NCBI GenBank assembly: GCA_005888095.1
Contig: VBKF01000095.1
Location: 1-64,000 of the forward strand
Direction of reading: 5' to 3'
DNA: 64,000 nucleotides
Source: Deltaproteobacteria bacterium
Lineage (GTDB): Bacteria > Desulfobacterota > Binatia > DP-6
A program made the position numbers and the translations under genes. Positions 1 to 64,000 of this stretch are shown piece after piece. Positions within the stretch are counted from its first letter, which is position 1. Each line of letters begins with the position of its first letter. The notes under the pieces are model-generated. The model did not search any database. It was not told the origin of the DNA and saw only the letters and a list, made by a program, of their open reading frames with translations.

Positions 1-387
1 GTCGCGCACGTAGGCCGAGGGGTCGGGCGGGACGCTGCCGTCGAACGGGATGTACCCGCCCTTCGTGCACACCACGATCTGCTCGCGCGGGAAGCCGCCC
101 TCCCGGACGAGGGCGGCGAGCGCCTGGCCGAGCACACGCTCGCTGCGCTGCGCGCGGTAGTTGATCGCGGTGTCGAAGAGGTTGCAGCCGAGGTTGGCCG
201 CGTCGACGAGCGCCGCGCCGTAGCGCCGGTCGGTCTCGTCGTCCTCCTCGCCGAGGTAGGTGCCGAGGCCGATGGAGGAGACGAGGAGGCCGTCGAGCGG
301 GCGGAAGTGGCTCGCCGGGACCTCCCGCGCGAGGGCCTCGCGGTAGGCTGCCGTGCCGGCGGCGGTCGCGCTCCGGCCGCCGCTCAC
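1..387 (-). CDS. aldo/keto reductase, N-terminal part
   Basis: The gene reads leftwards from a GTG at 387 and runs off the window, leaving 129 codons. The visible part has the start of an aldo/keto reductase TIM barrel: a strand reading LLVSSIGLGTYLG, the catalytic-loop Asp in NLFDTAINYR (family pattern GxNxxDTAxxY), then VLGQALA and a strand VVCTKGGYIP. The family reduces carbonyls with NADPH in the cytoplasm; the substrate cannot be told from this part. The start overlaps the stop of the upstream retropepsin-like gene as GTGA, so the two are probably translated together. The catalytic Tyr of the DTAxxY motif is present; the Lys and His lie further along or beyond the edge. Confidence 0.88.
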   Translation of the reverse strand, partial: MSGGRSATAAGTAAYREALAREVPASHFRPLDGLLVSSIGLGTYLGEEDDETDRRYGAALVDAANLGCNLFDTAINYRAQRSERVLGQALAALVREGGFPREQIVVCTKGGYIPFDGSVPPDPSAYVRD

Positions 388-809
388 GCGGGCAGCGCTC
401 CGAGCGTCAGGCGCATCGGATAGACCTTCCGGTTGAGCGGGTTGACCATCAAGCCGAGCGTCTCGAGCGTCACGGCTCCGAGGAGCGGACCCTCGTCCAC
501 CTCTCCGAGCACCACGGGCGAGGTCGCCGTCATGCCGGCGAGGGTGAAGCGGCACTCGGAGACACCGCGGCCGATCGAGGAGCCGTCGGCCAGGCTGAAC
601 TCCGCCGTCCGCTCCGGCCTGAGCCCGAGGGGGTGCCAGACGCGCCTCGGCAGCACGGAGTAGACCGCGCCCGTATCGACGAGGAAGCGGACGCGTATCG
701 ACGTGCCTCGTCCGTCCCGGCGCGAAACCGTTCCCCGCACGTCGATGATCCCCACACCTCCGGGTCTTGCCCGCAGGGGATGCCGGTGGAATCCCTTCGG
801 CAAGAGCAC
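384..809 (-). CDS. retropepsin-like aspartic protease (clan AA)
   Basis: About 141 residues from a GTG at 809. The signature is RFLVDTGAVYSVLP at residues 41-54, the hydrophobic-Asp-Thr-Gly-Ala motif of single-domain retroviral-type aspartic proteases that dimerise to form the active site, followed by LGLRP and a C-terminal LLGAVTLETLGL flap/helix pattern typical of bacterial aspartyl protease families. The natural substrate of these small bacterial proteins is mostly unknown. No signal peptide is seen, so it is probably cytoplasmic. The stop overlaps the next gene (aldo/keto reductase) by GTGA. Two further, only distantly similar, retropepsin-like genes lie at 17122 and 49226. The exact start is uncertain because upstream GTG codons are weak. 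Confidence 0.8.
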   Translation of the reverse strand: MLLPKGFHRHPLRARPGGVGIIDVRGTVSRRDGRGTSIRVRFLVDTGAVYSVLPRRVWHPLGLRPERTAEFSLADGSSIGRGVSECRFTLAGMTATSPVVLGEVDEGPLLGAVTLETLGLMVNPLNRKVYPMRLTLGALPA

Positions 810-818
810 TGGCGGGCC

Positions 819-1937
819 TCAGCCGACCGCTGCTTCCGGGCGCCGCGCGTGGCGCTTGATGATCTCGCGCAGCCGCGGCGGGTCGATCGGCTTCTTGTAG
901 ATCACGTCCTCCACCCCCGCCATCCGGCTCCGCTTGATGATGTGGTCCTTGTCGAAGTGGAAGGCCGTCATGAGGACGACCGGAACGCCGGCGTGTCGCT
1001 CGCGCACGAGCTTGAAGAGCTCGTAGCCGTCGAGGTCCGGCATGACGACGTCGCTCAGCACGAGGTCGACCGTGGCGGTCTCCAGGCGCTTCAGCGCCTC
1101 CCGTCCCCCGGTTGCCACGACCACCGTGCAGCCCTCCTGGCTGAGGAGATCGCGCAGCGACTGGCAGACGCCGAGGTCGTCGTCGACCACCAGGATGCGG
1201 ATGCCGATGAGCACCCGGTCGTGTGGTTCGCCGGCCGCCGGATGCCGCTCGACCGAGCCGGCGCGTTGCGCCCGGAGGTCGGTCATCTGCGTCCCCGGGA
1301 GGTACTCCCGCGTCGCGTACTCGGCGCCCTGGGCGAGCTCGGAGAGCTTGCTCACGATCCCCTGGATGCGCCCGAGCGCGGCATGGATGGAGTCGAGACG
1401 CTCGCTCTCGACGATGAAGTCCGCGTCCGAGGACACCTTGGCGACGTGCCCCTCGAGCAGGTTCAGGTTGTTGACGATGACCTCGAGGGGGTTGTTGATC
1501 TCGTGGGCGAGGCTGACCGCGACCTCGCCGAGGAGCGCCAGCTGGTCGTGGCGGCGGATCTCACGCAGGTCCTTGGCGAAGCCGACCGAGCCGGTCTCCG
1601 TTCCCTCGTCGTCGCGGATGATGCCGCCCGAGATCGCAACGGGGATGCGGGTGCCGTTCTTGGTGACGAAGACGGTCTCGTAGTTCTTGGCCTGTCCCGG
1701 CGGTTCGCCGTAGCCGAGCCGCATGGCGCTCATGACCTTGCGGGCCTCCGCGAGGTCGGGGTAGAGCCGGGTCACGTGCTGCCCGAGCACCTCCTCCGGC
1801 GTGTAGCAGAGCGTGCTCCGTGCTCCGTCGTTGTAGAAGATGATCGTCCCGGTGCGGTCCACGGCGACGATGATGTCGGGCGAGCTCGCGAGCAGCTTCT
1901 CGAGATAGGGAGACGGGAGACGGGGTACGGTGGGCAT
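819..1937 (-). CDS. PAS-HisKA-receiver signalling protein lacking the ATPase domain
   Basis: 372 residues from ATG 1937. A PAS domain covers about residues 10-125 (sensor module, IVAVDRTGTIIFYN). A HisKA dimerisation helix follows with the phospho-acceptor His145 in SLAHEINNPLEVI. After about residue 205 the protein goes through a short linker straight into a receiver domain (RILVVDDD, phospho-acceptor Asp296 in LVLSDVVMPDLDG, Lys349 in YKKP). No HATPase_c domain with N, G1 or G2 boxes lies between them, so the protein cannot phosphorylate itself from ATP and probably acts as a phosphotransfer or scaffold protein with a separate kinase. A longer in-frame start at 2054 would overlap the divergent lipoprotein gene and adds low-complexity sequence, so I chose 1937. 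Confidence 0.85.
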   Translation of the reverse strand: MPTVPRLPSPYLEKLLASSPDIIVAVDRTGTIIFYNDGARSTLCYTPEEVLGQHVTRLYPDLAEARKVMSAMRLGYGEPPGQAKNYETVFVTKNGTRIPVAISGGIIRDDEGTETGSVGFAKDLREIRRHDQLALLGEVAVSLAHEINNPLEVIVNNLNLLEGHVAKVSSDADFIVESERLDSIHAALGRIQGIVSKLSELAQGAEYATREYLPGTQMTDLRAQRAGSVERHPAAGEPHDRVLIGIRILVVDDDLGVCQSLRDLLSQEGCTVVVATGGREALKRLETATVDLVLSDVVMPDLDGYELFKLVRERHAGVPVVLMTAFHFDKDHIIKRSRMAGVEDVIYKKPIDPPRLREIIKRHARRPEAAVG

Positions 1938-1955
1938 GCGCGGACGCGGGGCCGG

Positions 1956-2393
1956 ATGGTAGGCCCCGGGGGCACGAGCGTCAAGGCTGCGCTGGCTTTC
2001 GTCCTGCTTGCCGGATGCTTCTGGCGCTCCTACGGCCGCGCCGTCGCCACCCACGTGGAGGTGCTGCTCGGCATGGCGCGCAAGGGCGTCGACCTGGTGG
2101 CGAACGCGCGCTTGACCGCCGAAAGCATGCCCGAGCTCACCTATCCCCTCGAGCGCGCGCAGGCGTTCGCGGAGACCGCGCGCGCGCGCGCCGCCGGCCG
2201 GCCGCCCGGCTCACTCCTGGCATTCGAGGCGCTGCTCGTCCGCTACCGGAGCTTTCTCGACGCGCTCGATCGCGTGCGCCGGCAGCAGAGCGGCGCCGCC
2301 GCGGGCCGCACCCTGCAGGCGCCGCTGGCGGCCGTCGAGGCGGCGGGCGAGGCCGTACGTGCCAGTCTCCGGAGCGAGGGGCGAATCAAGTAG
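1956..2393 (+). CDS. small predicted lipoprotein
   Basis: 145 residues. The N-terminus is a short signal peptide ending in a lipobox (AFVLLAGC, Cys21), so it is probably lipid-anchored after signal peptidase II cleavage. The mature part is an alpha-helical, Ala/Arg-rich protein of about 125 residues with no family I recognise. It begins only 18 bases from the divergent PAS-HisKA-receiver gene, so each gene's promoter must lie inside the other's coding sequence or the starts are slightly different. It converges with the small gene at 2411. Function unknown; the lipobox and clean helical amphipathicity support a real gene. Confidence 0.55.
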   Translation: MVGPGGTSVKAALAFVLLAGCFWRSYGRAVATHVEVLLGMARKGVDLVANARLTAESMPELTYPLERAQAFAETARARAAGRPPGSLLAFEALLVRYRSFLDALDRVRRQQSGAAAGRTLQAPLAAVEAAGEAVRASLRSEGRIK

Positions 2394-2410
2394 CAGCCGC
2401 GCCGCTCGGG

Positions 2411-2692
2411 TCAGGAAGCCGGCGGTCGAACCAGCAGCGGCCGCACGCGTGCCGACGTGCGCTCCCGCGGTCGATTCAGGAAGGGAGAGAGAAGCAACAT
2501 GAAGGGAGACAGCAGCAACGAGATCAGCGAGCCGAGCGGCGGTGTCGCGGGTGGCTCCAGCTCGAACGTGTAGCGATACTCGAGCCGGCCGTCGCCGAAG
2601 CGACAGGTGACCTCCTCAGGACTCTCGACGCGGATCACGATCGCCCGGTGGCCGGTCAGCCGCTCGATCACCATCTCCCCGCGTTGTGGCAT
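2411..2692 (-). CDS. small protein with C-terminal membrane hairpin
   Basis: 93 residues. I chose the ATG at 2692 rather than 2710 because a strong GGAGGAGG Shine-Dalgarno sits 8 bases before it and the 2710 start would begin inside that site. The N-terminal half is beta-rich (MVIERLTGHRAIVIRV, then CRFGDGRLEYRYTFELE). The C-terminal third has a hydrophobic stretch LISLLLSPFMLLLSPF that could be one membrane segment. I do not recognise the family. Confidence 0.6.
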   Translation of the reverse strand: MPQRGEMVIERLTGHRAIVIRVESPEEVTCRFGDGRLEYRYTFELEPPATPPLGSLISLLLSPFMLLLSPFLNRPRERTSARVRPLLVRPPAS

Positions 2693-2750
2693 ATCAGTGG
2701 CCTCCTCCATCCGTTGACGCGACGGGGGTTTCCGTCGTTTATGGCATCCC

Positions 2751-3173
2751 TTAGTTGAACTCGCTCGTCAGAGGGCGAGTGGCCTGCGAGACTTCGTTCT
2801 CACGCGCGAGCGTCTCCAGCCGCCGGTCGAGCGCCGCAACGCGCCGGCGGAGGTCAGAGAGCTCGTGGCGCGAAGCCACGCCGAGCCACTCCGTGATCGT
2901 CTCCGTCAGACGGGTGGCGTCGCTCTCGAGCACCGCGAGGAGATGCGAGGGCTGCCCGCCGAGCCGGCGAAGCAGCTCGTCGGCCTGGCGGCGGGCTTCG
3001 GCGGACGCGTCGAGGGCATCCGCGGCGAGGCGTGAAGCCACCTCGCGGGGGCTTCCGCCGCGCACCAGCGTCTGCGCATCGTCCCACAGCCTGCCGACGA
3101 GCTGCGACCCCGCGTCTCCGAGCCGGACGACGGACGCGCGCACGCCGGCGCTCCACGCGGTTGCCTCTGCCAT
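2751..3173 (-). CDS. coiled-coil protein, phasin-like
   Basis: 140 residues from ATG 3173, which has a GGGAGGG Shine-Dalgarno 8 bases upstream. The protein is nearly all helix, with Ala/Leu/Arg heptads and a C-terminal segment SDLRRRVAALDRRLETLA that matches the pattern at the end of polyhydroxyalkanoate granule-associated (phasin) proteins. The central part (ASAEARRQADELLRRLG) is amphipathic. By analogy it may coat storage granules or act as an oligomeric scaffold, but no PHA genes are present in the window, so the assignment is by pattern only. Confidence 0.6.
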   Translation of the reverse strand: MAEATAWSAGVRASVVRLGDAGSQLVGRLWDDAQTLVRGGSPREVASRLAADALDASAEARRQADELLRRLGGQPSHLLAVLESDATRLTETITEWLGVASRHELSDLRRRVAALDRRLETLARENEVSQATRPLTSEFN

Positions 3174-3402
3174 GATGGACCCCTCCCTGCGCCGTTGCCG
3201 CGCGCCTCGCCCGGTTCGGTTCGTTCGTCGTGATTCACGCATGCCGTCGAACCACCCCGGCCGCGCACCCCCCGGGCGCGACTGGCGGAAAGACCTGCTG
3301 TGTGGGAGCTAGATACCGATACTCCAGAGTGCGCCTCCGGGTCAAGGAAAAAATGACGGTAGGCGATACGGCCGATCCCCGGGAGGCCGGCAGGCCTCGA
3401 CC

Positions 3403-3431
3403 TTGCGCCGCTCGCCCCTGGTCACTATGCT
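3403..3431 (+). promoter_or_regulatory. candidate promoter for the sdh operon
   Basis: TTGCGC at 3403-3408 and TATGCT at 3426-3431 are separated by 17 bases, a plausible sigma70 pair. A start near 3438 would leave a leader of about 25 bases containing the strong GGAGGAAGGAGGAG ribosome binding site at 3441-3454, followed by the sdhC ATG at 3464. Confidence 0.35.
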
Positions 3432-3463
3432 CGCCCGCTGCGGAGGAAGGAGGAGACGCCGCG

Positions 3464-4216
3464 ATGGCTGCTGTGCCTGCAGAGCTCCGGCGCACGGGCT
3501 TCGCCGCCACGGAGCGGCGCGACGCGTGGTGGCTGGCGCCCCTCGTCCAGGGCCTGGTCCTCGCGGTGCTCATCGCCTACGCCAACTGGGCTGCGTTGCA
3601 GAACGCCAACTACCGGTGGGGAGGCTACCTCTCGCCCCTCTACTCGCCACTGATCACCGTCGACTGGCTCCCGCTGCCGCCGTCGTTGCTGATCCTCCTG
3701 CCGCCGGTGCTCTTCCGTGCGACGTGCTATTACTACCGCAAGGCCTACTACCGCTCCTACTTTCTCGACCCGCCCGCCTGCGCGGTCGGCGAGCTGCGCG
3801 GCGCCCGCTACCGGGGCGAGACCGCCTTTCCGCTCGTCCTCCAGAACCTCCACCGCTACCTCTTCTACATCACGTTCCTCTACCTCCCCTTCCTGTGGAG
3901 CGACGTGGTCCATGCCGCGAACTTCGGCGGCTCCTTCGGGGTCGGCCTCGGCACGCTGGTGATCCTCGCCAACACGACCGCACTGACGCTCTATAGCTTC
4001 TCCTGCCATTCGGCGCGCCACCTGCTCGGCGGCGGACTCGACTGCTTCTCGTGCAGTGCCGGTGCCCGCGCGCGCCACGCCGCCTGGAAGGGGGCGAGCG
4101 CGCTCAATGCCCGTCACATGCTGTTCGCCTGGATGAGCTTCTTCACGGTCTGCAGCGCAGACCTCTACGTGCGGCTCGTCGCCTCCGGCGTCATCCACGA
4201 CATGCGCCTGCTCTAG
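3464..4216 (+). CDS. sdhC: succinate dehydrogenase membrane anchor, Sdh1 type
   Basis: 250 residues from ATG 3464 with a very strong Shine-Dalgarno. About five hydrophobic helices are visible (near residues 25-45, 72-86, 131-148, 158-180 and 217-235). CYYYRKAYYRS at 88-98, LVLQNLHRY at 124-132 and SCHSARHLLGGG at 180-191 match the anchor subunit found with the mycobacterial Sdh1 (Rv0249c-type) flavoprotein and iron-sulphur subunits. The anchor inserts the complex in the cytoplasmic membrane and passes electrons to quinone. Cys181, His182, His186, Cys194 and Cys197 form a Cys/His cluster at a membrane edge; in the mycobacterial Sdh1 structure the anchor carries a membrane-embedded Rieske-type cluster, so these are candidate ligands (inference). 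It is the first gene of sdhC-A-B; sdhA starts 18 bases later. Confidence 0.85.
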   Translation: MAAVPAELRRTGFAATERRDAWWLAPLVQGLVLAVLIAYANWAALQNANYRWGGYLSPLYSPLITVDWLPLPPSLLILLPPVLFRATCYYYRKAYYRSYFLDPPACAVGELRGARYRGETAFPLVLQNLHRYLFYITFLYLPFLWSDVVHAANFGGSFGVGLGTLVILANTTALTLYSFSCHSARHLLGGGLDCFSCSAGARARHAAWKGASALNARHMLFAWMSFFTVCSADLYVRLVASGVIHDMRLL

Positions 4217-4234
4217 CCGCTGCGCCGCCCTCCG

Positions 4235-6049
4235 ATGGACCGCTTCGAGACCCAAACCTACGACGTGCTCGTGGTCGGCGCCGGCGGCGCGGGGCTGCGG
4301 GCCGCCATCGAGGCGGCGGAGCAGGGGATGTCCGTGGCGGTCGTCTGCAAGTCGCTCCTCGGGAAGGCGCACACGGTGATGGCCGAGGGAGGTGTGGCCG
4401 CGGCGCTCGCCACCACCGACGCCCGCGACAGCTGGAAGGTGCACTTCCGGGACACGATGCGTGGCGGCAAGCTGCTCAACGACTGGCGCATGGCGCAGCT
4501 CCTCGCCGTGGAGGCGCCGGCGCGGGTGCGCGAGCTGGAGGCCTGGGGGGCCCTCTTCGACCGCACGCCCGACGGCCGCATCCTGCAGCGGAACTTCGGC
4601 GGGCACCAGTACCCGCGGCTCGCCCACGTCGGCGACCGCACGGGGCTCGAGATGATCCGGACCCTGCAGGACAAGACCGTGCAGGCGCCGCGCATCGACG
4701 TTCTCATGGAGTCCACCGTCGCCCGGCTGCTGACCGGCGACGGGCGGATCACCGGGGCGCTCGCCTACCGGCGCGAGACCGGGCGGTTCCTCCTGCTCCG
4801 CACCAAGGCCGCGGTGCTCGCCACCGGCGGGATCGGCCGTGCCTACAAGATCAACAGCAACTCCTGGGAGTACACGGGCGACGGACACGCGCTGGCCTAC
4901 GACGCCGGCGCCGACCTGATCGGCATGGAGTTCGTGCAGTTCCACCCCACCGGCATGGTCTGGCCGCTCAGCGTGCGCGGCATCCTGGTGACCGAGGGCG
5001 TGCGCGGTGAAGGCGGTGTCCTCAAGAACTCCCGCGGCGAGCGCTTCATGTTCCGCTACATCCCCGAGATGTTCCGCCGGGACTTCGCGGACACGGAGGA
5101 GGAGGCGGACCGCTGGGTGGCGGAAGTCGTTGCGGGCCGCAAGGCCGAGGCGCGCCGCCCCCCGGAGCTGCTGACCCGCGACGTGGTCGCTCGCGCCATC
5201 GCCCAGGAGGTCCGCGAGGGACGTGGAAGCCCGCACGGCGGGGCGTTCCTCGACATCGCCTCGCGCCGCAAGCCCGAGGAGATCCGCAAGAAGCTGCCGA
5301 GCATGTACCAGCAGTTCCTCGAGCTGGCGGACGTCGACATCACGCGCGAGCCGATGGAGGTCGGCCCGACGACGCACTACATGATGGGCGGCGTGAAGGT
5401 CGATCCGGAGACCCAGGCGGCCACCGTCCCCGGGCTCTTCGCGGCCGGCGAGGTGGCGGGCGGCCTCCACGGCGCCAACCGCCTCGGCGGCAACTCGCTG
5501 AGCGACCTGCTGGTGTTCGGCCGCCGGGCGGGCCTCGGGGCGGCGACGTATGCCCGCGCCGTCACGAGCGAGCCGCGGGTCGACGCCGGCCGGGTCGATG
5601 CCATCGCCGCCGAGCTGCTGGCGCCCTTCGAGCGGCGTGCCGGGGAGAGCCCCTATGCGGTGCAGGACGCGCTGCAGGACATGATGGGGACCTACGTCGG
5701 CATCGCGCGCAGCGCGGACGACCTCCAGGGGGCGCTCGCCGGGATCGAGCAGCTGCGGGCGCGCGCGGCGCGAGCCGGCGTCGACGGCAACCGCCAGTAC
5801 AACCCCGGCTGGCACACGGCGCTCGACCTGCGCAACCTGCTCACGGTGAGCGAGGCCGTGACGCGCGCGGCGCTCGCCCGGCGCGAGAGCCGCGGCGCCC
5901 ACACGCGCGTCGAGTACCCCGACTCGGACCCGCAGCTCGGGCGGGTGAACGTGGTGGTGCGCCGGGAGGGTGATGCGATGACCGTCCGCGAGGAGCCCAT
6001 CCCGCCGGTCCCGGACGAGCTGCGGCAAATCCTGGAGGGGAAGGACTGA
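4235..6049 (+). CDS. sdhA: succinate dehydrogenase flavoprotein subunit
   Basis: 604 residues. The FAD-binding Rossmann motif is VVGAGGAGLRAAIEAA at residues 13-28. The covalent-flavin His is His46 in GKAHTVMAEGG. The dicarboxylate site is visible as QFHPTGM and RGEGG, and the second FAD segment as GLFAAGEVAGGLHGANRLGG. It oxidises succinate to fumarate on the cytoplasmic face and passes electrons to SdhB. Length is normal for the family. It lies between the anchor and iron-sulphur genes, 5 bases before sdhB. The sister reaction (fumarate reduction) cannot be excluded by sequence alone; the Sdh1-type anchor favours succinate oxidation. Confidence 0.96.
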   Translation: MDRFETQTYDVLVVGAGGAGLRAAIEAAEQGMSVAVVCKSLLGKAHTVMAEGGVAAALATTDARDSWKVHFRDTMRGGKLLNDWRMAQLLAVEAPARVRELEAWGALFDRTPDGRILQRNFGGHQYPRLAHVGDRTGLEMIRTLQDKTVQAPRIDVLMESTVARLLTGDGRITGALAYRRETGRFLLLRTKAAVLATGGIGRAYKINSNSWEYTGDGHALAYDAGADLIGMEFVQFHPTGMVWPLSVRGILVTEGVRGEGGVLKNSRGERFMFRYIPEMFRRDFADTEEEADRWVAEVVAGRKAEARRPPELLTRDVVARAIAQEVREGRGSPHGGAFLDIASRRKPEEIRKKLPSMYQQFLELADVDITREPMEVGPTTHYMMGGVKVDPETQAATVPGLFAAGEVAGGLHGANRLGGNSLSDLLVFGRRAGLGAATYARAVTSEPRVDAGRVDAIAAELLAPFERRAGESPYAVQDALQDMMGTYVGIARSADDLQGALAGIEQLRARAARAGVDGNRQYNPGWHTALDLRNLLTVSEAVTRAALARRESRGAHTRVEYPDSDPQLGRVNVVVRREGDAMTVREEPIPPVPDELRQILEGKD

Positions 6050-6054
6050 GGTCG

Positions 6055-6795
6055 ATGGAAACGGTGCTGAGGATCTTCCGCGGCGACGGGACGACAGGCG
6101 CCTTCCGCGACTACACCGTCCCGCTTCACGAGGGGATGGTCGTGCTCGACGCCGTCCACTGGGTACAGGCCCACCAGGCGAGCGACCTCGCCTGCCGGTG
6201 GAACTGCAAGGCCGGGCGGTGCGGCTCGTGCAGCGCCGAGGTGAACGGCAAGCCGCGGCTCATGTGCATGACGCGGATGGACCACTTCCCGCCTGGCGAG
6301 GCGATCACGCTGGCGCCCATGAAGGCGTTCCCGGTCATGAAGGATCTCGTGTGCGACGTGTCCTGGAACTACGGGGTGAACAAGCGTGTCCCGGCGTTCC
6401 AGCCGCGGCCGCCCGAGCCCGACGGCACCTGGCGCATGCAGCAGGTCGACATCGATCGGGTGCAGGAGTTTCGCAAGTGCATCGAATGCTTCCTCTGCCA
6501 GGACGTGTGTCACGTGCTCCGCGACCACGACCGCAAGGATCGCTTCGCGGGCCCCCGCTTCCTCGTCCGTCTGGCGGGCCTCGAGATGCACCCGCTCGAC
6601 GTCGCCTCGCGCACCGCTCACCTCAAGGAGGAGGCCGGGATCGGTTTCTGCAACATCACGAAGTGCTGCACGGAGGTCTGCCCCGAGTCGATCCACATCA
6701 CCGACAATGCCATCATCCCGCTGAAGGAACGCGTCGTGGACGACTTCTACGACCCGCTGCGCCGCCTCTGGCGCCGGCTCCGGGGCACGTCCTGA
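6055..6795 (+). CDS. sdhB: succinate dehydrogenase iron-sulphur subunit
   Basis: 246 residues. The N-terminal plant-type [2Fe-2S] domain has CRWNCKAGRCGSCSAE plus a fourth Cys in RLMC. The C-terminal ferredoxin domain has CIECFLCQDVCHV and CCTEVCP, supplying ligands for the [4Fe-4S] and [3Fe-4S] clusters. It carries electrons from the SdhA flavin to the membrane anchor. Its ribosome binding site lies in the end of sdhA (GGAGGGGAAGG), 5 bases separate the genes, and a TPR gene follows 20 bases later, so the four genes are probably one transcript. Confidence 0.95.
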   Translation: METVLRIFRGDGTTGAFRDYTVPLHEGMVVLDAVHWVQAHQASDLACRWNCKAGRCGSCSAEVNGKPRLMCMTRMDHFPPGEAITLAPMKAFPVMKDLVCDVSWNYGVNKRVPAFQPRPPEPDGTWRMQQVDIDRVQEFRKCIECFLCQDVCHVLRDHDRKDRFAGPRFLVRLAGLEMHPLDVASRTAHLKEEAGIGFCNITKCCTEVCPESIHITDNAIIPLKERVVDDFYDPLRRLWRRLRGTS

Positions 6796-6815
6796 CGAGA
6801 CCGAGAGGGGTCGCG

Positions 6816-7325
6816 ATGGACTATGCCCTCAAGCAGATCCTCCCGAGCGGGATCCCGGCGGCGCTCGAGAAGGCCGACAAGTACCGCGAGCTGAACCAGC
6901 CGTCGGAGGCCGAGAGCATCTGCCGCGACGTGCTCGCGATCGACCCCGCCAACCAGCTGGCGCACCGCATCCTCGGCCTGGCGCTCACGGACCAGCTCGA
7001 GGCGTCGACCGCCACCCGCTTCAGCGAGGCCCAGCAGGTCTTCGCGCGGCTCGGCGATCCCTACGAGCGCGCCTTCTACGGCGGTCTCGCGTGCGAGCGG
7101 CAGGCGAAGGCGCAGCTCGCCGCCGGCCTGCCGCTCGGCTCGATCCGTCCGCTGTTCGACCAGGCACTCGCGCGCTACGCCGAGGCCGAGCGGCTGCGGC
7201 CGCCGGGGAACGACGACGCCATCCTGCGCTGGAACAGCTGCGTGCGGGCGCTCCAGGCGGCCGGTCGCCCGTCGCCGGAGCCGGGGGCGGACTGGGAAAT
7301 GGACTTCGTGCCGCACCAGCGCTGA
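6816..7325 (+). CDS. TPR-repeat protein
   Basis: 169 residues starting at an ATG 20 bases after sdhB, with GAGAGGGG upstream. At least one clear tetratricopeptide unit is visible (AESICRDVLAIDPANQLAHRILGLAL, residues about 27-52), followed by a diverged helical pair and a third one around ARYAEAERLRPPGNDDAI. There is no signal peptide, so it is cytoplasmic. TPR proteins are protein-interaction scaffolds; the position suggests a role in assembly or regulation of the succinate dehydrogenase, but nothing in the sequence proves it. Confidence 0.8.
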   Translation: MDYALKQILPSGIPAALEKADKYRELNQPSEAESICRDVLAIDPANQLAHRILGLALTDQLEASTATRFSEAQQVFARLGDPYERAFYGGLACERQAKAQLAAGLPLGSIRPLFDQALARYAEAERLRPPGNDDAILRWNSCVRALQAAGRPSPEPGADWEMDFVPHQR

Positions 7326-7358
7326 GCGTGCGACTCCGCGTGGCCGTGGGGCGGGCGT

Positions 7359-7856
7359 TCAACCGCGCGGCAGGAGCGTGACGCGCTTGTCGTCCTTCAA
7401 GGTCGCGAGCAGCGCGGAGACCGACTGGCCGAGCTGGGGGTGCACGACGTGCGGGGCCAGCTCGGCAAGCGGCAGCAGGACGAAGCGACGCTTGTGCAGC
7501 TCCGGGTGCGGGATCTTGAGCGTGCGCGTGTCGACGATCTCGTGGTTGCAGAAGAGGATGTCGAGGTCGATGATGCGGGAGCCCCAGCGCTTGCCCTTCA
7601 CGCGCTTGCGCCCCATGGCCTTCTCGATCGCCTTCAGCTTCTTCAAGAGATCCTCGGCGGCGAGCTCGGTCTCGATCTCGATCACGCTGTTGACGAACCA
7701 CGTCTTCGCGTCGCCGAGCGGCTCGCTCTCGTAGAGCGAGGAGGCGCGCACGACGCGCGTGCCGGGCAGCTTCGACACGCGGTCGACGGCCTCGTGCGTG
7801 TTCGCCTTCCGGTCGCCCAGGTTCGAGCCGATGCCGATGTAGACGCGGTGGGGCAT
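7359..7856 (-). CDS. folK: HPPK, dihydropterin pyrophosphokinase
   Basis: 165 residues. It has the N-terminal GIGSNLGDR signature and the RWGSRIIDLDIL motif of 6-hydroxymethyl-7,8-dihydropterin pyrophosphokinase, which transfers pyrophosphate from ATP to the pterin in folate synthesis. IPHPEL and the acidic pair in the IIDLDIL motif (Mg/ATP binding) are present. It is the last gene of the long minus-strand amino-acid unit, 27 bases after dapL. No folP or other folate gene is in the window, so its position looks like a passenger at the operon end. Confidence 0.95.
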   Translation of the reverse strand: MPHRVYIGIGSNLGDRKANTHEAVDRVSKLPGTRVVRASSLYESEPLGDAKTWFVNSVIEIETELAAEDLLKKLKAIEKAMGRKRVKGKRWGSRIIDLDILFCNHEIVDTRTLKIPHPELHKRRFVLLPLAELAPHVVHPQLGQSVSALLATLKDDKRVTLLPRG

Positions 7857-7883
7857 GCACTGGCTCGCGGACCGTGCGGCGTC

Positions 7884-9047
7884 CTAGAGCCGGAGGCCTC
7901 CGAGCCGCTCCACCGCCTCGCGCAACCGTTCCGTCCGGGTACACAACGTCAGCCGGATGTATCCCTCGCCCGCCTCGCCGAAACCGTTCCCGGGCGTCAC
8001 CACGACGCCGGCCTCGGTGAGGCAGCGGGTGGCGAGCGCCGCGGCCGTCGTGCCGCGCGGCACCGGCACCCAGACGTAGAAGGTGCCCGCGGGGGGGTCG
8101 CACGGGAGGCCGACGGTGCCGAGGCCGGCGACGAGCACGTCGCGGCGCTCGCGGTAGGTCGCTCGCAGGCGCTCGACGACCGCGTAGTCCCCCGAAAGCG
8201 CGGCGATCGCCGCTTCCTGGACCGCCTGGAAGACGCCCGAGTCGACGTTCGTCTTCACCTGGCCGAGCCCCGCGATCAGCTGCGGGTTGCCGACCGCGAA
8301 CCCGACCCGCCAGCCCGTCATGTTGAAGGTCTTCGAGAGCGAGTGAAACTCGATCGCGACGTCGCGGCCGCCGGGAATCTCGAGGATGCTCGGCGGCCGC
8401 GCGCCGAAGTAGATCTCGGCGTAGGCGGCGTCGTGGCAGAGGATCACGCCGTGACGCTCGGCGAAGCGAATGGCATCGGCGAAGAAGGCAGCCGGCGCGA
8501 CGGCGGCGGTGGGGTTGTTCGGGTAGTTGAGCCAGAGGAGCTTCGCGGCGCGCGCGACGTCGGCGGGAATCGCGGCGAGATCGGGGAGGAACGCGTTCTC
8601 GTGCCGGAGGGGCAGCCGGTAGGTCTGGCCGCCGTTGAACGCCGCGCCAATGTGGTAGACGGGATAGCCCGGGTCGGGGACCAGCACGATGTCGCCCGGG
8701 TCGACGAAGGCGACCGCCATGTTCGCGATCCCCTCCTTGGAGCCGATGAGCGACACGACCTCGGTCGCCGGGTCGACCCGCACCCCGTAGCGCTGCGCCA
8801 TCCACTCCGCTGCCGCCTGACGGAAGGCGAGCAGGCCCTCGTAGTCGGGATAGCGATGGTTGGCGGGCTTGCCGGCGGCCTCGGCGAGCCGCGCCACGAT
8901 GTGCGCGGGCGTCGGCGTGTCCGGATCGCCGACGCCGAGGTTGATGACGTCCACGCCGCGCCCGAGGAGCTCCTTCTTCACCCGATCTATCGAAGCGAAG
9001 AGGTAAGGCGGAAGGCTCTGGATTCGCTGGGATTTTTTGATCTGAAT
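7884..9047 (-). CDS. dapL: LL-diaminopimelate aminotransferase
   Basis: A PLP fold-type I aminotransferase of about 387 residues that converts tetrahydrodipicolinate plus glutamate directly to LL-diaminopimelate. Visible motifs are GVGDPDTPTP, HRYPDYEGLLAFR, LIGSKEGIANM, LNYPNNPT and the PLP Lys in SLSKTFNMTGWRVG. The first ATG/GTG/TTG in frame is a GTG at 8981, but the 22 codons before it encode the conserved N-terminal helix of DapL (SLPPYLFASIDR), so translation must begin upstream. In frame back to the dapB stop there is no ATG, GTG or TTG; ATT at 9047, or CTG/ACG slightly upstream, are the candidates. I give 9047 as the boundary. A sequence error is the alternative explanation. It follows dapB and completes the lysine pathway. 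Confidence 0.88.
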   Translation of the reverse strand: MQIKKSQRIQSLPPYLFASIDRVKKELLGRGVDVINLGVGDPDTPTPAHIVARLAEAAGKPANHRYPDYEGLLAFRQAAAEWMAQRYGVRVDPATEVVSLIGSKEGIANMAVAFVDPGDIVLVPDPGYPVYHIGAAFNGGQTYRLPLRHENAFLPDLAAIPADVARAAKLLWLNYPNNPTAAVAPAAFFADAIRFAERHGVILCHDAAYAEIYFGARPPSILEIPGGRDVAIEFHSLSKTFNMTGWRVGFAVGNPQLIAGLGQVKTNVDSGVFQAVQEAAIAALSGDYAVVERLRATYRERRDVLVAGLGTVGLPCDPPAGTFYVWVPVPRGTTAAALATRCLTEAGVVVTPGNGFGEAGEGYIRLTLCTRTERLREAVERLGGLRL

Positions 9048-9113
9048 CGTCTCGGGCCCCCGCGGCGGTCTCGCTTCTAGCCGAGACAGGGGCGTTTTAC
9101 AAACGTCGGTTCT

Positions 9114-9923
9114 TTACAGCCCCAGGACGTCGCGCATCGAGTACACGCCCGTCCGCTGCTCGGCCACCCAGCGCGCCGCGCGCAGCGCGCCGCGCGCCAG
9201 ACACTCGCGGCTCTGCGCGCGGTGGACGAGTTCCAGCCGCTCGCCGAGGCCGCCGAAGACGACGGTGTGATCGCCGACCACGTCGCCGGCGCGCAACGCG
9301 ACCACGCCGATCTCCTGCGGGCCACGGGCGCCGACGAGCCCCTGGCGGGCGAGCACCCCGACGCGCGTGAAGTCGCGCCCGCGCGCCGCGGCGATCGCGC
9401 GCCCGAGCGCGATCGCCGTGCCGCTCGGCGCGTCTTTCTTGTCGTGATGGTGGAGCTCGACGATCTCGGCCTCGAAGCCGTCGCCCAGGAGACGCGCCGC
9501 CTGCGCGACGAGCTCGGTCAGCACCGTCACGCCGACGCTCATGTTGGGCGCGATGACGGCGCGCGTGCGCCCGGCGTGCGCGCGCAGCTCGCGGTCCTGC
9601 TCGGGGTTGAGCCCCGTCGTGCCGACGACCAGCGCGGCGCGGCGCTCGGCGGCCACCCGCGCGTGCGCGATCGTCGCCTCGGGAGCAGTGAAGTCGAGCA
9701 CGACCTGCTCGGGACGGCAGATCGCGCCGAGCTCTCCCACGATGGACACTCCGAGCGCCGCACCGCCGGCCACCTCGCCCGCGTCGCGCCCCACCGCCGC
9801 GTGGCCGGCGGCCTCGACCGCGCCGGCGACCGCGAGGTGAGGGTCCTCGCGCGCCAGCGTGACGAGCAGCCGTCCCATGCGCCCCGCCGCCCCGCAGACG
9901 ACGAGCGCGACGCGGTCAGACAA
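9114..9923 (-). CDS. dapB: 4-hydroxy-tetrahydrodipicolinate reductase
   Basis: 269 residues from a TTG at 9923 that overlaps the end of dapA by 8 bases; no ATG or GTG is suitably placed. The nucleotide-binding motif is CGAAGRMGRLL near the N-terminus. The C-terminal catalytic signature is ELHHHDKKDAPSGTA, with the His and Lys used in hydride transfer and substrate binding. It reduces 4-hydroxy-tetrahydrodipicolinate with NAD(P)H in lysine/diaminopimelate synthesis. Size matches the family (about 270). It sits between dapA and dapL. Confidence 0.95.
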   Translation of the reverse strand: MSDRVALVVCGAAGRMGRLLVTLAREDPHLAVAGAVEAAGHAAVGRDAGEVAGGAALGVSIVGELGAICRPEQVVLDFTAPEATIAHARVAAERRAALVVGTTGLNPEQDRELRAHAGRTRAVIAPNMSVGVTVLTELVAQAARLLGDGFEAEIVELHHHDKKDAPSGTAIALGRAIAAARGRDFTRVGVLARQGLVGARGPQEIGVVALRAGDVVGDHTVVFGGLGERLELVHRAQSRECLARGALRAARWVAEQRTGVYSMRDVLGL

Positions 9924-10788
9924 GCTCGTACTCCCGAAGGACGGTCTCGAGCTTCGCCCGCGTCGCGGCGCTCGCGCAGGTGAGCGGCAGGCGGAACTCC
10001 TCGGCGCACGCACCCATGATCGCGAGCGCGGTCTTCACCGGAATCGGGTTCACCTCGAGGCTCATCGCGTGCACGAGCGGCAGGAGCCGGTGCATGAGGG
10101 ACCGGCCGCGCTCGAGGTCGCCGGCGAGCAGCGCCTCGGCCAGCTCGGCGAACTCGTGCGGCACGAGGTTGGCGGTGACGGCGATCACGCCCTTGCCGCC
10201 CACCGCCATGATGGGCAGCGTGAGGATGTCGTCGCCCGAATACACTGCGAAATCCGGGCCCGAGGTCTCGATGATCTCGAGCACCTGCGCGAGCGAGCCG
10301 CTCGCCTCCTTGACGCCGACGATGTTGCCGATGCGCGAGAGCCGCCCGATCGTCTCGGGGGTCATGTTCGAGGCCGTCCGGCCGGGGATGTTGTAGAGGA
10401 TGATGGGCAGGCGGGTCGCCTCCGCCACGGCGGCGTAGTGGCGGTAGAGGCCCTCCTGCGTGGGCTTGTTGTAGTAGGGCGAGATCAGCAGCGCGGCGTC
10501 CGCGCCCGCCTCCTCGGCGCCGCGCGTGAGCCGGATCGCCTCGGCGGTGGAGTTGGAGCCCGTGCCGGCGATCACCGGGACCCGGCGGCGCGCCAGGCGG
10601 ACCACCTCGCGCACCACCTCCACGTGCTCGTCGTGCGTGAGCGTGGCCGCCTCGCCGGTCGAGCCGCAGGGCACGAGCCCGTGCGTGCCGGCGTCGATCT
10701 GTCGCTCGACGAGCGCCGCCAGCGCGCGCCGGTCGATCTCGCCCGCCCGGAAGGGCGTGACGAGCGCGGTCATGGAGCCCGTCAGCAT
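9916..10788 (-). CDS. dapA: 4-hydroxy-tetrahydrodipicolinate synthase
   Basis: 290 residues. A TIM-barrel aldolase with GSTGEAATL, the pyruvate Schiff-base Lys in GVKEASG, the active-site Tyr in LYNIPGRT and ISPYYNKPTQEG. It condenses pyruvate with aspartate semialdehyde, the committed step of lysine synthesis. Its ATG lies 1 base after the dapF stop and its end overlaps dapB, consistent with tight translational coupling. Confidence 0.96.
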   Translation of the reverse strand: MLTGSMTALVTPFRAGEIDRRALAALVERQIDAGTHGLVPCGSTGEAATLTHDEHVEVVREVVRLARRRVPVIAGTGSNSTAEAIRLTRGAEEAGADAALLISPYYNKPTQEGLYRHYAAVAEATRLPIILYNIPGRTASNMTPETIGRLSRIGNIVGVKEASGSLAQVLEIIETSGPDFAVYSGDDILTLPIMAVGGKGVIAVTANLVPHEFAELAEALLAGDLERGRSLMHRLLPLVHAMSLEVNPIPVKTALAIMGACAEEFRLPLTCASAATRAKLETVLREYELV

Positions 10789-10789
10789 C

Positions 10790-11629
10790 CTACACCTCGA
10801 TGCGGCCTTCGAAGACCTCGACCGCGTCCCCGGTCATGTAGACGTGATCGTCGGGCCGCCAGTCGATGTGGAGCTCGCCGCCCGGGAGCCCGACCACGAC
10901 CCGCCGCTCGGCCCGTCCCGTGCGTGCCGCGGCGGCCGCAGCCGCGCAGGCGCCCGTGCCGCAGGCGAGGGTCTCGCCCGCGCCGCGCTCCCACACCCGC
11001 ATCAGGAGCCGATCGCGCGCCGTCACGCGGACGAACTCGGTGTTCACCCGCCGCGGGAAGAAGGGGTGGTGCTCGAAGCGCGGTCCGATCTCGCCGAGCG
11101 GCAGCCCCTCGACGTCGTCCACGAAGACGACGCAGTGCGGGTTGCCCATCGACACGCAGGTGACGCGGTACGCGCGCCCGGCGACCTCGAGCGGCCGCTC
11201 GACCACCTCGCCGTCGGCGGCCACCGGGATCTGCCGGCCGTCCCAGACCGGCACGCCCATGTCCACGGTGACGCGTGCGACCCGCCCGCCGGCGAGCTCG
11301 GCCTCGACCGTCTTCACGCCCGCATCGGTCTCGATGCGGAGCGGGTTCGCCCGTGCGAGCCCGCGGTCGTGGACGAACTTCGCCAGCCCGCGGATGCCGT
11401 TGCCGCACATCTCGGGGCGGCTGCCGTCGGCATTGTAGATGACCATGCGGCAGTCGCCGCCGTCGGCCGGCGGCAGCAGCAGGATGAGGCCGTCGGCGCC
11501 GATGCCGCGGCGCCGATCGCAGAGCCGCGGCGCCAGCGCCGCGGGGTCGCCGGGGAAACCCTCGCGCGCGTCGACGTAGACGAAGTCGTTCGCCGTGCCG
11601 TGCAGCTTCGCGAAGCGCAGCGTCGCCAT
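10790..11629 (-). CDS. dapF: diaminopimelate epimerase
   Basis: 279 residues. Both catalytic cysteines are visible: the first in EMCGNGIRG, the second in LACGTGACAA. It converts LL- to meso-diaminopimelate without a cofactor. The N-terminal substrate motif reads HGTANDFVY. It begins 3 bases after the lysA stop and ends 1 base before dapA, within the argG-folK unit. Confidence 0.96.
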   Translation of the reverse strand: MATLRFAKLHGTANDFVYVDAREGFPGDPAALAPRLCDRRRGIGADGLILLLPPADGGDCRMVIYNADGSRPEMCGNGIRGLAKFVHDRGLARANPLRIETDAGVKTVEAELAGGRVARVTVDMGVPVWDGRQIPVAADGEVVERPLEVAGRAYRVTCVSMGNPHCVVFVDDVEGLPLGEIGPRFEHHPFFPRRVNTEFVRVTARDRLLMRVWERGAGETLACGTGACAAAAAAARTGRAERRVVVGLPGGELHIDWRPDDHVYMTGDAVEVFEGRIEV

Positions 11630-11632
11630 GTG

Positions 11633-12889
11633 TCAGCCGAGTTCCGGAGGGATGCGCTCGCCGCGGACCAGGTCCTCGAGTGTCTCGCGCTCCCTTACAA
11701 TGTGGTGGCGCGGACCGTCAATCAGCACGGCCGCGGGACGGGGCCGCGCGTTGTAGTTCGAGGCCATCACGTAGCCGTAGGCGCCGGCGCTCATGACGGC
11801 CAGGAGGTCGCCGGGCGCGGGCTCCTCGAGCTCGCGGTCCCTGGCGAGGAAGTCGCCGCTCTCGCACACCGGCCCCACGACGTCGGCGACGATGGTGGAA
11901 GCGCCGCGCGGACGCACCGGCTGGATCGCCTGGTAGGAGCCGTAGAGCGCCGGCCGCACGAGATCGTTCATCGCGCCGTCCACGACCACGAAACGCTTGG
12001 CAGGGGTGTCCTTGCGGTAGAGGACGCGCGTGAGGAGCACGCCCGCGTTTCCCACCACGGCCCGGCCCGGCTCGAGCACGAGCGTGCAATCGAGGCCGCG
12101 GAGCCCCGCCTGGATCGCCGCGGCGTACGCGGCCGGCGTGGGCGGCGTCTCGTCCTTGTACGTGATGCCGAGCCCGCCGCCGAAGTCGAGGTAGCGGAGC
12201 ATGAAGCCGTCGGCGACCAGCCGCCCGGCCAGCTCGCGCACGCGTGCGAGCGCGTCGACGAAAGGTGCCACCTCGGTCAGCTGCGACCCGATGTGGCAGT
12301 CGATGCCGACCACGTCCAGGTGCGGCATGGTCCGGGCCCGGGCGTAGTGCACGAGCGCCTCGCCGAAGTCGATCCCGAACTTGCTCTTCTTGAGGCCGGT
12401 CGCGATGTAGGGATGGGTCTTCGGGTCGACGTCGGGGTTCACGCGGAGGCTGACCGGCGCGCGCACCCGGCGCCGCGCCGCCACGCGCTCGACGGCGTCG
12501 AGCTCCTGCGGCGACTCGACGTTGATCATGAGGAGGTTCGCGTCGAGCGCGGCCTCGAGCTCCGCGTCGCTCTTGCCCACGCCCGAGAAGACGATCTTCC
12601 GGCCGTCGGCGCCGGCGCGGAGCGCCTTCCAGAGCTCGCCCTGCGACACGACGTCGAAGCCCGCTCCCTCGCGCGCCAGGAGACGCAGGATGGCGAGGTG
12701 GTCGTTCGCCTTGACGGCGAAGCAGACGAGGTGCGGGACAGCCCCAAAGGCGGCGTCGAAAGCACGAAAACGATCGAGGATCGCCGCCTGGCTGTACACG
12801 TAGAGCGGAGTGCCGAGCGAGGCGGCGAGGGCGGCGAGCGGGACGTCCTCGCAGTGAAGCTCGCCGGCGCGGTAGGTGAAGTGACTCAT
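11633..12889 (-). CDS. lysA: diaminopimelate decarboxylase
   Basis: 418 residues from ATG 12889. Alanine-racemase-like PLP fold: PLP Lys in [16 protein letters not shown], phosphate-binding FGGGLG, LEPGRA, and the substrate Cys in VCESGDF. It decarboxylates meso-diaminopimelate to lysine, the last step. Its ATG overlaps the stop of the upstream lipoprotein gene (ATGA). A longer in-frame start exists at 13018 but would run through the lipoprotein gene. Confidence 0.96.
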
Positions 12890-13328
12890 GGGGTTCCCTT
12901 GCCTGCCTGGTAGAGGATCGCGACCGGGCCCGCGGGCGCGCTCCGCGACCCGTCGCGCGTGACCGCGATCACGCGGTAGAGGTAGCGCTCGCCTGCCTTG
13001 ACCTCCTGGTCGAGCCATTCGAGGCGCCGCTCCTTGCGGAAGCGGAAGCGGTCCTCGAGGACGACGGTGGCGACGCGCGCGAACCCGGACGGTGGCCCCT
13101 CACCCGGCGCCCGCTCGACCAGGAAGCGGTCGAGGTCGTGCATGCGCTGCCCGCCCGTGTAGAGCAGCGGCCGGAGCCAGGTGAGGCGTACACCCTCGGG
13201 CGTGCTTGCGGCGGCGAGCGTGGCCGGTGCGCGAGGCCGGACGGTCTCCGGCGCGACCGGCAGGCTCTTGCGGCCGCAGGCGGCGGCCAAGGACGCCAGC
13301 GTGACCGCGAGCGCGATCGCGACGCGCC

Positions 13329-13332
<4 letters not shown>
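12886..13332 (-). CDS. lipoprotein with fibronectin-III-like domain
   Basis: 148 residues from a GTG at 13332 that overlaps the argH stop (GTGA). A signal peptide ([16 protein letters not shown]) ends in a lipobox, with the anchored Cys followed by [10 protein letters not shown], a pattern like the short lipoprotein (YifL/LptM type) that precedes lysA or dapF in many proteobacteria. Beyond residue 45 there is a single beta-sandwich segment (VRLTWLRPL ... YLYRVIAV ... GPVAILY) resembling a fibronectin type III domain. It overlaps lysA by 4 bases. A role in the envelope is likely; its place in an amino-acid operon is a conserved curiosity rather than evidence of a metabolic role. Confidence 0.8.
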
Positions 13333-15940
<2,608 letters not shown>

Positions 15941-16038
15941 GGCCGTCCCACCTACCACAGGGTCCGGGGGGAACCAACGTCGGACGCTCAAGAATCGAGC
16001 CCGATGCGCCGACATGAGTGGAAGGGGAGTGGTGCGGG

Positions 16039-16950
16039 ATGAGCACGACTGTGGAACCGGCCCTCTGGCTGACCGTCCCGGGCGCACGCCCACGGGTGGC
16101 GCTCGGGTGGCTTGCCTGGCTCGGCGTCGCGGTCTGCGGTGCGCCGCCCGTGGTGGCGACGCTCGGGCCGGCCGGAGCTGCAATCGCCCTTCTCGCGGTC
16201 GGCTGGGTGCTGGCCCGTTCGCTGCCCGCGCCCCTCGAATGCCTCCGGCACTACCACCTGGACGACACGGAGGTCACGGCGATGGGGCCGGGCGCGAAGG
16301 TCCGTCGTCTCGCCTGGGATCGCGTCGAGACCGTCACCCAGCGCGGCCGCGCCCTCGGGCTCGCCGGCGACGGGATGCGGGTCGCGGTCCCGTTCCGCAC
16401 CGTCGCCAAGACGACCCTCTGGAGCGCGGCCCTCGCCCGCGTGGTGCCCGAGTTGGCCACCGAGGTCTGGGAACGCCTCGAGGACGGCGAGGAGGTGCGG
16501 CTGGCGCCCGCGCTCGAGCCCGCGTGGGGTGCACTCGCCTGGTGGGCGTGGGCGCCGACGGCCGTCGCCGCCGTCGTCGTGGCGGGCGCCGGCGCGCTCG
16601 CGGTCGCCGCCGGCCTCGGGCTGGCGGAGCGCGCGGTGGCGCTCGCCGTGGCCCATGCCCGTCGCGTGCGACTCGACCGCGCGGGCATCGCGTTCCGCGG
16701 CGGCCGACGTGGCCGCGTGATCCCCTGGTCGCGCGTCCAGGTGGCCCGGGTCGAGCACGGCATCAGCGTCGCCGAGCGCGACGGGGCGCCGACGGTGATC
16801 CGCGCCGGCCTCAGGAACTTCTGGATCGCGCTCCCGGTGATCGAGCTGCGCGCCACGCTCGCGCCGCACTGCCCCCCGCGGGTGACCTTCCGGGCGCGCT
16901 GCGCCGACGGCGGGCTCGCCGTGGTGGGCGAGGTCGAGACGGTCGCCTGA
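16039..16950 (+). CDS. membrane protein with PH-like domains
   Basis: 303 residues from ATG 16039, which has GGAAGGGGAG upstream. Two hydrophobic hairpins are visible, at about residues 20-62 (WLAWLGVAV ... [10 protein letters not shown]) and 165-205 ([16 protein letters not shown]). Each is followed by a soluble beta-rich block ([40 protein letters not shown]). The layout, hairpin plus a domain with a W-(D/S)-R-V turn, resembles bacterial PH-like (YdbS/DUF304-type) membrane proteins in duplicate. No function can be assigned. It is divergent from argG. Confidence 0.7.
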
Positions 16951-17121
16951 GCGGAGCCGCGTTCGCGACGCGCCACCCCGGGGCGCCCACGCCGGGTGCA
17001 CCCGCCTCGACTCCGAGCCCGCGGCCGCTGATATACAGCACTGTCGAGGGCCTACGCGTGTCGCAACGGTCGGGCAGAGGTGCCTAGGATAAGGTAGTCT
17101 GTTCGCGTTGCCTGGCGCGCG

Positions 17122-17505
17122 ATGTCCACCCATCCTCCAGACGTGAGTGCTTACTGCGTCAACGTCGTCGCGCGGAATCCGAAGGACGAGGATCGCGCCA
17201 CACCACCGATCGAGGTTTTGGTGGACACCGGCTGGGAGCTGACCTGGCTTCCGGAAGAGGCACTCCGGCAGATCGGCGTGACGCCGAGGCACAAGCGAAG
17301 CTTCATCACGGCCACGGGACAAGTCGTGATTCGGGATGTCGGGTACGCGATTCTCGCTGCAGAGGGCTTCGAGACGGCGGACGAGGTCGTGTTCGCCGAG
17401 CCCGGCGATGCCACCCTGCTCGGGGTACGCACGGTCGAGGGCTTCGGGGTGACTGTGGACAGCATCGGCCACCGCTTTATCGCCCGCACGACGATGGCTG
17501 TCTGA
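17122..17505 (+). CDS. retropepsin-like protein with altered active-site motif
   Basis: 127 residues. IEVLVDTGWELTWLPEEAL (about residues 30-48) aligns with the retropepsin active-site strand, and LLGVRTVEGFGVTVD with the C-terminal helix and strand. The third motif residue is followed by Trp (DTGW) where Ala or Ser is usual, so the dimer active site may be altered. No signal peptide. The other two retropepsin-like genes in this window have DTGA. Alone on the plus strand, 94 bases before gpsA. Confidence 0.75.
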   Translation: MSTHPPDVSAYCVNVVARNPKDEDRATPPIEVLVDTGWELTWLPEEALRQIGVTPRHKRSFITATGQVVIRDVGYAILAAEGFETADEVVFAEPGDATLLGVRTVEGFGVTVDSIGHRFIARTTMAV

Positions 17506-17599
17506 GCGCCGGGCCTTGTGTTGACCCGCCGGATTCGGTCGACGGCCGACTCTGGCCCGGTGCTTGGCGGCTTCCCCCGCGGGGCGGTATCGTGGGGCC

Positions 17600-18625
17600 A
17601 TGGCACGATTCGCGGTCATCGGCTCCGGAGCGTGGGGCACCGCGCTCGCCTGCCACCTGGCGAGGCTCGAGCACGCGGTGACGATGTGGGCGTACGAGCC
17701 CGAGGTGGTCGAGGAGATCGTCACCCGGCACACGAACTCGGTCTACCTCCCGGATGTCTCGCTGCCGGAGACCATCCGGGCATCGGCGGACGCGCGGCAG
17801 GTGGCGGCGAGCGGGGACGTCGTCGTCCTCGTCCCGCCGTCGAGCCATCTGCGGGCCGTGTCGACGCAGGCGGCCCCGGGCGTGCGGCGCGACGCGGTCG
17901 TGGTGGTGGCCACGAAGGGCATCGAGGAGCGGACCCTCAAGCTGATGTCGACGGTGCTCGAGGAGACGATGCCTGGCCTCGAGCCCGAGCGGCTCGCCTT
18001 CCTCTCCGGGCCGACCTTCGCGCGCGAGGTTGCCCAGAGTCTCCCGACCGACGTCGTGGTGGCGTCGAAGGGAATGATCGCTGCCCGCAAGGTGCAGGAT
18101 CTCGTTCACTCCCTCACGCTCCGGACGTACACCAGCGCGGATCCCATCGGCGTCCAGGTGGGCGGCGCAGTCAAGAACGTGATGGCGATCGCCACCGGGG
18201 CCTGCGACGGCCTGCGCTTTGGCATGAACGCACGCGCTGCGCTGATCACCCGCGGTCTCGCCGAGATGGCCCGGCTCGGCACGGCGCTCGGGGCCGATCC
18301 GCTCACCTTCCTCGGGCTCGCCGGGGTGGGCGACCTGGTACTCACCTGCACGGGCGACCTATCGCGCAACCGCACGCTCGGGGTGCGGGTAGCGGAAGGC
18401 GCCGACCCCGCCGCCTACCTCGCGGGCCAGCGCTCGGTGGCCGAGGGGTTCTCGACCGCAGCGGCAGGGCACGACCTGGCGCACAAGTTGGGCGTCGACA
18501 TGCCGATCACCGAGCAGGTGTATCATGTGCTGCACCGGGGGCGGCCGCTCCTCGAGGCGGTCCGACAGCTGCTCGAGCGTGACTACAAGGAGGAGCTGCA
18601 CGGCATCCGGGTCTCGCCTCCCTGA
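17600..18625 (+). CDS. gpsA: glycerol-3-phosphate dehydrogenase [NAD(P)+]
   Basis: 341 residues. N-terminal Rossmann motif FAVIGSGAWGTALA, then LSGPTFAREVA, the catalytic Lys in GGAVKNVMAIATG and the substrate segment LTCTGDLSRNRTLG. It reduces dihydroxyacetone phosphate to sn-glycerol-3-phosphate for phospholipid synthesis. A longer start at 17564 is possible but adds 12 residues before the nucleotide motif, so I chose ATG 17600. Confidence 0.96.
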   Translation: MARFAVIGSGAWGTALACHLARLEHAVTMWAYEPEVVEEIVTRHTNSVYLPDVSLPETIRASADARQVAASGDVVVLVPPSSHLRAVSTQAAPGVRRDAVVVVATKGIEERTLKLMSTVLEETMPGLEPERLAFLSGPTFAREVAQSLPTDVVVASKGMIAARKVQDLVHSLTLRTYTSADPIGVQVGGAVKNVMAIATGACDGLRFGMNARAALITRGLAEMARLGTALGADPLTFLGLAGVGDLVLTCTGDLSRNRTLGVRVAEGADPAAYLAGQRSVAEGFSTAAAGHDLAHKLGVDMPITEQVYHVLHRGRPLLEAVRQLLERDYKEELHGIRVSPP

Positions 18626-18703
18626 CGCGTGAGGGAGATGTTCGAGGCCTGAAGGCCCGGCCCACGGCCAAAACGGGCAAGCCTCCACACTAGAAAAAAG
18701 ATC

Positions 18704-18733
18704 TTGACGCCGCGGCCACGCGGGGAGTATGCG
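18704..18733 (+). promoter_or_regulatory. candidate promoter of the Cys-rich secreted protein
   Basis: TTGACG at 18704-18709 and TATGCG at 18728-18733 are 18 bases apart. This lies in the 283-base gap after gpsA and would give a leader of about 170 bases ahead of the ATG at 18909. Confidence 0.35.
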
Positions 18734-18908
18734 CGGCGGCTGGAGGCCCATACCAAGGATGGATCGCCTGCTCGGGGGGGGCTGGCGTGGTGCGCGTCTG
18801 GAGCGACGGGGGCGCGCGTGGCGGCCGTGCTGCGGCTGGCGGGTAACGACGGCCAGACCTCCCCCAGTCCGTTCCCTAGCCCCGCCCGCCCAACCAGAGG
18901 AGGAGTCT

Positions 18909-20105
18909 ATGATGTCGAGACCGCACGCTCGCCTCGTGTTAGCCGCCGGCCTGATCGCGGGGATGCTCGCGAGGTCGGCCGCTGCGCAGCCCGCCGGAAC
19001 GGCGTGCACCAGTGCGCTGGACCCGGCCTGCACCCATCTCAAGTGCTACCAGATCAACGACAAGCCGAGCACCGTCGTCAGCAAGACGCCGCTTCTCCAG
19101 GTCGACAACCAGTTCGGCCGCGAGGTGCTCTACCGGCTGCAGCCGGTGATGCTTTGCGTGCCGTCGCAGAAGGCGTGCTGCTGTCCCGGAAGCATTGGTT
19201 GCAGCCAGCCGGGTGCCACCCAAGGATGCTCGGCGGCGAACTGCCTGCCGAACCCGATCCAGTCTCCCGGGCTCCCGCACTTCAAGTGCTACAAGATCAA
19301 GGCGAAGACGTGCCCCAACAATGACTGTACCACCGCCAAACCGATTGCGTTCCCCAAGAAGACGATCTTCGTCAACATGCAGGATCAGTTCGGTCGCGAG
19401 CTCAACATCCCGGTCGGCAATCCCGTGATGATCTGTGCTCCCACGCTCAAGGAGATCGTGGGGCTGCCATCGACGACCACGACGGTCACCACGTCGACGA
19501 CGACCACGACCACGACGACCGCCACCACGACGACCACGATCCAGTACTGTCACGATGACCCGCTCGTCGGCTGCACCGGGCCGTGCCCGCCGACGTTGCC
19601 TCCCGGGTCTCAGTGCATCAGGGACATGACCACCGGCAAGTGCGGTTGCGTCGCGCCGCCTGTTTGCTGTGAGTGCAACGGTGCGGCGGGGCCATTCTGC
19701 ACCAACACGAACGCGCAGTGCCCGAGCAACTGCATCACCTTCGCGAACGCGACGTGCGATCCGGCGACCCGCCACTGCGTGTGCGGGTTCTGTCACGATC
19801 CCGGTACCACCAACTGCACGAACATCCCGTGCTCCACGGGCCAGGCGTGTCCGACTGGCTTGTACTGTGACACCGCGTGCCAGCCACCCACGCCCGCGCC
19901 GTGCGACCCGTGCAAGACGCAGCCGCAGGGGTCGTGCGCCCCGGTATCGTGTCTCAGAGCCGACGGCACCAATTCGCAGTGCAAGCCGTCCGGGCCGGTT
20001 CCCGGCGGCACCTGCGACTGCTGCGGTCCGACCGGCGCCTTCTGCACGTCGGACTTCGATTGCTGCTCGAACATCTGCAACGTGACCGCTTCGACCTGCC
20101 AGTAG
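18909..20105 (+). CDS. secreted Cys-rich protein with Thr-rich linker
   Basis: 398 residues. ATG 18909 has GAGGAGGAG just upstream. A Sec signal peptide (residues 1-27, LVLAAGLIAGML) is followed by two related domains: residues 43-88 (HLKCYQI ... QVDNQFGREVLY ... PVMLCVPSQK) and 124-181 (HFKCYKI ... NMQDQFGRELNIP ... PVMICAPTLK). Each has paired Cys and a DxQFGRE core. A Thr-rich linker spans 189-210. The C-terminal region (214-398) holds about 40 cysteines in short CxxC/CxC spacings, like EGF/disulphide-rich modules. It is exported and probably folds with many disulphides outside the cytoplasm. Function unknown. It is alone, ended by a strong terminator. Confidence 0.85.
   Translation: MMSRPHARLVLAAGLIAGMLARSAAAQPAGTACTSALDPACTHLKCYQINDKPSTVVSKTPLLQVDNQFGREVLYRLQPVMLCVPSQKACCCPGSIGCSQPGATQGCSAANCLPNPIQSPGLPHFKCYKIKAKTCPNNDCTTAKPIAFPKKTIFVNMQDQFGRELNIPVGNPVMICAPTLKEIVGLPSTTTTVTTSTTTTTTTTATTTTTIQYCHDDPLVGCTGPCPPTLPPGSQCIRDMTTGKCGCVAPPVCCECNGAAGPFCTNTNAQCPSNCITFANATCDPATRHCVCGFCHDPGTTNCTNIPCSTGQACPTGLYCDTACQPPTPAPCDPCKTQPQGSCAPVSCLRADGTNSQCKPSGPVPGGTCDCCGPTGAFCTSDFDCCSNICNVTASTCQ
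19473..19541 (+). repeat. ACG/ACC triplet-repeat tract
   Basis: A low-complexity run of ACG and ACC codons with a few GTC, TCG and GCC codons, encoding the Thr-rich linker of the secreted Cys-rich protein. It could change length by slippage without breaking the frame in steps of three. Confidence 0.85.
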
Positions 20106-20141
20106 ACGCGGGCTGCGAGCATCGCCTCGCATGACCGTACC

Positions 20142-20175
20142 GAGGGGGCCGGCGCCATCGCCGGCCCCCTCTTTT
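20142..20175 (+). terminator. intrinsic terminator
   Basis: A perfect 13-base-pair GC-rich stem (20142-20154 with 20159-20171), a CCAT loop and four T residues, 36 bases after the stop of the Cys-rich secreted protein. On the minus strand no U-run follows, so it acts mainly on plus-strand transcripts. Confidence 0.9.
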
Positions 20176-20185
20176 CAGAAGCGGG

Positions 20186-21541
20186 TCACGCCACTCGCTG
20201 CGTGTCTCCGCTTCCGGTGGCCGCACCCGTCGCATCGGCAAGCCGAAGGCGCAGCTGCGCCTGTGCGATGGTGCGGGCCGCGACGGGCTTGAGCCAGACC
20301 AAGGCCATGATCCCGGCCAGCAGGTCACAGGCGATCATCGCCCAGAAGACCCGCACCCAAGACCCGGTCGTTGCAAAGATCCAGGCGGCACCTGGAGCAG
20401 CAAAGACCGAGGCCAGTCCCTTGGCCGTATACACGATGCCGTAGTTCGTGGTGGCCCATGTCTTTCCAAACAGGTCCCCGGTGATCGAGGGGAACAGCGA
20501 AAAGATCTCCCCCCAGGCAAAGAAACACAACCCAGACAATACGATGAACCAGATGGGGCGGTGGATCAGCTGGAGCAAACCAAATACCGCCAACCCCTCC
20601 AGGGTGAAGGCGATGGACATGGTGTTTTCTCGGCCGATGTGGTCCGACACCCATCCCCAGAATGGCCGTGTCAATCCGTTCAGCACCCGGTCCACCTCGA
20701 TCGCCAGCACGAGCGCGGTCATGCCAAAGGCCACCACTACGCTGTCCACATGGTAGCTGACCGCCATGGGGTTGAGCTGCGCGGTTACGACCAGGCCGCC
20801 GAAGGCCACCAGGGTCATCATCAGGTAGATGACCCAGAACGACCCCGTGTGGAGCATCTGCCAGGGCGTCATGTCCACACTGGAAACACGCACCTTCGGC
20901 TTCGCTTGCGCCTCTTTCACCTTCCATCCGGGCGGCGCCCAGCCGGCCGGTGGCGTGGCGAGCACCAGCGCTGCCAGGACGACAACGATCCCCTGGATCA
21001 TCCCCCACGTGATCAGCGTGTGCTGGTAGCCGGAGGCCTTCATCATACTGGCGATGGGGGCGACCGTCAGCGCGGTTCCGATGCCATAGGCTCCGGAGGT
21101 GAGGCCGACGCACAACCCGCGATGGTCGGGGAACCACTTGAGCGCGTTGCCGATCGTTCCGCCATACACGACGCCCGCGCCAATGCCCCCCAGTCCGTAC
21201 CAGAAGTAGAGCTCGTACAGCGTGTCGGCTCGACCGGCCCCGATCCAGCCCAGCCCAACCAGCACGCCGCCGAGAGCCAGCATCAGCCGCGGTCCCAGCC
21301 GGTCGACCAGATACCCTTCAAAGGGGACGAGCCAGGTCTCGAGCCCGATGAACAGAGCAAACGTCCACTGGACGGCCGCCAGCGTGACGTTCAGATGGGC
21401 TTGCAAGGGCTTGGTGAACAGCGTCCACGTATACTGCAGGTTCGCGATGGCCATCATCGCGACGAGTCCGGCGAACAATTGGACCCACCGGTTGAGCAGG
21501 CGGCGTTCGGAAACGGCAATCGATACGTCGGATGCGTTCAC
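20186..21541 (-). CDS. oxlT: MFS transporter, OxlT-like (oxalate/formate antiporter)
   Basis: 451 residues from a GTG at 21541 preceded by GGGGAGG. Twelve hydrophobic helices of the major facilitator superfamily; family motif DRLGPRL after helix 2 and the OFA-family segments NLQYTWTLFTKPL and GGIGAGVVYGG near the N-terminus. OFA members exchange oxalate for formate or carry related monocarboxylates. The gene is the last of a minus-strand cluster with a 2-oxoacid:ferredoxin oxidoreductase whose alpha subunit has oxalate-type active-site residues, so oxalate uptake is the best guess. Assignment to OFA is strong; substrate is inferred from context. GC is lower than in the flanking housekeeping genes. 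Confidence 0.85.
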   Translation of the reverse strand: MNASDVSIAVSERRLLNRWVQLFAGLVAMMAIANLQYTWTLFTKPLQAHLNVTLAAVQWTFALFIGLETWLVPFEGYLVDRLGPRLMLALGGVLVGLGWIGAGRADTLYELYFWYGLGGIGAGVVYGGTIGNALKWFPDHRGLCVGLTSGAYGIGTALTVAPIASMMKASGYQHTLITWGMIQGIVVVLAALVLATPPAGWAPPGWKVKEAQAKPKVRVSSVDMTPWQMLHTGSFWVIYLMMTLVAFGGLVVTAQLNPMAVSYHVDSVVVAFGMTALVLAIEVDRVLNGLTRPFWGWVSDHIGRENTMSIAFTLEGLAVFGLLQLIHRPIWFIVLSGLCFFAWGEIFSLFPSITGDLFGKTWATTNYGIVYTAKGLASVFAAPGAAWIFATTGSWVRVFWAMIACDLLAGIMALVWLKPVAARTIAQAQLRLRLADATGAATGSGDTQRVA

Positions 21542-21641
21542 GGTGCACCTCCCCGGAGATATCTCTCAAGGACGCGAACCTTCGCCTTGGCTTTGTCGGG
21601 GTCCCTTGCTCCTGCAGCCCTCCTCCACGGAGCGGAAACGG

Positions 21642-22685
21642 TCAGGCCGACCCGTTGCCCCCGTCTCGGACGGGGGTGGCGGTGTCGGCGTCTTTCCGGA
21701 ACGGGATGACTCCGGGAATCAACCACTTCTCCCACATCTCGTCCACTTTGCTCTGGAAATATTCCAAATCGTCGTCGGTGAAGTGAGCAAAGCGTCCCTG
21801 CTTGAGGAGGTATTCTCTCACCGGAAGGCGCTCCGAGCGCCCCTCGGCAATCTGCTTGGTCTTTCCCGTGAGTTTGAGCACGCCCTCCTCGACTTCGTAC
21901 AGCGGCCAGACACCAGTGCTGACCGCGAGCTCGCCCAGCTCGTGCGACAGGATGGGATCGTAGTCCCAGCCCTTGGGGCAAGGGTCGAGCGAGTGAATGA
22001 AAGTAGGCCCGCCAATCGATAGCGCCTTGCGCACGCTGTTCGTGGCCTGCAGGGCGTAGGACATGCACACCGTCGCCACGTACTTGCACGTGGGATGGCC
22101 GGCGGCGAGCATGCCCGCCATGTTCTTCTTCCAGCGGCGGTGCATGATGCGTTTCATTTTACCCGGCGGGCTGAACGTGGTGTGCGCCCCGTAGGGCGTG
22201 CTGCCGGAGAGCTGGATGTCGGTGTTGGCGTAGGACTCGTTGTCGTACATCAGGATGAGGAGGTTGTAATCGGGGTGAGTGAGCGCCGCCGAGATGGCGG
22301 AGAGGCCCATGTCGGCGCCGCCGCCGTCGCCGCAGAACGCAATCACGTTGATGGGTTCGCGCTTGATCTTGGCTTTTCGCATCAACGCCTTCAGGCCCGC
22401 GGCCGCGCCCATCGCCGCCGAGCCGCTGCTGCCCAGCTGAGTGTGCATCCAGGGCACCACCCAGGAGGTGCTGTAGTAGGTGGTGTTGGCCACGTACATG
22501 CACCCCGTGCTGCCCAGCACGATCGTCCGCGGGCCGGCCGCTTTGGCCATCATCTTCATCACCAGGGCCGATTCGCAGCCCTGGCAAGTGCGGTGGCCCG
22601 AGGTGAAGAACTCCTCGAGCGGGAGTTTCTTGACCCCCTTGATGGGATTCAACTTTTGGGTGGGAACATCGATCATCGTGTCCAT
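21642..22685 (-). CDS. oxalate oxidoreductase beta subunit (TPP-binding)
   Basis: 347 residues from ATG 22685. Thiamine pyrophosphate site: GDGGGADMGLSAISAA and the downstream MYDNESYANT. Iron-sulphur ligands of the proximal [4Fe-4S] cluster: the CQGC pair in HRTCQGCESALVMK, with Cys in STGCMYVA and VCMSYALQ as further ligands. It holds the TPP where a 2-oxoacid is decarboxylated and the first electrons leave. It is homologous to pyruvate:ferredoxin oxidoreductase beta subunits; the oxalate assignment comes from the alpha subunit. Sixteen bases after the alpha gene. Confidence 0.85.
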   Translation of the reverse strand: MDTMIDVPTQKLNPIKGVKKLPLEEFFTSGHRTCQGCESALVMKMMAKAAGPRTIVLGSTGCMYVANTTYYSTSWVVPWMHTQLGSSGSAAMGAAAGLKALMRKAKIKREPINVIAFCGDGGGADMGLSAISAALTHPDYNLLILMYDNESYANTDIQLSGSTPYGAHTTFSPPGKMKRIMHRRWKKNMAGMLAAGHPTCKYVATVCMSYALQATNSVRKALSIGGPTFIHSLDPCPKGWDYDPILSHELGELAVSTGVWPLYEVEEGVLKLTGKTKQIAEGRSERLPVREYLLKQGRFAHFTDDDLEYFQSKVDEMWEKWLIPGVIPFRKDADTATPVRDGGNGSA

Positions 22686-22701
22686 CTCATTCTCCCCGCG
22701 T

Positions 22702-23925
22702 CTACTCGCGCAGGCCGATCCACTGAGTCGAAGCTTGTTGTTTACCGTCGGCCGCCTGATAGACGAGATCGGTCATCCTTCTCACATCGGGCACCGTCAC
22801 TTCGCGACCGCCCAGGCCACAGATGAAGCTCAGCAGCGGCGGCCGCCGGACGGCGGGATACATCGCGGCACGGACCTCGGTGGCCAGCACGCCGGAGAGG
22901 TACGGCGAACCGAACGAAAAGTCACGGTCAACAATGCCCACCGCGGCAAAGCGGCCAAGCGTCCGGGCCAGCTCCACAGCCGCGAACGGCCGGAACCATC
23001 GCACCCGCACGAAGCCGACTCGCTTCCCTTCCTTGCGCATTTGGCGGATGGCCACTTTGACGGGCGTGGAGAGCGTACCCATGCCCACCAGCACCACGTC
23101 GGCATCGGCGGTCTCGTACTCCTCGAAGAAGGGATTGCCGTACCGCCGTCCGAAGATCCGCTCGAACTGCGCATAGGCTTCGAGGATGACGTCATGCGCC
23201 CGCTCCATGGCCGCCGCGTTCTGCCGGCGGATCTCCATCAGCCAATCTTCGTTGGCTTGGGGGGCGACGGTGATGGGGTTGTCCGGATGGAGCAGCAGAT
23301 CGCCGCGGTTGTAGCGTGGGAGGAACGCGTCTACCGTCTCCTGCGGCGGAATCTTGACCAGCGCCTGAGAGTGGGTCAGGAAGGCGCCGTCGCAGCTGAT
23401 GGCGCAGGGGAGGAAGACGCGCCGGTCCTCGGCCACACGGTAGGCGATCAGCGCCGTATCGAGCGCCTCCTGGGCCGTATCCACCCAGACCAGCTGCCAG
23501 CCGAGATCGCGGACGGCGAGCGCGTCGTTGTGCTCCACGCCGAAGGCGCCCGGGTCATCGAGCGCGCGGTTGCCGACCATGGCCACCATGGGAATGCGCA
23601 GAGCCGGCGTCACGGTCAACGCCTCGAAGGCGTACATCCAGCCCACCCCGCTGCTGCCGCAGAACACCCGTGCGCCTACGGCCGAGGCGTGCTTGACGAT
23701 CTCGAACTGCGAGTGTTCGCTTTCCGCGACGATGTACTCGCAGTCCAGCTCCCCGTTGGCCACCAGCTTGGCCACATACTGCATCACGGTGTCGTAGGGT
23801 CGGATCGGGTACGCCGTGATCACGTCCACGTCAGCCAGCTTGCAGGCTACCGCAATGGCCTCGCTGCCGGTGATCAGGGCCGTGTGCTCGACTGGCTGCT
23901 CGATCGCTGCTCCCATCTGTGCCAT
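22702..23925 (-). CDS. oxalate oxidoreductase alpha subunit
   Basis: 407 residues from ATG 23925, with GGGGAG 9 bases upstream; a longer start at 23964 is less likely. A transketolase-like alpha subunit of the 2-oxoacid:ferredoxin oxidoreductase family (TGSEAIAVACKLADVDVI, then AESEHSQFEIVKHASAVG). The substrate loop reads YPIRPYD where pyruvate enzymes have YPITPS. From memory of the Moorella thermoacetica oxalate oxidoreductase structure, its oxalate-binding residues are Tyr28, Arg31, Arg109, Asp112 and Phe117; this protein has Tyr39, Arg42, Arg120, Asp123 and Phe128, all at a constant offset of 11. That is the basis for calling oxalate rather than pyruvate. Reaction: oxalate to two CO2 with two electrons to ferredoxin. 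Confidence 0.88.
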   Translation of the reverse strand: MAQMGAAIEQPVEHTALITGSEAIAVACKLADVDVITAYPIRPYDTVMQYVAKLVANGELDCEYIVAESEHSQFEIVKHASAVGARVFCGSSGVGWMYAFEALTVTPALRIPMVAMVGNRALDDPGAFGVEHNDALAVRDLGWQLVWVDTAQEALDTALIAYRVAEDRRVFLPCAISCDGAFLTHSQALVKIPPQETVDAFLPRYNRGDLLLHPDNPITVAPQANEDWLMEIRRQNAAAMERAHDVILEAYAQFERIFGRRYGNPFFEEYETADADVVLVGMGTLSTPVKVAIRQMRKEGKRVGFVRVRWFRPFAAVELARTLGRFAAVGIVDRDFSFGSPYLSGVLATEVRAAMYPAVRRPPLLSFICGLGGREVTVPDVRRMTDLVYQAADGKQQASTQWIGLRE

Positions 23926-23960
23926 GCCGACTCTCCCCTTCGCCGATCTCGTTCCCTCTC

Positions 23961-25130
23961 TCACTCTCCGCCGCTCTCGATCATCGCCGGGATCTGCTCT
24001 TCATACTGCCCGCGGTAGCGGAAGCCGTGCGAGCGCTCCGGCCGGTGCTCGATCTTCTGCTCCAGCCACTTCCTGTAGCTCTCTTTGTCCTTCTTCCACA
24101 TCTCCCACTGGCTGGCGTTGTCGCAGAAGGCGACCTCATTGACCATGGTCACGCAATTCGGCACGGGACACACCGCCTCGCACACCCCGCACCCGCAGCA
24201 CGCTTCCATGTTCGCGTCGTACAAACCATCTGGGGTCACGTCGAAGCAGGAGTCCGGACACTGCAGCCAGCATAACGTGCATTTGATACAGGTCTCGAAA
24301 TCGACAACCGGCCGCATGGTGCGCGTGGTGAACTTCTTGAAGGTGGGGTTCCGCTCCGGCCGATAGCCGCCCATCGCCTGGCTCTCGGGATCTTGAATGG
24401 CGCCGCCCCGAGGAATGCTGGGAATGGCGATGCCCTCACGCATCTCCCACCACTTCGGCAATTCGAAGCGATACGGCTCTTCGGGATTGCCCTGGTGGGG
24501 CTCCACCGTGACGGTGCTGATACGCTCATATGAGCGGGCCGCCGAAGTGACCTTCAGGGGATCATTCCACTCGGCCAGGATGGCTTTTTGTACCGATTCC
24601 AGGCTGACTAGCTCGGGCAGGAGCTTGGCGATCGCGCCCAGGATGCGCACGTCGGTGTGGTCGTCCTTGTAGACCCACAACCCGGAGAAGCTGGGAATAC
24701 CCTTCACGATGGCGAGCCGGTAGGGGCATTCCTTGCGGTGGGCCATGGCGATGAGCGTTTCTGGCGGCTCCTTGGAGGTGACGATCAACGTTCCGCCAGG
24801 CTTCAGCAGCCGATTGATCGGCTGGAGACCGTACCAGGCCCACGACTCGACACCCTTCGCGAGCGTATCGTCCACGGCGATGGTGATGTCCACCTCTTGG
24901 GGCTCGTACTTGGCCATCCCTTCTTCGAGGGTGACGTCGTCGGTTGCGACGATGGCGAAGTTCTTGGCTGGAATCCCGTTGCGTTCGGGACTGTCGCCAT
25001 AACGGCCAAACGAGATGCCCGGCTTGCCTTCCTGATGTGCCGCCAGAACGATCGTTCGGCTGATATTCTTGGCCAATGTCTTCTGAAAGATCCCTCGGTA
25101 GACGATTTCGACCGCAAATAGCCGACCCAT
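23961..25130 (-). CDS. oxalate oxidoreductase fused gamma-delta subunit
   Basis: 389 residues. The N-terminal 195 residues match the gamma subunit (RTIVLAAHQEGKPGISFGRY; VDITIAVDDTLAKG), and the C-terminal 110 the two-cluster ferredoxin delta subunit, with CIKCTLCWLQCPDSC and CCGCGVCEAVCPVPNC holding eight cluster Cys. It relays electrons from the catalytic core to soluble ferredoxin. A gamma-delta fusion is the arrangement described for oxalate oxidoreductase, and it is less common in other family members. It is 18 bases downstream of the regulator gene and 35 bases ahead of the alpha subunit. Confidence 0.87.
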   Translation of the reverse strand: MGRLFAVEIVYRGIFQKTLAKNISRTIVLAAHQEGKPGISFGRYGDSPERNGIPAKNFAIVATDDVTLEEGMAKYEPQEVDITIAVDDTLAKGVESWAWYGLQPINRLLKPGGTLIVTSKEPPETLIAMAHRKECPYRLAIVKGIPSFSGLWVYKDDHTDVRILGAIAKLLPELVSLESVQKAILAEWNDPLKVTSAARSYERISTVTVEPHQGNPEEPYRFELPKWWEMREGIAIPSIPRGGAIQDPESQAMGGYRPERNPTFKKFTTRTMRPVVDFETCIKCTLCWLQCPDSCFDVTPDGLYDANMEACCGCGVCEAVCPVPNCVTMVNEVAFCDNASQWEMWKKDKESYRKWLEQKIEHRPERSHGFRYRGQYEEQIPAMIESGGE

Positions 25131-25148
25131 CGCGAGCCTCCCGTTTCG

Positions 25149-25889
25149 TCAGAGCTTCTTCAGAATGATTTCCTCGATCTTCTCCAGGTGCTGGCGCATC
25201 GCGCGCTCCGCCGCGGGGGCGTCGTGTCGCTTGATGGCGCGCAGAATCTGCTGGTGCCCGCTGAAGGACTTTTCAAGACGCCCCTCGAACTGCAACGAGC
25301 GCTCCCGGCTGGCGCGGAGCAGATCCATCAACACGTCGAGCACCTTCAGGACCACGCTGTTCTTGGCCGCCATGGCAATGTTGTAATGGAACTCGGAGTC
25401 TTCCTCGATGGCCAATTCGCGCCGGCGGACCTTCTGCCCTTGTCGGCGGAGGATGTCTTCCAGGTGGGCGATTTCCTCGGGGGAAGCGTGGCTGGCGGCG
25501 CGGGCGGCCAGGGGCGGCTCGATCATCTTGCGCACGTCCAGCAGCTCGCCCACCAGCGTGCGCTTGCGAACCAGCACGGCGGCCAGCGGGTTGACGAGCG
25601 AGTCGGCCGAGACGTCGCAGACGACCGTACCCTCGCCTTGGCGGGGCTCCACCAGCCCCGCGAGCTCCAGCGTGCGGATGGCGTCCCGCACCGAGCTGCG
25701 GCTGACCCGGAACATCACGCACAGCTCTCGCTCGGGGGGAAGCTTGTCGCCGGGCGTCAGTCCGCCTTCGACGATGAGGCGCTCGATCTGCTTGGCGACC
25801 TTTTCGTGCAGGCGGGTCCTGCGGACCGCCTCGAACTCTGGCTTGAGGATGCCCAGCACGGCGGGTGCCCTCACCAAAGGTCTGGTCAT
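25149..25889 (-). CDS. GntR/FadR-family regulator of the oxalate operon
   Basis: 246 residues from ATG 25889. N-terminal winged helix (KQIERLIVEGGLTPGDKLPPE, RVSRSSVRDAIRTLELAGLV, residues about 28-90) and a C-terminal all-helical FCD effector domain with metal/ligand residues in EFHYNIAMAA and SGHQQILRAI. FadR/PdhR/LldR members bind small carboxylates and usually repress nearby genes. As the first gene of the cluster it probably controls the operon and itself; a palindrome overlaps its start codon. An extension to 26051 is in frame but lacks sense. Confidence 0.88.
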   Translation of the reverse strand: MTRPLVRAPAVLGILKPEFEAVRRTRLHEKVAKQIERLIVEGGLTPGDKLPPERELCVMFRVSRSSVRDAIRTLELAGLVEPRQGEGTVVCDVSADSLVNPLAAVLVRKRTLVGELLDVRKMIEPPLAARAASHASPEEIAHLEDILRRQGQKVRRRELAIEEDSEFHYNIAMAAKNSVVLKVLDVLMDLLRASRERSLQFEGRLEKSFSGHQQILRAIKRHDAPAAERAMRQHLEKIEEIILKKL

Positions 25890-25896
25890 CAGACCA
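25883..25896. promoter_or_regulatory. candidate operator for the FadR-type regulator
   Basis: TGGTC-ATCA-GACCA, a perfect palindrome nested in the longer inverted repeat GGTCTG-GTCAT-CAGACC at 25879-25895. TGGT...ACCA half-sites are typical of FadR/LldR/PdhR subgroup operators. The site covers the start codon of the regulator, suited to autorepression. Confidence 0.45.
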
Positions 25897-25904
25897 CTAC
25901 CTGC

Positions 25905-25933
25905 TTCAAAATCCACCTGCCGCCTGCTGTCAA
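25905..25933 (-). promoter_or_regulatory. candidate promoter of the oxalate operon
   Basis: A consensus TTGACA -35 box (25933-25928, minus strand) with TTTGAA 17 bases downstream as a weak -10. Transcription would start close to the operator palindrome at 25883-25896. Confidence 0.35.
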
Positions 25934-26074
25934 GGGGGTGGTTGGGCTCGGTAGGAGCAGGTCCGCACCGCGGGGGGAGCGCCGATCCCGTTGACCTTCG
26001 GGCGTGGACGGGCCTAGAACCCGGGCTGCCTCGACGACCCGCTCGCGCCATCCCCGGCGCAGAAGGAGACAGCC

Positions 26075-27571
26075 ATGCCGGAGTACCAGCTCTACATCGA
26101 CGGGCAGCTCTGCGACGCCGAAGGCGGCAGGACCGCCGACTCGATCAACCCCGCCACCGAAGAGCCGTGGGCCCGGGTGGCACGCGCCAGCCGCAAGGAC
26201 ACCCAGCGCGCGATCGCCGCGGCGCGCCGGGCATTCGACGAGGGGCCCTGGCCGCGCATGAGCCAGGCGGACCGCGCGAAGATCCTGAACCAGGTCGCCG
26301 ACGGTCTCGAGGCTCGCAGCCAGGAGCTGGCGGCCGTCGAGACGCATGACTCGGGCGGCACCATTCGCAAGACCTCGGGCGACATGATGATGGGCGCCGC
26401 GCAGCTCCGCTACTTCGCCGAGATGGCGCCGAAGCTGCCGCTGTGGGAGGAGATCCAGGTCCCGCAGTTCCCCGCCCAGTCGAAGAACTACCTCCAGCGG
26501 GAGCCGATCGGCGTCTGCGGCCAGATCATCCCGTGGAACTTCCCGCTCATGATGGCGGTGTGGAAGATCGGGCCGGCGCTCTGTGCGGGGAACACGCTTG
26601 TGCTGAAGCCCGCGAGCGACACGCCGTGCTCGGCCCTCGAGCTCGCCAAGATCATCGACCAGACCGACCTCCCGAAGGGCGTCCTCAACGTGATCCACGG
26701 CAGCGGCGCCGAGTGCGGCGAGGAGCTCTGCACGAGCCCGCTGGTCGACAAGGTGGCGCTCACCGGCTCGACGGAGGTCGGTCGCCGCGTCCAGCAGCTT
26801 GCCTCGGGGACCATCAAGAAGGTCACGCTCGAGCTCGGCGGCAAGTCGGCCAACATCATCCTCGACGACGCCGACCTCGAGATGGCGGTCGACGGCTCGC
26901 TCTTCGGCTGCTTCTTTCACCAGGGCCAGGCGTGCGAGTCGGGCACCCGCCTCTTCGTCTCCGAGAAGCTCCACGACGAGGTGGTGGGGCGGCTCGTCGA
27001 GCGGACGAAGCCGCTCACCGTCGGCGACCCGATGGACTTCGCCACCTGCCAGGGCCCGCTCATCTCCGCACGCCAGCGCGAGACGGTGCTCGGCTACATC
27101 AAGAAGGGCGTCGACGAGGGGGCGAAGGTCGCCGTCGGCGGCAAGCGGCCGGAGCACCTCGCGAAGGGCTACTACGTCGAGCCGACCATCTTCGTCGACG
27201 TGAAGAACAACATGACGATCGCGCAGGAGGAGATCTTCGGTCCCGTCCTCTGCGTCATCCGCTACAAGACGATCGACGACGCCATCCGGATGGCCAACGA
27301 CTCGATCTACGGCCTCGGCGGTGCGGTCTGGTCACGGGACAAGGAGAAGGCCCTCGTCGTCGCGAAGCAGATGCGGACGGGCACGGTGTGGGTCAACGAG
27401 TACCACCTGCTTTCGGTTGCGGCCCCGTTCGGAGGCTACAAGCAGAGCGGGATCGGGCGCGAGTTCGGTCTCGAGGGCATCCTCGAGTACACCGAGGTGA
27501 AGCACGTGCACGTCGACCAGGTCGACAACCGCGGCGGGAAGTTCTGGTACGGCGCGCTCTTCGGCGCCTAG
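26075..27571 (+). CDS. NAD(P)-dependent aldehyde dehydrogenase
   Basis: 498 residues. ATG 26075 has GAAGGAG 7 bases upstream. Aldehyde dehydrogenase signatures: IPWNFPLMMAVWKIGPAL (nucleotide/Asn), the general base Glu in LELGGKSAN and the nucleophile Cys in HQGQACESGTR, then EEIFGPV. It oxidises aldehydes to acids, probably in the cytoplasm. The following DUF779 gene is a frequent partner of acetaldehyde-type dehydrogenases. It is divergent from the oxalate operon regulator. Substrate not determined. Confidence 0.95.
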   Translation: MPEYQLYIDGQLCDAEGGRTADSINPATEEPWARVARASRKDTQRAIAAARRAFDEGPWPRMSQADRAKILNQVADGLEARSQELAAVETHDSGGTIRKTSGDMMMGAAQLRYFAEMAPKLPLWEEIQVPQFPAQSKNYLQREPIGVCGQIIPWNFPLMMAVWKIGPALCAGNTLVLKPASDTPCSALELAKIIDQTDLPKGVLNVIHGSGAECGEELCTSPLVDKVALTGSTEVGRRVQQLASGTIKKVTLELGGKSANIILDDADLEMAVDGSLFGCFFHQGQACESGTRLFVSEKLHDEVVGRLVERTKPLTVGDPMDFATCQGPLISARQRETVLGYIKKGVDEGAKVAVGGKRPEHLAKGYYVEPTIFVDVKNNMTIAQEEIFGPVLCVIRYKTIDDAIRMANDSIYGLGGAVWSRDKEKALVVAKQMRTGTVWVNEYHLLSVAAPFGGYKQSGIGREFGLEGILEYTEVKHVHVDQVDNRGGKFWYGALFGA

Positions 27572-27583
27572 CGGACAACCCGT

Positions 27584-27901
27584 ATGCGGGTGGGGGCAAC
27601 CCCGCTGGCCGAGACGGTCGTCGCCCGGGTGCGCGCGGCGCACCTGGGCGACGAGCTCGTCTTCGTCTTCGGATCCGGGTGCTGCGAGGGGACGGCGCCC
27701 CACCTCTTTGCCCGCTACACGCTCACGCCGGAGCAGGAGCCGGTGGGCGCGGTCGCCGGCGTCGGGGTGTTCGCCGATGCCCACGTCCGCCGGCTGTACC
27801 GCGACCGCACGATCGTCATCGACGCGGAGGCGGATCCGCTCGCCGACGGGTTCTCGGCCGAGATCCCCCTCGGCTGGCGATTCGTCCTCCGGCTTGCATG
27901 A
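27584..27901 (+). CDS. DUF779 family protein
   Basis: 105 residues. The family hallmark is a GSGCCEGTAPHLFA segment with two adjacent Cys, followed by DAHVRRLYRDRTIVIDA. DUF779 proteins are nearly always encoded beside an aldehyde dehydrogenase, as here (12 bases after it), and are thought to help it, but the activity is not established. No signal peptide. Confidence 0.85.
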   Translation: MRVGATPLAETVVARVRAAHLGDELVFVFGSGCCEGTAPHLFARYTLTPEQEPVGAVAGVGVFADAHVRRLYRDRTIVIDAEADPLADGFSAEIPLGWRFVLRLA

Positions 27902-27928
27902 TTCCGCGCCGAGGCAGAGAGTAGGGCC

Positions 27929-29254
27929 ATGGCGAGCTCAACCCTGACCGTCATCGACAACCGGACGGGCAAGCGCTACGAGCTCCCGATCGAGCACGGC
28001 ACGATCCGCGCGGCCGACCTCGCGCAGATCCGGGTCGCCGGCGAGCCGGGCCTCGTCAGCTACGACCCCGCTCTCATCAACACGGCCACGTGCAAGAGCA
28101 AGGTGAGCTACATCGACGGCGAGCGCGGCATCCTGCGCTACCGCGGCTACCCGATCGAGGAGCTGGCCGAGAAGAGCAGCTTCCTCGAGACCGCCTACCT
28201 GATCGTCAAGGGCGAGCTGCCGACCACGTCGCACTTCCGGATGTGGCAGCACAACATCAAGATGCACACGCTCGTCCACGAGAACGTGAAGCACTTCATC
28301 GAGGGCTTCCGCTACGACGCGCACCCCATGGGCATCCTCATCGCCACGGCCGGCGCGCTCTCCACCTTCTACCCCGAGGCCAAGAACATCATGGACCTCG
28401 AGACGCGGCGGATGCAGACCCGGCGGCTGATCGGCAAGATGCCGACGATCGCCGCGTTCGCGTATCGCCACAGCCGCGGGCTGCCCTACGTGTATCCGGA
28501 CAACGATCTCACCTACACGGGCAACTTTCTCTCGATGATGTTCAAGATGACGGAGCTCAAGTACCGGCCGGATCCGGTGCTCGAGCACGCGCTCGACGTC
28601 CTCTTCATCCTGCACGCCGATCACGAGCAGAACTGCTCGTCCACGACCATGCGCGCGATCGGCAGCGCGCACTCCGACCCCTACGCCGCGGTGGCCGGCG
28701 CGGCGGCGGCCCTCGGCGGGCCGCGCCACGGCTCGGCGAACGAGGAAGTGGTCCACATGCTGCACGAGATCGGCTCGGTGGACCGCGTCCCGGATCTCAT
28801 CAAGCGCGTGAAGGCGGGCGAGCTGCGGCTCATGGGCTTCGGCCACCGCGTCTACAAGAACTACGATCCGCGCGCGCGGCTCATCAAGAAGATCGCCTAC
28901 GACGTCTTCGAGGTGACGGGGAAGAACCCGCTCATCGAGATCGCGCTCGAGCTCGAGCGGATCGCGCTCCAGGACGACTACTTCGTGTCGCGCCGGCTCT
29001 ACCCGAACGTCGACTTCTACTCGGGCATCATCTACGAGGCGATGGGGCTGCCCGTCGCCATGTTCCCGGTGATGTTCGCGATCGCCCGCACCGCGGGCTG
29101 GATGGCGCAGTGGGCCGAGATGGTCCTCGACGAGGAACAGAAGATCGTGCGCCCGAAGCAGATCTACATCGGCTACGACGAGCGACACTACGTGCCGCTC
29201 GACCAGCGGCGCGAGGGCGGGGCGCCCGAGACCGAGGTGCCCGGGCCGCTCTGA
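27929..29254 (+). CDS. gltA: citrate synthase
   Basis: 441 residues, type II size. Catalytic His in LHADHEQNCSSTTMR and in GFGHRVYKNYDPR, catalytic Asp in YPNVDFYSG. It condenses oxaloacetate and acetyl-CoA, linking with the succinate dehydrogenase of this window in the citric acid cycle. The N-terminal beta domain (residues 1-50) typical of hexameric NADH-sensitive forms is present. Confidence 0.96.
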   Translation: MASSTLTVIDNRTGKRYELPIEHGTIRAADLAQIRVAGEPGLVSYDPALINTATCKSKVSYIDGERGILRYRGYPIEELAEKSSFLETAYLIVKGELPTTSHFRMWQHNIKMHTLVHENVKHFIEGFRYDAHPMGILIATAGALSTFYPEAKNIMDLETRRMQTRRLIGKMPTIAAFAYRHSRGLPYVYPDNDLTYTGNFLSMMFKMTELKYRPDPVLEHALDVLFILHADHEQNCSSTTMRAIGSAHSDPYAAVAGAAAALGGPRHGSANEEVVHMLHEIGSVDRVPDLIKRVKAGELRLMGFGHRVYKNYDPRARLIKKIAYDVFEVTGKNPLIEIALELERIALQDDYFVSRRLYPNVDFYSGIIYEAMGLPVAMFPVMFAIARTAGWMAQWAEMVLDEEQKIVRPKQIYIGYDERHYVPLDQRREGGAPETEVPGPL

Positions 29255-29268
29255 GGCCCGCTCGTCGC

Positions 29269-30690
29269 GTGCCGAATCGCGGGCATCGACCGACGGCGGC
29301 ATGGCGATGGGGCGTCGGGGCCGTCGTCGCCCTGTGGATGGGTTCCACCGCGCGACTGGAGGCGGCGGACTACCTCGTCTGGAAGACGGACCAGAAACGG
29401 GTCGACGCGGGCGTCGAGTCCTGGCGGCTTCCCAAGGTGCTCGAGGCGATCAGCGCGGCCACCGGCTGGCAGATCTACGTCGAGCCCGACACGGAGTACG
29501 CCGTCACCGCGCGGTTCGAGGGACTCGCGCCGCCCGACGCCCTCCGGCGGCTCCTCGGCGATCTCAATTTCGCTCTCCTGCCCCAGACCAACGGCCCGGC
29601 GAAGCTGTTCGTCTACCGGAAGTCACTCGATCACGCCACGCAGCTGGTCCAGGTGGGCAAGGGGTCGGCGAAGCGCTCGCGCCCGAGCAAGATCATCGGG
29701 AAAGAGCTCATCCTGACGCTGAAGCGCGGATCGAAAACGGACGTCGCCGCGTTGTCGACGCGCCTGCACGGAAGAGTCGTCGGTCGGCTCGATGCCTTCA
29801 ATGCCTTTCGGCTGGAGTTCGACGACGACACCGCCGCACGGGAGGCTCGTGCCGCGCTCGAGCGCGAGGGCGACGTCGCGTCGATCGAGAACAACTCCAC
29901 GATCGCCGCGCCCGGCGTCCTGGAGCCCCTGGAGATGAGCTCGCCCGGCGGCCTCCCGATCGCGCCGAACGTCTCGCCCTCCACGGATCAGGTCGTCGTC
30001 GGCCTCATCGACACCGCGGTGCAGATGCAGGGGACGATGTTCAAGGACTTCCTCCAGCCGGGGGTGTCGCTGTTCGGGGACTACCAGCCTCCGGCCGATC
30101 AGATGACTCATGGCACCGCCATGGCGGAGACCATCCTGGACGGCGTCGCGCGCGCCCTCCAGGACGACGGCGCGGGCAGTGGAAAGGTCTCCGTGTCCAT
30201 TCTGCCGATCGACGTCTACGGCGCGAACGCGGACACGACGGCCTTCGACGTCGCTCGCGGCCTGTACGAGGCGCTCAGCCGGCATGCGAACATCATCAAT
30301 CTGAGCCTCGCGGGCAGCAGCGACAGCTCGCTCGTGAAAGGCCTGATCGAGGATGCCCGAAGTCATGGCGTCCTGTTCGTCGCCGCAGCCGGCAATGAGC
30401 CGGTGACCACGCCGACCTATCCGGCGGCCGACCCGGGAGTCCTCGCGGCCACGGCCGGTGATGCTCGAGGCGGTATCGCGTCCTACGCCAATCGCGGCCC
30501 GTTCGTCGATGTCATCGCACCGGGGGTCAACGTGGTTCACTATCAGGATGCGGCGTGGTTCGGCACCGGCACCTCGTTTGCCACCACCTGGGTCAGCGGC
30601 TGGGCGGCAGGCTTCATGGCCTCCGCGGGTCATCACTCGTCGCCCGCGACGCAGGCCGCGACCCTGGAACGCTGGCGCCTGGTTCGGTGA
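29269..30690 (+). CDS. secreted subtilisin-family protease with STN-like N-domain
   Basis: 473 residues from a GTG at 29269, 14 bases after gltA. A signal peptide occupies residues 1-33 (WGVGAVVALWMG). Residues 45-117 form a domain like the secretin/TonB short N-terminal (STN) domain: LPKVLEAISAATGWQIYV ... LAPPDALRRLLGDLNFALLPQ. A propeptide-like region follows. The S8 catalytic domain has Asp248 (VGLIDTAV), His281 (THGTAMAE), oxyanion Asn376 (AAAGNEP) and Ser436 (GTGTSFAT). It is presumably exported. STN domains normally sit in outer-membrane secretins and TonB receptors, so this fusion is unusual. Its stop overlaps ligD as GTGA. Confidence 0.85.
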   Translation: MPNRGHRPTAAWRWGVGAVVALWMGSTARLEAADYLVWKTDQKRVDAGVESWRLPKVLEAISAATGWQIYVEPDTEYAVTARFEGLAPPDALRRLLGDLNFALLPQTNGPAKLFVYRKSLDHATQLVQVGKGSAKRSRPSKIIGKELILTLKRGSKTDVAALSTRLHGRVVGRLDAFNAFRLEFDDDTAAREARAALEREGDVASIENNSTIAAPGVLEPLEMSSPGGLPIAPNVSPSTDQVVVGLIDTAVQMQGTMFKDFLQPGVSLFGDYQPPADQMTHGTAMAETILDGVARALQDDGAGSGKVSVSILPIDVYGANADTTAFDVARGLYEALSRHANIINLSLAGSSDSSLVKGLIEDARSHGVLFVAAAGNEPVTTPTYPAADPGVLAATAGDARGGIASYANRGPFVDVIAPGVNVVHYQDAAWFGTGTSFATTWVSGWAAGFMASAGHHSSPATQAATLERWRLVR

Positions 30691-32543
30691 CCGTCCCGCT
30701 GCCCGAGCGCTTCGAGCCGCAGCTCGCGACCTTGGCCAGCACCGCGCCGGACGGCGACGAGTGGCTGCACGAGTTCAAGTTCGACGGCTACCGGATCGGC
30801 TGCCGCGTCGACGGGCGGAACGTCGCCCTCATCAGCCGCAACGGCAACGACTGGACCGACAGGTTCCCCGAGGTACGCGCGGCGGCAACCGAATTGCCCG
30901 TGAGGCGCGCCTTTCTCGACGGCGAGGTGGCCGTCGTGCTGCCCGATGGCCGCACGAGCTTTCAGGCGCTGCAGAAGGTCTTCAGCGGTGGCGATCGCGC
31001 CGATCTGGCCTACTTCGTCTTCGACCTGCTGCACCTCGACGGCGAAGACGTCGGGCGCCTGCCGCTGGAGCGGCGCAAGGCTCGTCTCGCAGAGCTGCTC
31101 CGCTCGCAGAAGAAAGCGCGGGTCCGGTACTCCGAGCACGTCGTCGGCCACGGTCCCGAGGTCTTCGCCCGGGCCTGCCGCATGGGGCTCGAGGGCATTG
31201 TCTCGAAACGCCGGGACCTGCCGTACGTGCCCGGTCGCCGATCCGCCTGGGTGAAGGTCAAGTGTATCAAGCGACAGGAGTTCGTCGTCGGCGGCTTCAC
31301 CGATCCGGAAGGCTCGCGGGTCGGGATCGGCGCCTTGCTCGTCGGCGTGCGCGATGCCACGGGTGCGCTGGCGTTCGCCGGGAAGGTCGGTACGGGCTTC
31401 ACCAACCAGACCGCCGAGGCCCTGCGTCGCCGGTTGGAACGCATCGAGCAGACCGAATGCCCATTCACGCCACGTCCTCCCGGATCGCTCGGCCGCAACG
31501 CCCACTGGGTGAAGCCCACGCTGGTTGCTGAAGTGGCGTTCTCGGAATGGACGAACGACGGGAAGATCCGGCATCCGTCCTATCAGGGTCTTCGTGAGGA
31601 CAAGCCGGCGAATGAGATTCGCCGCGAGGAGCCCGCTTCCCCACCGGGGACCCGGGCTGTCGCCGGCGTCCGGTTGACGCACCCGGACCGCGTGCTCTGG
31701 CCGGAGCTCGGCTTCACCAAGCTCGACCTCGCCCGCTTCTATGAGGCCATCGCAGAGTCGATCGTACCGCATGTGGCGGGGAGGCCGCTCACGCTGGTCC
31801 GCTGTCCGACCGGTGTCGGCGCATCGTGCTTCTACATGAAGCACTCCGCCGTGTGGGCGCCCGAAGCTCTGCGGCGAGTACGCATCCCGGAGAAGAGGAA
31901 GATCGGCGAATACCTGATCGCCGACTCGCTGCCCGCGCTGATCGGCCTCGTGCAAATGGACGTCCTCGAGATCCACACCTGGAACTCGACGATCGACCAC
32001 GTCGAGCAACCGAACCGCATCGTGCTCGATCTGGATCCGGGCCCGGAAGTCCGCTGGCCGCGGGTCATCGAGGCGGCGCGCCTCCTGCGCTCGGCATTCG
32101 ATGCGCTGAAGCTGGAGAGTTTCGTGAAGACCACGGGCGGCGTCGGCTTGCACGTGGTGGTGCCGCTCGTTCCGCAGGCCGGCTGGAACGAGTGCCTGGC
32201 GTTTGCGCGGGGCGTTGCCGAGGCCATCGAGCGGCAGAGCCCCCGCCTCTATACGACGGCCTTTCCGAAAGCCGGGCGCGAGCGGAAGATCCTGCTGGAT
32301 TACCTGCGCAACAACCGCACCAATACTTCCGTCGCGGCGTTTTCCACGCGTGCCAAGCCGCGTGCCTCGGTTTCCGTTCCTCTCGCGTGGGACGAGCTGA
32401 GCCCGAGGTTGCGGTCGGATCACTTCACGGTCAACAACCTCGGCGAGCGACTGGCCAAGTTGAAAGAGGATCCGTGGCGCCCGTACTGGCGCTGCAAGCA
32501 GCACCTTGCGCCGAAGCTGCTGCAGGCGATCGCCGCGCTGTGA
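30687..32543 (+). CDS. ligD: LigD-type ATP-dependent DNA ligase with polymerase domain
   Basis: 618 residues from a GTG at 30687 overlapping the subtilase stop. Order is ligase then polymerase. The nucleotidyltransferase has the adenylated Lys31 in EFKFDGYR, with DGEVAVV, GLEGIVSK and WVKVKC; an OB-fold follows. After about residue 330 comes the LigD polymerase/primase domain (LTHPDRVLWPELG, the metal Asps in LDLDPGP, FVKTTGGVGLHVVVP). The 3'-phosphoesterase domain of classical LigD is absent. The enzyme acts in non-homologous end joining with Ku; no ku gene is in the window. Translational coupling to a secreted protease is odd. Confidence 0.93.
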   Translation: MTVPLPERFEPQLATLASTAPDGDEWLHEFKFDGYRIGCRVDGRNVALISRNGNDWTDRFPEVRAAATELPVRRAFLDGEVAVVLPDGRTSFQALQKVFSGGDRADLAYFVFDLLHLDGEDVGRLPLERRKARLAELLRSQKKARVRYSEHVVGHGPEVFARACRMGLEGIVSKRRDLPYVPGRRSAWVKVKCIKRQEFVVGGFTDPEGSRVGIGALLVGVRDATGALAFAGKVGTGFTNQTAEALRRRLERIEQTECPFTPRPPGSLGRNAHWVKPTLVAEVAFSEWTNDGKIRHPSYQGLREDKPANEIRREEPASPPGTRAVAGVRLTHPDRVLWPELGFTKLDLARFYEAIAESIVPHVAGRPLTLVRCPTGVGASCFYMKHSAVWAPEALRRVRIPEKRKIGEYLIADSLPALIGLVQMDVLEIHTWNSTIDHVEQPNRIVLDLDPGPEVRWPRVIEAARLLRSAFDALKLESFVKTTGGVGLHVVVPLVPQAGWNECLAFARGVAEAIERQSPRLYTTAFPKAGRERKILLDYLRNNRTNTSVAAFSTRAKPRASVSVPLAWDELSPRLRSDHFTVNNLGERLAKLKEDPWRPYWRCKQHLAPKLLQAIAAL

Positions 32544-32814
32544 CGCATCCGCGGGCGGCGGCATCGTCGCGTGATCGCGCGCTCGCGGCGATCGGCTGCG
32601 TGCGTCGTTCAGGGTTGCATACGGCCGATCACTCTCGTACGCCCGGTCCGCGCTGACTGCAGCATCTGGTGCGCCGGACGCTGCCGTGTCGCGCACCGCA
32701 GCCGCGGCGCTCTGCGACCTGACCCCACGTGGCGCCGGTGTCGTCGCCGTCTCGTTCACTCGCCGAGCGTGGTGGCATGGCCGTTGCCTCTTCCCGCGGG
32801 CGGAGGTCGACGAC

Positions 32815-33981
32815 ATGACCGCACGACGACGGATGCGACGGAGATGCGCGGCGGCAGCGATGGTCCTGCTCGCGGGGACCGCGTGGGCCGACTTCGGCGA
32901 TCCGCTGGGCGGCCTCACCGCCGCCGAGCGCGCGCGCTTCACGGCTGGACGCCAGACGTTCAAGGAGGTCGAAGGCGTGGCGGACGGGCTCGGGCCCGTG
33001 TTCAACGCCGACTCGTGCGCGGCCTGTCACAACGTCGGCGCCACGGGGGGCGGCAGCGAACGCGTGGAGACTCGCTTCGGCAGGACCGTCTCCGGGGCGT
33101 TCGATCCGATGACCTCGCAGGGTGGTTCGCTCATTCAGGCTCAGGGCATCGGCGCGCAAGGCGTCTGCACGTTCGTCGGCGAGCAGGTGCCGGCGGAAGC
33201 GACCATCCGGGCGCGACGGCGGACGACGCCGCTGTTCGGCCTCGGCCTGGTCGACTCCGTACCGGGCGTGGCCCTCGTCGCGCTGGCGGCCCACGAGGCG
33301 CGGTCGCAGCCCGCAACCGCGGGCCGCCCGAACCTCGTCACCGACGTGGTGACGGGACGGCAGGCGGTCGGCAAGTTCGGATGGAAGAGCCAGGTCCCGA
33401 ACCTCCTCCACTTCTCCGCCGACGCGTACGTGAACGAGATGGGCATCACGAGCCCGTTCTTCCGGAACGAGAACTGTCCACAGGGGGACTGCAGCCTGCT
33501 CGCGTGTGACCCCGTCGCCGACCCCGAAGACGACGGCACGGACGTCAGGCGCTTCAACGATTTCATGCGGCTCCTTGCCCCACCACCTCGCCCGCGTCTC
33601 GACTGCGCCGGGTTCGGGGGGAGCTTGGTCTTCGAGCGCATCGGATGCGCGAGCTGTCACGTCCGGACGCTCGTGACCGGCCCGAGCCCGGTGGAGGCCC
33701 TCCGCTTCCGCGCGTTCCAGCCGTTCTCGGACTTCCTGCTCCACGACATGGGCTCCCTCGGCGACGGCATCGAGCAGGGGCGGGCGCGCGGCAACGAGAT
33801 GCGCACCGCGCCCCTGTGGGGCCTGCGGCTCGTCACCAAGTTCCTGCACGACGGACGCGCCGCCACGATCGCCGACGCGATCCTCGCGCACGACGGGCAG
33901 GCCCGGGCGGCGCGCGATCGCTTCGCCGCGCTGCCGGTGGAGGCGCGGGCGCGGCTGCTGAGGTTCCTCGGATCGCTGTGA
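32815..33981 (+). CDS. di-heme cytochrome c oxidoreductase (DHOR/MauG-like)
   Basis: 388 residues from ATG 32815 with a GGGCGGAGG site upstream; the longer 32686 start lacks a signal. A Sec signal peptide (MVLLAGTAWA) precedes a protein with two heme c motifs, CAACH (Cys68-His72) and CASCH near residue 280, within the patterns NADSCAACHNVG and RIGCASCHVR of the di-heme oxidoreductase (DUF1111/thiol oxidoreductase) family. It is periplasmic. The reaction, oxidation coupled to quinone or peroxide, is not known for this family member. Confidence 0.9.
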   Translation: MTARRRMRRRCAAAAMVLLAGTAWADFGDPLGGLTAAERARFTAGRQTFKEVEGVADGLGPVFNADSCAACHNVGATGGGSERVETRFGRTVSGAFDPMTSQGGSLIQAQGIGAQGVCTFVGEQVPAEATIRARRRTTPLFGLGLVDSVPGVALVALAAHEARSQPATAGRPNLVTDVVTGRQAVGKFGWKSQVPNLLHFSADAYVNEMGITSPFFRNENCPQGDCSLLACDPVADPEDDGTDVRRFNDFMRLLAPPPRPRLDCAGFGGSLVFERIGCASCHVRTLVTGPSPVEALRFRAFQPFSDFLLHDMGSLGDGIEQGRARGNEMRTAPLWGLRLVTKFLHDGRAATIADAILAHDGQARAARDRFAALPVEARARLLRFLGSL

Positions 33982-33991
33982 CCCGGGTGCC

Positions 33992-34522
33992 TCAGTCACC
34001 GATGCGCGGCCGCTCGAACCAGGAGCGACCGCCCTTCGTCCACCCCGGTCCGTTCCCCCAGTCGAGTCGCGTGCGCTTCTTCGGATGGTCGGGATCGTGG
34101 CGCTGGCAGGCCGCCTCGTAGTCGCGCATCGCCGCCTCGCGCGCCTTCACCGCCCAGTAGTCCTCCTCGCGCTTCCACTTGCAGCCGCCCGCGTACTCGA
34201 GAACGCTGACGCCCGGAAAGTCGCACGTGCCCCTGCCGGAGGGATGGTCCCGGCGGTTCTGGACGTAGAGCACCACGCGGCCTCGCTCGGGATCGACCAC
34301 GTGCCATTCGTACGCGGTGTAGATATCGCCGTACTTCTCCATGAGCGGCACGATCCACGCGCGCACCGTCTCGCGCCCGTGCATGAGGCCGTACCAGTGC
34401 TCGAAGTAGGTGCAGTCCTCGGTGAAGAGGTCGGCCCACGCGTTCCAGTCCTCGCCCACCGCTCCCGTGCGCCAGTAGGTCCGGAACGCCTCCTCGAGCT
34501 CCTCGCGGCTGAATGCTTCCAT
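33992..34522 (-). CDS. SnoaL-like nuclear transport factor 2 fold protein
   Basis: 176 residues. The N-terminal two thirds show the NTF2-like pattern: EAFRTYWRTGAVGEDWNAWA, FTEDCTYFEHWYG, MHGRETVRAWIVPLM and a C-terminal strand VVLYVQNRR. NTF2-like proteins include ketosteroid isomerase, polyketide cyclases and limonene epoxide hydrolase; this one has no diagnostic catalytic set. The C-terminal tail is His/Lys-rich and helical. It is convergent with the di-heme oxidoreductase gene, 10 bases apart. Confidence 0.75.
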   Translation of the reverse strand: MEAFSREELEEAFRTYWRTGAVGEDWNAWADLFTEDCTYFEHWYGLMHGRETVRAWIVPLMEKYGDIYTAYEWHVVDPERGRVVLYVQNRRDHPSGRGTCDFPGVSVLEYAGGCKWKREEDYWAVKAREAAMRDYEAACQRHDPDHPKKRTRLDWGNGPGWTKGGRSWFERPRIGD

Positions 34523-34571
34523 ACGAGCGTCCCATAGCCCGCTCGCGGCGCCGCCGTAAAGCGAAGCGAGG

Positions 34572-36506
34572 TCAGTCCGCCAGCCGGGCCAGAGGGACCT
34601 CCCGCCAGCCCGCCGACTCCCGCATCGCGGCCTCGGGCGGGGCCCCGTTCCACGACATCCAGCGCGAGCGATGAAACGCCGTCGCGGCGAGCTGCATGCG
34701 CAGCGGCTTCCGCGGCGCCCCGTCGACCCCGAGCGTGCGCCACGGCAGCACCGCCTCCACGGTGATGCGGGGCTGGTCGCTGCCGAAGTAGGTGGCAACG
34801 GCGGCGGGGATCGGATCGCAGCGGCCGCGCTCGTGGCGGCAGAGCTCGGCCCGCATGAGCGGCGCGCTCTGCTTCGGAAAGACCTTGGGTGGGATGATGG
34901 AGAGGCTGAAGCGACGGGGGCCGGCGCCCGCGTCGACGCCCCAGTCGACACGCAGGGCTTCCTCGCGGGGAAACGTCTCGCCGTAGGCGAGGAGATTCGG
35001 GTCGTAGTAGTCCATGGCGATCAACGCCAAGGAGAGTCCCGCGCGGCTCCACGCCAGGAAGAACTCGCCGAACGGCACCTCGGCGCCGGGCGTGGCCAGC
35101 CCTGGGACGAGCGCCGCCTCCTTCGGCCATTCGCCGAGGGACCGATCGCCGGGATCGATGTCGGCGCGGGGGATCGCCCACGCGCCACCGGGCGGCGTCC
35201 GGTCGGCGTCCGCGGACTCTCGATGGATCGCGGCGAGGCGGACATTCGTCCGCGCGAGCGCCTCGACGAGCTGCTCGTAGGGCCGATCATCGATGTCCAC
35301 GAGGCCGAAGTCGTAGTCCTCGCCGTCCTCCCGGCCGCCCTTCGGATCGTCGTAGTACTGGAACCAGTGGGTCCCGACGACCGTCGGCTGGCGCGCGAAG
35401 CGCTCGGCCGCGGCGGCGGCGCCGCGCGCTCGCTCGGCCTGGGTCCCGACCGTCATGAGGTGGCCGTTGTTGCGGTTGCCGCTGCGGTTCTCATCGGCCG
35501 CGAAGAACCACTCGGAGACCAGCACCGGCTTGCCGCCGGTGAGCTGCCGGAGCCCGTCGAAGTAGTACCGGGCGACCCAGCCGTCGGGGCTCTCGACGTT
35601 GTAGTTGGTCGCGATCGCGTCGACCCAGGGCGCCATCGCCCGGACCGCCACGGGATCGTAGTAGATGGGCAGGCGATCGCCGAAGATGAGTGCGTCGGGG
35701 TCCGCCGCGCGCAGCGCCTCGTGGATCAGCCGGTAGTAGCGCTCGGCCACGAGGGCGGTCCAGGCGCGGATCACCTGGATGCCCGCGCCCCCCGGGCGGA
35801 GACGCGGACGGTCGCGCCCCTTCAGCAGACCGTCGAACGACCCGACCCCGTCGGGCGGGACGAAGTCGCGGCTGAAGCGGTCCCAGTCGTCCGCGTAGTG
35901 CTCGCGCAGCAGGGCGACGAGCCGCTGCTTGGTCCGATTCGTCGCGCGCTGCCTGGCGTAGTAGTCGAAGAGCGCGCCGCTCCACCAGCCCACCTCGTTG
36001 TCCGTGAAGTAGCCGATGCGATAGGGATCGCCTCGGTACGGTGCGACGAGGCGGCGCGCCCACGCGCGCAGCCGGCGCTCCGCCGCCGGGTCGAATGGAT
36101 CGACCCAGTGGAAGCGGGCCGTCAAGCCGAGGTCGAGGTTCGGGATGACGGGGAGCCGGAGGAGGCGCGGCGGGAGCGACCCGGCGCCCGCCGTGTTGAA
36201 GCCCCAGCCGACGACGCGCGCCCGCGTCGTGCCGAGCCAGCTCGCGAAGTCGGGGAAGAACGTCGGCCAGTGATAGTAGATGCGCCCGCCCGCCCGGCGA
36301 CGCGGCGCCCCGCCGTCGAGTCCGTTGATGCCGATCGAGTAGAAGCGCTCGCCGCACGGCGTGACCAGCCAGGCGACGCCGCCCTCCGAGGCGAGCGTCC
36401 ATCGCGCGCCGGGGACGGTGGCCCACGTGCAGGTGGCCCCCCCCCGGGCAGCCGGCGCGACCAGGCCGACGGCCGTCAGCAGCAGACACGCAGCGACGGT
36501 CTTCAC
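34572..36506 (-). CDS. secreted glycoside hydrolase, agarase-like, with CBM9-like C-domain
   Basis: 644 residues from a GTG at 36506; the longer 36608 start would cross the promoter inverted repeat. A signal peptide (VKTVAACLLLTAVGLVAPAARG) is followed by a (beta/alpha)8 catalytic domain. Candidate acid/base is Glu171 in GYFTDNEVGWW and candidate nucleophile Glu332 in PVLVSEWFFAAD, each at the end of a barrel strand as in clan GH-A. The start (GERFYSIGINGLD) resembles beta-agarase-type enzymes. After about residue 430 a carbohydrate-binding/DOMON-like domain (FFLAWSRAGLSLALIAMDYY) follows. It is predicted to act on a polysaccharide outside the cell; I cannot name the substrate. Confidence 0.75.
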   Translation of the reverse strand: MKTVAACLLLTAVGLVAPAARGGATCTWATVPGARWTLASEGGVAWLVTPCGERFYSIGINGLDGGAPRRRAGGRIYYHWPTFFPDFASWLGTTRARVVGWGFNTAGAGSLPPRLLRLPVIPNLDLGLTARFHWVDPFDPAAERRLRAWARRLVAPYRGDPYRIGYFTDNEVGWWSGALFDYYARQRATNRTKQRLVALLREHYADDWDRFSRDFVPPDGVGSFDGLLKGRDRPRLRPGGAGIQVIRAWTALVAERYYRLIHEALRAADPDALIFGDRLPIYYDPVAVRAMAPWVDAIATNYNVESPDGWVARYYFDGLRQLTGGKPVLVSEWFFAADENRSGNRNNGHLMTVGTQAERARGAAAAAERFARQPTVVGTHWFQYYDDPKGGREDGEDYDFGLVDIDDRPYEQLVEALARTNVRLAAIHRESADADRTPPGGAWAIPRADIDPGDRSLGEWPKEAALVPGLATPGAEVPFGEFFLAWSRAGLSLALIAMDYYDPNLLAYGETFPREEALRVDWGVDAGAGPRRFSLSIIPPKVFPKQSAPLMRAELCRHERGRCDPIPAAVATYFGSDQPRITVEAVLPWRTLGVDGAPRKPLRMQLAATAFHRSRWMSWNGAPPEAAMRESAGWREVPLARLAD

Positions 36507-36532
36507 GTCGCGCTCATAGCATATTGACTCAG

Positions 36533-36568
36533 CATACTCGCGGTACGTAAATGCGTACCGCGGGTATG
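36533..36568. promoter_or_regulatory. long inverted repeat between divergent genes
   Basis: Arms CATACTCGCGGTACG (36533-36547) and CGTACCGCGGGTATG (36554-36568) pair over 15 positions with one mismatch around a TAAATG spacer. It lies in the 100-base gap between the glycoside hydrolase and the GST gene. TTGACT at 36524-36529 could be a -35 on the plus strand, which would place the repeat over the -10. A regulator binding site is likely; the protein is unknown. Confidence 0.6.
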
Positions 36569-36606
36569 TGAGAGACGATCTCGGGGACCCGCGAAGGAGG
36601 CTCGGC

Positions 36607-37257
36607 ATGAAGCTCTATTCGGGACCGCTCAGTCTCTTCACCGCCAAGGTGCGCATCGCGCTCGACGAGAAGCGACTCGCGTACGAGCTCGTGTCCGTCC
36701 CGTTCACCCGTTCCGGGGGATATCAACCGAAGCATCCCGACGTCCTCGCGATCAACCCGAAGGGGCAGGTGCCGGTCCTGGTGGACGGTCCGGTGGCGCT
36801 CTTCGACTCGACGATCATCCTCGAGTACCTCGAGGACCGCTATCCGACCCCGCGGCTCTACCCACAGGAGGTGGCGGCGCGCGCCCGCTGCCGGCAGCTC
36901 GAAGCGGCGGCGGACGAGATCCTGTTCCCGCTGGTCTTCGAGCTGATCGCCGAGGTGTTCTACAAGCCCGCCGCCGGCGACCGCGACGGGCAGCGCATCG
37001 CGCGCGCCCGGGCCGGCATCACGCAGCACTACGACGCGCTCGAGCGGCGGCTCGACGAGCGCCCCTATCTGTGCGGGGATTTCAGCGTCGCGGACATCGG
37101 CTACGCGCTGACGGCCACGTTCGCCGCGAACCTGGGCGCCCCGCTCGCCGACGATCAGCCCCGCCTGCAGGCGTGGTACGGCCGTGTCCTCTCCCGGCCG
37201 AGCGTCACGAAGGAGCTGGCGGGTCTCGCGGGCGCCATGGAGCAGCTCGCGAGGTGA
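36607..37257 (+). CDS. glutathione S-transferase family protein
   Basis: 216 residues from ATG 36607 with GAAGGAGG upstream. Thioredoxin-like N-domain with the glutathione site: KLYSGPLSLFTAKVR, NPKGQVPVLVDG and DSTIILEYLEDRYP. The C-terminal helical domain includes CGDFSVADIGYAL. It conjugates glutathione or carries out related thiol chemistry in the cytoplasm. No catalytic Tyr or Cys can be singled out with confidence; Ser7/Ser10 near the start are candidates. Divergent from the glycoside hydrolase. Confidence 0.9.
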   Translation: MKLYSGPLSLFTAKVRIALDEKRLAYELVSVPFTRSGGYQPKHPDVLAINPKGQVPVLVDGPVALFDSTIILEYLEDRYPTPRLYPQEVAARARCRQLEAAADEILFPLVFELIAEVFYKPAAGDRDGQRIARARAGITQHYDALERRLDERPYLCGDFSVADIGYALTATFAANLGAPLADDQPRLQAWYGRVLSRPSVTKELAGLAGAMEQLAR

Positions 37258-37263
37258 AGACGC

Positions 37264-37461
37264 TCACGAAGCGGCGCGGCGCTGCTTCTCCGCGATCGAC
37301 GCATACTTGAAGACGCCGCGTCGCGGCTCGGCTCGGGATCGGCCGAGCGCACGATGCAGCGCCCAGCGGCGGCAGGCGGCTTCCCAGATGCGCGGATCTC
37401 CCGGCTCCAGCCAGAGCGCCCGCTCGGCCTCGGCGAGGGTGTGGAACTTCTTCACGGGCAT
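37264..37461 (-). CDS. small partner protein of the nucleotidyltransferase
   Basis: 65 residues with an ATG one base after the nucleotidyltransferase stop. The family pattern is MPVKKFHTLAEAERALWLEPGD at the front (a short helix followed by PGDP), RWALHRALG in the middle and a C-terminal basic FKYASIAEKQR. This small family recurs next to AbiEii-type nucleotidyltransferases, so it may be the antitoxin or chaperone partner. No biochemical role is known to me. Confidence 0.6.
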   Translation of the reverse strand: MPVKKFHTLAEAERALWLEPGDPRIWEAACRRWALHRALGRSRAEPRRGVFKYASIAEKQRRAAS

Positions 37462-37462
37462 C

Positions 37463-37927
37463 TCAGTCCCCGAGGCCGAATTTTTCCTTCAGCCGCTGCG
37501 CGTCGGCCTTGTCCTGGAGGCGGATCGTGTCGCGCTTCATCGCGTACAGGGTCTCGGGGGTCGCCACCACGACCTCCGCGTCACCGTAGAGGTGCACGCT
37601 CGACCTCAGGTCGTCGAAGGCGAACGCCTCGCCCAGGCGAGCCATGATGTCGATGCGCGTGTCATCGGGTGCGACGTATTGCACCACCGGGTAGCGGCCC
37701 GCGAGGTCGTCGGCAGTGATCTCCTGGATCGAAGGGTCGTCCCACACGGCACGCAGCGCCCGCCGGAGACGCTCCACGTTGTCGGCCGTCGGCCGCACGA
37801 AGAGGTCGATATCCTCCGTGAGACGGCCGATGCCGAGCACGTCGAGGGCGACCGCTCCCACCAGCACGTATTCGACCCCTTCCCGCCGCAGGGACGCGAA
37901 CAGCGCCCGTATCGTTTCCGGATCCAT
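37463..37927 (-). CDS. nucleotidyltransferase, AbiEii/toxin-like
   Basis: 154 residues from ATG 37927. The catalytic strand is VLVGAVALDVLGIGRLTEDIDLFV, in which Asp pairs of the DxD type bind metal, and a third acidic residue lies in RIDIMARL. This is the minimal nucleotidyltransferase fold of AbiEii/DUF6036-type proteins, which include toxins that modify tRNA. The start at 37966 is less likely because its extra residues (GSRGVGLWK) look spurious. It is paired with the 65-residue gene; toxin-antitoxin behaviour is an inference. Confidence 0.75.
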   Translation of the reverse strand: MDPETIRALFASLRREGVEYVLVGAVALDVLGIGRLTEDIDLFVRPTADNVERLRRALRAVWDDPSIQEITADDLAGRYPVVQYVAPDDTRIDIMARLGEAFAFDDLRSSVHLYGDAEVVVATPETLYAMKRDTIRLQDKADAQRLKEKFGLGD

Positions 37928-38000
37928 GCGTTTCCACAGTCCCACGCCGCGGCTGCCGGCGGCCAACCCAACATAGCACGAGTACTGCGGAAGGTCGGCC

Positions 38001-38140
38001 CTAGGATGACGCCTCTTCCTCGCTCGGCAGCGACTTCAGGTACTCGACCAGGTCGCTCTTCTCACCGTCCGTGAGCCCGAGCGCGAAGGTCGTGTCGTAG
38101 TGGGTCGACGGTCCGACGCGGCGCATTGCGGGATTGCGCC
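38001..38140 (-). pseudogene. remnant of a cytochrome c peroxidase C-terminus
   Basis: Only the last 45 codons of an open frame make sense: HYDTTFALGLTDGEKSD and LVEYLKSLPS, the end of di-heme cytochrome c peroxidase (CCP/MauG) or related c-type cytochromes. No heme motif or upstream domain is present, and the frame before it is low-complexity. It is a truncated leftover near the GbsR gene. Confidence 0.5.
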
Positions 38141-38202
38141 CCGGCGCGGGCCCGCGCTGCACACCGCGAGGCGCGTCACGCAGCGGGATTCCGCGGGACC
38201 TG

Positions 38203-38231
38203 TTGACAGAACGTTCAGAATATCCTAAACG
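38203..38231 (+). promoter_or_regulatory. promoter with overlapping palindromic operator of the GbsR/MarR gene
   Basis: Consensus TTGACA at 38203-38208 and a weak -10 TAAACG at 38226-38231 (17-base spacing). GTTCAGAATATCCTAAAC at 38213-38230 is an 18-base imperfect palindrome (7 of 9 positions matching) lying over the -10, suitable for autoregulation by the MarR-type regulator starting at 38256. Confidence 0.45.
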
Positions 38232-38255
38232 CACAGTTGGAACCGATCATACGTC

Positions 38256-38792
38256 ATGGATCGCACGACCGGCATCTTCGTCGACGGCATGGGCGCGGCG
38301 GCCGCCACGTCGGGCATCCTGAACCAGCTCCAGGGCCGCATCTTCGGGCTCCTCTGCCTGCAGCCCCACCCGCTGTCGCTCGAGGAGATCGCGATCGACC
38401 TCGAGCAGAGCAAGAGCAACATCTCGGTCAACATCCGCGGCCTCGTCGACTGGCACCTCGTGCGGCGCACCCGGGTCGCCGGCTCGCGCAAGGACCACTA
38501 CGAGGCCGCGGCCGACTTCTGGCGGGTGATGCAGGAGATCATGGAGCGCCGATTTCGCTGGAACGTGCGCCAGGTCCTCGCCACGATCGCCGAGACCGAG
38601 CGGGCGGTCGGCGAGGCGACCGGGCGGCGGGAGTCGGCGCAGTTCGTGACAACGCGCGTTGCGGGATTGCGGGCCTTCTTCGCCGCCATCGACGCGGGGC
38701 TCGGGGCCTTCGCGCAGGGCAAGCCGCTCGATCCCGCCGCGCTCAGGAGCCCGCCACTGGTGGCGCTTCCCCGGCCGCGCCAGCGGAGCTGA
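38256..38792 (+). CDS. GbsR-type MarR family regulator
   Basis: 178 residues. A winged helix-turn-helix covers residues 20-85 (QGRIFGLLCLQPHPLSLEEI, ALDLEQSKSNISVNIRGLVDW-type recognition helix, RTRVAGSRKDHYEAA wing), followed by a dimerisation helical region. This is the arrangement of GbsR, a regulator of choline/glycine betaine genes. The ligand here is unknown. The NnrU-like gene follows 12 bases later, so it is its likely target. Confidence 0.8.
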   Translation: MDRTTGIFVDGMGAAAATSGILNQLQGRIFGLLCLQPHPLSLEEIAIDLEQSKSNISVNIRGLVDWHLVRRTRVAGSRKDHYEAAADFWRVMQEIMERRFRWNVRQVLATIAETERAVGEATGRRESAQFVTTRVAGLRAFFAAIDAGLGAFAQGKPLDPAALRSPPLVALPRPRQRS

Positions 38793-38804
38793 AAGGAGAT
38801 CCCG

Positions 38805-39614
38805 ATGGAACCTGCACTGGCCGTTGCCCTGCTCTGGCTCGTGTTCGGCGGACTGCACGTCGGCCTCGCCACCCGCCGCGTCCGCGCCGCCCTGGTGGCC
38901 CGCCTGGGCGAGGTGGGCTTCACGGCGTTCTTCTCCGTCGTCGCGACGGCCTTCTTCACGCTTCTCGTCCGCTACTATGCCGGGCACCGGCTCGAGGGGA
39001 GCGCGGGCCTCGCGCTGGGCCACGTGACGGCGTTGCGCTGGGCGCTCATGGCAGTCATCGTCTTCGGCGTCGTCCTCGCGATGGCCTCCCTGGTGACGTA
39101 TCCCGTGTCACCGATGGCGCTCTTCACGGCGACGGTCCGGCCGCCACGCGGACTCGAGCGCATCACGCGGCATCCCTTCTTCATGGGCTTCGCCCTCGCT
39201 GCCCTGGCGCACGTGCCGCTGGCGACGCGGCTCGTCGGCGCGGTGTTCCAGGCGGGCCTGGCGGCGCTGGCGATCGTCGGCGCCTGGCACCAGGACAGGA
39301 AGCTCGCAGCGCTGCGCGGGCGGCCTTACGACGACTACGTCGCCCAGACCTCGGCCGTGCCCTTCGGTGCGATCCTGGCCGGGCGGCAGCGGCTGGTGTG
39401 GCGGGAGCTGCCGTATGCGGCGCTCGCCCTCTGCCTCGCCGCCGCCGTCTGGCTCCGCGCCGTCCACGGCGCCATCTTCGATCACGGTGGCGCGTGGGTC
39501 GTCGGCGTCGTGCTCGGGGGCGCCGCGGCGGCCGGGCTCGCGAGCTGGCGCCGGGCGCGCCGTGCCCGCAGCCTGCGGGCATCGCCCCGGTGGGTCGGCA
39601 CGCCGGCCGCCTGA
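38805..39614 (+). CDS. NnrU-family integral membrane protein
   Basis: 269 residues with about six hydrophobic helices. The family pattern is visible: MEPALAVALLWLVFGGLHVG at the start, ITRHPFFMGFALAALAHVP in the middle (the RHP motif) and the basic linker DRKLAALRG. NnrU proteins are linked to nitrite/nitric oxide metabolism in denitrifiers, or act as isoprenylcysteine methyltransferase-like enzymes. There are no denitrification genes nearby. Its ATG is 12 bases after the GbsR-type regulator. GAAAGGAGAT precedes the start. Confidence 0.8.
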   Translation: MEPALAVALLWLVFGGLHVGLATRRVRAALVARLGEVGFTAFFSVVATAFFTLLVRYYAGHRLEGSAGLALGHVTALRWALMAVIVFGVVLAMASLVTYPVSPMALFTATVRPPRGLERITRHPFFMGFALAALAHVPLATRLVGAVFQAGLAALAIVGAWHQDRKLAALRGRPYDDYVAQTSAVPFGAILAGRQRLVWRELPYAALALCLAAAVWLRAVHGAIFDHGGAWVVGVVLGGAAAAGLASWRRARRARSLRASPRWVGTPAA

Positions 39615-39628
39615 GCGCGCGAGGGTAG

Positions 39629-39810
39629 GCGGCCAGCTACGTCGTGCTGCCACGCGACGAGACGCGCACGCGCCTCGTCGTCAAGCTCCTGGTCGGCTAT
39701 GCTCGGGGGCCGCTCGGCTGGGCCGCGCGATGGGTCTTGCCGTGGGGCGACCTGGTGATGATGCACAAGCAGCTCCCGACGTTGAAGAGCCTGGCCGAGG
39801 CGTCCGCAAC

Positions 39811-39814
<4 letters not shown>
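39629..39814 (+). pseudogene. remnant of a SRPBCC/polyketide-cyclase-like gene
   Basis: Sixty-one codons after an in-frame TAG, ending with a TGA that overlaps the next ATG. They read SYVVLPRDETRTRLVVKLLV ... LVMMHKQLPTLKSLAEA, the C-terminal strand-helix of the SRPBCC (START-like) fold. There is no start codon before the conserved part, so the 5' two thirds are missing. The overlap with the DCC gene suggests it once formed an operon with it. Confidence 0.55.
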
Positions 39815-42333
<2,519 letters not shown>

Positions 42334-42341
42334 GCAGGGCG

Positions 42342-43247
42342 ATGAAGCGCGACCTGCTCCGCCTGAGCGACCTCGCGACGGGTGAGATCGAGACGATCTT
42401 CACCGTCGCCGCCCGCTTGAAGAGTGAGCTGCGCGCCGGCCGGCCGCACCCGCTGCTCGCCGGGCGGACCCTCGCCATGATCTTCGAGAAGCCGAGCCTC
42501 CGCACGCGCGTGACGTTCGAGGTCGGCATGGTGCAGCTCGGCGGCGCGGCGATCCACCTGGCGCCCGGCGACATCCGGCTGGGAGAGCGCGAGTCGGCAG
42601 GCGACATCGCGCGCAACCTCGAGCGCTGGGTCGACCTCGTGATGGCCCGCACCTTCCTCCACCAGAGCGTGGTCGACCTCGCGGCGGGCGCGCGCGTGCC
42701 GGTCATCAACGGTCTCTCCGACCTCCACCACCCTTGTCAGGTGCTCTCCGACTGCTTCACCCTCCTCGAGCACCGGGGCCGCCTCGCGGGCCTCCGCGTC
42801 GCCTTCATCGGCGACGGCAACAACGTCGTCCACTCGTGGATGGACGCCGCCGCGCGGCTCGGCCTCGAGTTCGTGCTTGCCTGCCCACCCGGCTACGAGC
42901 CCGACGCCGCGATCACCACCGGGGCGGCCGCGCGCGTCACCGTGATGCACGACGCGGAGGCGGCCGCGCGCGGCGCCGACGTCCTCTACACCGACGTGTG
43001 GACGAGCATGGGCCAGGAGACCGAGGCCAAGGCCCGCCGCCGCGCCTTCCGCCCGTACCAGCTGAACGCGTCGCTGGTGGCGCGCGCCAAGCCCGACGTG
43101 CTCGTGATGCACTGCCTCCCCGCGCACCGCGGCGAGGAGATCACCGACGAGGTGATCGACGGCCCCCGCTCCGTCGTCTTCGACCAGGCCGAGAACCGCC
43201 TGCACGTGCAGAAGGCGATCATGGTCTGGCTGCTCGGGGCCGCGTAG
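42342..43247 (+). CDS. argF: ornithine carbamoyltransferase
   Basis: 301 residues from ATG 42342; a GTG at 42330 overlapping the argD stop is an alternative. Carbamoyl-phosphate site EKPSLRTRVTF (SxRTR), ornithine site HCLPAHRG and the polar-domain segments GLSDLHHPCQ and GDGNNVVHSWM. It makes citrulline, the substrate of ArgG. Confidence 0.96.
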   Translation: MKRDLLRLSDLATGEIETIFTVAARLKSELRAGRPHPLLAGRTLAMIFEKPSLRTRVTFEVGMVQLGGAAIHLAPGDIRLGERESAGDIARNLERWVDLVMARTFLHQSVVDLAAGARVPVINGLSDLHHPCQVLSDCFTLLEHRGRLAGLRVAFIGDGNNVVHSWMDAAARLGLEFVLACPPGYEPDAAITTGAAARVTVMHDAEAAARGADVLYTDVWTSMGQETEAKARRRAFRPYQLNASLVARAKPDVLVMHCLPAHRGEEITDEVIDGPRSVVFDQAENRLHVQKAIMVWLLGAA

Positions 43248-43263
43248 CCCGATGGGTGGTCGC

Positions 43264-44952
43264 TCACGTGCCCCCGAGTCGCGCGAGCGCGCGCAGCCCG
43301 CTCCGCTTCGCCACCCAGAACGCCCCGAGCGAGGTTCCTCCCCCCGTGACGGCGGCGAGGGCGAGGAGCGCGGCCGTCCGGGTGGCCGCGACGCCCGCGA
43401 TGCTCCGGGCCTGGCATAGCAGCCGAGACACCGGCCAGGCCTCCAGGGCGACGACGAGCGCGATCAGCGCGAGGCAGGCGAGCATGTAGAGGATCGCGCC
43501 GAAGCCGGTGGCGATCTGCGCCGCGTTCTGGGTGTCGAGTCGCGGGTAGGCGGCGCCGAAGGCCAGGCCGAGGCTCACCACGGCCGCCATCAGCGGCACG
43601 AGCGTCAGCAGGAAGGCCACCGTCACCAGGGACGGAACGTGCAGCAGGCCGTTTGTGGTCGCGACCAGCAGCTCGGCAAAGACGACGAGCGGCAGGTAGC
43701 CGATCCAGAACTTGCTCCACCAGAGCTGGGCGAGCGGCACGGGAGCGGTCCGGAGAATCCACCAGGCATGGCCCTCGAGGCTCACCATCGGGAAGACGAA
43801 GCGTACCGCCACCGCGGTCGTCACGAAGGCGCCGAGCCCGAGGTTCAGGATGGTGGCCAGGTCGCGCATCGCGAGGGCGAGCGGCGTGCCGTCGCCGAGC
43901 GGCAGGGCCGAGAAGTTGTAGAGGTAGATGCCGACCAGCGCCGAGACGAGGAGGAGCTGCGACCACTGGCTCGCGTCGCGCAGGAAAACGGTCACGTCCT
44001 TCGCGAAGAGACAGCCCGAGGGGCCCTGCAACGGTCGCACCAGGACAGCAAGCCAGCGCGACAGCGGGCGCTCCGCGGCGCCGGCTCGCACGTGGCCGGT
44101 CTGGGCCCGGGACCAGGCGATGAGGAAGACGCGCTCGACCACGGCCGCGCTGGTCAGGAAGAGCATCGCGGCCGTGCTCGCGAGCATGCCGAAGTAGAAG
44201 AGCGGTTCGCCCGGTCGCGCCCCGAGCAGCGGGAGCAGCGTCTCGGCCGCCCAGGTGGTGGGCAGATAGGGGGACCCGGTGGCGCCGAACGCGCCGAGAA
44301 AGCTCGCGAAGCCGACGAGGGCAGAAGGATCCGCAAGCCGCTCCGGCCGGAGAAAACGGATCGCGACCACCAGCGCCGCAACCGCGAGCCCCACGCCGAC
44401 CATGAGGGCATCCCGCGTTCCCCGGGCCGGGAACACGAGCACCAGGCCCGTCGTGATGAGGACACCCACTGCCGCGGGGATGACGAGGAAGGCGAGGAGC
44501 ACGGCAAGCGCGCCCGCGTAGAAGAGCGGCCCGGCGCGGTAGACGACACCGTAGGCGAGGAGCGCAGGCAGGCCGACGAGGAGCACCATCCAGGAGGACG
44601 CGACGACGGTCTCCAGGAAGCGCGCGTGATGGAGTCGCCGGTAGGACAGCGGCGCCGCGAGGAGCGGCGTCACCTCGGCGGCGAGGTAGTAGGTGGTGAG
44701 GGCGGTCACGGTGTTGCTCACCAGCAGGACGCCGAAGAAGGTCAGGAAGAGCAGAGCGAGCAGGCGCTGGGTGAGGAACGGGCCGAAGGTGCCGAGGCCG
44801 TGGAAGTAGCCGAGCACCCGCGTGAAGAGGAGGAAGCATGCGAGCCAGAAGAGGCCCACCAGCCCCGTCACCGTCACGGCGCGCAGCCGATCGCGGCGCA
44901 CGACGTTGCGGAGCGAGAGGAGGCGCGGCTGGAGCAGGGCGGCGAGCGTCAT
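43264..44952 (-). CDS. ABC exporter permease
   Basis: 562 residues with about 12 hydrophobic segments, of the ABC-2 type permease kind with two related halves. It overlaps the ATPase gene by 4 bases and is the third gene of a transglutaminase-ATPase-permease unit. The transported substrate is unknown. Confidence 0.85.
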   Translation of the reverse strand: MTLAALLQPRLLSLRNVVRRDRLRAVTVTGLVGLFWLACFLLFTRVLGYFHGLGTFGPFLTQRLLALLFLTFFGVLLVSNTVTALTTYYLAAEVTPLLAAPLSYRRLHHARFLETVVASSWMVLLVGLPALLAYGVVYRAGPLFYAGALAVLLAFLVIPAAVGVLITTGLVLVFPARGTRDALMVGVGLAVAALVVAIRFLRPERLADPSALVGFASFLGAFGATGSPYLPTTWAAETLLPLLGARPGEPLFYFGMLASTAAMLFLTSAAVVERVFLIAWSRAQTGHVRAGAAERPLSRWLAVLVRPLQGPSGCLFAKDVTVFLRDASQWSQLLLVSALVGIYLYNFSALPLGDGTPLALAMRDLATILNLGLGAFVTTAVAVRFVFPMVSLEGHAWWILRTAPVPLAQLWWSKFWIGYLPLVVFAELLVATTNGLLHVPSLVTVAFLLTLVPLMAAVVSLGLAFGAAYPRLDTQNAAQIATGFGAILYMLACLALIALVVALEAWPVSRLLCQARSIAGVAATRTAALLALAAVTGGGTSLGAFWVAKRSGLRALARLGGT

Positions 44953-45698
44953 GCGCGGCCATCGCCCCCGGCGTGCAGGATGTCGAGGAAGACCGTCTCG
45001 AGCGACGGGGACGAGCCGTCATTGGACCCGGCGCGCGCCCGCAGATCGTCGAGCGTTCCCACGATGACCAGGCGGCCGCGGTCGATGATGCCGATGCGGC
45101 CGCACAGCTCCTCGGCCACGGCCAGGCTGTGCGTGGACAGGAAGATCGTGACGCCGTCGCCCGCGAGGCGGCGGACGAGGTGTCGCAGCTCGAGCGTGCC
45201 CTCGGGGTCGAGTCCCACCATGGGCTCGTCGAGGACCAGGACGCGCGGGCGGTGCACGAGGGCCGCCGCGAGAGCGAGCCGCTGCCGCATGCCCTGCGAG
45301 AGCGTCTCCGTGAGCTCGCCCGCCATCCGGCCGAGCCCGAACTCCTCGAGCAGCAGTCGGGCGCGCCGTCCCGCCTCCGCCCCGCCGAGGCCGTAGAGGC
45401 CGCCGACGAAGCGCAGAAACTCGAGCGCGGTGAGCTTGTCATAGAGGAAGGGATGATCCGGCAGGTAGCCCGTCACCGCTTTGGCGGCCTCCGGCGCCCG
45501 GCGGATGTCGTGTCCGCCCAGGACGGCCGTCCCCGCCGTCGGCTCGAGGAGGCCCACCATCATGCGGATCGTCGTCGTCTTGCCGGCGCCGTTGCGCCCG
45601 AGGAAGCCGAAGACGCAGCCGGGCTCGACCTCGAGGCTCAGGTCGTCGACGGCGACGAGCGCGCCGTAGGTCTTCTGCAGCCGCTCGAGCCGGATCAC
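44949..45698 (-). CDS. ABC transporter ATP-binding protein
   Basis: 249 residues. Walker A FGRNGAGKTTTIRM-type (GRNGAGKTT), signature LSQGMRQRLALA, Walker B RVLVLDEPMVGLDP and the switch His in STHSLAVAEEL. It energises the neighbouring permease. It overlaps both neighbours by 4 bases, so the three genes are coupled. Confidence 0.94.
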   Translation of the reverse strand: MIRLERLQKTYGALVAVDDLSLEVEPGCVFGFLGRNGAGKTTTIRMMVGLLEPTAGTAVLGGHDIRRAPEAAKAVTGYLPDHPFLYDKLTALEFLRFVGGLYGLGGAEAGRRARLLLEEFGLGRMAGELTETLSQGMRQRLALAAALVHRPRVLVLDEPMVGLDPEGTLELRHLVRRLAGDGVTIFLSTHSLAVAEELCGRIGIIDRGRLVIVGTLDDLRARAGSNDGSSPSLETVFLDILHAGGDGRA

Positions 45699-47143
45699 GT
45701 GCCTGCCTCCGGCGTTGCGAAGGACAGCTGGCCCACCAGCCCGGCGAGGCCCAGGTGCCGCTCGGGGCCTCCCTCGAGGAGCTTCACGTGGGTGGCGTCG
45801 ACCGGCATCTGGTCGAACACGGCGTCGGCACTCACCCAGCGGCCGAGCCAGAGCTCGCTCCAGGCGTGGTAGAGGAAGTCTCCGTCCAGATACACGGCCC
45901 CCGCTATCATGCGAGCCGGGATGCCGGCCGCGCGGGCGAGGGCGGTCAGGAGGACGGCGTGCTCGTTGCAGTCGCCGCGCCGCACGCGGAGCACCTCCCG
46001 CGCGCTCGGCACCGTCGCGCTCGGCTCCCGTGTGAGGCTCGTCGCGACCCAGTGGAGGAGACGTTCCGCCCGGCGCACCGGGTCGCGCTCGTCGCCGACG
46101 ATCGCGCGGGCCCGCGCCACGATGGTCGGGTCGTCGGACTCGATGAAGGGCGACGGCGCCACGTAGAGCTCCTCGGCCGGACCCGGCGGCGGCGATCCTG
46201 GCCCCGGCGCCGCCTCGCGCACGATGCGGAGCCGGCCCGCGCGCATCCGCTGCCGCGGCGGGTCGTCCGGCACCGACCCGAGCGCCGGCCCGGACACCCG
46301 GAGCGTGAGCGCCGTCGTCTCGCGGGCGTTCGCAATCGTTCCCCGGAGCGGGATGCGGGCGACGGTCGCGAGGTCGAGCGGCGCGGCGGTGTCGAGGCCT
46401 CGGAGCGCCGTGTCGCGTGGCTCGGCTCGGAGGACGAGCCCGAGCATCGCCTCCTCGCGCACCGCGCGTCCGTCGTCGGCGAGCCAGACGTGCGTGCGGA
46501 GTCCTTGCTGCTCCTCGTCGACGCGCAACGTCTCGATCCCGTCGATCGTCTCGCGTCCCTCGACCACGGTCGTGACCGGCTCGCTCCGCAGCGTGAGCGG
46601 ACTGAAGACCGTGTGGCTGTAGCGCGTGCCCGGAGCCGGTCGGGCGGCCGCGATGCGCGGCCGGAAGGTGGTTGCGAGGTAGATGGGTCCCTCGAGCGGG
46701 ACGGCGAGCGTGTCCAGACGATCGCCCGCCCCGTAGCGCACGACGAGCCGCCTGCCGTCACTCGTGCCGCCGGCCGTGAAGGTGGCGGCGGGCGAGACGA
46801 GCGCGAAGCGGAAGCTCCGGAGCCCGAAGCGCTGGTCGGTCTCGGCGGCGAGCGACGTCGTCAGCCGCTGCGGTGTGCCGAGCATGGCGAGGGCGAGCGT
46901 CGACTCGTCCCGGACCTGGTAGCCGCCGGCGGTCGGCGCCACGGACCGGCGGGCGTATCCGATCTTCCGCTCGCCCTGGTAGATGCCGAGCCACTCCTCG
47001 CGGGGCGGTGCCGATCCCGCTTCGGCGGCGGAGGGCTGAAGCATGGCCAGATCGGTGGCCGGGGGCGACGCCTGCTTGCGCACCAGGAGCGCGAGCATCG
47101 TGAGCCAGCAGACGAGGACGGCGATGGTGAGGGGATGTTTCAC
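45695..47143 (-). CDS. transglutaminase-like cysteine peptidase, secreted/membrane anchored
   Basis: 482 residues from a GTG at 47143. One N-terminal hydrophobic segment (PLTIAVLVCWLTMLALLV) anchors or exports it. Residues 30-330 form a beta-rich domain of unknown type. The C-terminal part has the transglutaminase-core triad: Cys in RRGDCNEHAVLL, His in YHAWSELWL and Asp in VSADAVFDQ. It probably cuts or crosslinks peptide bonds in the envelope. It is the first gene of the ABC exporter unit. Confidence 0.85.
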   Translation of the reverse strand: MKHPLTIAVLVCWLTMLALLVRKQASPPATDLAMLQPSAAEAGSAPPREEWLGIYQGERKIGYARRSVAPTAGGYQVRDESTLALAMLGTPQRLTTSLAAETDQRFGLRSFRFALVSPAATFTAGGTSDGRRLVVRYGAGDRLDTLAVPLEGPIYLATTFRPRIAAARPAPGTRYSHTVFSPLTLRSEPVTTVVEGRETIDGIETLRVDEEQQGLRTHVWLADDGRAVREEAMLGLVLRAEPRDTALRGLDTAAPLDLATVARIPLRGTIANARETTALTLRVSGPALGSVPDDPPRQRMRAGRLRIVREAAPGPGSPPPGPAEELYVAPSPFIESDDPTIVARARAIVGDERDPVRRAERLLHWVATSLTREPSATVPSAREVLRVRRGDCNEHAVLLTALARAAGIPARMIAGAVYLDGDFLYHAWSELWLGRWVSADAVFDQMPVDATHVKLLEGGPERHLGLAGLVGQLSFATPEAGT

Positions 47144-47353
47144 GGCGGGGGCCTCGTTTTCGACGCCCAGACTAGCGGGCGATTCGAGCGATAGCACGCA
47201 GCGACCCGGAGGGCGCGCGGCCGGGACGACACCACCGGCGGGGAGGGGCGGCTATGCGACCCCGTCCCTTCGCATCCTGTCGGGTAACATGGCATCCTTC
47301 GCCAGCAACCCTGCCGGAAGCGGTCAGGGGGCTGGAGAGGAGGGAAGAGGAGC

Positions 47354-47911
47354 ATGCGATACGGAGGCGTTCCGTTCCTGGTGCACTGGACCGATTCGGA
47401 GGCGAGCGTAGAGAAGGCGCGAGGCGTCAGGGCATCGGCGATCGCCGAGTGGCACAACGGCAACTATACGGGGGCCATGTTCGGCGGGCTGTTCTCATCG
47501 GTTGCCCGGACCAACGGGGAAGGGGGCGGAGATGTCGCCGGGATGCGTGTCGGCGGGGTCGTGAGTGGAAACGACGGCGATCTGACCGGCGTGAGCGCGT
47601 CGGGACTCTACAACTTCGTGACGGCCAACCTGCTGAACGGTGTGTCGCTCTCGTGGGGAGCCAACGTGGTCGGGGGGCGGCTGAACGGGCTCTCGGCCGC
47701 CGGGTGGTACAACTACGCGGGTTCCAACGGGAGGCTCGCCGTACAGATCGGCGCCTTCAACAACCTGGACCGTTACGATCCCGATGGAGCGGTGGTGCAG
47801 GTGGGCTGGTACAATCGCGCCGCCGAGCAGTCGATCCCTTTCCTGAACGTCAGGGGGATCAGCAACCTCTTCGAGCGACCCCTCCGGCGGCTGCGTGGTA
47901 AGGGCGGGTGA
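47354..47911 (+). CDS. LA_2272-like surface-repeat protein
   Basis: 185 residues from ATG 47354, with GGAAGAGGAG upstream. From residue 30 the protein is made of short Gly/Asn-rich repeats of about 20 residues (GNYTGAMFGGLFS, GNDGDLTGVSASGLYN, GGRLNGLSAAGWYN, NGRLAVQIGAFNN), like the LA_2272 family of leptospiral surface-repeat proteins that form a beta solenoid. No clear signal peptide. Function unknown. Confidence 0.7.
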   Translation: MRYGGVPFLVHWTDSEASVEKARGVRASAIAEWHNGNYTGAMFGGLFSSVARTNGEGGGDVAGMRVGGVVSGNDGDLTGVSASGLYNFVTANLLNGVSLSWGANVVGGRLNGLSAAGWYNYAGSNGRLAVQIGAFNNLDRYDPDGAVVQVGWYNRAAEQSIPFLNVRGISNLFERPLRRLRGKGG

Positions 47912-47923
47912 CGAGGTAGGGCC

Positions 47924-48787
47924 CTAGCTCGACGCTCGCGGCGCCCCTCCGCGCTCGAAGAGCCGATTCGCGTCCGCATAGGAGATAGCCTCGGCGGTGT
48001 AGCTTGTGTACGTGCCGCGAGTGCGCAGCTCTCGCGCGACGCGGCGCGCGGTCGCGAGCGCGGCCCGTGCGGGACCCGATCCCTGTGAGACCCGCCGCAC
48101 GCCCACCGCCGCGAGCTCGGCGACGGGCGGAGTGCCCGCAACGGCGAGCACGTTGAGCGGGCCGTCGATCTCGCGTACGAGTCGCGCGATCGTCCCACGG
48201 TCCACCACGCCCGGAACGAACAGGCAGTCCGCGCCGGCCTGGCGGTAGAGGTTCGTCCGGCGGACTGCCTCGGCGAAGCGAGCGGGCTCCTCGCCGACCT
48301 GGAGCAGGTAGACGTCGGTGCGCGCATTGATGACGAGATGGATGCCGAGCGCATCGGCCGTCGCGCGGACGGCACGGATCTTCTCGGCCTGGAGCTCCGG
48401 TTCGACGAGCGGCCGGTCGTCGTCACCGGTCGCGTCTTCGAGGTTCACGCCGATCGCCCCGGCGTCGAGCACGCCGCGGCAGGTCTCGCTGACCTCATGC
48501 GCCGTCCGCCCATAGCCCATCTCGACGTCCGCGCTCACCGGAAGTCGCGTCGCTCGCACGACGCGCGCGATCGCGGCGAGCATCTCGTCGCGCGGGACGC
48601 GCTCACCGTCGGGGTAGCCCAGGCTGAAGGCGACGCCGGCGCTCGAGGTCGCGATCGCCTCGAACCCCTCGTGCTCGAAGAGGACGGCGCTGCCGGGATC
48701 CCAGACGCTGCCGACGACGAGGACGTCCGGGCCCTCGTGATGGCGGAGGAACCGTTCGGCACGTTCGCGCTGGGTCGACCTGTCCAT
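47924..48787 (-). CDS. isocitrate lyase/PEP mutase family protein
   Basis: 287 residues from ATG 48787, which has GAGGG upstream. TIM-barrel superfamily with LVVGSVWDPGSAVLFE, ATSSAGVAFSLGYPDGE, the metal site in SADVEMGYG and GAIGVNLEDA, and LVINARTDVYLL. Members act as oxaloacetate decarboxylases, methylisocitrate lyases or 2,3-dimethylmalate lyases; the active-site Cys loop (KKCGH) of true isocitrate lyases is not seen. Substrate undetermined. Confidence 0.88.
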   Translation of the reverse strand: MDRSTQRERAERFLRHHEGPDVLVVGSVWDPGSAVLFEHEGFEAIATSSAGVAFSLGYPDGERVPRDEMLAAIARVVRATRLPVSADVEMGYGRTAHEVSETCRGVLDAGAIGVNLEDATGDDDRPLVEPELQAEKIRAVRATADALGIHLVINARTDVYLLQVGEEPARFAEAVRRTNLYRQAGADCLFVPGVVDRGTIARLVREIDGPLNVLAVAGTPPVAELAAVGVRRVSQGSGPARAALATARRVARELRTRGTYTSYTAEAISYADANRLFERGGAPRASS

Positions 48788-48834
48788 GATGTCCCTCTGC
48801 GCCGCGTGGCGCTTCACGCCGGGATCGCCTTCGC

Positions 48835-48918
48835 TCAGGATGTTCCCGAGAGAAGCGCATAGCCCATCATGATGTCAACGGCAGAGAATTCACGACCGAG
48901 GATGATCTTCCCCGCCAC
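48835..48918 (-). pseudogene. C-terminal scrap of a glutathione S-transferase
   Basis: Twenty-seven codons before a TGA read GKIILGREFSAVDIMMGYAL, the conserved helix of the GST C-terminal domain (family pattern FSxADIMMG). Nothing upstream matches the rest of a GST. It is a small relic; the complete GST at 36607 is not its obvious parent. Confidence 0.45.
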
Positions 48919-48995
48919 GGTCGCACGGCCCCGCGGAGCCGCAAGGTGAGAGCGGTGAATTGACCCACCCCGGCGGCTCTGGTAGCGCGTTGATC

Positions 48996-49229
48996 ATGCC
49001 GAAGGCGCGCAAGCGAGTGGCGTCAACGCCTGCACTGCTGCGGAGGGTGCTCAGGTCGCCGTCGTACCGCGGTAAGCACGTCATCCTCGTTCACGGGAAA
49101 GTGTATGCGGCCACCTCCAGCGCGGAGGTGAGGCGTCTGTTCGACACGGTGGTGAGGGATTTCCCAGACGAGACCCCGACCTTGGCCTACGTCCCGCGGG
49201 GTGATGCTCTCGTGCTCGTGCTCCATTGA
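48996..49229 (+). CDS. DUF5678-like small protein
   Basis: 77 residues; ATG 48996 chosen over a TTG at 48960. The conserved part is YRGKHVILVHGKVYAATSSA, then a C-terminal strand pair LAYVPRGDALVLV. DUF5678 proteins are short and of unknown function, often encoded next to a retropepsin-like gene. It overlaps the retropepsin gene by 4 bases (TTGA). Confidence 0.65.
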   Translation: MPKARKRVASTPALLRRVLRSPSYRGKHVILVHGKVYAATSSAEVRRLFDTVVRDFPDETPTLAYVPRGDALVLVLH

Positions 49230-49642
49230 GCATCAGCTTCCCCTTCGAGCGGCAGCCCTCGGAGGTTTTCGGGACGATTCATCGCCCTGTCGTACCGGCG
49301 CAGCTCTGGTCCGCGCGGGCCGGAAGGTGGGTGAGGGTCGTCATGATCGTCGATACGGGAGCGGACTATACCCTGCTGGCGCGCGTGCACGCCGCGATAC
49401 TTGGTGTCGATTTGCGAAAGAACTGCCGGCGAGTGGCGACAGCAGGTATCGGCGGTACGGAGACAGTGTACCTCCTGCCGCGGCTCAGAATGCGGCTCGG
49501 ACCATGGTCGCGCGTCATCCCCGTTGGGTTTCTCGATCGAGACGATGTCCCTCCCCTCATGGGCCGCACGGGCTGTCTCGACACCTTCGACGTCCGCTTC
49601 GCACGCCGCCGGACGACGTTCAGCGCGCAGCGCCCAGCATAA
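49226..49642 (+). CDS. retropepsin-like aspartic protease
   Basis: 138 residues from a TTG overlapping the DUF5678 stop. VVMIVDTGADYTLL at about residues 38-51 is the active-site motif, VDLRKNCRRVATAG the flap region and PLMGRTGCLDTFDV the C-terminal helix. It probably forms a homodimer. Coupling with the DUF5678 gene suggests a joint function, such as maturation or degradation of its partner, unproven. Confidence 0.78.
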   Translation: MSISFPFERQPSEVFGTIHRPVVPAQLWSARAGRWVRVVMIVDTGADYTLLARVHAAILGVDLRKNCRRVATAGIGGTETVYLLPRLRMRLGPWSRVIPVGFLDRDDVPPLMGRTGCLDTFDVRFARRRTTFSAQRPA

Positions 49643-49723
49643 TGGAGACACCTGGCGCGCAGGCGCTGCCGGATGCGCCGCGAACCGTGCGCCGCTTGAC
49701 ACTCTCGTCCCTGCCATGACGTG

Positions 49724-50317
49724 ATGGAGCCCGTGGACGACGCGAACACCGGCGACCTCCGTTGCCTCGAGTGCAGCACTGCGATCAGCGAGGGCGTGGC
49801 GACCGTCCGCACGGCGCGCGGCGTCTTCTGCGCCGACTGCTTCGCGCGCCTGAAGCAGCAGGCGCAGCAGGTCCTCGCGGCCCAGTCCGAGAACATCGAC
49901 TTCGCCCGCGCCCTGGCGGGCGCGTTGCTCGGTGGAATCGGCGGCGCGGTGGTGTGGTGGGGGGTGACGATCGCCACCCACGTCAGCTTCGGCCTGGTCG
50001 CGATCGTGATCGGCGTGGCGGTGGGCAAGGGCATCGTCATGCTCACCGGCGGCAAGCGGGCGCAGAGCCTCCAGGTGATGTCGGTCGTGGTGGCGGCCGC
50101 GGCGTATGCCGTCGGCACCTATCTCACCAAGCGCACGTTCATCCTCGAGTACCTGCACCGGCAGGGCAAGCTGGTCGACCTGCCGCTCGTACCGACCAGC
50201 CCGAGCTACTTCTTCGGGGTCGCGTCGGCGGGCTTCCAGGTCTTCGATCTCGTCTTCCTGGCCATCGTCGTGCACCAGGCATGGAAGATCCCGGCCCCGG
50301 TCCGGCTCCCGGGCTGA
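49724..50317 (+). CDS. zinc-ribbon membrane protein
   Basis: 197 residues from ATG 49724. The N-terminus carries a CLEC...CADC zinc-binding pair (residues 14-40). Three to four hydrophobic helices follow (LAGALLGGIGGAVVWWGVTIA, GLVAIVIGVAVGKGIVML, VMSVVVAAAAYAVGTYL, VFDLVFLAIVVH). The gene ends 3 bases before an M50 protease gene, so the two are probably co-expressed, perhaps as a partner or substrate. Confidence 0.75.
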   Translation: MEPVDDANTGDLRCLECSTAISEGVATVRTARGVFCADCFARLKQQAQQVLAAQSENIDFARALAGALLGGIGGAVVWWGVTIATHVSFGLVAIVIGVAVGKGIVMLTGGKRAQSLQVMSVVVAAAAYAVGTYLTKRTFILEYLHRQGKLVDLPLVPTSPSYFFGVASAGFQVFDLVFLAIVVHQAWKIPAPVRLPG

Positions 50318-50320
50318 TCC

Positions 50321-51259
50321 GTGGCCGAGCAGACTCTGTCGGAGCGCGATCGGCACCTGCGCAACCTGGGCGCGGTCGCCGAGCACCTCTTCACGCAGCA
50401 GGCTCAGGCATCCCCCGCGCCCGCGCGCGAGGGACAGGTGGCGACCCGACTCCGGCGCTGGGGGGCGCCGGGCGTACTGCTCGCGGTCCTGCTCGGCAAG
50501 CTCAAGTGGCTCCTGGTCGCGGCCAAGTTCCTCAAGCTGAGCACGCTGCTCAGCATGCTGCTCATGGTCGGGGTCTACGGCACGATTTGGGGGATACCGT
50601 TCGCAGTCGGGTTCGTGCTCCTCATCTTCGTCCACGAGCTGGGACACGCCCTGGTGATGCGTCAGCAAGGCATCCCCGCCGGGCCGCCCGTGTTCATCCC
50701 GTTCGTGGGGGCCGTGATCGCGATGCGCGGCCTGCCGCGCGACGCCTACGTCGAGGCGGTGGTGGCGATCGGCGGCCCGCTGCTAGGCTCGCTCGGCGCC
50801 GCCGTGTGCCTCGCCGCCGCCGTGACGACCGGCGAGCGCTTCTGGTACGCGCTCGCCTCGACCGGCTTCCTGATCAACCTGTTCAACCTGATCCCGCTCT
50901 ACCCCCTCGACGGCGGCCGGATCATCGGCGCGATCAGCCGCTGGCTGTGGCTGGTGGGCGCCGCCGTCGGCGTGACCGTGTTCCTGATCACGCAGTCGCC
51001 GCTCATGCTCCTCGTCCTGCTGTTCGGGCTGCTGAACGTGGGCCAGCTGCGGCGCGGCCCGGCCGCGGACTACTATCGCATCCCGGCCGCGCGCCGGATC
51101 GCGATCGGGACGGCCTACCTGGGGCTCGTGGTGGCGCTCGTGTGCGCCAGCACGTGGACGGAGCAGGCGCTGCGCGGTCTTCCGGCGGCCGCCGCGCAGG
51201 CGGCCGCGCTGGTGGCGCTCGGGGCTACCGCGGCACGCTCGTCCGCCGAGCGGGTGTAG
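50321..51259 (+). CDS. site-2 protease family (M50) metalloprotease
   Basis: 312 residues from a GTG at 50321. Intramembrane zinc protease: HELGHALVM (HExxH) and the third ligand in NLIPLYPLDGGR (LDG). About six membrane helices with a long N-terminal cytoplasmic segment. M50 proteases cut anti-sigma factors or transcription regulators within the membrane. It follows the zinc-ribbon membrane protein at 3 bases. Confidence 0.92.
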   Translation: MAEQTLSERDRHLRNLGAVAEHLFTQQAQASPAPAREGQVATRLRRWGAPGVLLAVLLGKLKWLLVAAKFLKLSTLLSMLLMVGVYGTIWGIPFAVGFVLLIFVHELGHALVMRQQGIPAGPPVFIPFVGAVIAMRGLPRDAYVEAVVAIGGPLLGSLGAAVCLAAAVTTGERFWYALASTGFLINLFNLIPLYPLDGGRIIGAISRWLWLVGAAVGVTVFLITQSPLMLLVLLFGLLNVGQLRRGPAADYYRIPAARRIAIGTAYLGLVVALVCASTWTEQALRGLPAAAAQAAALVALGATAARSSAERV

Positions 51260-51283
51260 GCGCCCCCGTCCCGGGCCGAGGGC

Positions 51284-52270
51284 TCACGGCCTGCCCACCT
51301 CGAGCACCGCCTTCCCCACGACCTCCCGCCGCGCGAGCGCGCCCAGCGCCTCGGCGGCCTTCTCGAGAGGGAAGCGGTGCGAGATGGCGGGCTTCAGCTT
51401 TCCGTCCTTCCACCAGTCGAAGAGCAGCTCGAAGTTCCTTCGATTCGTGTCCGGCTCGCGAGCGGCGAATCCCCCCCAGAAGACGCCGACCACCGAGCAC
51501 CCCTTGAGGAGGATCAGGTTTACCTTGGCGCTCGGAATGGCGCCGCTCGCGAACCCGATGACGAGGAGCCGCCCGTCCCACGCGATGCAGCGGAGCGATT
51601 GATCGAAGACGTCGCCGCCCACGGGATCGTAGATCACGTCGGCGCCGCCGCCGGTGATCGCTTTCACGGCCTCCTTCCAGTCGGGGTTCGTCCTGTAGTT
51701 CACCAGGTGCTCGACGCCGTAGAGCTCCTCGAGCCGCGCGAGCTTCCGGTCGTCGCCGCCCGTCGCCACGACGCGCGCGCCGAGTATCTTGCCGACCTCG
51801 ATCGCGGCGGTGCCGACGCCACCCGTCGCGCCGTGCACGAGCAACGACTCGCCGGGTCGGAGCCGTGCCCTCTGCACGAGGGCGTACACGGTCGTTCCGT
51901 ACGTCGTGGGGAGCACGGTCCCGACCTCGTAGGGCATTCCCTCGGGCATCCGGAGCGCCTTGTCGCGAGCGACGACGACCTCCTCGGCGAAGCCGTTCCA
52001 CCCGCACATGCCGATCACGCGATCGCCGACCGAGAATCCCTTTGCCTCGGCTCCCACCTCGATCACGTCGCCCGCGACCTCGCCTCCCGGCGCGAAGGGA
52101 AGCGGCGGCTTGAACTGGTACTTGTTCTCGATGATGAGCAGGTCCGGGAAGTTCACGCCTGCGGCGCGCACGCGGATGCGCACGTCGCCCGGGCCGAGCG
52201 GGGGGCGCTCCGTGTCCTCGTAGACGAGCTTTTCGGGCGGCCCGTATGCCTTGCAGAGGACGGCTTTCAT
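51284..52270 (-). CDS. quinone oxidoreductase, zinc-independent MDR family
   Basis: 328 residues. Medium-chain dehydrogenase fold with GHGVNFPDLL-like N-domain (AAGVNFPDLLIIE), PFAPGGEVAGDVIEVG and the NADPH motif VHGATGGVGTAAIEVG. No Zn-binding Cys set, as in quinone oxidoreductases (QOR). It reduces quinones or enones with NADPH. Divergent from the PIG-L lipoprotein gene. Confidence 0.92.
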   Translation of the reverse strand: MKAVLCKAYGPPEKLVYEDTERPPLGPGDVRIRVRAAGVNFPDLLIIENKYQFKPPLPFAPGGEVAGDVIEVGAEAKGFSVGDRVIGMCGWNGFAEEVVVARDKALRMPEGMPYEVGTVLPTTYGTTVYALVQRARLRPGESLLVHGATGGVGTAAIEVGKILGARVVATGGDDRKLARLEELYGVEHLVNYRTNPDWKEAVKAITGGGADVIYDPVGGDVFDQSLRCIAWDGRLLVIGFASGAIPSAKVNLILLKGCSVVGVFWGGFAAREPDTNRRNFELLFDWWKDGKLKPAISHRFPLEKAAEALGALARREVVGKAVLEVGRP

Positions 52271-52360
52271 CGCGGGCGACGATAGCGGAGCGCTCGCGCG
52301 GCGTCAGCGGGGGGCCGATGTCGCATTGCGGTCTGCGCGCGTTGATGTCACGAGCACGGT

Positions 52361-53551
52361 ATGGGTGCGCTCGGGCTCAAGGCCGCTGCGTGCGCCGTGG
52401 CCGCGGTCGTTGCGACGGTGCTCGGCGGCTGCCGGCATCGCTGTCCGCCGTCGGCGAGCGGCCCGCTGCACCGGCCGCCGCCACTCGGACGCCGGCTGCT
52501 CGTCGTCGCTCCGCATCCGGACGACGAGGTGCTCGCGGCGGGCGGTCTCATGGCGCGCATCCTGCGGCAGCCCGGGACGGTGCACGTCGTCGTCGCGACC
52601 GACGGCGAGGCCGGGGTGAACCGCACCCGGGCGCCGGATCTCGGGGACGCACGGCGCGGAGAGACGCGCCGGGCACTCGCCGACCTCGGCCTCGCGCCCG
52701 CGGACGTCGAGTTCCTGGGCTACGCGAACAACAGCCTCGCCAACGCCTGGGGCAAGCGCTGGCGCGCCGCGCGGCGCGGCGCCGACGAGACGTCGAGCGG
52801 CGCGCTCGTCGAGGCGCTCCGCGGCGCGCTCCGCGCCGCGGCGCCCGACACGATCGTCCTCCCGATGTCGCTCGACGAGCACGTCGACCACTACGCGCTC
52901 GGCCGCTTCGCGCTCCTCGCTCTCCTCGGCGAGGCGCCCGTGCCGCGGCCCACCGTCCTCGGCTACCTGGTCCACGGGAAGGGCCGCTGGCCCGCGTGCG
53001 GCTCGATCGGTCTCCGCAGCGTGCCGCCGCTGCCCCCGGGGTGCGCAGCACTCTTCCCGTGGACCGGGCTCCCGGTGGACCGCACGTTCAAGGCGGGGCT
53101 CATTCGGGAGTACCGAACTCAGCTCGGCGCGACACTCCTCCGGCACGCGCGCGCCATCGAGTCGTTCGCCGAGGGCCTGGTGGTCGAGCCGGGCCGCCCG
53201 GCCGCCGCCTGGCGGCCGGGCGTCCGTCCCGGCGCGGATCGCATCGCGATCCTCGTGCCGCGCACCCCGTGCCTCGTCGACCCCGCCGCGGGCGACCGGC
53301 TTCGCCTCCGCTACTTCCGGGACGGCGTGCTCGACGAGCGCCTGGTCACGCTCGCGCCGGCGGTCGACGTGCGTGGCGGTCCGCCGGGCGGCGAGCTCGT
53401 TCCCGCGCGCGACGTGCAGGTCGCGGTCCGGCGGGACACGGTCCACGTGGTCCTCGACATGGCGTCCTTCCGGGACGTCGGCGGCGCGGTGCTCGAGGTC
53501 GTCGCCGGCGAGCGCCGGGAAGCGCCGGCCTGGCTTCTCCGCTGGTCGTGA
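52361..53551 (+). CDS. PIG-L family deacetylase lipoprotein
   Basis: 396 residues. The signal peptide ends in VATVLGGC, a lipobox, so the protein is probably lipid-anchored. LmbE/PIG-L motif: APHPDDEVLAAGG (zinc and catalytic Asp) and SLDEHVDHYALGRFA. PIG-L enzymes remove acetyl groups from N-acetylglucosamine-like sugars. About 130 residues after the catalytic domain form a further domain of unknown kind. It stands before a sugar nucleotidyltransferase. Confidence 0.88.
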   Translation: MGALGLKAAACAVAAVVATVLGGCRHRCPPSASGPLHRPPPLGRRLLVVAPHPDDEVLAAGGLMARILRQPGTVHVVVATDGEAGVNRTRAPDLGDARRGETRRALADLGLAPADVEFLGYANNSLANAWGKRWRAARRGADETSSGALVEALRGALRAAAPDTIVLPMSLDEHVDHYALGRFALLALLGEAPVPRPTVLGYLVHGKGRWPACGSIGLRSVPPLPPGCAALFPWTGLPVDRTFKAGLIREYRTQLGATLLRHARAIESFAEGLVVEPGRPAAAWRPGVRPGADRIAILVPRTPCLVDPAAGDRLRLRYFRDGVLDERLVTLAPAVDVRGGPPGGELVPARDVQVAVRRDTVHVVLDMASFRDVGGAVLEVVAGERREAPAWLLRWS

Positions 53552-53647
53552 CGGCAGCACCGTCGCGGGCTCGCGGATCACCGGGCGGCGCAATCACTCG
53601 GTGCGCTCGATGCTCATGCGGCCAGACGGTCGATAGGGTTCGGCGGC

Positions 53648-54631
53648 GTGGCGCGTCCGAAACCCCGCCGGGCGCCCGCGCATCGAACCCGCGTGACGCA
53701 CCGGCCGACAGACGGTCTCTGGGCTCTCGTGCTCGCCGGCGGCGACGGGACCCGCCTCCGGGAGCTGACGCGGCTGATCAGCGGCGCGCCGATCCCCAAG
53801 CAGTACTGCCGCATCCTCGGCGACCGCTCCCTCCTCGAGGCGACGCTCGCGCGCGTCGCCCCGCTCGTGCCGCGGGAGCGGACGGTCGTGATCGTCAACC
53901 GCGGGCACCTCGAGCTCGCGTGGTCCCAGCTCGCCGCGCTGCCCGCCCAGAATCTGCTCGTGCAGCCGGGGAACCGCGACACCGGCCCCGGCGTGCTCTT
54001 CAGCCTTCTTGCCCTGGCCCGCCGGCAGCCGGACGCGACGGTTGCCGTGTTTCCGAGCGATCACCACATCGGCGACGAGCGCCGGTTCCGGGCGCACGTC
54101 GCTCAAATGGCGCAGCTTGTCGACGAGCATCCCGAGAAGATCGCGCTTCTCGGGGTCGAGCCCAACCGGCCGGAAGGAGGCTTCGGCTACATCCTGCCGG
54201 GACAGCGGCTCTCTTCGGTCACCGGCGACGCGGCGTTCCACGTGGTCTCGTTCCACGAGAAGCCCACACCCAGCCTGGCCGCCCGGATCGTCGGCCGCGG
54301 CGCGCTCTGGAACTCGTTCGTGATGGTCTTCCGCCTGAGCCGGATGCTGGAGCTGCTGCACCAGGTCCGGCCCGCGGGCGTCTCGCGGCTCGCGCGCCTG
54401 CTCGACGACCCCGAGGCCCTCGTGGCGGCGTACCCGAGCATCGCGCCGTGGAACTTCTCGCGCGACTTCCTGGTGCGCATTCCCGAGCACCTGGCCGTCG
54501 TGCGGGCCGCCGACGTGGGCTGGAGCGACTGGGGGACGCCCGCGGCGATCGAGCAGACCCTCACGTGGTCGCGGTACTCTTCCGCCGAGTACCAGCCGCG
54601 GACGCGTGTCCCGCCGTTCACGACGTCGTAG
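53648..54631 (+). CDS. mannose-1-phosphate guanylyltransferase-like, foreign C-terminus
   Basis: 327 residues from GTG 53648. Sugar-phosphate nucleotidyltransferase core: VLAGGDGTRLRELT, IPKQYCRILG, DRSLLEATLAR, FPSDHHIGDE and FHEKPTPSLAARI. Up to GWSDWGTPAAIEQT (about residue 304) it matches the family; the last 23 residues (SRYSSAEYQPRTRV) are the antisense of the secreted gene on the opposite strand. So the original end is lost and the last part reads into a junction at about 54560. A decayed second copy of residues 215-300 lies at 61464. Whether the chimera is active is unclear. Confidence 0.82.
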   Translation: MARPKPRRAPAHRTRVTHRPTDGLWALVLAGGDGTRLRELTRLISGAPIPKQYCRILGDRSLLEATLARVAPLVPRERTVVIVNRGHLELAWSQLAALPAQNLLVQPGNRDTGPGVLFSLLALARRQPDATVAVFPSDHHIGDERRFRAHVAQMAQLVDEHPEKIALLGVEPNRPEGGFGYILPGQRLSSVTGDAAFHVVSFHEKPTPSLAARIVGRGALWNSFVMVFRLSRMLELLHQVRPAGVSRLARLLDDPEALVAAYPSIAPWNFSRDFLVRIPEHLAVVRAADVGWSDWGTPAAIEQTLTWSRYSSAEYQPRTRVPPFTTS

Positions 54632-55753
54632 AGCCAGACGCCGTCGTCGAACGTGGTCGTGCCCTGCGTGAGCGTCGGTGTGGTCTGGACGACCCAGCTA
54701 CCGTCGGCCTGCTCGATCGCCTGCCAGCTGTTCAGGTTGTGGCCTTCGCCGAGGTAGCGGTGCTTGACGCCCTTCCACGTGATGGTGCCGACCGGCGCGT
54801 CCGGGAAGTTGATCAGGCCGTTCGTTTGCGGCCCGAGGACCTCGCGCGGGGGATCGAGGCTCACGGGAAGCGGGTTCACGGCCGACGGGCTGCCGACGAG
54901 CGGCACGCCCGCCGCGCCGGCGCCGACGTTGATCGCATAGACCGCGACGGCGTGGAGATTCCCGTCGAGCGCCGGACTCGGCGTCCACGTGAAGCCATGG
55001 TTCGGCTCGGTCGTCAGACCGGCATCCACCAGGTCCTGGCGCGGCTGATTCGCCGTGAGGAACGCCCGGAACGTCCCGTCGACCGTAGATGTGGACGGTG
55101 ATCGGGTTCCCATTGGCGTCCCGGTCGGTGGCCCAGCCGCTCACCACCGTCGCGGTCGCCTGCTCGATCGTCCCCGTGATGCCCTCGGGTCCGGGGGCGG
55201 CCCAACGATTCGGCGATCCGTCGAGCGTCACACGGAACGTCGTCGCGTCGCAGGCGTTGTTGTTGGCCGCCCCGGAGCCGATGCGGAAGCTGAGGAGGTC
55301 GCCGCGCTCGACCGGCACGTGCGGGAGCGTGAACGGCGTGAGGCTACCGCCGTTCGCCATCGTCGTCGGACCCCAGACGAGAAGCGAGTTCCGGTAGATG
55401 GATGCCACGATGCCGTCGCCGCAGTTCGGATCGGCGTCCGACAGGTCGACGCTGACGTTCGCGCTGCCGATGAAGGGGCTCCGCCAGTTGCGCGCGGCAG
55501 CGAGCGTCGGGCCGGGGTGTCCGCCGATCGCCCAGAGCCAGAGGTACGCGATCGTCGGATGCTTCCACGTCCCGGCCGAGGCGTCGAAGGTGAGGTTGTC
55601 GTCGCGAAGCGGGGCGGAGCCGTACTGGTAGAACCAGTCGGACTGCCCCTGTATCCCCGAGAACTGGCCCGCCGAATCCCAGGTCGCTGCGACGCCCGGC
55701 GAACGGGCGAGCAACAGACCGATGACACAGGCCGCCATCGCAACACGTGCCAT
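54572..55753 (-). pseudogene. secreted protein disrupted by a one-base frameshift
   Basis: Starting at ATG 55753 with a signal peptide (MARVAMAACVIGLLLARSPG), the protein has a beta-sandwich module (FSGIQGQSDWFYQYGSAP, LWAIGGHPGP, SLLVWGPTTMANGG) and a GWATDRDANGNPITVHIY module. At 55083-55084 the frame shifts: the next codons make sense only one base later (VDGTFRAFLTANQPRQ), as if one G had been inserted. The continuation gives HAVAVYAINVGAG and a C-terminal part ending near TRVRGWYSAEEYRD. No own stop codon follows; the frame runs into antisense of the guanylyltransferase. So it is either a recent pseudogene or a sequencing error, plus a lost 3' end. Confidence 0.7.
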
Positions 55754-55814
55754 TGGCGTCTCCTTTCGTGCGAGAGGGGAGCTCCGTCAATTCCCGGCAG
55801 CAACGCCTCGACCG

Positions 55815-58772
55815 CTACCACCCGCTATTTCCATCTCCCCTGGTGACAGTGAACCTGGCGCCCGACTCGTCGCCTAGGCCTCCGCTGCCCGGATTGGCGA
55901 CGACTACGCCTGTAAAGGTGGCGTCGCCCCTGGCGCCGGACGCCATATGAATGCCCCAAGTGCCGGCGTCCGTAATTCCGATGCTTGTCAACGAGCTGTA
56001 CGTGACCGTCTTCCAGAGAGATGAGTCATTCTGCACACCGTCAATCTGGAGCCCCGAATAGGTCGGACTGACGATGTCGATGTCGCTGATGAGCAAACCG
56101 CTCAGAGAACTGTCGTAAGCCCAGATCTTGAGAGCGCCATGCTGCTGGTTCCACATGGGACCCCCGGCGCGGACGAGGTTGTTGCGTCGGACGCTGGTGA
56201 TGCCGGCAAACGGGAATGACGTGAACTCTTGGGCGATCAGAATGCCAGGGTAGGTGACCACATCAGAGCAAACGTTGTCTTCGACCTTGTTGTCCTGGCC
56301 ACCGTAGATGGCGTAGCAGTTCCCACGCCAAGGAATCTGTACCGTATTGAAGTGGATGATGTTATTCAGGTTGACGCCGTTGGGGGTATCCGATCGTGAC
56401 CACGAAGCCACCCCATCGTCTCCCGTATTGCGGAAGTGGGAGTTCACCACCTCCGAGTTGCTGGCGCCCTCGCACAGGTTGACGCCATCGGCAAAGGTGT
56501 TGCGAAAGCGGCTGCCGGTAATGACGAGACCATTGGGGCCTGGTCGGGGGTACACGCCAGCCCAATACCCGACCTGGGTATGCTCTACCCAGATGTTCTC
56601 CATGCGGGAGCCGGTGCTGCCGGCGGCGCTGGTGAATCCGTCGTTGAGCGGCAATTGACGCGTGAGGCTCTCGCCCAGGACGGCGAAGTCATAGTAGCGG
56701 CAGTTGTCGCCGGTGCACTGGAAACCGTAGGATCCATGAATGGTTGAATACCACATGCCCGCCCCGCGGATCGTCACATCCGAGACTCCCAAGACCCCGC
56801 TGTTGCTTTCGAACGTCCCAGGAGGAATCCAGACGCCGAGGCCCTGGCTCCGCGCGGTGTTGATGCAGCTCTGGATGGCCGGACCGTCATCGGTGCCGTC
56901 ATTGGGCGTCGCGCCGCAGCTGACGATGGAGAGGAAGTTGGCGGGCATCGAGAGCGGCGGTGGTACCCGCTCCAGGTCGATCAGATCCACCACATAGTAC
57001 GTCGCCATGTCCGTCATATCTTTCTGAAGCCTCACCGTCGCGCCGGCGGGGATGTCGCCTACCAGGGCGCGTGCCTCGTCGAAGAAGTGATGCGCGCCGC
57101 CAGCGCCTGGATTATTGTCCGAACTCGCCTCGCCTCCGTAGGACCAGGCATACTTTGAGGTCAGGTTGAGCTTCTGGCGGAAGGCACCGTTGACGTACAG
57201 GCTGAGGGTAGCGTCCATCCCGCCGCCCATGGGCGCATCGGGGATGACGTAGCGTACCACGATCGAGTTGGCGGGCTGGCCGGCCGTGATCTGGACATAG
57301 TGCCCGGGCATGTCCAGGCGTACGGCGCGCCGTCCCGAGGACTCGGCGGCGAAATCCCCAAACACCCGGCTGGGGCCGAGGATGCTGCCGTTGATGATGC
57401 CGTTTTCCGCCTCATACTCCACCCAGGGCACTGCTGCGCCACGCGGCGCCACCTCCAGCAGCCATTGGGCGCGCTGCGAACTGGTAGAAACGTTGCCGTA
57501 CTGCGCGTAGCCCTGCAAATTCTGGATATGGACGATGTTCGTATTCTGCCAGACATTGCGGATGATCGTGTAGCCCGGTGTGGGGGCGTTTTCCACCGTC
57601 CACCGGGCGCTCATCCAGACATCGGAGATGGGGATACTCTCGACGTACCCGTACAGGTGCTCGATCGACATATAGTTGCCGGTGGCGCGATTCCTGATGC
57701 GCTTGGTTCCGGCGTAGTCCTCGATCACCCAATGGGCGGTCGTATCGGTGGTGCCCGGGGTGCCGTACCTGACCTGATTGCTGGCCTCGAAGAGGTACAT
57801 GCCGTTCGAAAGGTTCTTGATGCGCACGTAGCTGCCTGCCGCTGGTATAGGAGCAATCGGAGCATTCTCCAGCAGCCACTGGGCGCTGGCGAAGGTGGTA
57901 GGAACGTTGCCGTACTGCGCGTACCCCAGCAAATTCTGGGTGTGGATGATGTTCGTGTTCTGCCAGACATTGCGGATGATGGTGTAGCCCGCGGTCGGCG
58001 CACTCTCCAACGTCCATCGTGGGCTCATCCAGGCATCGGAGATGGGGATACTCTCGACGTACCCGGACAGGTGCTCGATCGACATGTAGTTGCCGGTGGC
58101 GCGGTTCTTGATCCGCTTGCTCCCAGCGTAGTCCTCGATCAGCCAGTGAGAGGTGGTATCCGTGCTGGCCGGGCTGCCGTACAGAACATGATGTGTGCCC
58201 TGGTAGACGTGATTTGTATCCTCGTAGAGGTAGGCGCCGGTCCAGAGATTCTTGATCCGCACGTAGCTTGGCACGAGCGGCGCGTCCTCCAAGAGCCACT
58301 GGGCGCTCGAGAGACTTGTAGGGACGTTGCCGTACTTCGCGTACACCTGCGGATCCTGGAGGTAGATGATATTCGTGTTCTGCCAGACGTTGCGGATGAT
58401 GGTGTAGCCTGCGGTCGGCGCGTTCTCCAACGTCCAACGGGGACTCATCCAGGCATCCGAGACGGGAATACTCTCGACGTACCCGGACAGGTGCTCGATC
58501 GACATGTAGTTGCCGGTGGCGCGGTTCTTGATACGCTTGCTCCCGGCATAGTCCTCGATTACCCAGTGTGAGCTCGTATCGATGCTGGATGGACTGCCGT
58601 ACCGGACCTGATTGCTGGCCTCGTAGAGGTACGTGCCGTTCCAAAGAGCCTTGATCCGCACGTAGTTGGCCGCCGCGGTTGGCATGGGAGCGAAGAGGGC
58701 GGCATACATAACCATCGCGAGACAGCGCGTCGGGAATCGGCTCCCGCTGTGGCTCTTCGGCGTCGCCGCCAT
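55815..58772 (-). CDS. secreted GH87-like alpha-1,3-glucanase with three beta-trefoil-like repeats
   Basis: 985 residues from ATG 58772 with GAGGAGG upstream. Signal peptide to residue 35. Three similar modules (about 37-169, 170-314, 315-444), each with YVRIKxLxxGxYLxE, RIKNRATGNYMSIEH and YTIIRNVWQNTNI, look like beta-trefoil/fascin-type folds. A carbohydrate-binding module of the CBM6/35 type spans 450-600 (EYEAENGIINGSI). The C-terminal right-handed beta-helix begins at 610 (SCGATPNDGTDDGPAIQ). Asp762 (NTFADGV) and Asp785-Asp786 (NTGDDGV) show the spacing I recall for the catalytic Asps of GH87 mycodextranases. GC is clearly lower than in flanking genes, so transfer is likely. Confidence 0.78.
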   Translation of the reverse strand: MAATPKSHSGSRFPTRCLAMVMYAALFAPMPTAAANYVRIKALWNGTYLYEASNQVRYGSPSSIDTSSHWVIEDYAGSKRIKNRATGNYMSIEHLSGYVESIPVSDAWMSPRWTLENAPTAGYTIIRNVWQNTNIIYLQDPQVYAKYGNVPTSLSSAQWLLEDAPLVPSYVRIKNLWTGAYLYEDTNHVYQGTHHVLYGSPASTDTTSHWLIEDYAGSKRIKNRATGNYMSIEHLSGYVESIPISDAWMSPRWTLESAPTAGYTIIRNVWQNTNIIHTQNLLGYAQYGNVPTTFASAQWLLENAPIAPIPAAGSYVRIKNLSNGMYLFEASNQVRYGTPGTTDTTAHWVIEDYAGTKRIRNRATGNYMSIEHLYGYVESIPISDVWMSARWTVENAPTPGYTIIRNVWQNTNIVHIQNLQGYAQYGNVSTSSQRAQWLLEVAPRGAAVPWVEYEAENGIINGSILGPSRVFGDFAAESSGRRAVRLDMPGHYVQITAGQPANSIVVRYVIPDAPMGGGMDATLSLYVNGAFRQKLNLTSKYAWSYGGEASSDNNPGAGGAHHFFDEARALVGDIPAGATVRLQKDMTDMATYYVVDLIDLERVPPPLSMPANFLSIVSCGATPNDGTDDGPAIQSCINTARSQGLGVWIPPGTFESNSGVLGVSDVTIRGAGMWYSTIHGSYGFQCTGDNCRYYDFAVLGESLTRQLPLNDGFTSAAGSTGSRMENIWVEHTQVGYWAGVYPRPGPNGLVITGSRFRNTFADGVNLCEGASNSEVVNSHFRNTGDDGVASWSRSDTPNGVNLNNIIHFNTVQIPWRGNCYAIYGGQDNKVEDNVCSDVVTYPGILIAQEFTSFPFAGITSVRRNNLVRAGGPMWNQQHGALKIWAYDSSLSGLLISDIDIVSPTYSGLQIDGVQNDSSLWKTVTYSSLTSIGITDAGTWGIHMASGARGDATFTGVVVANPGSGGLGDESGARFTVTRGDGNSGW
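57441..58664 (-). repeat. three tandem ~400-bp repeats inside the GH87-like gene
   Basis: DNA repeats at about 58266-58664, 57831-58265 and 57441-57830 encode the three YVRIK modules. Long stretches are near-identical between copies, for example the code for TAGYTIIRNVWQNTNI. The second copy has an extra 12 or so residues (TNHVYQGTHH). The similarity suggests recent tandem duplication. Confidence 0.8.
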
Positions 58773-58773
58773 A

Positions 58774-58971
58774 TCATTCCTCCTCTGCGACGTTCGCGCT
58801 GCTCAGGGCCGTGAATGAAAGGGAGACACGGTCGCTACAAGCTACACGGCGCGCGCTCACCAACCCGAGGGCAGCATGGTCCGCGCAGGCAACGGCCGTC
58901 GTGGGTGCCGTCAGCGCGAGGATGGCAGCTGCGGTCGTCACCGCGGTCGGTGGATTGGATCTTCCGGCCAT
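58774..58971 (-). CDS. possible small secreted peptide upstream of the GH87-like gene
   Basis: 65 codons ending 1 base before the GH87-like ATG. The first 28 residues look like a signal peptide (TTAAAILALTAPTTAVA), after which no family is recognisable. The RBS of the next gene is encoded in its last codons (EEE). It may be a real leader/partner or chance; evidence is weak. Confidence 0.3.
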   Translation of the reverse strand: MAGRSNPPTAVTTAAAILALTAPTTAVACADHAALGLVSARRVACSDRVSLSFTALSSANVAEEE

Positions 58972-59234
58972 CGAGTGGCTTCTCCTCCCTCGCCGGCGCC
59001 GGCGGCGAACGTCGACGGGATCTGGAGCGTGCGGGAGGCGTGAGTGTAGGCGTCCGGGGCGGACGGGAGAACTCCGTCCCGCCCCATTTTGCCTCGAATC
59101 TTCGTGGTATTCCGCCGACGTTTTATGGTGAGCATGCCGCGTCGGCGCGCGCGATGTGGATCTCGAAGCGCTCGCGGGCAAGTGGTTTCCGTCCCGTGAA
59201 GGCGGGAGGCCAGGTGGGCGTCGCGATGCGGCCC
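58972..59234. other. no gene recognised
   Basis: About 260 bases between the small peptide and the SDR remnant. Short open frames exist on both strands but none shows a motif, signal peptide or good ribosome binding site. It may hold the promoter for the minus-strand GH87-like unit. Confidence 0.3.
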
Positions 59235-59545
59235 TCAGCGGCGGGTACGCCCGAGGGCCGGGCCGAGCGCAGCCTCGATGACGTCGACGATCTTCTGCAG
59301 CGATCCGTCGGCGGTCGAGAGGTCCTCGGTCGCGGTGTCCCGAGCTCCGTCCACGACCGGATAGCAGTCGCGACCTCCGTCGGATCGGAACGCGAGCCGA
59401 AACCCGTCCCCGCCGTGGGTCCGCTCTCCGCCGAGAGCACACGGACGCCGCTCGCGCGCAGCTCGCGATCGATGGCGATCGATGCCGCCTGGAGGGCCGT
59501 CTTGCTCGACGCGTAGAGCGCGACGGGAGTGCTACAAGGGCGGAA
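59235..59545 (-). pseudogene. short-chain dehydrogenase remnant, frame-disrupted
   Basis: On the minus strand, codons from about 59545 read TPVALYASSKTALQAASIAI, then RELRASGVRVL, the catalytic YxxxK helix of short-chain dehydrogenases. The first half of the enzyme is missing. After VRVL the SDR frame becomes nonsense, while a neighbouring frame reads on as DGSLQKIVDVIEAALGPALG and stops at 59235. So either a frameshift joins two pieces or two relics abut. Confidence 0.5.
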
Positions 59546-59584
59546 ACAGCCGCGCGCCGAGGGGCGCGCGCTCGGGAGGACCGA

Positions 59585-60049
59585 ATGGCACTACGGGGAG
59601 GATGCGCATGCGGCGCGATCCGGTACGAGCTCCGCGACCGCCCGCTGATCGTGCACGTATGCCACTGCCGCGACTGCCAGCGTATCACGGGCAGCGCCTT
59701 CGTGATCAACAACTGGATCGAGGAGAAATGTGTCGCCGCGAGCGGCGCTGCGCCCAGGTCGTTCACGCTGCCCGGCGGCAGCGGGAAGCGGCACGACGTC
59801 TTGTTCTGCGATACGTGCGGCACCACCGTATGGAGCCGCTACCACATCGTCACGAGCCCTTGCCTGTTCGTCCGTGCCGGGACGCTCGACGATCCGAGCG
59901 CCGTCACGCCGGACGTCCACATCTTCACGCGGAGCAAGGTGCCGTGGCTCGCGCTCCCGAAGGGCGTGCCGGCGTTCGAGTCGATCTACAAGCTCGACGA
60001 CGTGTGGTCGCGCGAGAGCCGGGAACGCCTGCGCCGGAACGCCGGATAG
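59585..60049 (+). CDS. GFA/CENP-V family protein
   Basis: 154 residues. Zinc-binding pattern GGCACGAIRYE, CHCRDCQRITGSAF and LFCDTCGTTVW is that of glutathione-dependent formaldehyde-activating (GFA, CENP-V) enzymes. Despite the name, most members have unproven activity. Alone on the plus strand; GGAGGACCGA precedes the ATG. Confidence 0.88.
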   Translation: MALRGGCACGAIRYELRDRPLIVHVCHCRDCQRITGSAFVINNWIEEKCVAASGAAPRSFTLPGGSGKRHDVLFCDTCGTTVWSRYHIVTSPCLFVRAGTLDDPSAVTPDVHIFTRSKVPWLALPKGVPAFESIYKLDDVWSRESRERLRRNAG

Positions 60050-60194
60050 CGGCACGTCCCTCGTCGACGGACGGCGGCGCGGAGCGGGATCGTGTTCGAG
60101 GCGGCGGCCCCGATGCCAGTGACGCCGCCTTCATCGAACCCGACCTGCGCTCCGCCCGCGTCCGTCCCACTACGATTCCTTCACGCTTGCCGGT

Positions 60195-60422
60195 TCACTG
60201 CTGAATGAGCGTGTCCACGCCGATGACGTTCATTCGGCCGTTGGACACCGTGCGCGTATCGCCCGCGGTCATGCAATTCACGTTGATCGTCACCACGGAC
60301 GACAGACCGCCGGCGGCCGTGAACACGCCCTCGAGCGAGACGCCTCCCTTCGCGGAGTTGCCACCGTTGTCTCCCACGAGCAACGTGTCTCCGGACCCGA
60401 ATGTCCTGCGGTCGGCGCTGCG
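60195..60422 (-). pseudogene. C-terminal fragment of an unknown secreted protein
   Basis: A minus-strand frame ending at 60195 reads FGSGDTLLVGDNGGNSAKGG, SLEGVFTAAGGLSSVVTINV and NVIGVDTLIQQ. The beta-rich, Gly/Ser pattern looks like the end of a surface or secreted protein, but there is no proper start (TTG at 60383 at best) and no family is recognised. The bases from 60050 to 60194 hold nothing I recognise. Confidence 0.3.
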
Positions 60423-60439
60423 ATCCTGTATGGATGGGC

Positions 60440-60469
60440 TTGACGAATTGTCTGGATTATCTGTACAAT
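60440..60469 (+). promoter_or_regulatory. vapBC-like promoter and inverted repeat
   Basis: TTGACG at 60440-60445 and TACAAT at 60464-60469 are 18 bases apart, a near-consensus pair. The predicted start lies at about 60475-60477, on the antitoxin ATG (60476), so the mRNA would be leaderless. ATTGT (60447-60451) and ACAAT (60465-60469) form an inverted repeat over the promoter, suitable for autoregulation. Confidence 0.65.
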
Positions 60470-60475
60470 CTCCGC

Positions 60476-60670
60476 ATGAGGGCGAGCATCAGGAAGAGGA
60501 CGTACAACCTCGACGGTGACATGATTGAGCGCGTGCGCCGTCTCTACAATGCGAAGACAGACACCGAAGCCATCCAGAAGGCCCTGCGCAAGGCGATCGA
60601 TGACCGGGAGATTGAGGACGCCCTCGACGCGTTGCTACGTACGGGGCGGTTCCGGACAGTCTACCGCTGA
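60476..60670 (+). CDS. vapB: VapB-like antitoxin
   Basis: 64 residues. RASIRKRTYNLDGDMIERV is a short strand followed by helix, the beginning of a ribbon-helix-helix-like fold; TDTEAIQKALRKAIDD is the second helix and DALLRTGRFRTVYR the toxin-binding tail. This is the DUF2191/VapB type seen before PIN toxins. The TGA overlaps the toxin start as CTGA. The ATG lies 6 bases past the -10, so it is probably leaderless. Confidence 0.8.
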   Translation: MRASIRKRTYNLDGDMIERVRRLYNAKTDTEAIQKALRKAIDDREIEDALDALLRTGRFRTVYR

Positions 60671-61119
60671 AGTACGTTCTCGACACCAACGTCTACCTCG
60701 AAGCGGCTCGCTCCGACGAGGCGCGGGCACAGTTCCTCGAGGCGTTCATTCCTCTGCTGCCCGCGACGTTCCTCTCCGCCGTCGTCGCCTGTGAACTCGC
60801 TGTCGACGCGACGGACCGTCGCACACGGGGCCTGGTGCGCCAGTTCCTGCTGCCGATGGAGCGCACTGGGCGCATCGTGAGCCCGGTATTCGACGATTGG
60901 ATCGACGCGTCCGACGTAGTGAGCGCGATCGAGGAGCGCGACGGGGGCTGGCGGTCGAAGCTCCCCGCGCTACTCAATGACATTATGATCTCGCTCTGCG
61001 CGCGCAGGATCGGCGCAACGCTGATCACGTACAACGGCGAAGACTTCCGTCTCATCAGGCGTCACAGAGAATTCTCTCTCCGGGTGCTGGCTGGAGCGAG
61101 GCGCGAGAGTCGTCGCTGA
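60667..61119 (+). CDS. vapC: PIN-domain toxin, VapC-like, CTG start
   Basis: 150 residues read from CTG 60667. The PIN fold acidic residues are visible: Asp6 in YVLDTNVYLEAA, Glu43 in VACELAVDA, Asp105 in LLNDIMISLCA and Asp126 in TYNGEDFRLI. VapC toxins are Mg-dependent RNases acting on tRNA or rRNA. No ATG, GTG or TTG lies in frame before the conserved VLDTN strand; CTG overlapping the antitoxin TGA is the only arrangement preserving the whole fold. Alternative: a frameshift with the true start in the antitoxin end. Confidence 0.82.
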   Translation: MKYVLDTNVYLEAARSDEARAQFLEAFIPLLPATFLSAVVACELAVDATDRRTRGLVRQFLLPMERTGRIVSPVFDDWIDASDVVSAIEERDGGWRSKLPALLNDIMISLCARRIGATLITYNGEDFRLIRRHREFSLRVLAGARRESRR

Positions 61120-61310
61120 GCAATGGGATCCTGCCAGCGGATCGCCTTCGCCATGGTCTTGTTGGTCACGTCGACACGTCGGGCTATCGCCGATGCGCTC
61201 ATGCCAAGACTCTCTAGAAGGGCGGCGCGGCCAGCGATCGCCGGGTAGGTCCGCGCCAAGAGCGGCGGCCCAGCCAGCGGAATGCCGCGCGTGGCTCCGC
61301 ACGCAACCAC
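61062..61310 (-). pseudogene. helix-turn-helix fragment
   Basis: A minus-strand frame reads LGMSASAIARRVDVTNKT, a convincing helix-turn-helix, but nothing else of a full protein is present and its end overlaps the toxin gene on the other strand. It may be a relic of a mobile-element protein or regulator. The region 61311-61460 holds nothing else I recognise. Confidence 0.3.
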
Positions 61311-61463
61311 GCGATCCGTCGCATGACAGCGTCACCGAGCGCAACGCCAGAGTGAAACACGGCGTTGCGCGCGGAGAGCAGCCGTCGTGTCGAGGACGCG
61401 GGGCCGCCCCTCCCGCCTCGGGTCGACACGCAGGGTCACGACATGCGCGCCTTTCTCGGCGTC

Positions 61464-61716
61464 GTGGGCCGCGGCGCGCTCTGGAGCTCGTTCGTGATGG
61501 TCTTCCGCCTGCGCCGCATGCTGGAGTCTGCTGCACCAGGTCCGGCCCGCGGGCACCTCGAGGCTCGCGCGCCTGCTCGACGACCCCGACGCCTTCGCGG
61601 CCGCGTACCGCCGTGGAACTTCTGGCGCGACTTCCTGGCGCGCATTCCCGAGCACATGGCCGTCGGGCGCACCGCCGGCATGGGCTGGAGCGATCGGGGT
61701 ACGCCCGCGGCGATCG
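61464..61716 (+). pseudogene. degenerate copy of the guanylyltransferase-like gene
   Basis: This stretch resembles 54290-54550 at the DNA level (roughly 80-90 % by eye). It decodes as GRGALWSSFVMVFRLRRMLE, then breaks at an inserted T (61527), and continues as LLHQVRPAGTSRLARLLDD. After a 10-base deletion near 61607 the frame is regained as PWNFWRDFLARIPEHMAVG and GWSDRGTPAAIA. There is no start or catalytic part, so it is a relic. Confidence 0.75.
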
Positions 61717-61807
61717 CGCCGAGCGGCGATGGGCGTGTTCCCGCCCTGGCAGGTTGCGCGCGCCCGGCTAGCGAAACCGTCGCCGATCTGCTCGCATCCA
61801 AACCGTC

Positions 61808-62920
61808 ATGAAGGCAATCGCCGTCTTTCCGGGCCGTCGCGAGGTGAAGCTGATCGAGCAGGAGCCCCCGACACTCAGGGCGCCCACTGACGTGAGGCTC
61901 CGCATGCTCGACGTCGGCGTGTGCGGGACCGATCGCGAGATCTGCGCCTTCCAGTACGGCACCCCGCCGGCGGGGAGCGAGCACCTGGTCATCGGCCACG
62001 AGTCGCTGGGCGAGGTCGTCGAGGTCGGATCCGCCGTGTCACGGGTCAAGCCGGGAGACCTCGTGATCACCATGGTGCGCCGGCCGTGTCTGCACGAGGA
62101 CTGCATGGCCTGCCGCGCCGGCCGGCAGGATTTCTGCTTCACCGGTGACTTCTCGGAGCGCGGCATCAAGCGCCTGCACGGCTTCATGACCGAGACCGTG
62201 GTCGACGACGAGCGCTACATGCACGTCGTCCCGCGGGCGCTGCGCGATGTGGCGGTGCTGGTCGAGCCGCTCACCATTGCCGAGAAGGCGCTGATCCAGG
62301 TGGGGCAGGTGCAGCAGCGGCTCCCCTGGGCCTGCGGGATCGATCCGCGCACGGAGCGCCGGTTCCGGCACCGTGCCGTCGTCCTTGGCGCCGGCCCCGT
62401 GGGGCTGCTCGGGGCGATGGCGCTCGTCGCGGCCGACTTCGACACCTCGGTCTACTCGCGCGAGCCGGCGCCGAACCCCAAGTCGGACCTGCTCGCCTCG
62501 ATCGGCGCCCGCTACCTCTCCGCGCAGGAGACGTCGATCGAGCACCTCGCCGAGCAAATCGGCAACATCGACCTCGTCTACGAGGCCACGGGCGCGTCCT
62601 CGATCGCGTTCCAGATGATGGAGGTGATCGGCACGAACGGCATCTTCGTGTTCACGGGCGTGCCGGGGCGGAAGGCGCCGATCGAGGTCGACACCGACGT
62701 CATCATGCGGAACCTCGTGCTCAAGAACCAGGTCGTGTTCGGGACGGTGAACGCGGGCCAGGAGGCCTTCGAGACCGCCATCCGCGACCTCACGGTCTTC
62801 CAGCAGCGGTGGCCGGCGGCGGTGCACGCGCTCATCACCGGTCGCTACCCCGTCGAGGCGTATCGCGACCTCCTGGTCGGGCCGCCGCAGGGGATCAAGA
62901 ACGTCCTCCGCTTCGCATAG
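61808..62920 (+). CDS. glucose 1-dehydrogenase-like MDR enzyme
   Basis: 370 residues from ATG 61808. Zinc medium-chain dehydrogenase of the archaeal glucose dehydrogenase type: GVCGTDREICAF with the catalytic Cys, GHESLGEVVEVG, a structural-zinc lobe (CLHEDCMACRAGRQDFC) and the nucleotide motif VVLGAGPVGLLGAMAL. It oxidises glucose or similar aldoses with NAD(P). It is immediately followed by a debranching-type enzyme. Confidence 0.88.
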   Translation: MKAIAVFPGRREVKLIEQEPPTLRAPTDVRLRMLDVGVCGTDREICAFQYGTPPAGSEHLVIGHESLGEVVEVGSAVSRVKPGDLVITMVRRPCLHEDCMACRAGRQDFCFTGDFSERGIKRLHGFMTETVVDDERYMHVVPRALRDVAVLVEPLTIAEKALIQVGQVQQRLPWACGIDPRTERRFRHRAVVLGAGPVGLLGAMALVAADFDTSVYSREPAPNPKSDLLASIGARYLSAQETSIEHLAEQIGNIDLVYEATGASSIAFQMMEVIGTNGIFVFTGVPGRKAPIEVDTDVIMRNLVLKNQVVFGTVNAGQEAFETAIRDLTVFQQRWPAAVHALITGRYPVEAYRDLLVGPPQGIKNVLRFA

Positions 62921-64000
62921 CCGAGCCGAGTGGCTCGAAGCCGACGGCCTCGGCGGCTTCGCCTCCGGCACCGTCAGCGGGATCCGGACCCGGCGCTACC
63001 ACGCGCTTCTCCTGACCGCGACGTCGCCGCCGGCCGGCCGCGTGGTGCTGGTGAACGGGTTCGAAGCGTGGCTCGAAGGCCCGAGCGGCACGTTCGCCCT
63101 CACCTCGCAGCGCTACGCGCCGGACGTGATTCATCCCGATGGCGCCGAGCGCATCGAGGCGTTCGAGCCCGATCCCTGGCCCTCCTGGGTGTTCGCGTTG
63201 CCCGACGGCACCCGGATCGAGCACGGTCTCCTCGTCCAGCCCGGACGGGCGGCGATCGCGCTCTACTGGCGCCTCGTCGACGGTCCGGGCGGCACGCTCG
63301 CCCTCCGGCCGCTGCTCTCCGGCCGCGACTACCACGCGCTCCACCACGAGAACCCGGCCTTCCACTTCGGGGCCGACGTTGTCGACGACCGGATCGTGTG
63401 GCGGCCATATCCCGGCCTGCCGGCGATCGTCGCCCGCTCGAACGGGAGGTACATCCACCAGCCCGACTGGTACCGCAATTTCCTCTACACGGAGGAGCGC
63501 GCCCGCGGTCTCGACCACGTCGAGGACCTCGGCTCACCCGGCACCTTCCGATGGGACCTCGGGCGCGGCGAGGCCGTCTGGACCCTCGCCGCCGAGGGAC
63601 ACGAGCCGCCGGAGGACCTCGACGCGCTCCGCGCCGCCGAGCTCGAGCGGCGCCGGCGATTTCCCACACGCCTCGACCGTGCTGCGGACGCGTACCTCGT
63701 GCGGCGGGGCAGGGGGAAGACGATCGTCGCCGGCTACCCGTGGTTCACCGACTGGGGGCGCGACACGTTCATCGCGCTGCGCGGCCTCTGCCTCGCGACC
63801 GGCCGGCTCGACGACGCCCGCGCCATCCTCCTCGAGTGGGCGGGCGCAGTCTCCGACGGCATGCTGCCGAACCGCTTCCCCGACCATGGCGAGGCGCCGG
63901 AGTTCAACGCCGTCGACGCCGCGCTGTGGTACGTGGTGGCCGTCCACGATTTTCTGCGCGTCGCTCAGGACGTTGCGCCGCGAGACCGGCGAGTGTTCGA
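62919..64000 (+). CDS. glycogen debranching enzyme/amylo-alpha-1,6-glucosidase, N-terminal part
   Basis: The frame is open from just before the end of the sugar dehydrogenase gene to the window edge. The N-terminal domain signature EWLEADGLGGFASGTVSGI then TRRYHALLL, and the later GYPWFTDWGRDTFIALRGLCL with the catalytic-domain (alpha/alpha)6 barrel start, fit archaeal-type glycogen debranching enzymes (GH133). In frame there is no ATG, GTG or TTG from about 62760 to the conserved motif, so the start is unresolved; the next GTG (about 63042) would remove the conserved part. The 3' end lies outside the window. Confidence 0.85.

Follow-up and report, generated by a model that had tools for sequence, protein, structure and literature searches.

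Genetic context of the alpha subunit

The question raised by this locus is whether the 2-oxoacid:ferredoxin oxidoreductase (OFOR) encoded in the window (i.e., the whole 64,000-nucleotide stretch analysed here) acts on oxalate, as the oxalate oxidoreductase (OOR) of Moorella thermoacetica (MtOOR) does, and how far a first-pass annotation was right to claim that its active site matches that of MtOOR. The features concerned are as follows:

25149..26051, minus strand: GntR/FCD regulator, first gene of the operon, probably starting near 25889
23961..25130, minus strand: fused gamma-delta subunit, 389 aa, with a C-terminal 2x[4Fe-4S] ferredoxin domain
22702..23925, minus strand: alpha subunit (407 aa), with a TPP/substrate-binding domain I (POR_N) and a domain II (PFOR_II)
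23800..23802, minus strand: Arg42 codon (YPIRP; MtOOR Arg31; Thr/Ser in pyruvate-type enzymes)
23536..23565, minus strand: switch-loop equivalent, codons 121-130, ALDDPGAFGV
21642..22685, minus strand: beta subunit (347 aa), which has the TPP pyrophosphate/Mg domain and the cysteines of the proximal [4Fe-4S] cluster
20186..21541, minus strand: oxalate/formate MFS antiporter (TIGR04259)

The genes run head to tail in the order GntR, gamma-delta, alpha, beta and antiporter, with gaps of 18, 35, 16 and 100 bp, and the alpha reading frame extends on the minus strand from an ATG at 23925 to a stop codon ending at 22702. The OFOR subunit set is complete in this operon, from the TPP domains and the proximal [4Fe-4S] cluster to the delta domain with its 2x[4Fe-4S], and gamma-delta carries both CxxCxxCxxxC motifs. 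The best PDB match of each subunit was its OOR counterpart (alpha: 5c4i, E = 2.3e-92, phmmer; beta: 5.7e-84; gamma-delta: 1e-20). The best NCBIfam matches were likewise the three OOR subunits, all below cut-off (equivalogs NF045790/1/2: 362/500, 334/590 and 94/230 bits). Upstream, aldehyde dehydrogenase and citrate synthase genes diverge from the operon (26075-29254, plus strand); beyond the antiporter, 18729-20105 (plus strand) encodes a Cys-rich predicted protein with a long Thr run and no Pfam family at cut-off.

The antiporter passes the curated TIGR04259 cut-off (468 vs 335 bits), and its nearest solved structure is OxlT of Oxalobacter formigenes (8hpj), a member of the same family; R292 and K374 match OxlT R272 and K355, i.e., both oxalate-binding charges are kept. 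It differs from Oxalobacter OxlT in its placement within an OFOR operon and in a genome where no oxc was found over the family cut-off. OFA-family transporters take other small anions as well, which counts against the oxalate reading.

Marker residues of the alpha subunit

Tyr39, Arg42, Arg120, Asp123 and Phe128 of the window protein align with MtOOR Tyr28, Arg31, Arg109, Asp112 and Phe117, all at an offset of 11, just as the first-pass annotation had it; Tyr28, Asp112 and Phe117 we take to be active-site residues. The argument that five residues at one offset are unlikely by chance does not hold: the alignment to 5c4i is without gaps across residues 18-206, and the constant offset therefore follows from homology and is one fact, not five independent ones. 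We thus rejected it as a statistical argument.

What separates the enzymes is which residues are shared with pyruvate-type sequences. When 56 alpha subunits were aligned, Tyr39 was present in 12 and Arg120 in all 13 of the YPI[TS] enzymes, whereas R42, D123 and F128 were present in none of the 13 and in all YPIRP sequences. On this alignment, Tyr39 and Arg120 are general to OFORs, and Arg42, Asp123 and Phe128 are markers of the OOR group. The claimed active-site match thus stands for these three residues, including the Arg in place of the pyruvate-enzyme Thr; Tyr39 and Arg120 are not OOR-specific, and a further MtOOR residue that the first-pass annotation did not list, Asp116, is Ala127 here. 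The window protein has both the YPIRP motif, with the Arg31 equivalent, and the Arg109 equivalent of OOR, and Arg42 takes the place of the YPITP substrate Thr of pyruvate:ferredoxin oxidoreductase (PFOR). The YPIRP motif has been described as unique to MtOOR, in which Arg31 supplies the oxalate binding site, Arg109 is the general carboxylate arginine of the active site, and Arg31 and Asp116 act in a bait-and-switch mechanism (PMC5020499).

Could the enzyme simply be the organism's pyruvate or branched-chain 2-oxoacid:ferredoxin oxidoreductase, with a harmless Thr to Arg change? The two types belong to the same superfamily, and the PFOR of Methanosarcina acetivorans (9bt4) is the second-best match of alpha both by sequence and by fold. 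PFORs (9bt4, 6cin, 1b0p) share with the window enzyme the superfamily fold, the TPP and [4Fe-4S] domains and the Arg109 equivalent, but have YPITP, lack the D112/F117 loop and are CoA-dependent. We regard this explanation as very improbable, as R42, like the D-P-G-x-F-G loop, is invariant over many phyla (best 80 of at least 485 relatives), both being absent in YPI[TS] enzymes, the antiporter and oxalate genes lie close by, and PDH/OGDH-type E1 genes are present in the organism's own genome. Moreover, single mutants in the YPITP motif of StOFOR1 were inactive or had a strongly reduced kcat (PMC5020499).

An altered switch

Within the switch loop, D123 and F128 correspond to MtOOR D112 and F117, but the Asp of the bait-and-switch mechanism is missing, Ala127 standing at the position of Asp116, and Asp124 replaces Pro113. 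In the beta subunit, Gly145 of MtOOR, next to the cofactor site, is replaced by Asp156 (YANTD); the same position is Gly in 12/12 YPI[TS] beta subunits compared. MtOOR Asp108 is also replaced, by Asn. Asp124 and Ala127 were invariant at 80/80 loci, these being the best 80 of at least 485 relatives, i.e., those most similar to the query, retrieved with patterns that permitted either residue at both positions. By comparison, the Asp116 position is Asp in 7/7 canonical sequences. Since Asp116 is replaced by Ala across the window clade, we treat the clade as a sister of OOR whose active site does not simply duplicate that of Moorella; with the NCBIfam cut-offs also missed, we do not claim full OOR membership. 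Both points count against the oxalate reading.

In the AlphaFold2 model of alpha, residues 121-130, the switch-loop equivalent, form the only internal segment with pLDDT < 50 (the N-terminus is also below 50), which suggests that the loop may be mobile.

Given these observations, the enzyme is best read as a predicted CoA-independent oxalate:ferredoxin oxidoreductase, OOR-like in its presumed working. Oxalate would be imported by OxlT, perhaps in exchange for formate, and the dianion would be bound by Arg120 and Arg42 next to TPP. Decarboxylation would be followed by oxidation of the second carboxylate to CO2 without CoA, the two electrons passing to ferredoxin via the beta and delta clusters. 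The putatively mobile loop 121-130 would keep its Asp and Phe and lack the acid of MtOOR position 116, whose role may have passed to the newly gained acids at alpha-124 and beta-156; the electrostatic switch would therefore be altered. We consider it probable that the GntR-gamma/delta-alpha-beta-OxlT operon encodes oxalate uptake together with an oxalate:ferredoxin oxidoreductase that depends on TPP and [4Fe-4S] clusters and has such a switch.

Modelled structure and phylogeny

The alpha model had a mean pLDDT of 88 (44-sequence alignment), and its top fold match was 5c4i (TM 0.91/0.94, rmsd 2.3), with 9bt4 behind. In an alpha tree built after removal of R42 and the loop columns, with 9bt4 as the PFOR row, the YPIRP group (canonical OOR plus the window clade) was separated from the YPI[TS] enzymes with support of 100/99, and the window clade (100/99) and canonical OOR (100/100) were each separate, with long branches among the outgroups (tool warning). 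A quick beta tree recovered the same three groups. Both trees place the window clade next to canonical OOR, as its sister, and away from the YPIT/S enzymes. Kinship with OOR is well supported by the best PDB match in sequence and fold, R42/D123/F128, both subunit trees and the antiporter in the operon.

Compared with MtOOR (5c4i, 5exd, 5exe), the window enzyme shares the alpha, beta and gamma-delta subunits, YPIRP, the D112 and F117 equivalents, the beta cluster cysteines and the fold, with 42% identity between the alpha subunits. Besides the replaced residues, it differs in a longer gamma-delta (389 vs 315 aa), in an operon with an oxalate/formate antiporter, and in its hosts, which are soil MAGs of many phyla and not an acetogen. 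Canonical-type OOR operons also occur in the window's own phylum (L013, L014, L016, L017, L019, L020). They have YPIRP as in the window (FPIRP in L013), but their DPPGDFG switch loop is like that of Moorella with Asp116 kept, they fall in a separate clade, gamma and delta are separate genes at the loci inspected, and a GntR regulator and TctCBA genes lie near several of them. At four further canonical-type loci (L121, L122, L123, L126), a 711-756 aa protein resembling an AAA+/CDC48-type ATPase by eye precedes the OOR genes in 4/4 cases.

Distribution and neighbourhoods of relatives

A scan of GTDB representative genomes returned at least 485 relatives. The closest 80 of these all come from MAGs and belong to Acidobacteria, 'Deltaproteobacteria'/Myxococcota, Rokubacteria, Armatimonadetes, ANGP1, Gamma-, Beta- and Alphaproteobacteria, and others; the window clade spans soil MAGs of Acidobacteria, Rokubacteria, 'Deltaproteobacteria', Armatimonadetes and Pseudomonadota. 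Within the window's genus, 3/3 genomes carry the gene, and no gene of the window-clade type was found in four other members of its family. The nearest relatives, among the matches listed, include Acidobacteria MAGs at 88-89%, suggesting inter-phylum transfer or mis-binning.

Among these best 80 of at least 485 relatives (raw counts), an OxlT homologue lies directly downstream at 24 of the 57 loci with enough flank and anywhere at the locus in 34/80. About half of the loci have no OxlT homologue in the flanking DNA covered, and 20/80 have a homologue of TctA (tripartite tricarboxylate transporter) instead; both groups count against the oxalate reading. At one Chloroflexi locus (L096 10228-12692), two MFS-like genes, judged by eye, follow the operon, another transporter swap. 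An oxalyl-CoA synthetase (best PDB matches 6qjz and 5ie0, both oxalyl-CoA synthetases) and a PanE-like reductase are found at 7-8 of the 80 loci, mostly in Acidobacteria; in Methylobacterium, PanE acts as an oxalyl-CoA reductase. Frc-like genes occur at 4 and FprA (ferredoxin-NADP reductase) at 5 of the 80, with frc-like, ferredoxin and FprA genes added at proteobacterial loci.

These neighbourhoods bear on whether an OOR-related pocket might serve to oxidise a different small dianion or C2-C3 acid, for example glyoxylate, mesoxalate or oxaloacetate. The loss of Asp116 and the new Asp at alpha-124 and beta-156 would fit such a substrate, as would the BhcA-like aminotransferase and PanE-like reductase that adjoin some relatives' loci and point to glyoxylate chemistry, and the TctCBA-type transporters at some loci. 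However, the OxlT binding pair and the nearby oxalyl-CoA synthetase genes suggest that oxalate is what is imported, and TctCBA-type genes adjoin canonical-type OOR in the same phylum too; we therefore judge another acid unlikely. A reversed reaction, in which oxalate is made from CO2 and reduced ferredoxin, finds some footing in the reversibility that OFORs can show (PMC13340500, review), yet seems extremely improbable for a reaction without the driving force of a CoA ester, beside an importer-like antiporter and catabolic neighbours.

In the organism's own genome, we detected this single OFOR alpha and no second one, and no close match to oxalyl-CoA synthetase. With no oxc over its cut-off either, the OOR-like enzyme is the sole candidate oxalate route among the oxalate enzymes searched for. 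No formate dehydrogenase alpha subunit scored over the cut-off, the best reaching 625 vs 666 bits (C97:55548-57587); this homologue is a possible link to the antiporter's formate. OFORs are generally oxygen-sensitive, and this stands against the oxalate reading in a genome with two haem-copper oxidase genes.

Implications for oxalate turnover in soil

Soil oxalate turnover is usually ascribed to oxc/frc and oxdC. One survey covered oxc, frc, oxdC and oxlT only and saw the other pathways as belonging to eukaryotes, for the most part plants, or to particular bacteria, e.g. acetogens (PMC10192776), and another used Oxc/Frc/OxlT and glyoxylate-assimilation gene sets (PMC12927642); the word 'oxidoreductase' is absent from both, leaving OOR outside the two oxalotrophy surveys. 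Our literature search, with subscription papers and preprints outside its scope, returned no paper on soil OOR by title and no activity assay on any enzyme of the window clade. The clade is thus apparently an undescribed, large soil branch of an enzyme family hitherto tied to acetogens. The odds are roughly even, in our estimation, that in a wide range of soil phyla oxalate is oxidised via ferredoxin by this large, overlooked OOR sister clade, whose switch acid would have shifted to alpha-124 and/or beta-156, and that certain lineages combine this with oxalyl-CoA-based glyoxylate assimilation, such that soil oxalate would provide both energy and carbon. If the clade does oxidise oxalate, a low-potential, CoA-free route would be widespread in soil MAGs and overlooked by oxc/frc-type gene sets, and the natural loss of Asp116 would allow the proposed bait-and-switch mechanism to be tested directly.

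Follow-up and report, generated by a model that had tools for sequence, protein, structure and literature searches.

A probable lectin-anchored GH87 alpha-1,3-glucanase with three tandem beta-trefoils, encoded in a segment missing from a related genome

Introduction

Fungal walls are shielded by alpha-1,3-glucan, which also builds dental biofilm, and GH87 enzymes with strong anchoring to their substrate would therefore be of practical use. GH87 comprises alpha-1,3-glucanases and mycodextranases, and the galactose-binding-like domain of one member is described as resembling CBM35/6 (PMC13421300). In Agl-KA, this domain is described as being in complex with the beta-helix, Ala and Asn mutants of the Asp triad are nearly dead, and the inverting mechanism of GH87 is a proposal based on analogy to GH28 and GH49 (PMC6814745). 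Agl-EK14 from Flavobacterium sp. EK-14 is a GH87 enzyme that degrades Aspergillus wall glucan (PMC10696023).

Here we analyze a GH87 gene from a Binatia genome (GCA_005888095.1) that lies within a 64,000-nucleotide stretch of contig VBKF01000095.1, referred to below as the window.

Results

The 985-aa ORF at 55815-58772 on the reverse strand is free of internal stops and has the following features, all on the reverse strand:

58779..58784, reverse: ribosome-binding-like site AGGAGG, 6 nt 5' of the ATG, read in the sequence
58668..58772, reverse: signal-peptide-like N-terminus, aa 1-35, judged by eye (basic n-region, hydrophobic core, AAA site)
58278..58667, reverse: beta-trefoil module 1, aa 36-165 (Pfam, alignment, phylogeny, profile search)
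57846..58271, reverse: beta-trefoil module 2, aa 168-309, with a 7-aa insertion (Pfam, alignment, phylogeny, profile search)
57447..57833, reverse: beta-trefoil module 3, aa 314-442 (Pfam, alignment, phylogeny, profile search; also modelled alone, pLDDT 96)
56964..57431, reverse: CatAgl_D1, galactose-binding-like domain of the GH87 catalytic unit, aa 448-603 (Pfam 2e-52)
55827..56864, reverse: CatAgl_D2, right-handed beta-helix of GH87, aa 637-982 (Pfam 2.6e-27 and PDB matches)
56487..56489, reverse: Asp762 codon, catalytic position (residue position and alignment)
56415..56420, reverse: Asp785-Asp786 codons, catalytic positions (residue position and alignment)

A preliminary description of this DNA had pointed to a signal peptide and to low GC. 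The signal-like start suggests that the protein is secreted, and the G+C content of the gene is 0.611 vs 0.698 for the window. At third positions the gene reaches 0.804; the seven other window genes measured range from 0.89 to 0.94 in six cases, with 0.747 in the adjoining secreted-protein ORF.

Pfam identified three RicinB_lectin_2 stretches (1.8e-14), and the corresponding modules share 76-81% pairwise identity in protein (105/130, 98/129, and 99/129 residues) and 82-85% in DNA. Structure prediction for module 3, supplied with nine related modules as an alignment, yielded a twelve-stranded model with a pLDDT of 96.0 and a pTM of 0.90. Foldseek and VIA-align placed this model among beta-trefoils, which fill the fold list, and the best match was the C-terminal domain of 1UPS, the endo-beta-galactosidase of C. 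perfringens (E 1.1e-10, Z 22.6, rmsd 1.5 over 127 residues, 31% identity); a profile search of the trefoil against 1UPS gave 1.1e-17. Since module 3 alone folds as a trefoil and matches beta-trefoils, each repeat of about 130 aa is, as modelled, one complete beta-trefoil, and a single trefoil built from three repeats is rejected on the same ground. Prediction of one repeat, which the preliminary description had proposed as a check, thus upheld the fold of its "trefoil-like triplicate" but raised the count to three full trefoils. Prediction of the whole protein reached a mean pLDDT of 74.8, and its first two modules came out poorly, probably because the alignment contained few sequences spanning that region. 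The predicted three-lobed fold is that of ricin-B/CBM13-type domains, and a W motif closes each lobe as HW, RW, or QW instead of QxW; the number of QxW motifs in such trefoils is reported to vary from 0 to 6 (PMC11212257). Between modules, dS was 0.46-0.60 and dN/dS 0.22-0.30, values which suggest that the modules are conserved and that the triplication is not very recent, contrary to the "three recent tandem modules" first proposed.

Seven Chloroflexota GH87 proteins each have a single trefoil of this family; in six of them the catalytic unit is closely related to that of the window protein, and in the seventh (L062/L067) it is distant. A separate profile search recovered the family in 7 of 400 sampled Chloroflexota genomes, once each and at the GH87 ORFs already identified, and found none outside GH87 proteins in those 400. 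A search of 395 genomes from the phylum to which the window belongs gave three trefoil matches in the window gene and a single weak one (6e-12) in an ORF that looks unrelated. Matches to the window protein were present in 22/400 Chloroflexota genomes. A scan of genome contigs returned four loci, the best in a Herpetosiphonaceae MAG with one trefoil before GH87, where the neighbors include genes for a LacI-type sensor and a GH31 protein. Only the window gene encodes a three-trefoil GH87 among the 400 Chloroflexota and 395 own-phylum genomes; actinomycete GH87s were covered in part, for example through the genome-contig scan and plasmid matches. A literature search of incomplete coverage returned no GH87 with tandem trefoils. 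The suggestion that the modules form a "new binding array" holds for the tandem triplication but not for the pairing itself, as GH87 is preceded by single same-family trefoils in Chloroflexota, and a Flavobacterium GH87 with a ricin-B domain has been published. As a separate observation by eye, an ORF in another genome (L096 in G253) carries several short lectin-like repeats with the same W motif before an apparent phosphoesterase.

This distribution bears on what the trefoils bind. They might recognize galactose/GalNAc-type glycans and anchor the enzyme at the surface of a cell or matrix, a reading that competes for the trefoils alone and not for the enzyme. Many ricin-B domains bind glycans of this type, the nearest fold comes from an endo-beta-galactosidase, and the fold list includes several galactose-type lectins; confinement of the family to GH87 proteins within the 400 Chloroflexota genomes points instead to the enzyme's own substrate, and we consider galactose-type binding possible but doubtful.

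Phylogeny tied the catalytic part of the protein to Chloroflexota. In a quick tree of the catalytic part with SH-aLRT support, the window protein and seven GH87s from Chloroflexota genomes formed one clade (support 100), inside which no single sister was singled out. In the module tree, the three window modules formed one clade (96/98). From these two clades, the simplest story would be gain of a one-trefoil enzyme and its triplication, which may have come before or after the transfer; donors beyond the sampled genomes are possible. The single trefoil nearest to the window modules (60%, L062) is carried by a distant GH87, a sign that modules have also been exchanged. By eye, this distantly related GH87 (L067) has discoidin/CARDB-like parts.

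The C-terminal part had been assigned to GH87 in the preliminary description, and the profile search confirmed this: CatAgl_D1 and CatAgl_D2 scored 177.9 and 96.1 bits against cut-offs of 27. Pect-lyase and Beta_helix matches in Pfam were far weaker than CatAgl, and placement of the beta-helix in a different lyase family was rejected. Searches with phmmer against the PDB returned seven sequences, six GH87 alpha-1,3-glucanases matching the catalytic part (5e-74 to 1e-54) and 1UPS matching the repeats; an NCBIfam search of the protein gave zero matches. The predicted structure of aa 450-985 was mostly above a pLDDT of 85. Asp762, Asp785, and Asp786 lie where they were first noted and were invariant across 23 rows, the window protein and 22 hand-chosen relatives; their spacing, 23 residues and then adjacent, is the same in Agl-KA (D1067, D1090, D1091). 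Given the Pfam domains, the PDB matches, and the spacing and invariance of the triad, the ORF product is, by sequence, a GH87 member in which galactose-binding-like domain and right-handed beta-helix form one catalytic unit. The region first described as a separate "CBM6/35" is CatAgl_D1, the integral N-terminal domain of this unit, and an extra CBM6 or CBM35 binding module was rejected for that reason.

GH87 membership admits a second activity, as both occur in the family (PMC13421300): a mycodextranase would attack the alpha-1,4 linkages of nigeran, a mixed alpha-1,3/1,4-glucan, and not alpha-1,3 linkages. The best structural relatives of the window protein are all alpha-1,3-glucanases, a weak point in a comparison set that contained no mycodextranase sequence, and we judge mycodextranase activity unlikely. 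Hydrolysis of alpha-1,3-glucan is most likely the activity of the enzyme, with the fungal wall a plausible target beside other alpha-1,3-glucans.

GH87 was found in one of the 98 genomes in the relatives set, the window's own, and was absent from the other 97. In the phylum as a whole, CatAgl_D1 exceeded the cut-off in 1/395 genomes, again the window's own, with one more below the cut-off. Comparison with relatives delimited the following features around the gene:

54562..61461, no strand assigned: segment of about 6.9 kb missing at the matching locus of relative G004 (genome comparison)
54288..54561, forward: left copy of a duplicated internal piece of the nucleotidyltransferase gene, which is intact to here and has lost its native C-terminus
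61462..61722, forward: right copy, a 5'-truncated remnant beside the dehydrogenase gene (comparison with relatives)

In G004, which belongs to the same family, the nucleotidyltransferase gene adjoins the dehydrogenase gene, and this contiguous locus matches window positions 53704-54561 and 61462-63990 with an overlap of 0.27 kb. The overlap occurs twice in the window, in copies identical at 236/260 aligned bases; the right remnant has indels and runs into sequence like that 5' of the dehydrogenase gene in G001. G001, of the same genus, also lacks the segment, but the 3' part of its transferase gene is gone as well, making it a less clear empty site than G004. There (L025, G001:C207) the nucleotidyltransferase gene without its 3' half is directly joined to the dehydrogenase flank, and the junction seems prone to rearrangement. 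Because the sequences flanking the segment to the left and right correspond to a single contiguous locus in a relative, misassembly is unlikely.

The right part of the segment (58906-61372) matches scattered places in its own and related genomes, including an SDR fragment, a GFA gene, and VapB/PIN-like remnants, and the segment therefore looks composite rather than a single clean mobile element. The left part (54562-55814) had only tiny matches elsewhere in the seven genomes compared. Carriage by phage was rejected, as viral contigs held zero relatives of the module, as was carriage by plasmid, where matches spanned at most 57% of the protein and came mostly from Streptomyces. No RNA (Rfam, 50000-64000) or tRNA (tRNA search, whole window) was found at the segment edges. 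Horizontal gain of the GH87 gene is well supported by its rarity among relatives and the segment without counterpart in G004; the gain can be called "recent", as it had been, only in a relative sense, since the two nucleotidyltransferase copies differ by 9%, which disfavors a very recent event unless they were already different at the start.

Three neighbors within the segment were also noted. A secreted-protein-like gene 3' of GH87 (54562-55753, reverse strand; no Pfam match) appears to carry a frameshift near 55085 and is truncated at the edge of the segment. VapB-like and PIN-like ORFs at 60401-61119 (forward strand; weak, 3e-4 and 0.023) probably represent a broken toxin-antitoxin pair; the DNA around them matches G002 with 81% identity. 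A short-chain-dehydrogenase-like fragment at 58906-59525, its family judged by eye, has a longer copy elsewhere in the same genome (G000:C171, 79%).

Lying among gene fragments, the GH87 gene has a clean frame but may be in decay or not expressed. That it is a relic, a once-active enzyme brought in with broken neighbors and now out of use, would fit the damaged secreted-protein gene and the gene pieces of 58906-61372, some of which have complete counterparts in relatives or at other places in the genome, but is very improbable given 985 codons without a stop, a good ribosome-binding site, the full triad, and the low module dN/dS, although this last value reflects time since triplication and not only time in the present host.

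Discussion

Together, these data make it likely that the gene encodes a secreted, modular GH87 enzyme that cuts alpha-1,3-glucan, is anchored by lectin domains, and was gained horizontally with triplication of its trefoil. As family membership suggests, the beta-helix with Asp762, Asp785, and Asp786 would cut the chain by inversion while packed on the galactose-binding-like domain of the same protein, as in Agl-KA, Agl-FH1, and Agl-ST. The three N-terminal trefoils would hold the enzyme on insoluble glucan, with weak sites summing to firm binding; we infer this multivalent anchoring from the restriction of the trefoils to GH87 and from purifying selection. Both catalytic part and trefoils would derive from a lineage now seen in Chloroflexota, with one trefoil before the same catalytic unit, and the single trefoil would then have been triplicated. 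The gene may have arrived, or been left over, in the segment between the nucleotidyltransferase and sugar dehydrogenase genes. More tentatively, the trefoils could represent a distinct GH87-bound family that binds alpha-1,3-glucan, their triplication being an adaptation to multivalent binding of insoluble fungal or biofilm glucan.

Single- and triple-trefoil GH87s offer a natural pair for probing the effect of lectin number on an insoluble substrate. The case is otherwise routine: a gained hydrolase and an ordinary-looking enzyme, with a mildly new architecture.

Compared with known systems, the window protein (aa 438-985) resembles Agl-ST (7C7D), Agl-KA (5ZRU), and Agl-FH1 (6K0M) in its two-domain catalytic unit and Asp triad; those chains consist of the catalytic unit alone, and no trefoil match was obtained in them. 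Agl-EK14 has one C-terminal lectin domain and also carries two Ig-like domains plus a domain for secretion, whereas the window protein has three lectin domains, all N-terminal (PMC10696023). The Chloroflexota trefoil-GH87s (L002/L031, L039-L043) share its domain order and 54-57% identity over trefoil and catalytic part, but have one trefoil and a longer linker where the window protein has three and a short linker. The trefoil of 1UPS, for all its likeness, is single and sits on an enzyme acting on galactosides, in contrast to three on a GH87. GH87 itself and a trefoil-bearing GH87 (Agl-EK14) are already known, and Chloroflexota genomes encode N-terminal trefoil GH87s; what is new is the three tandem trefoil copies and their presence in the lineage of the window.
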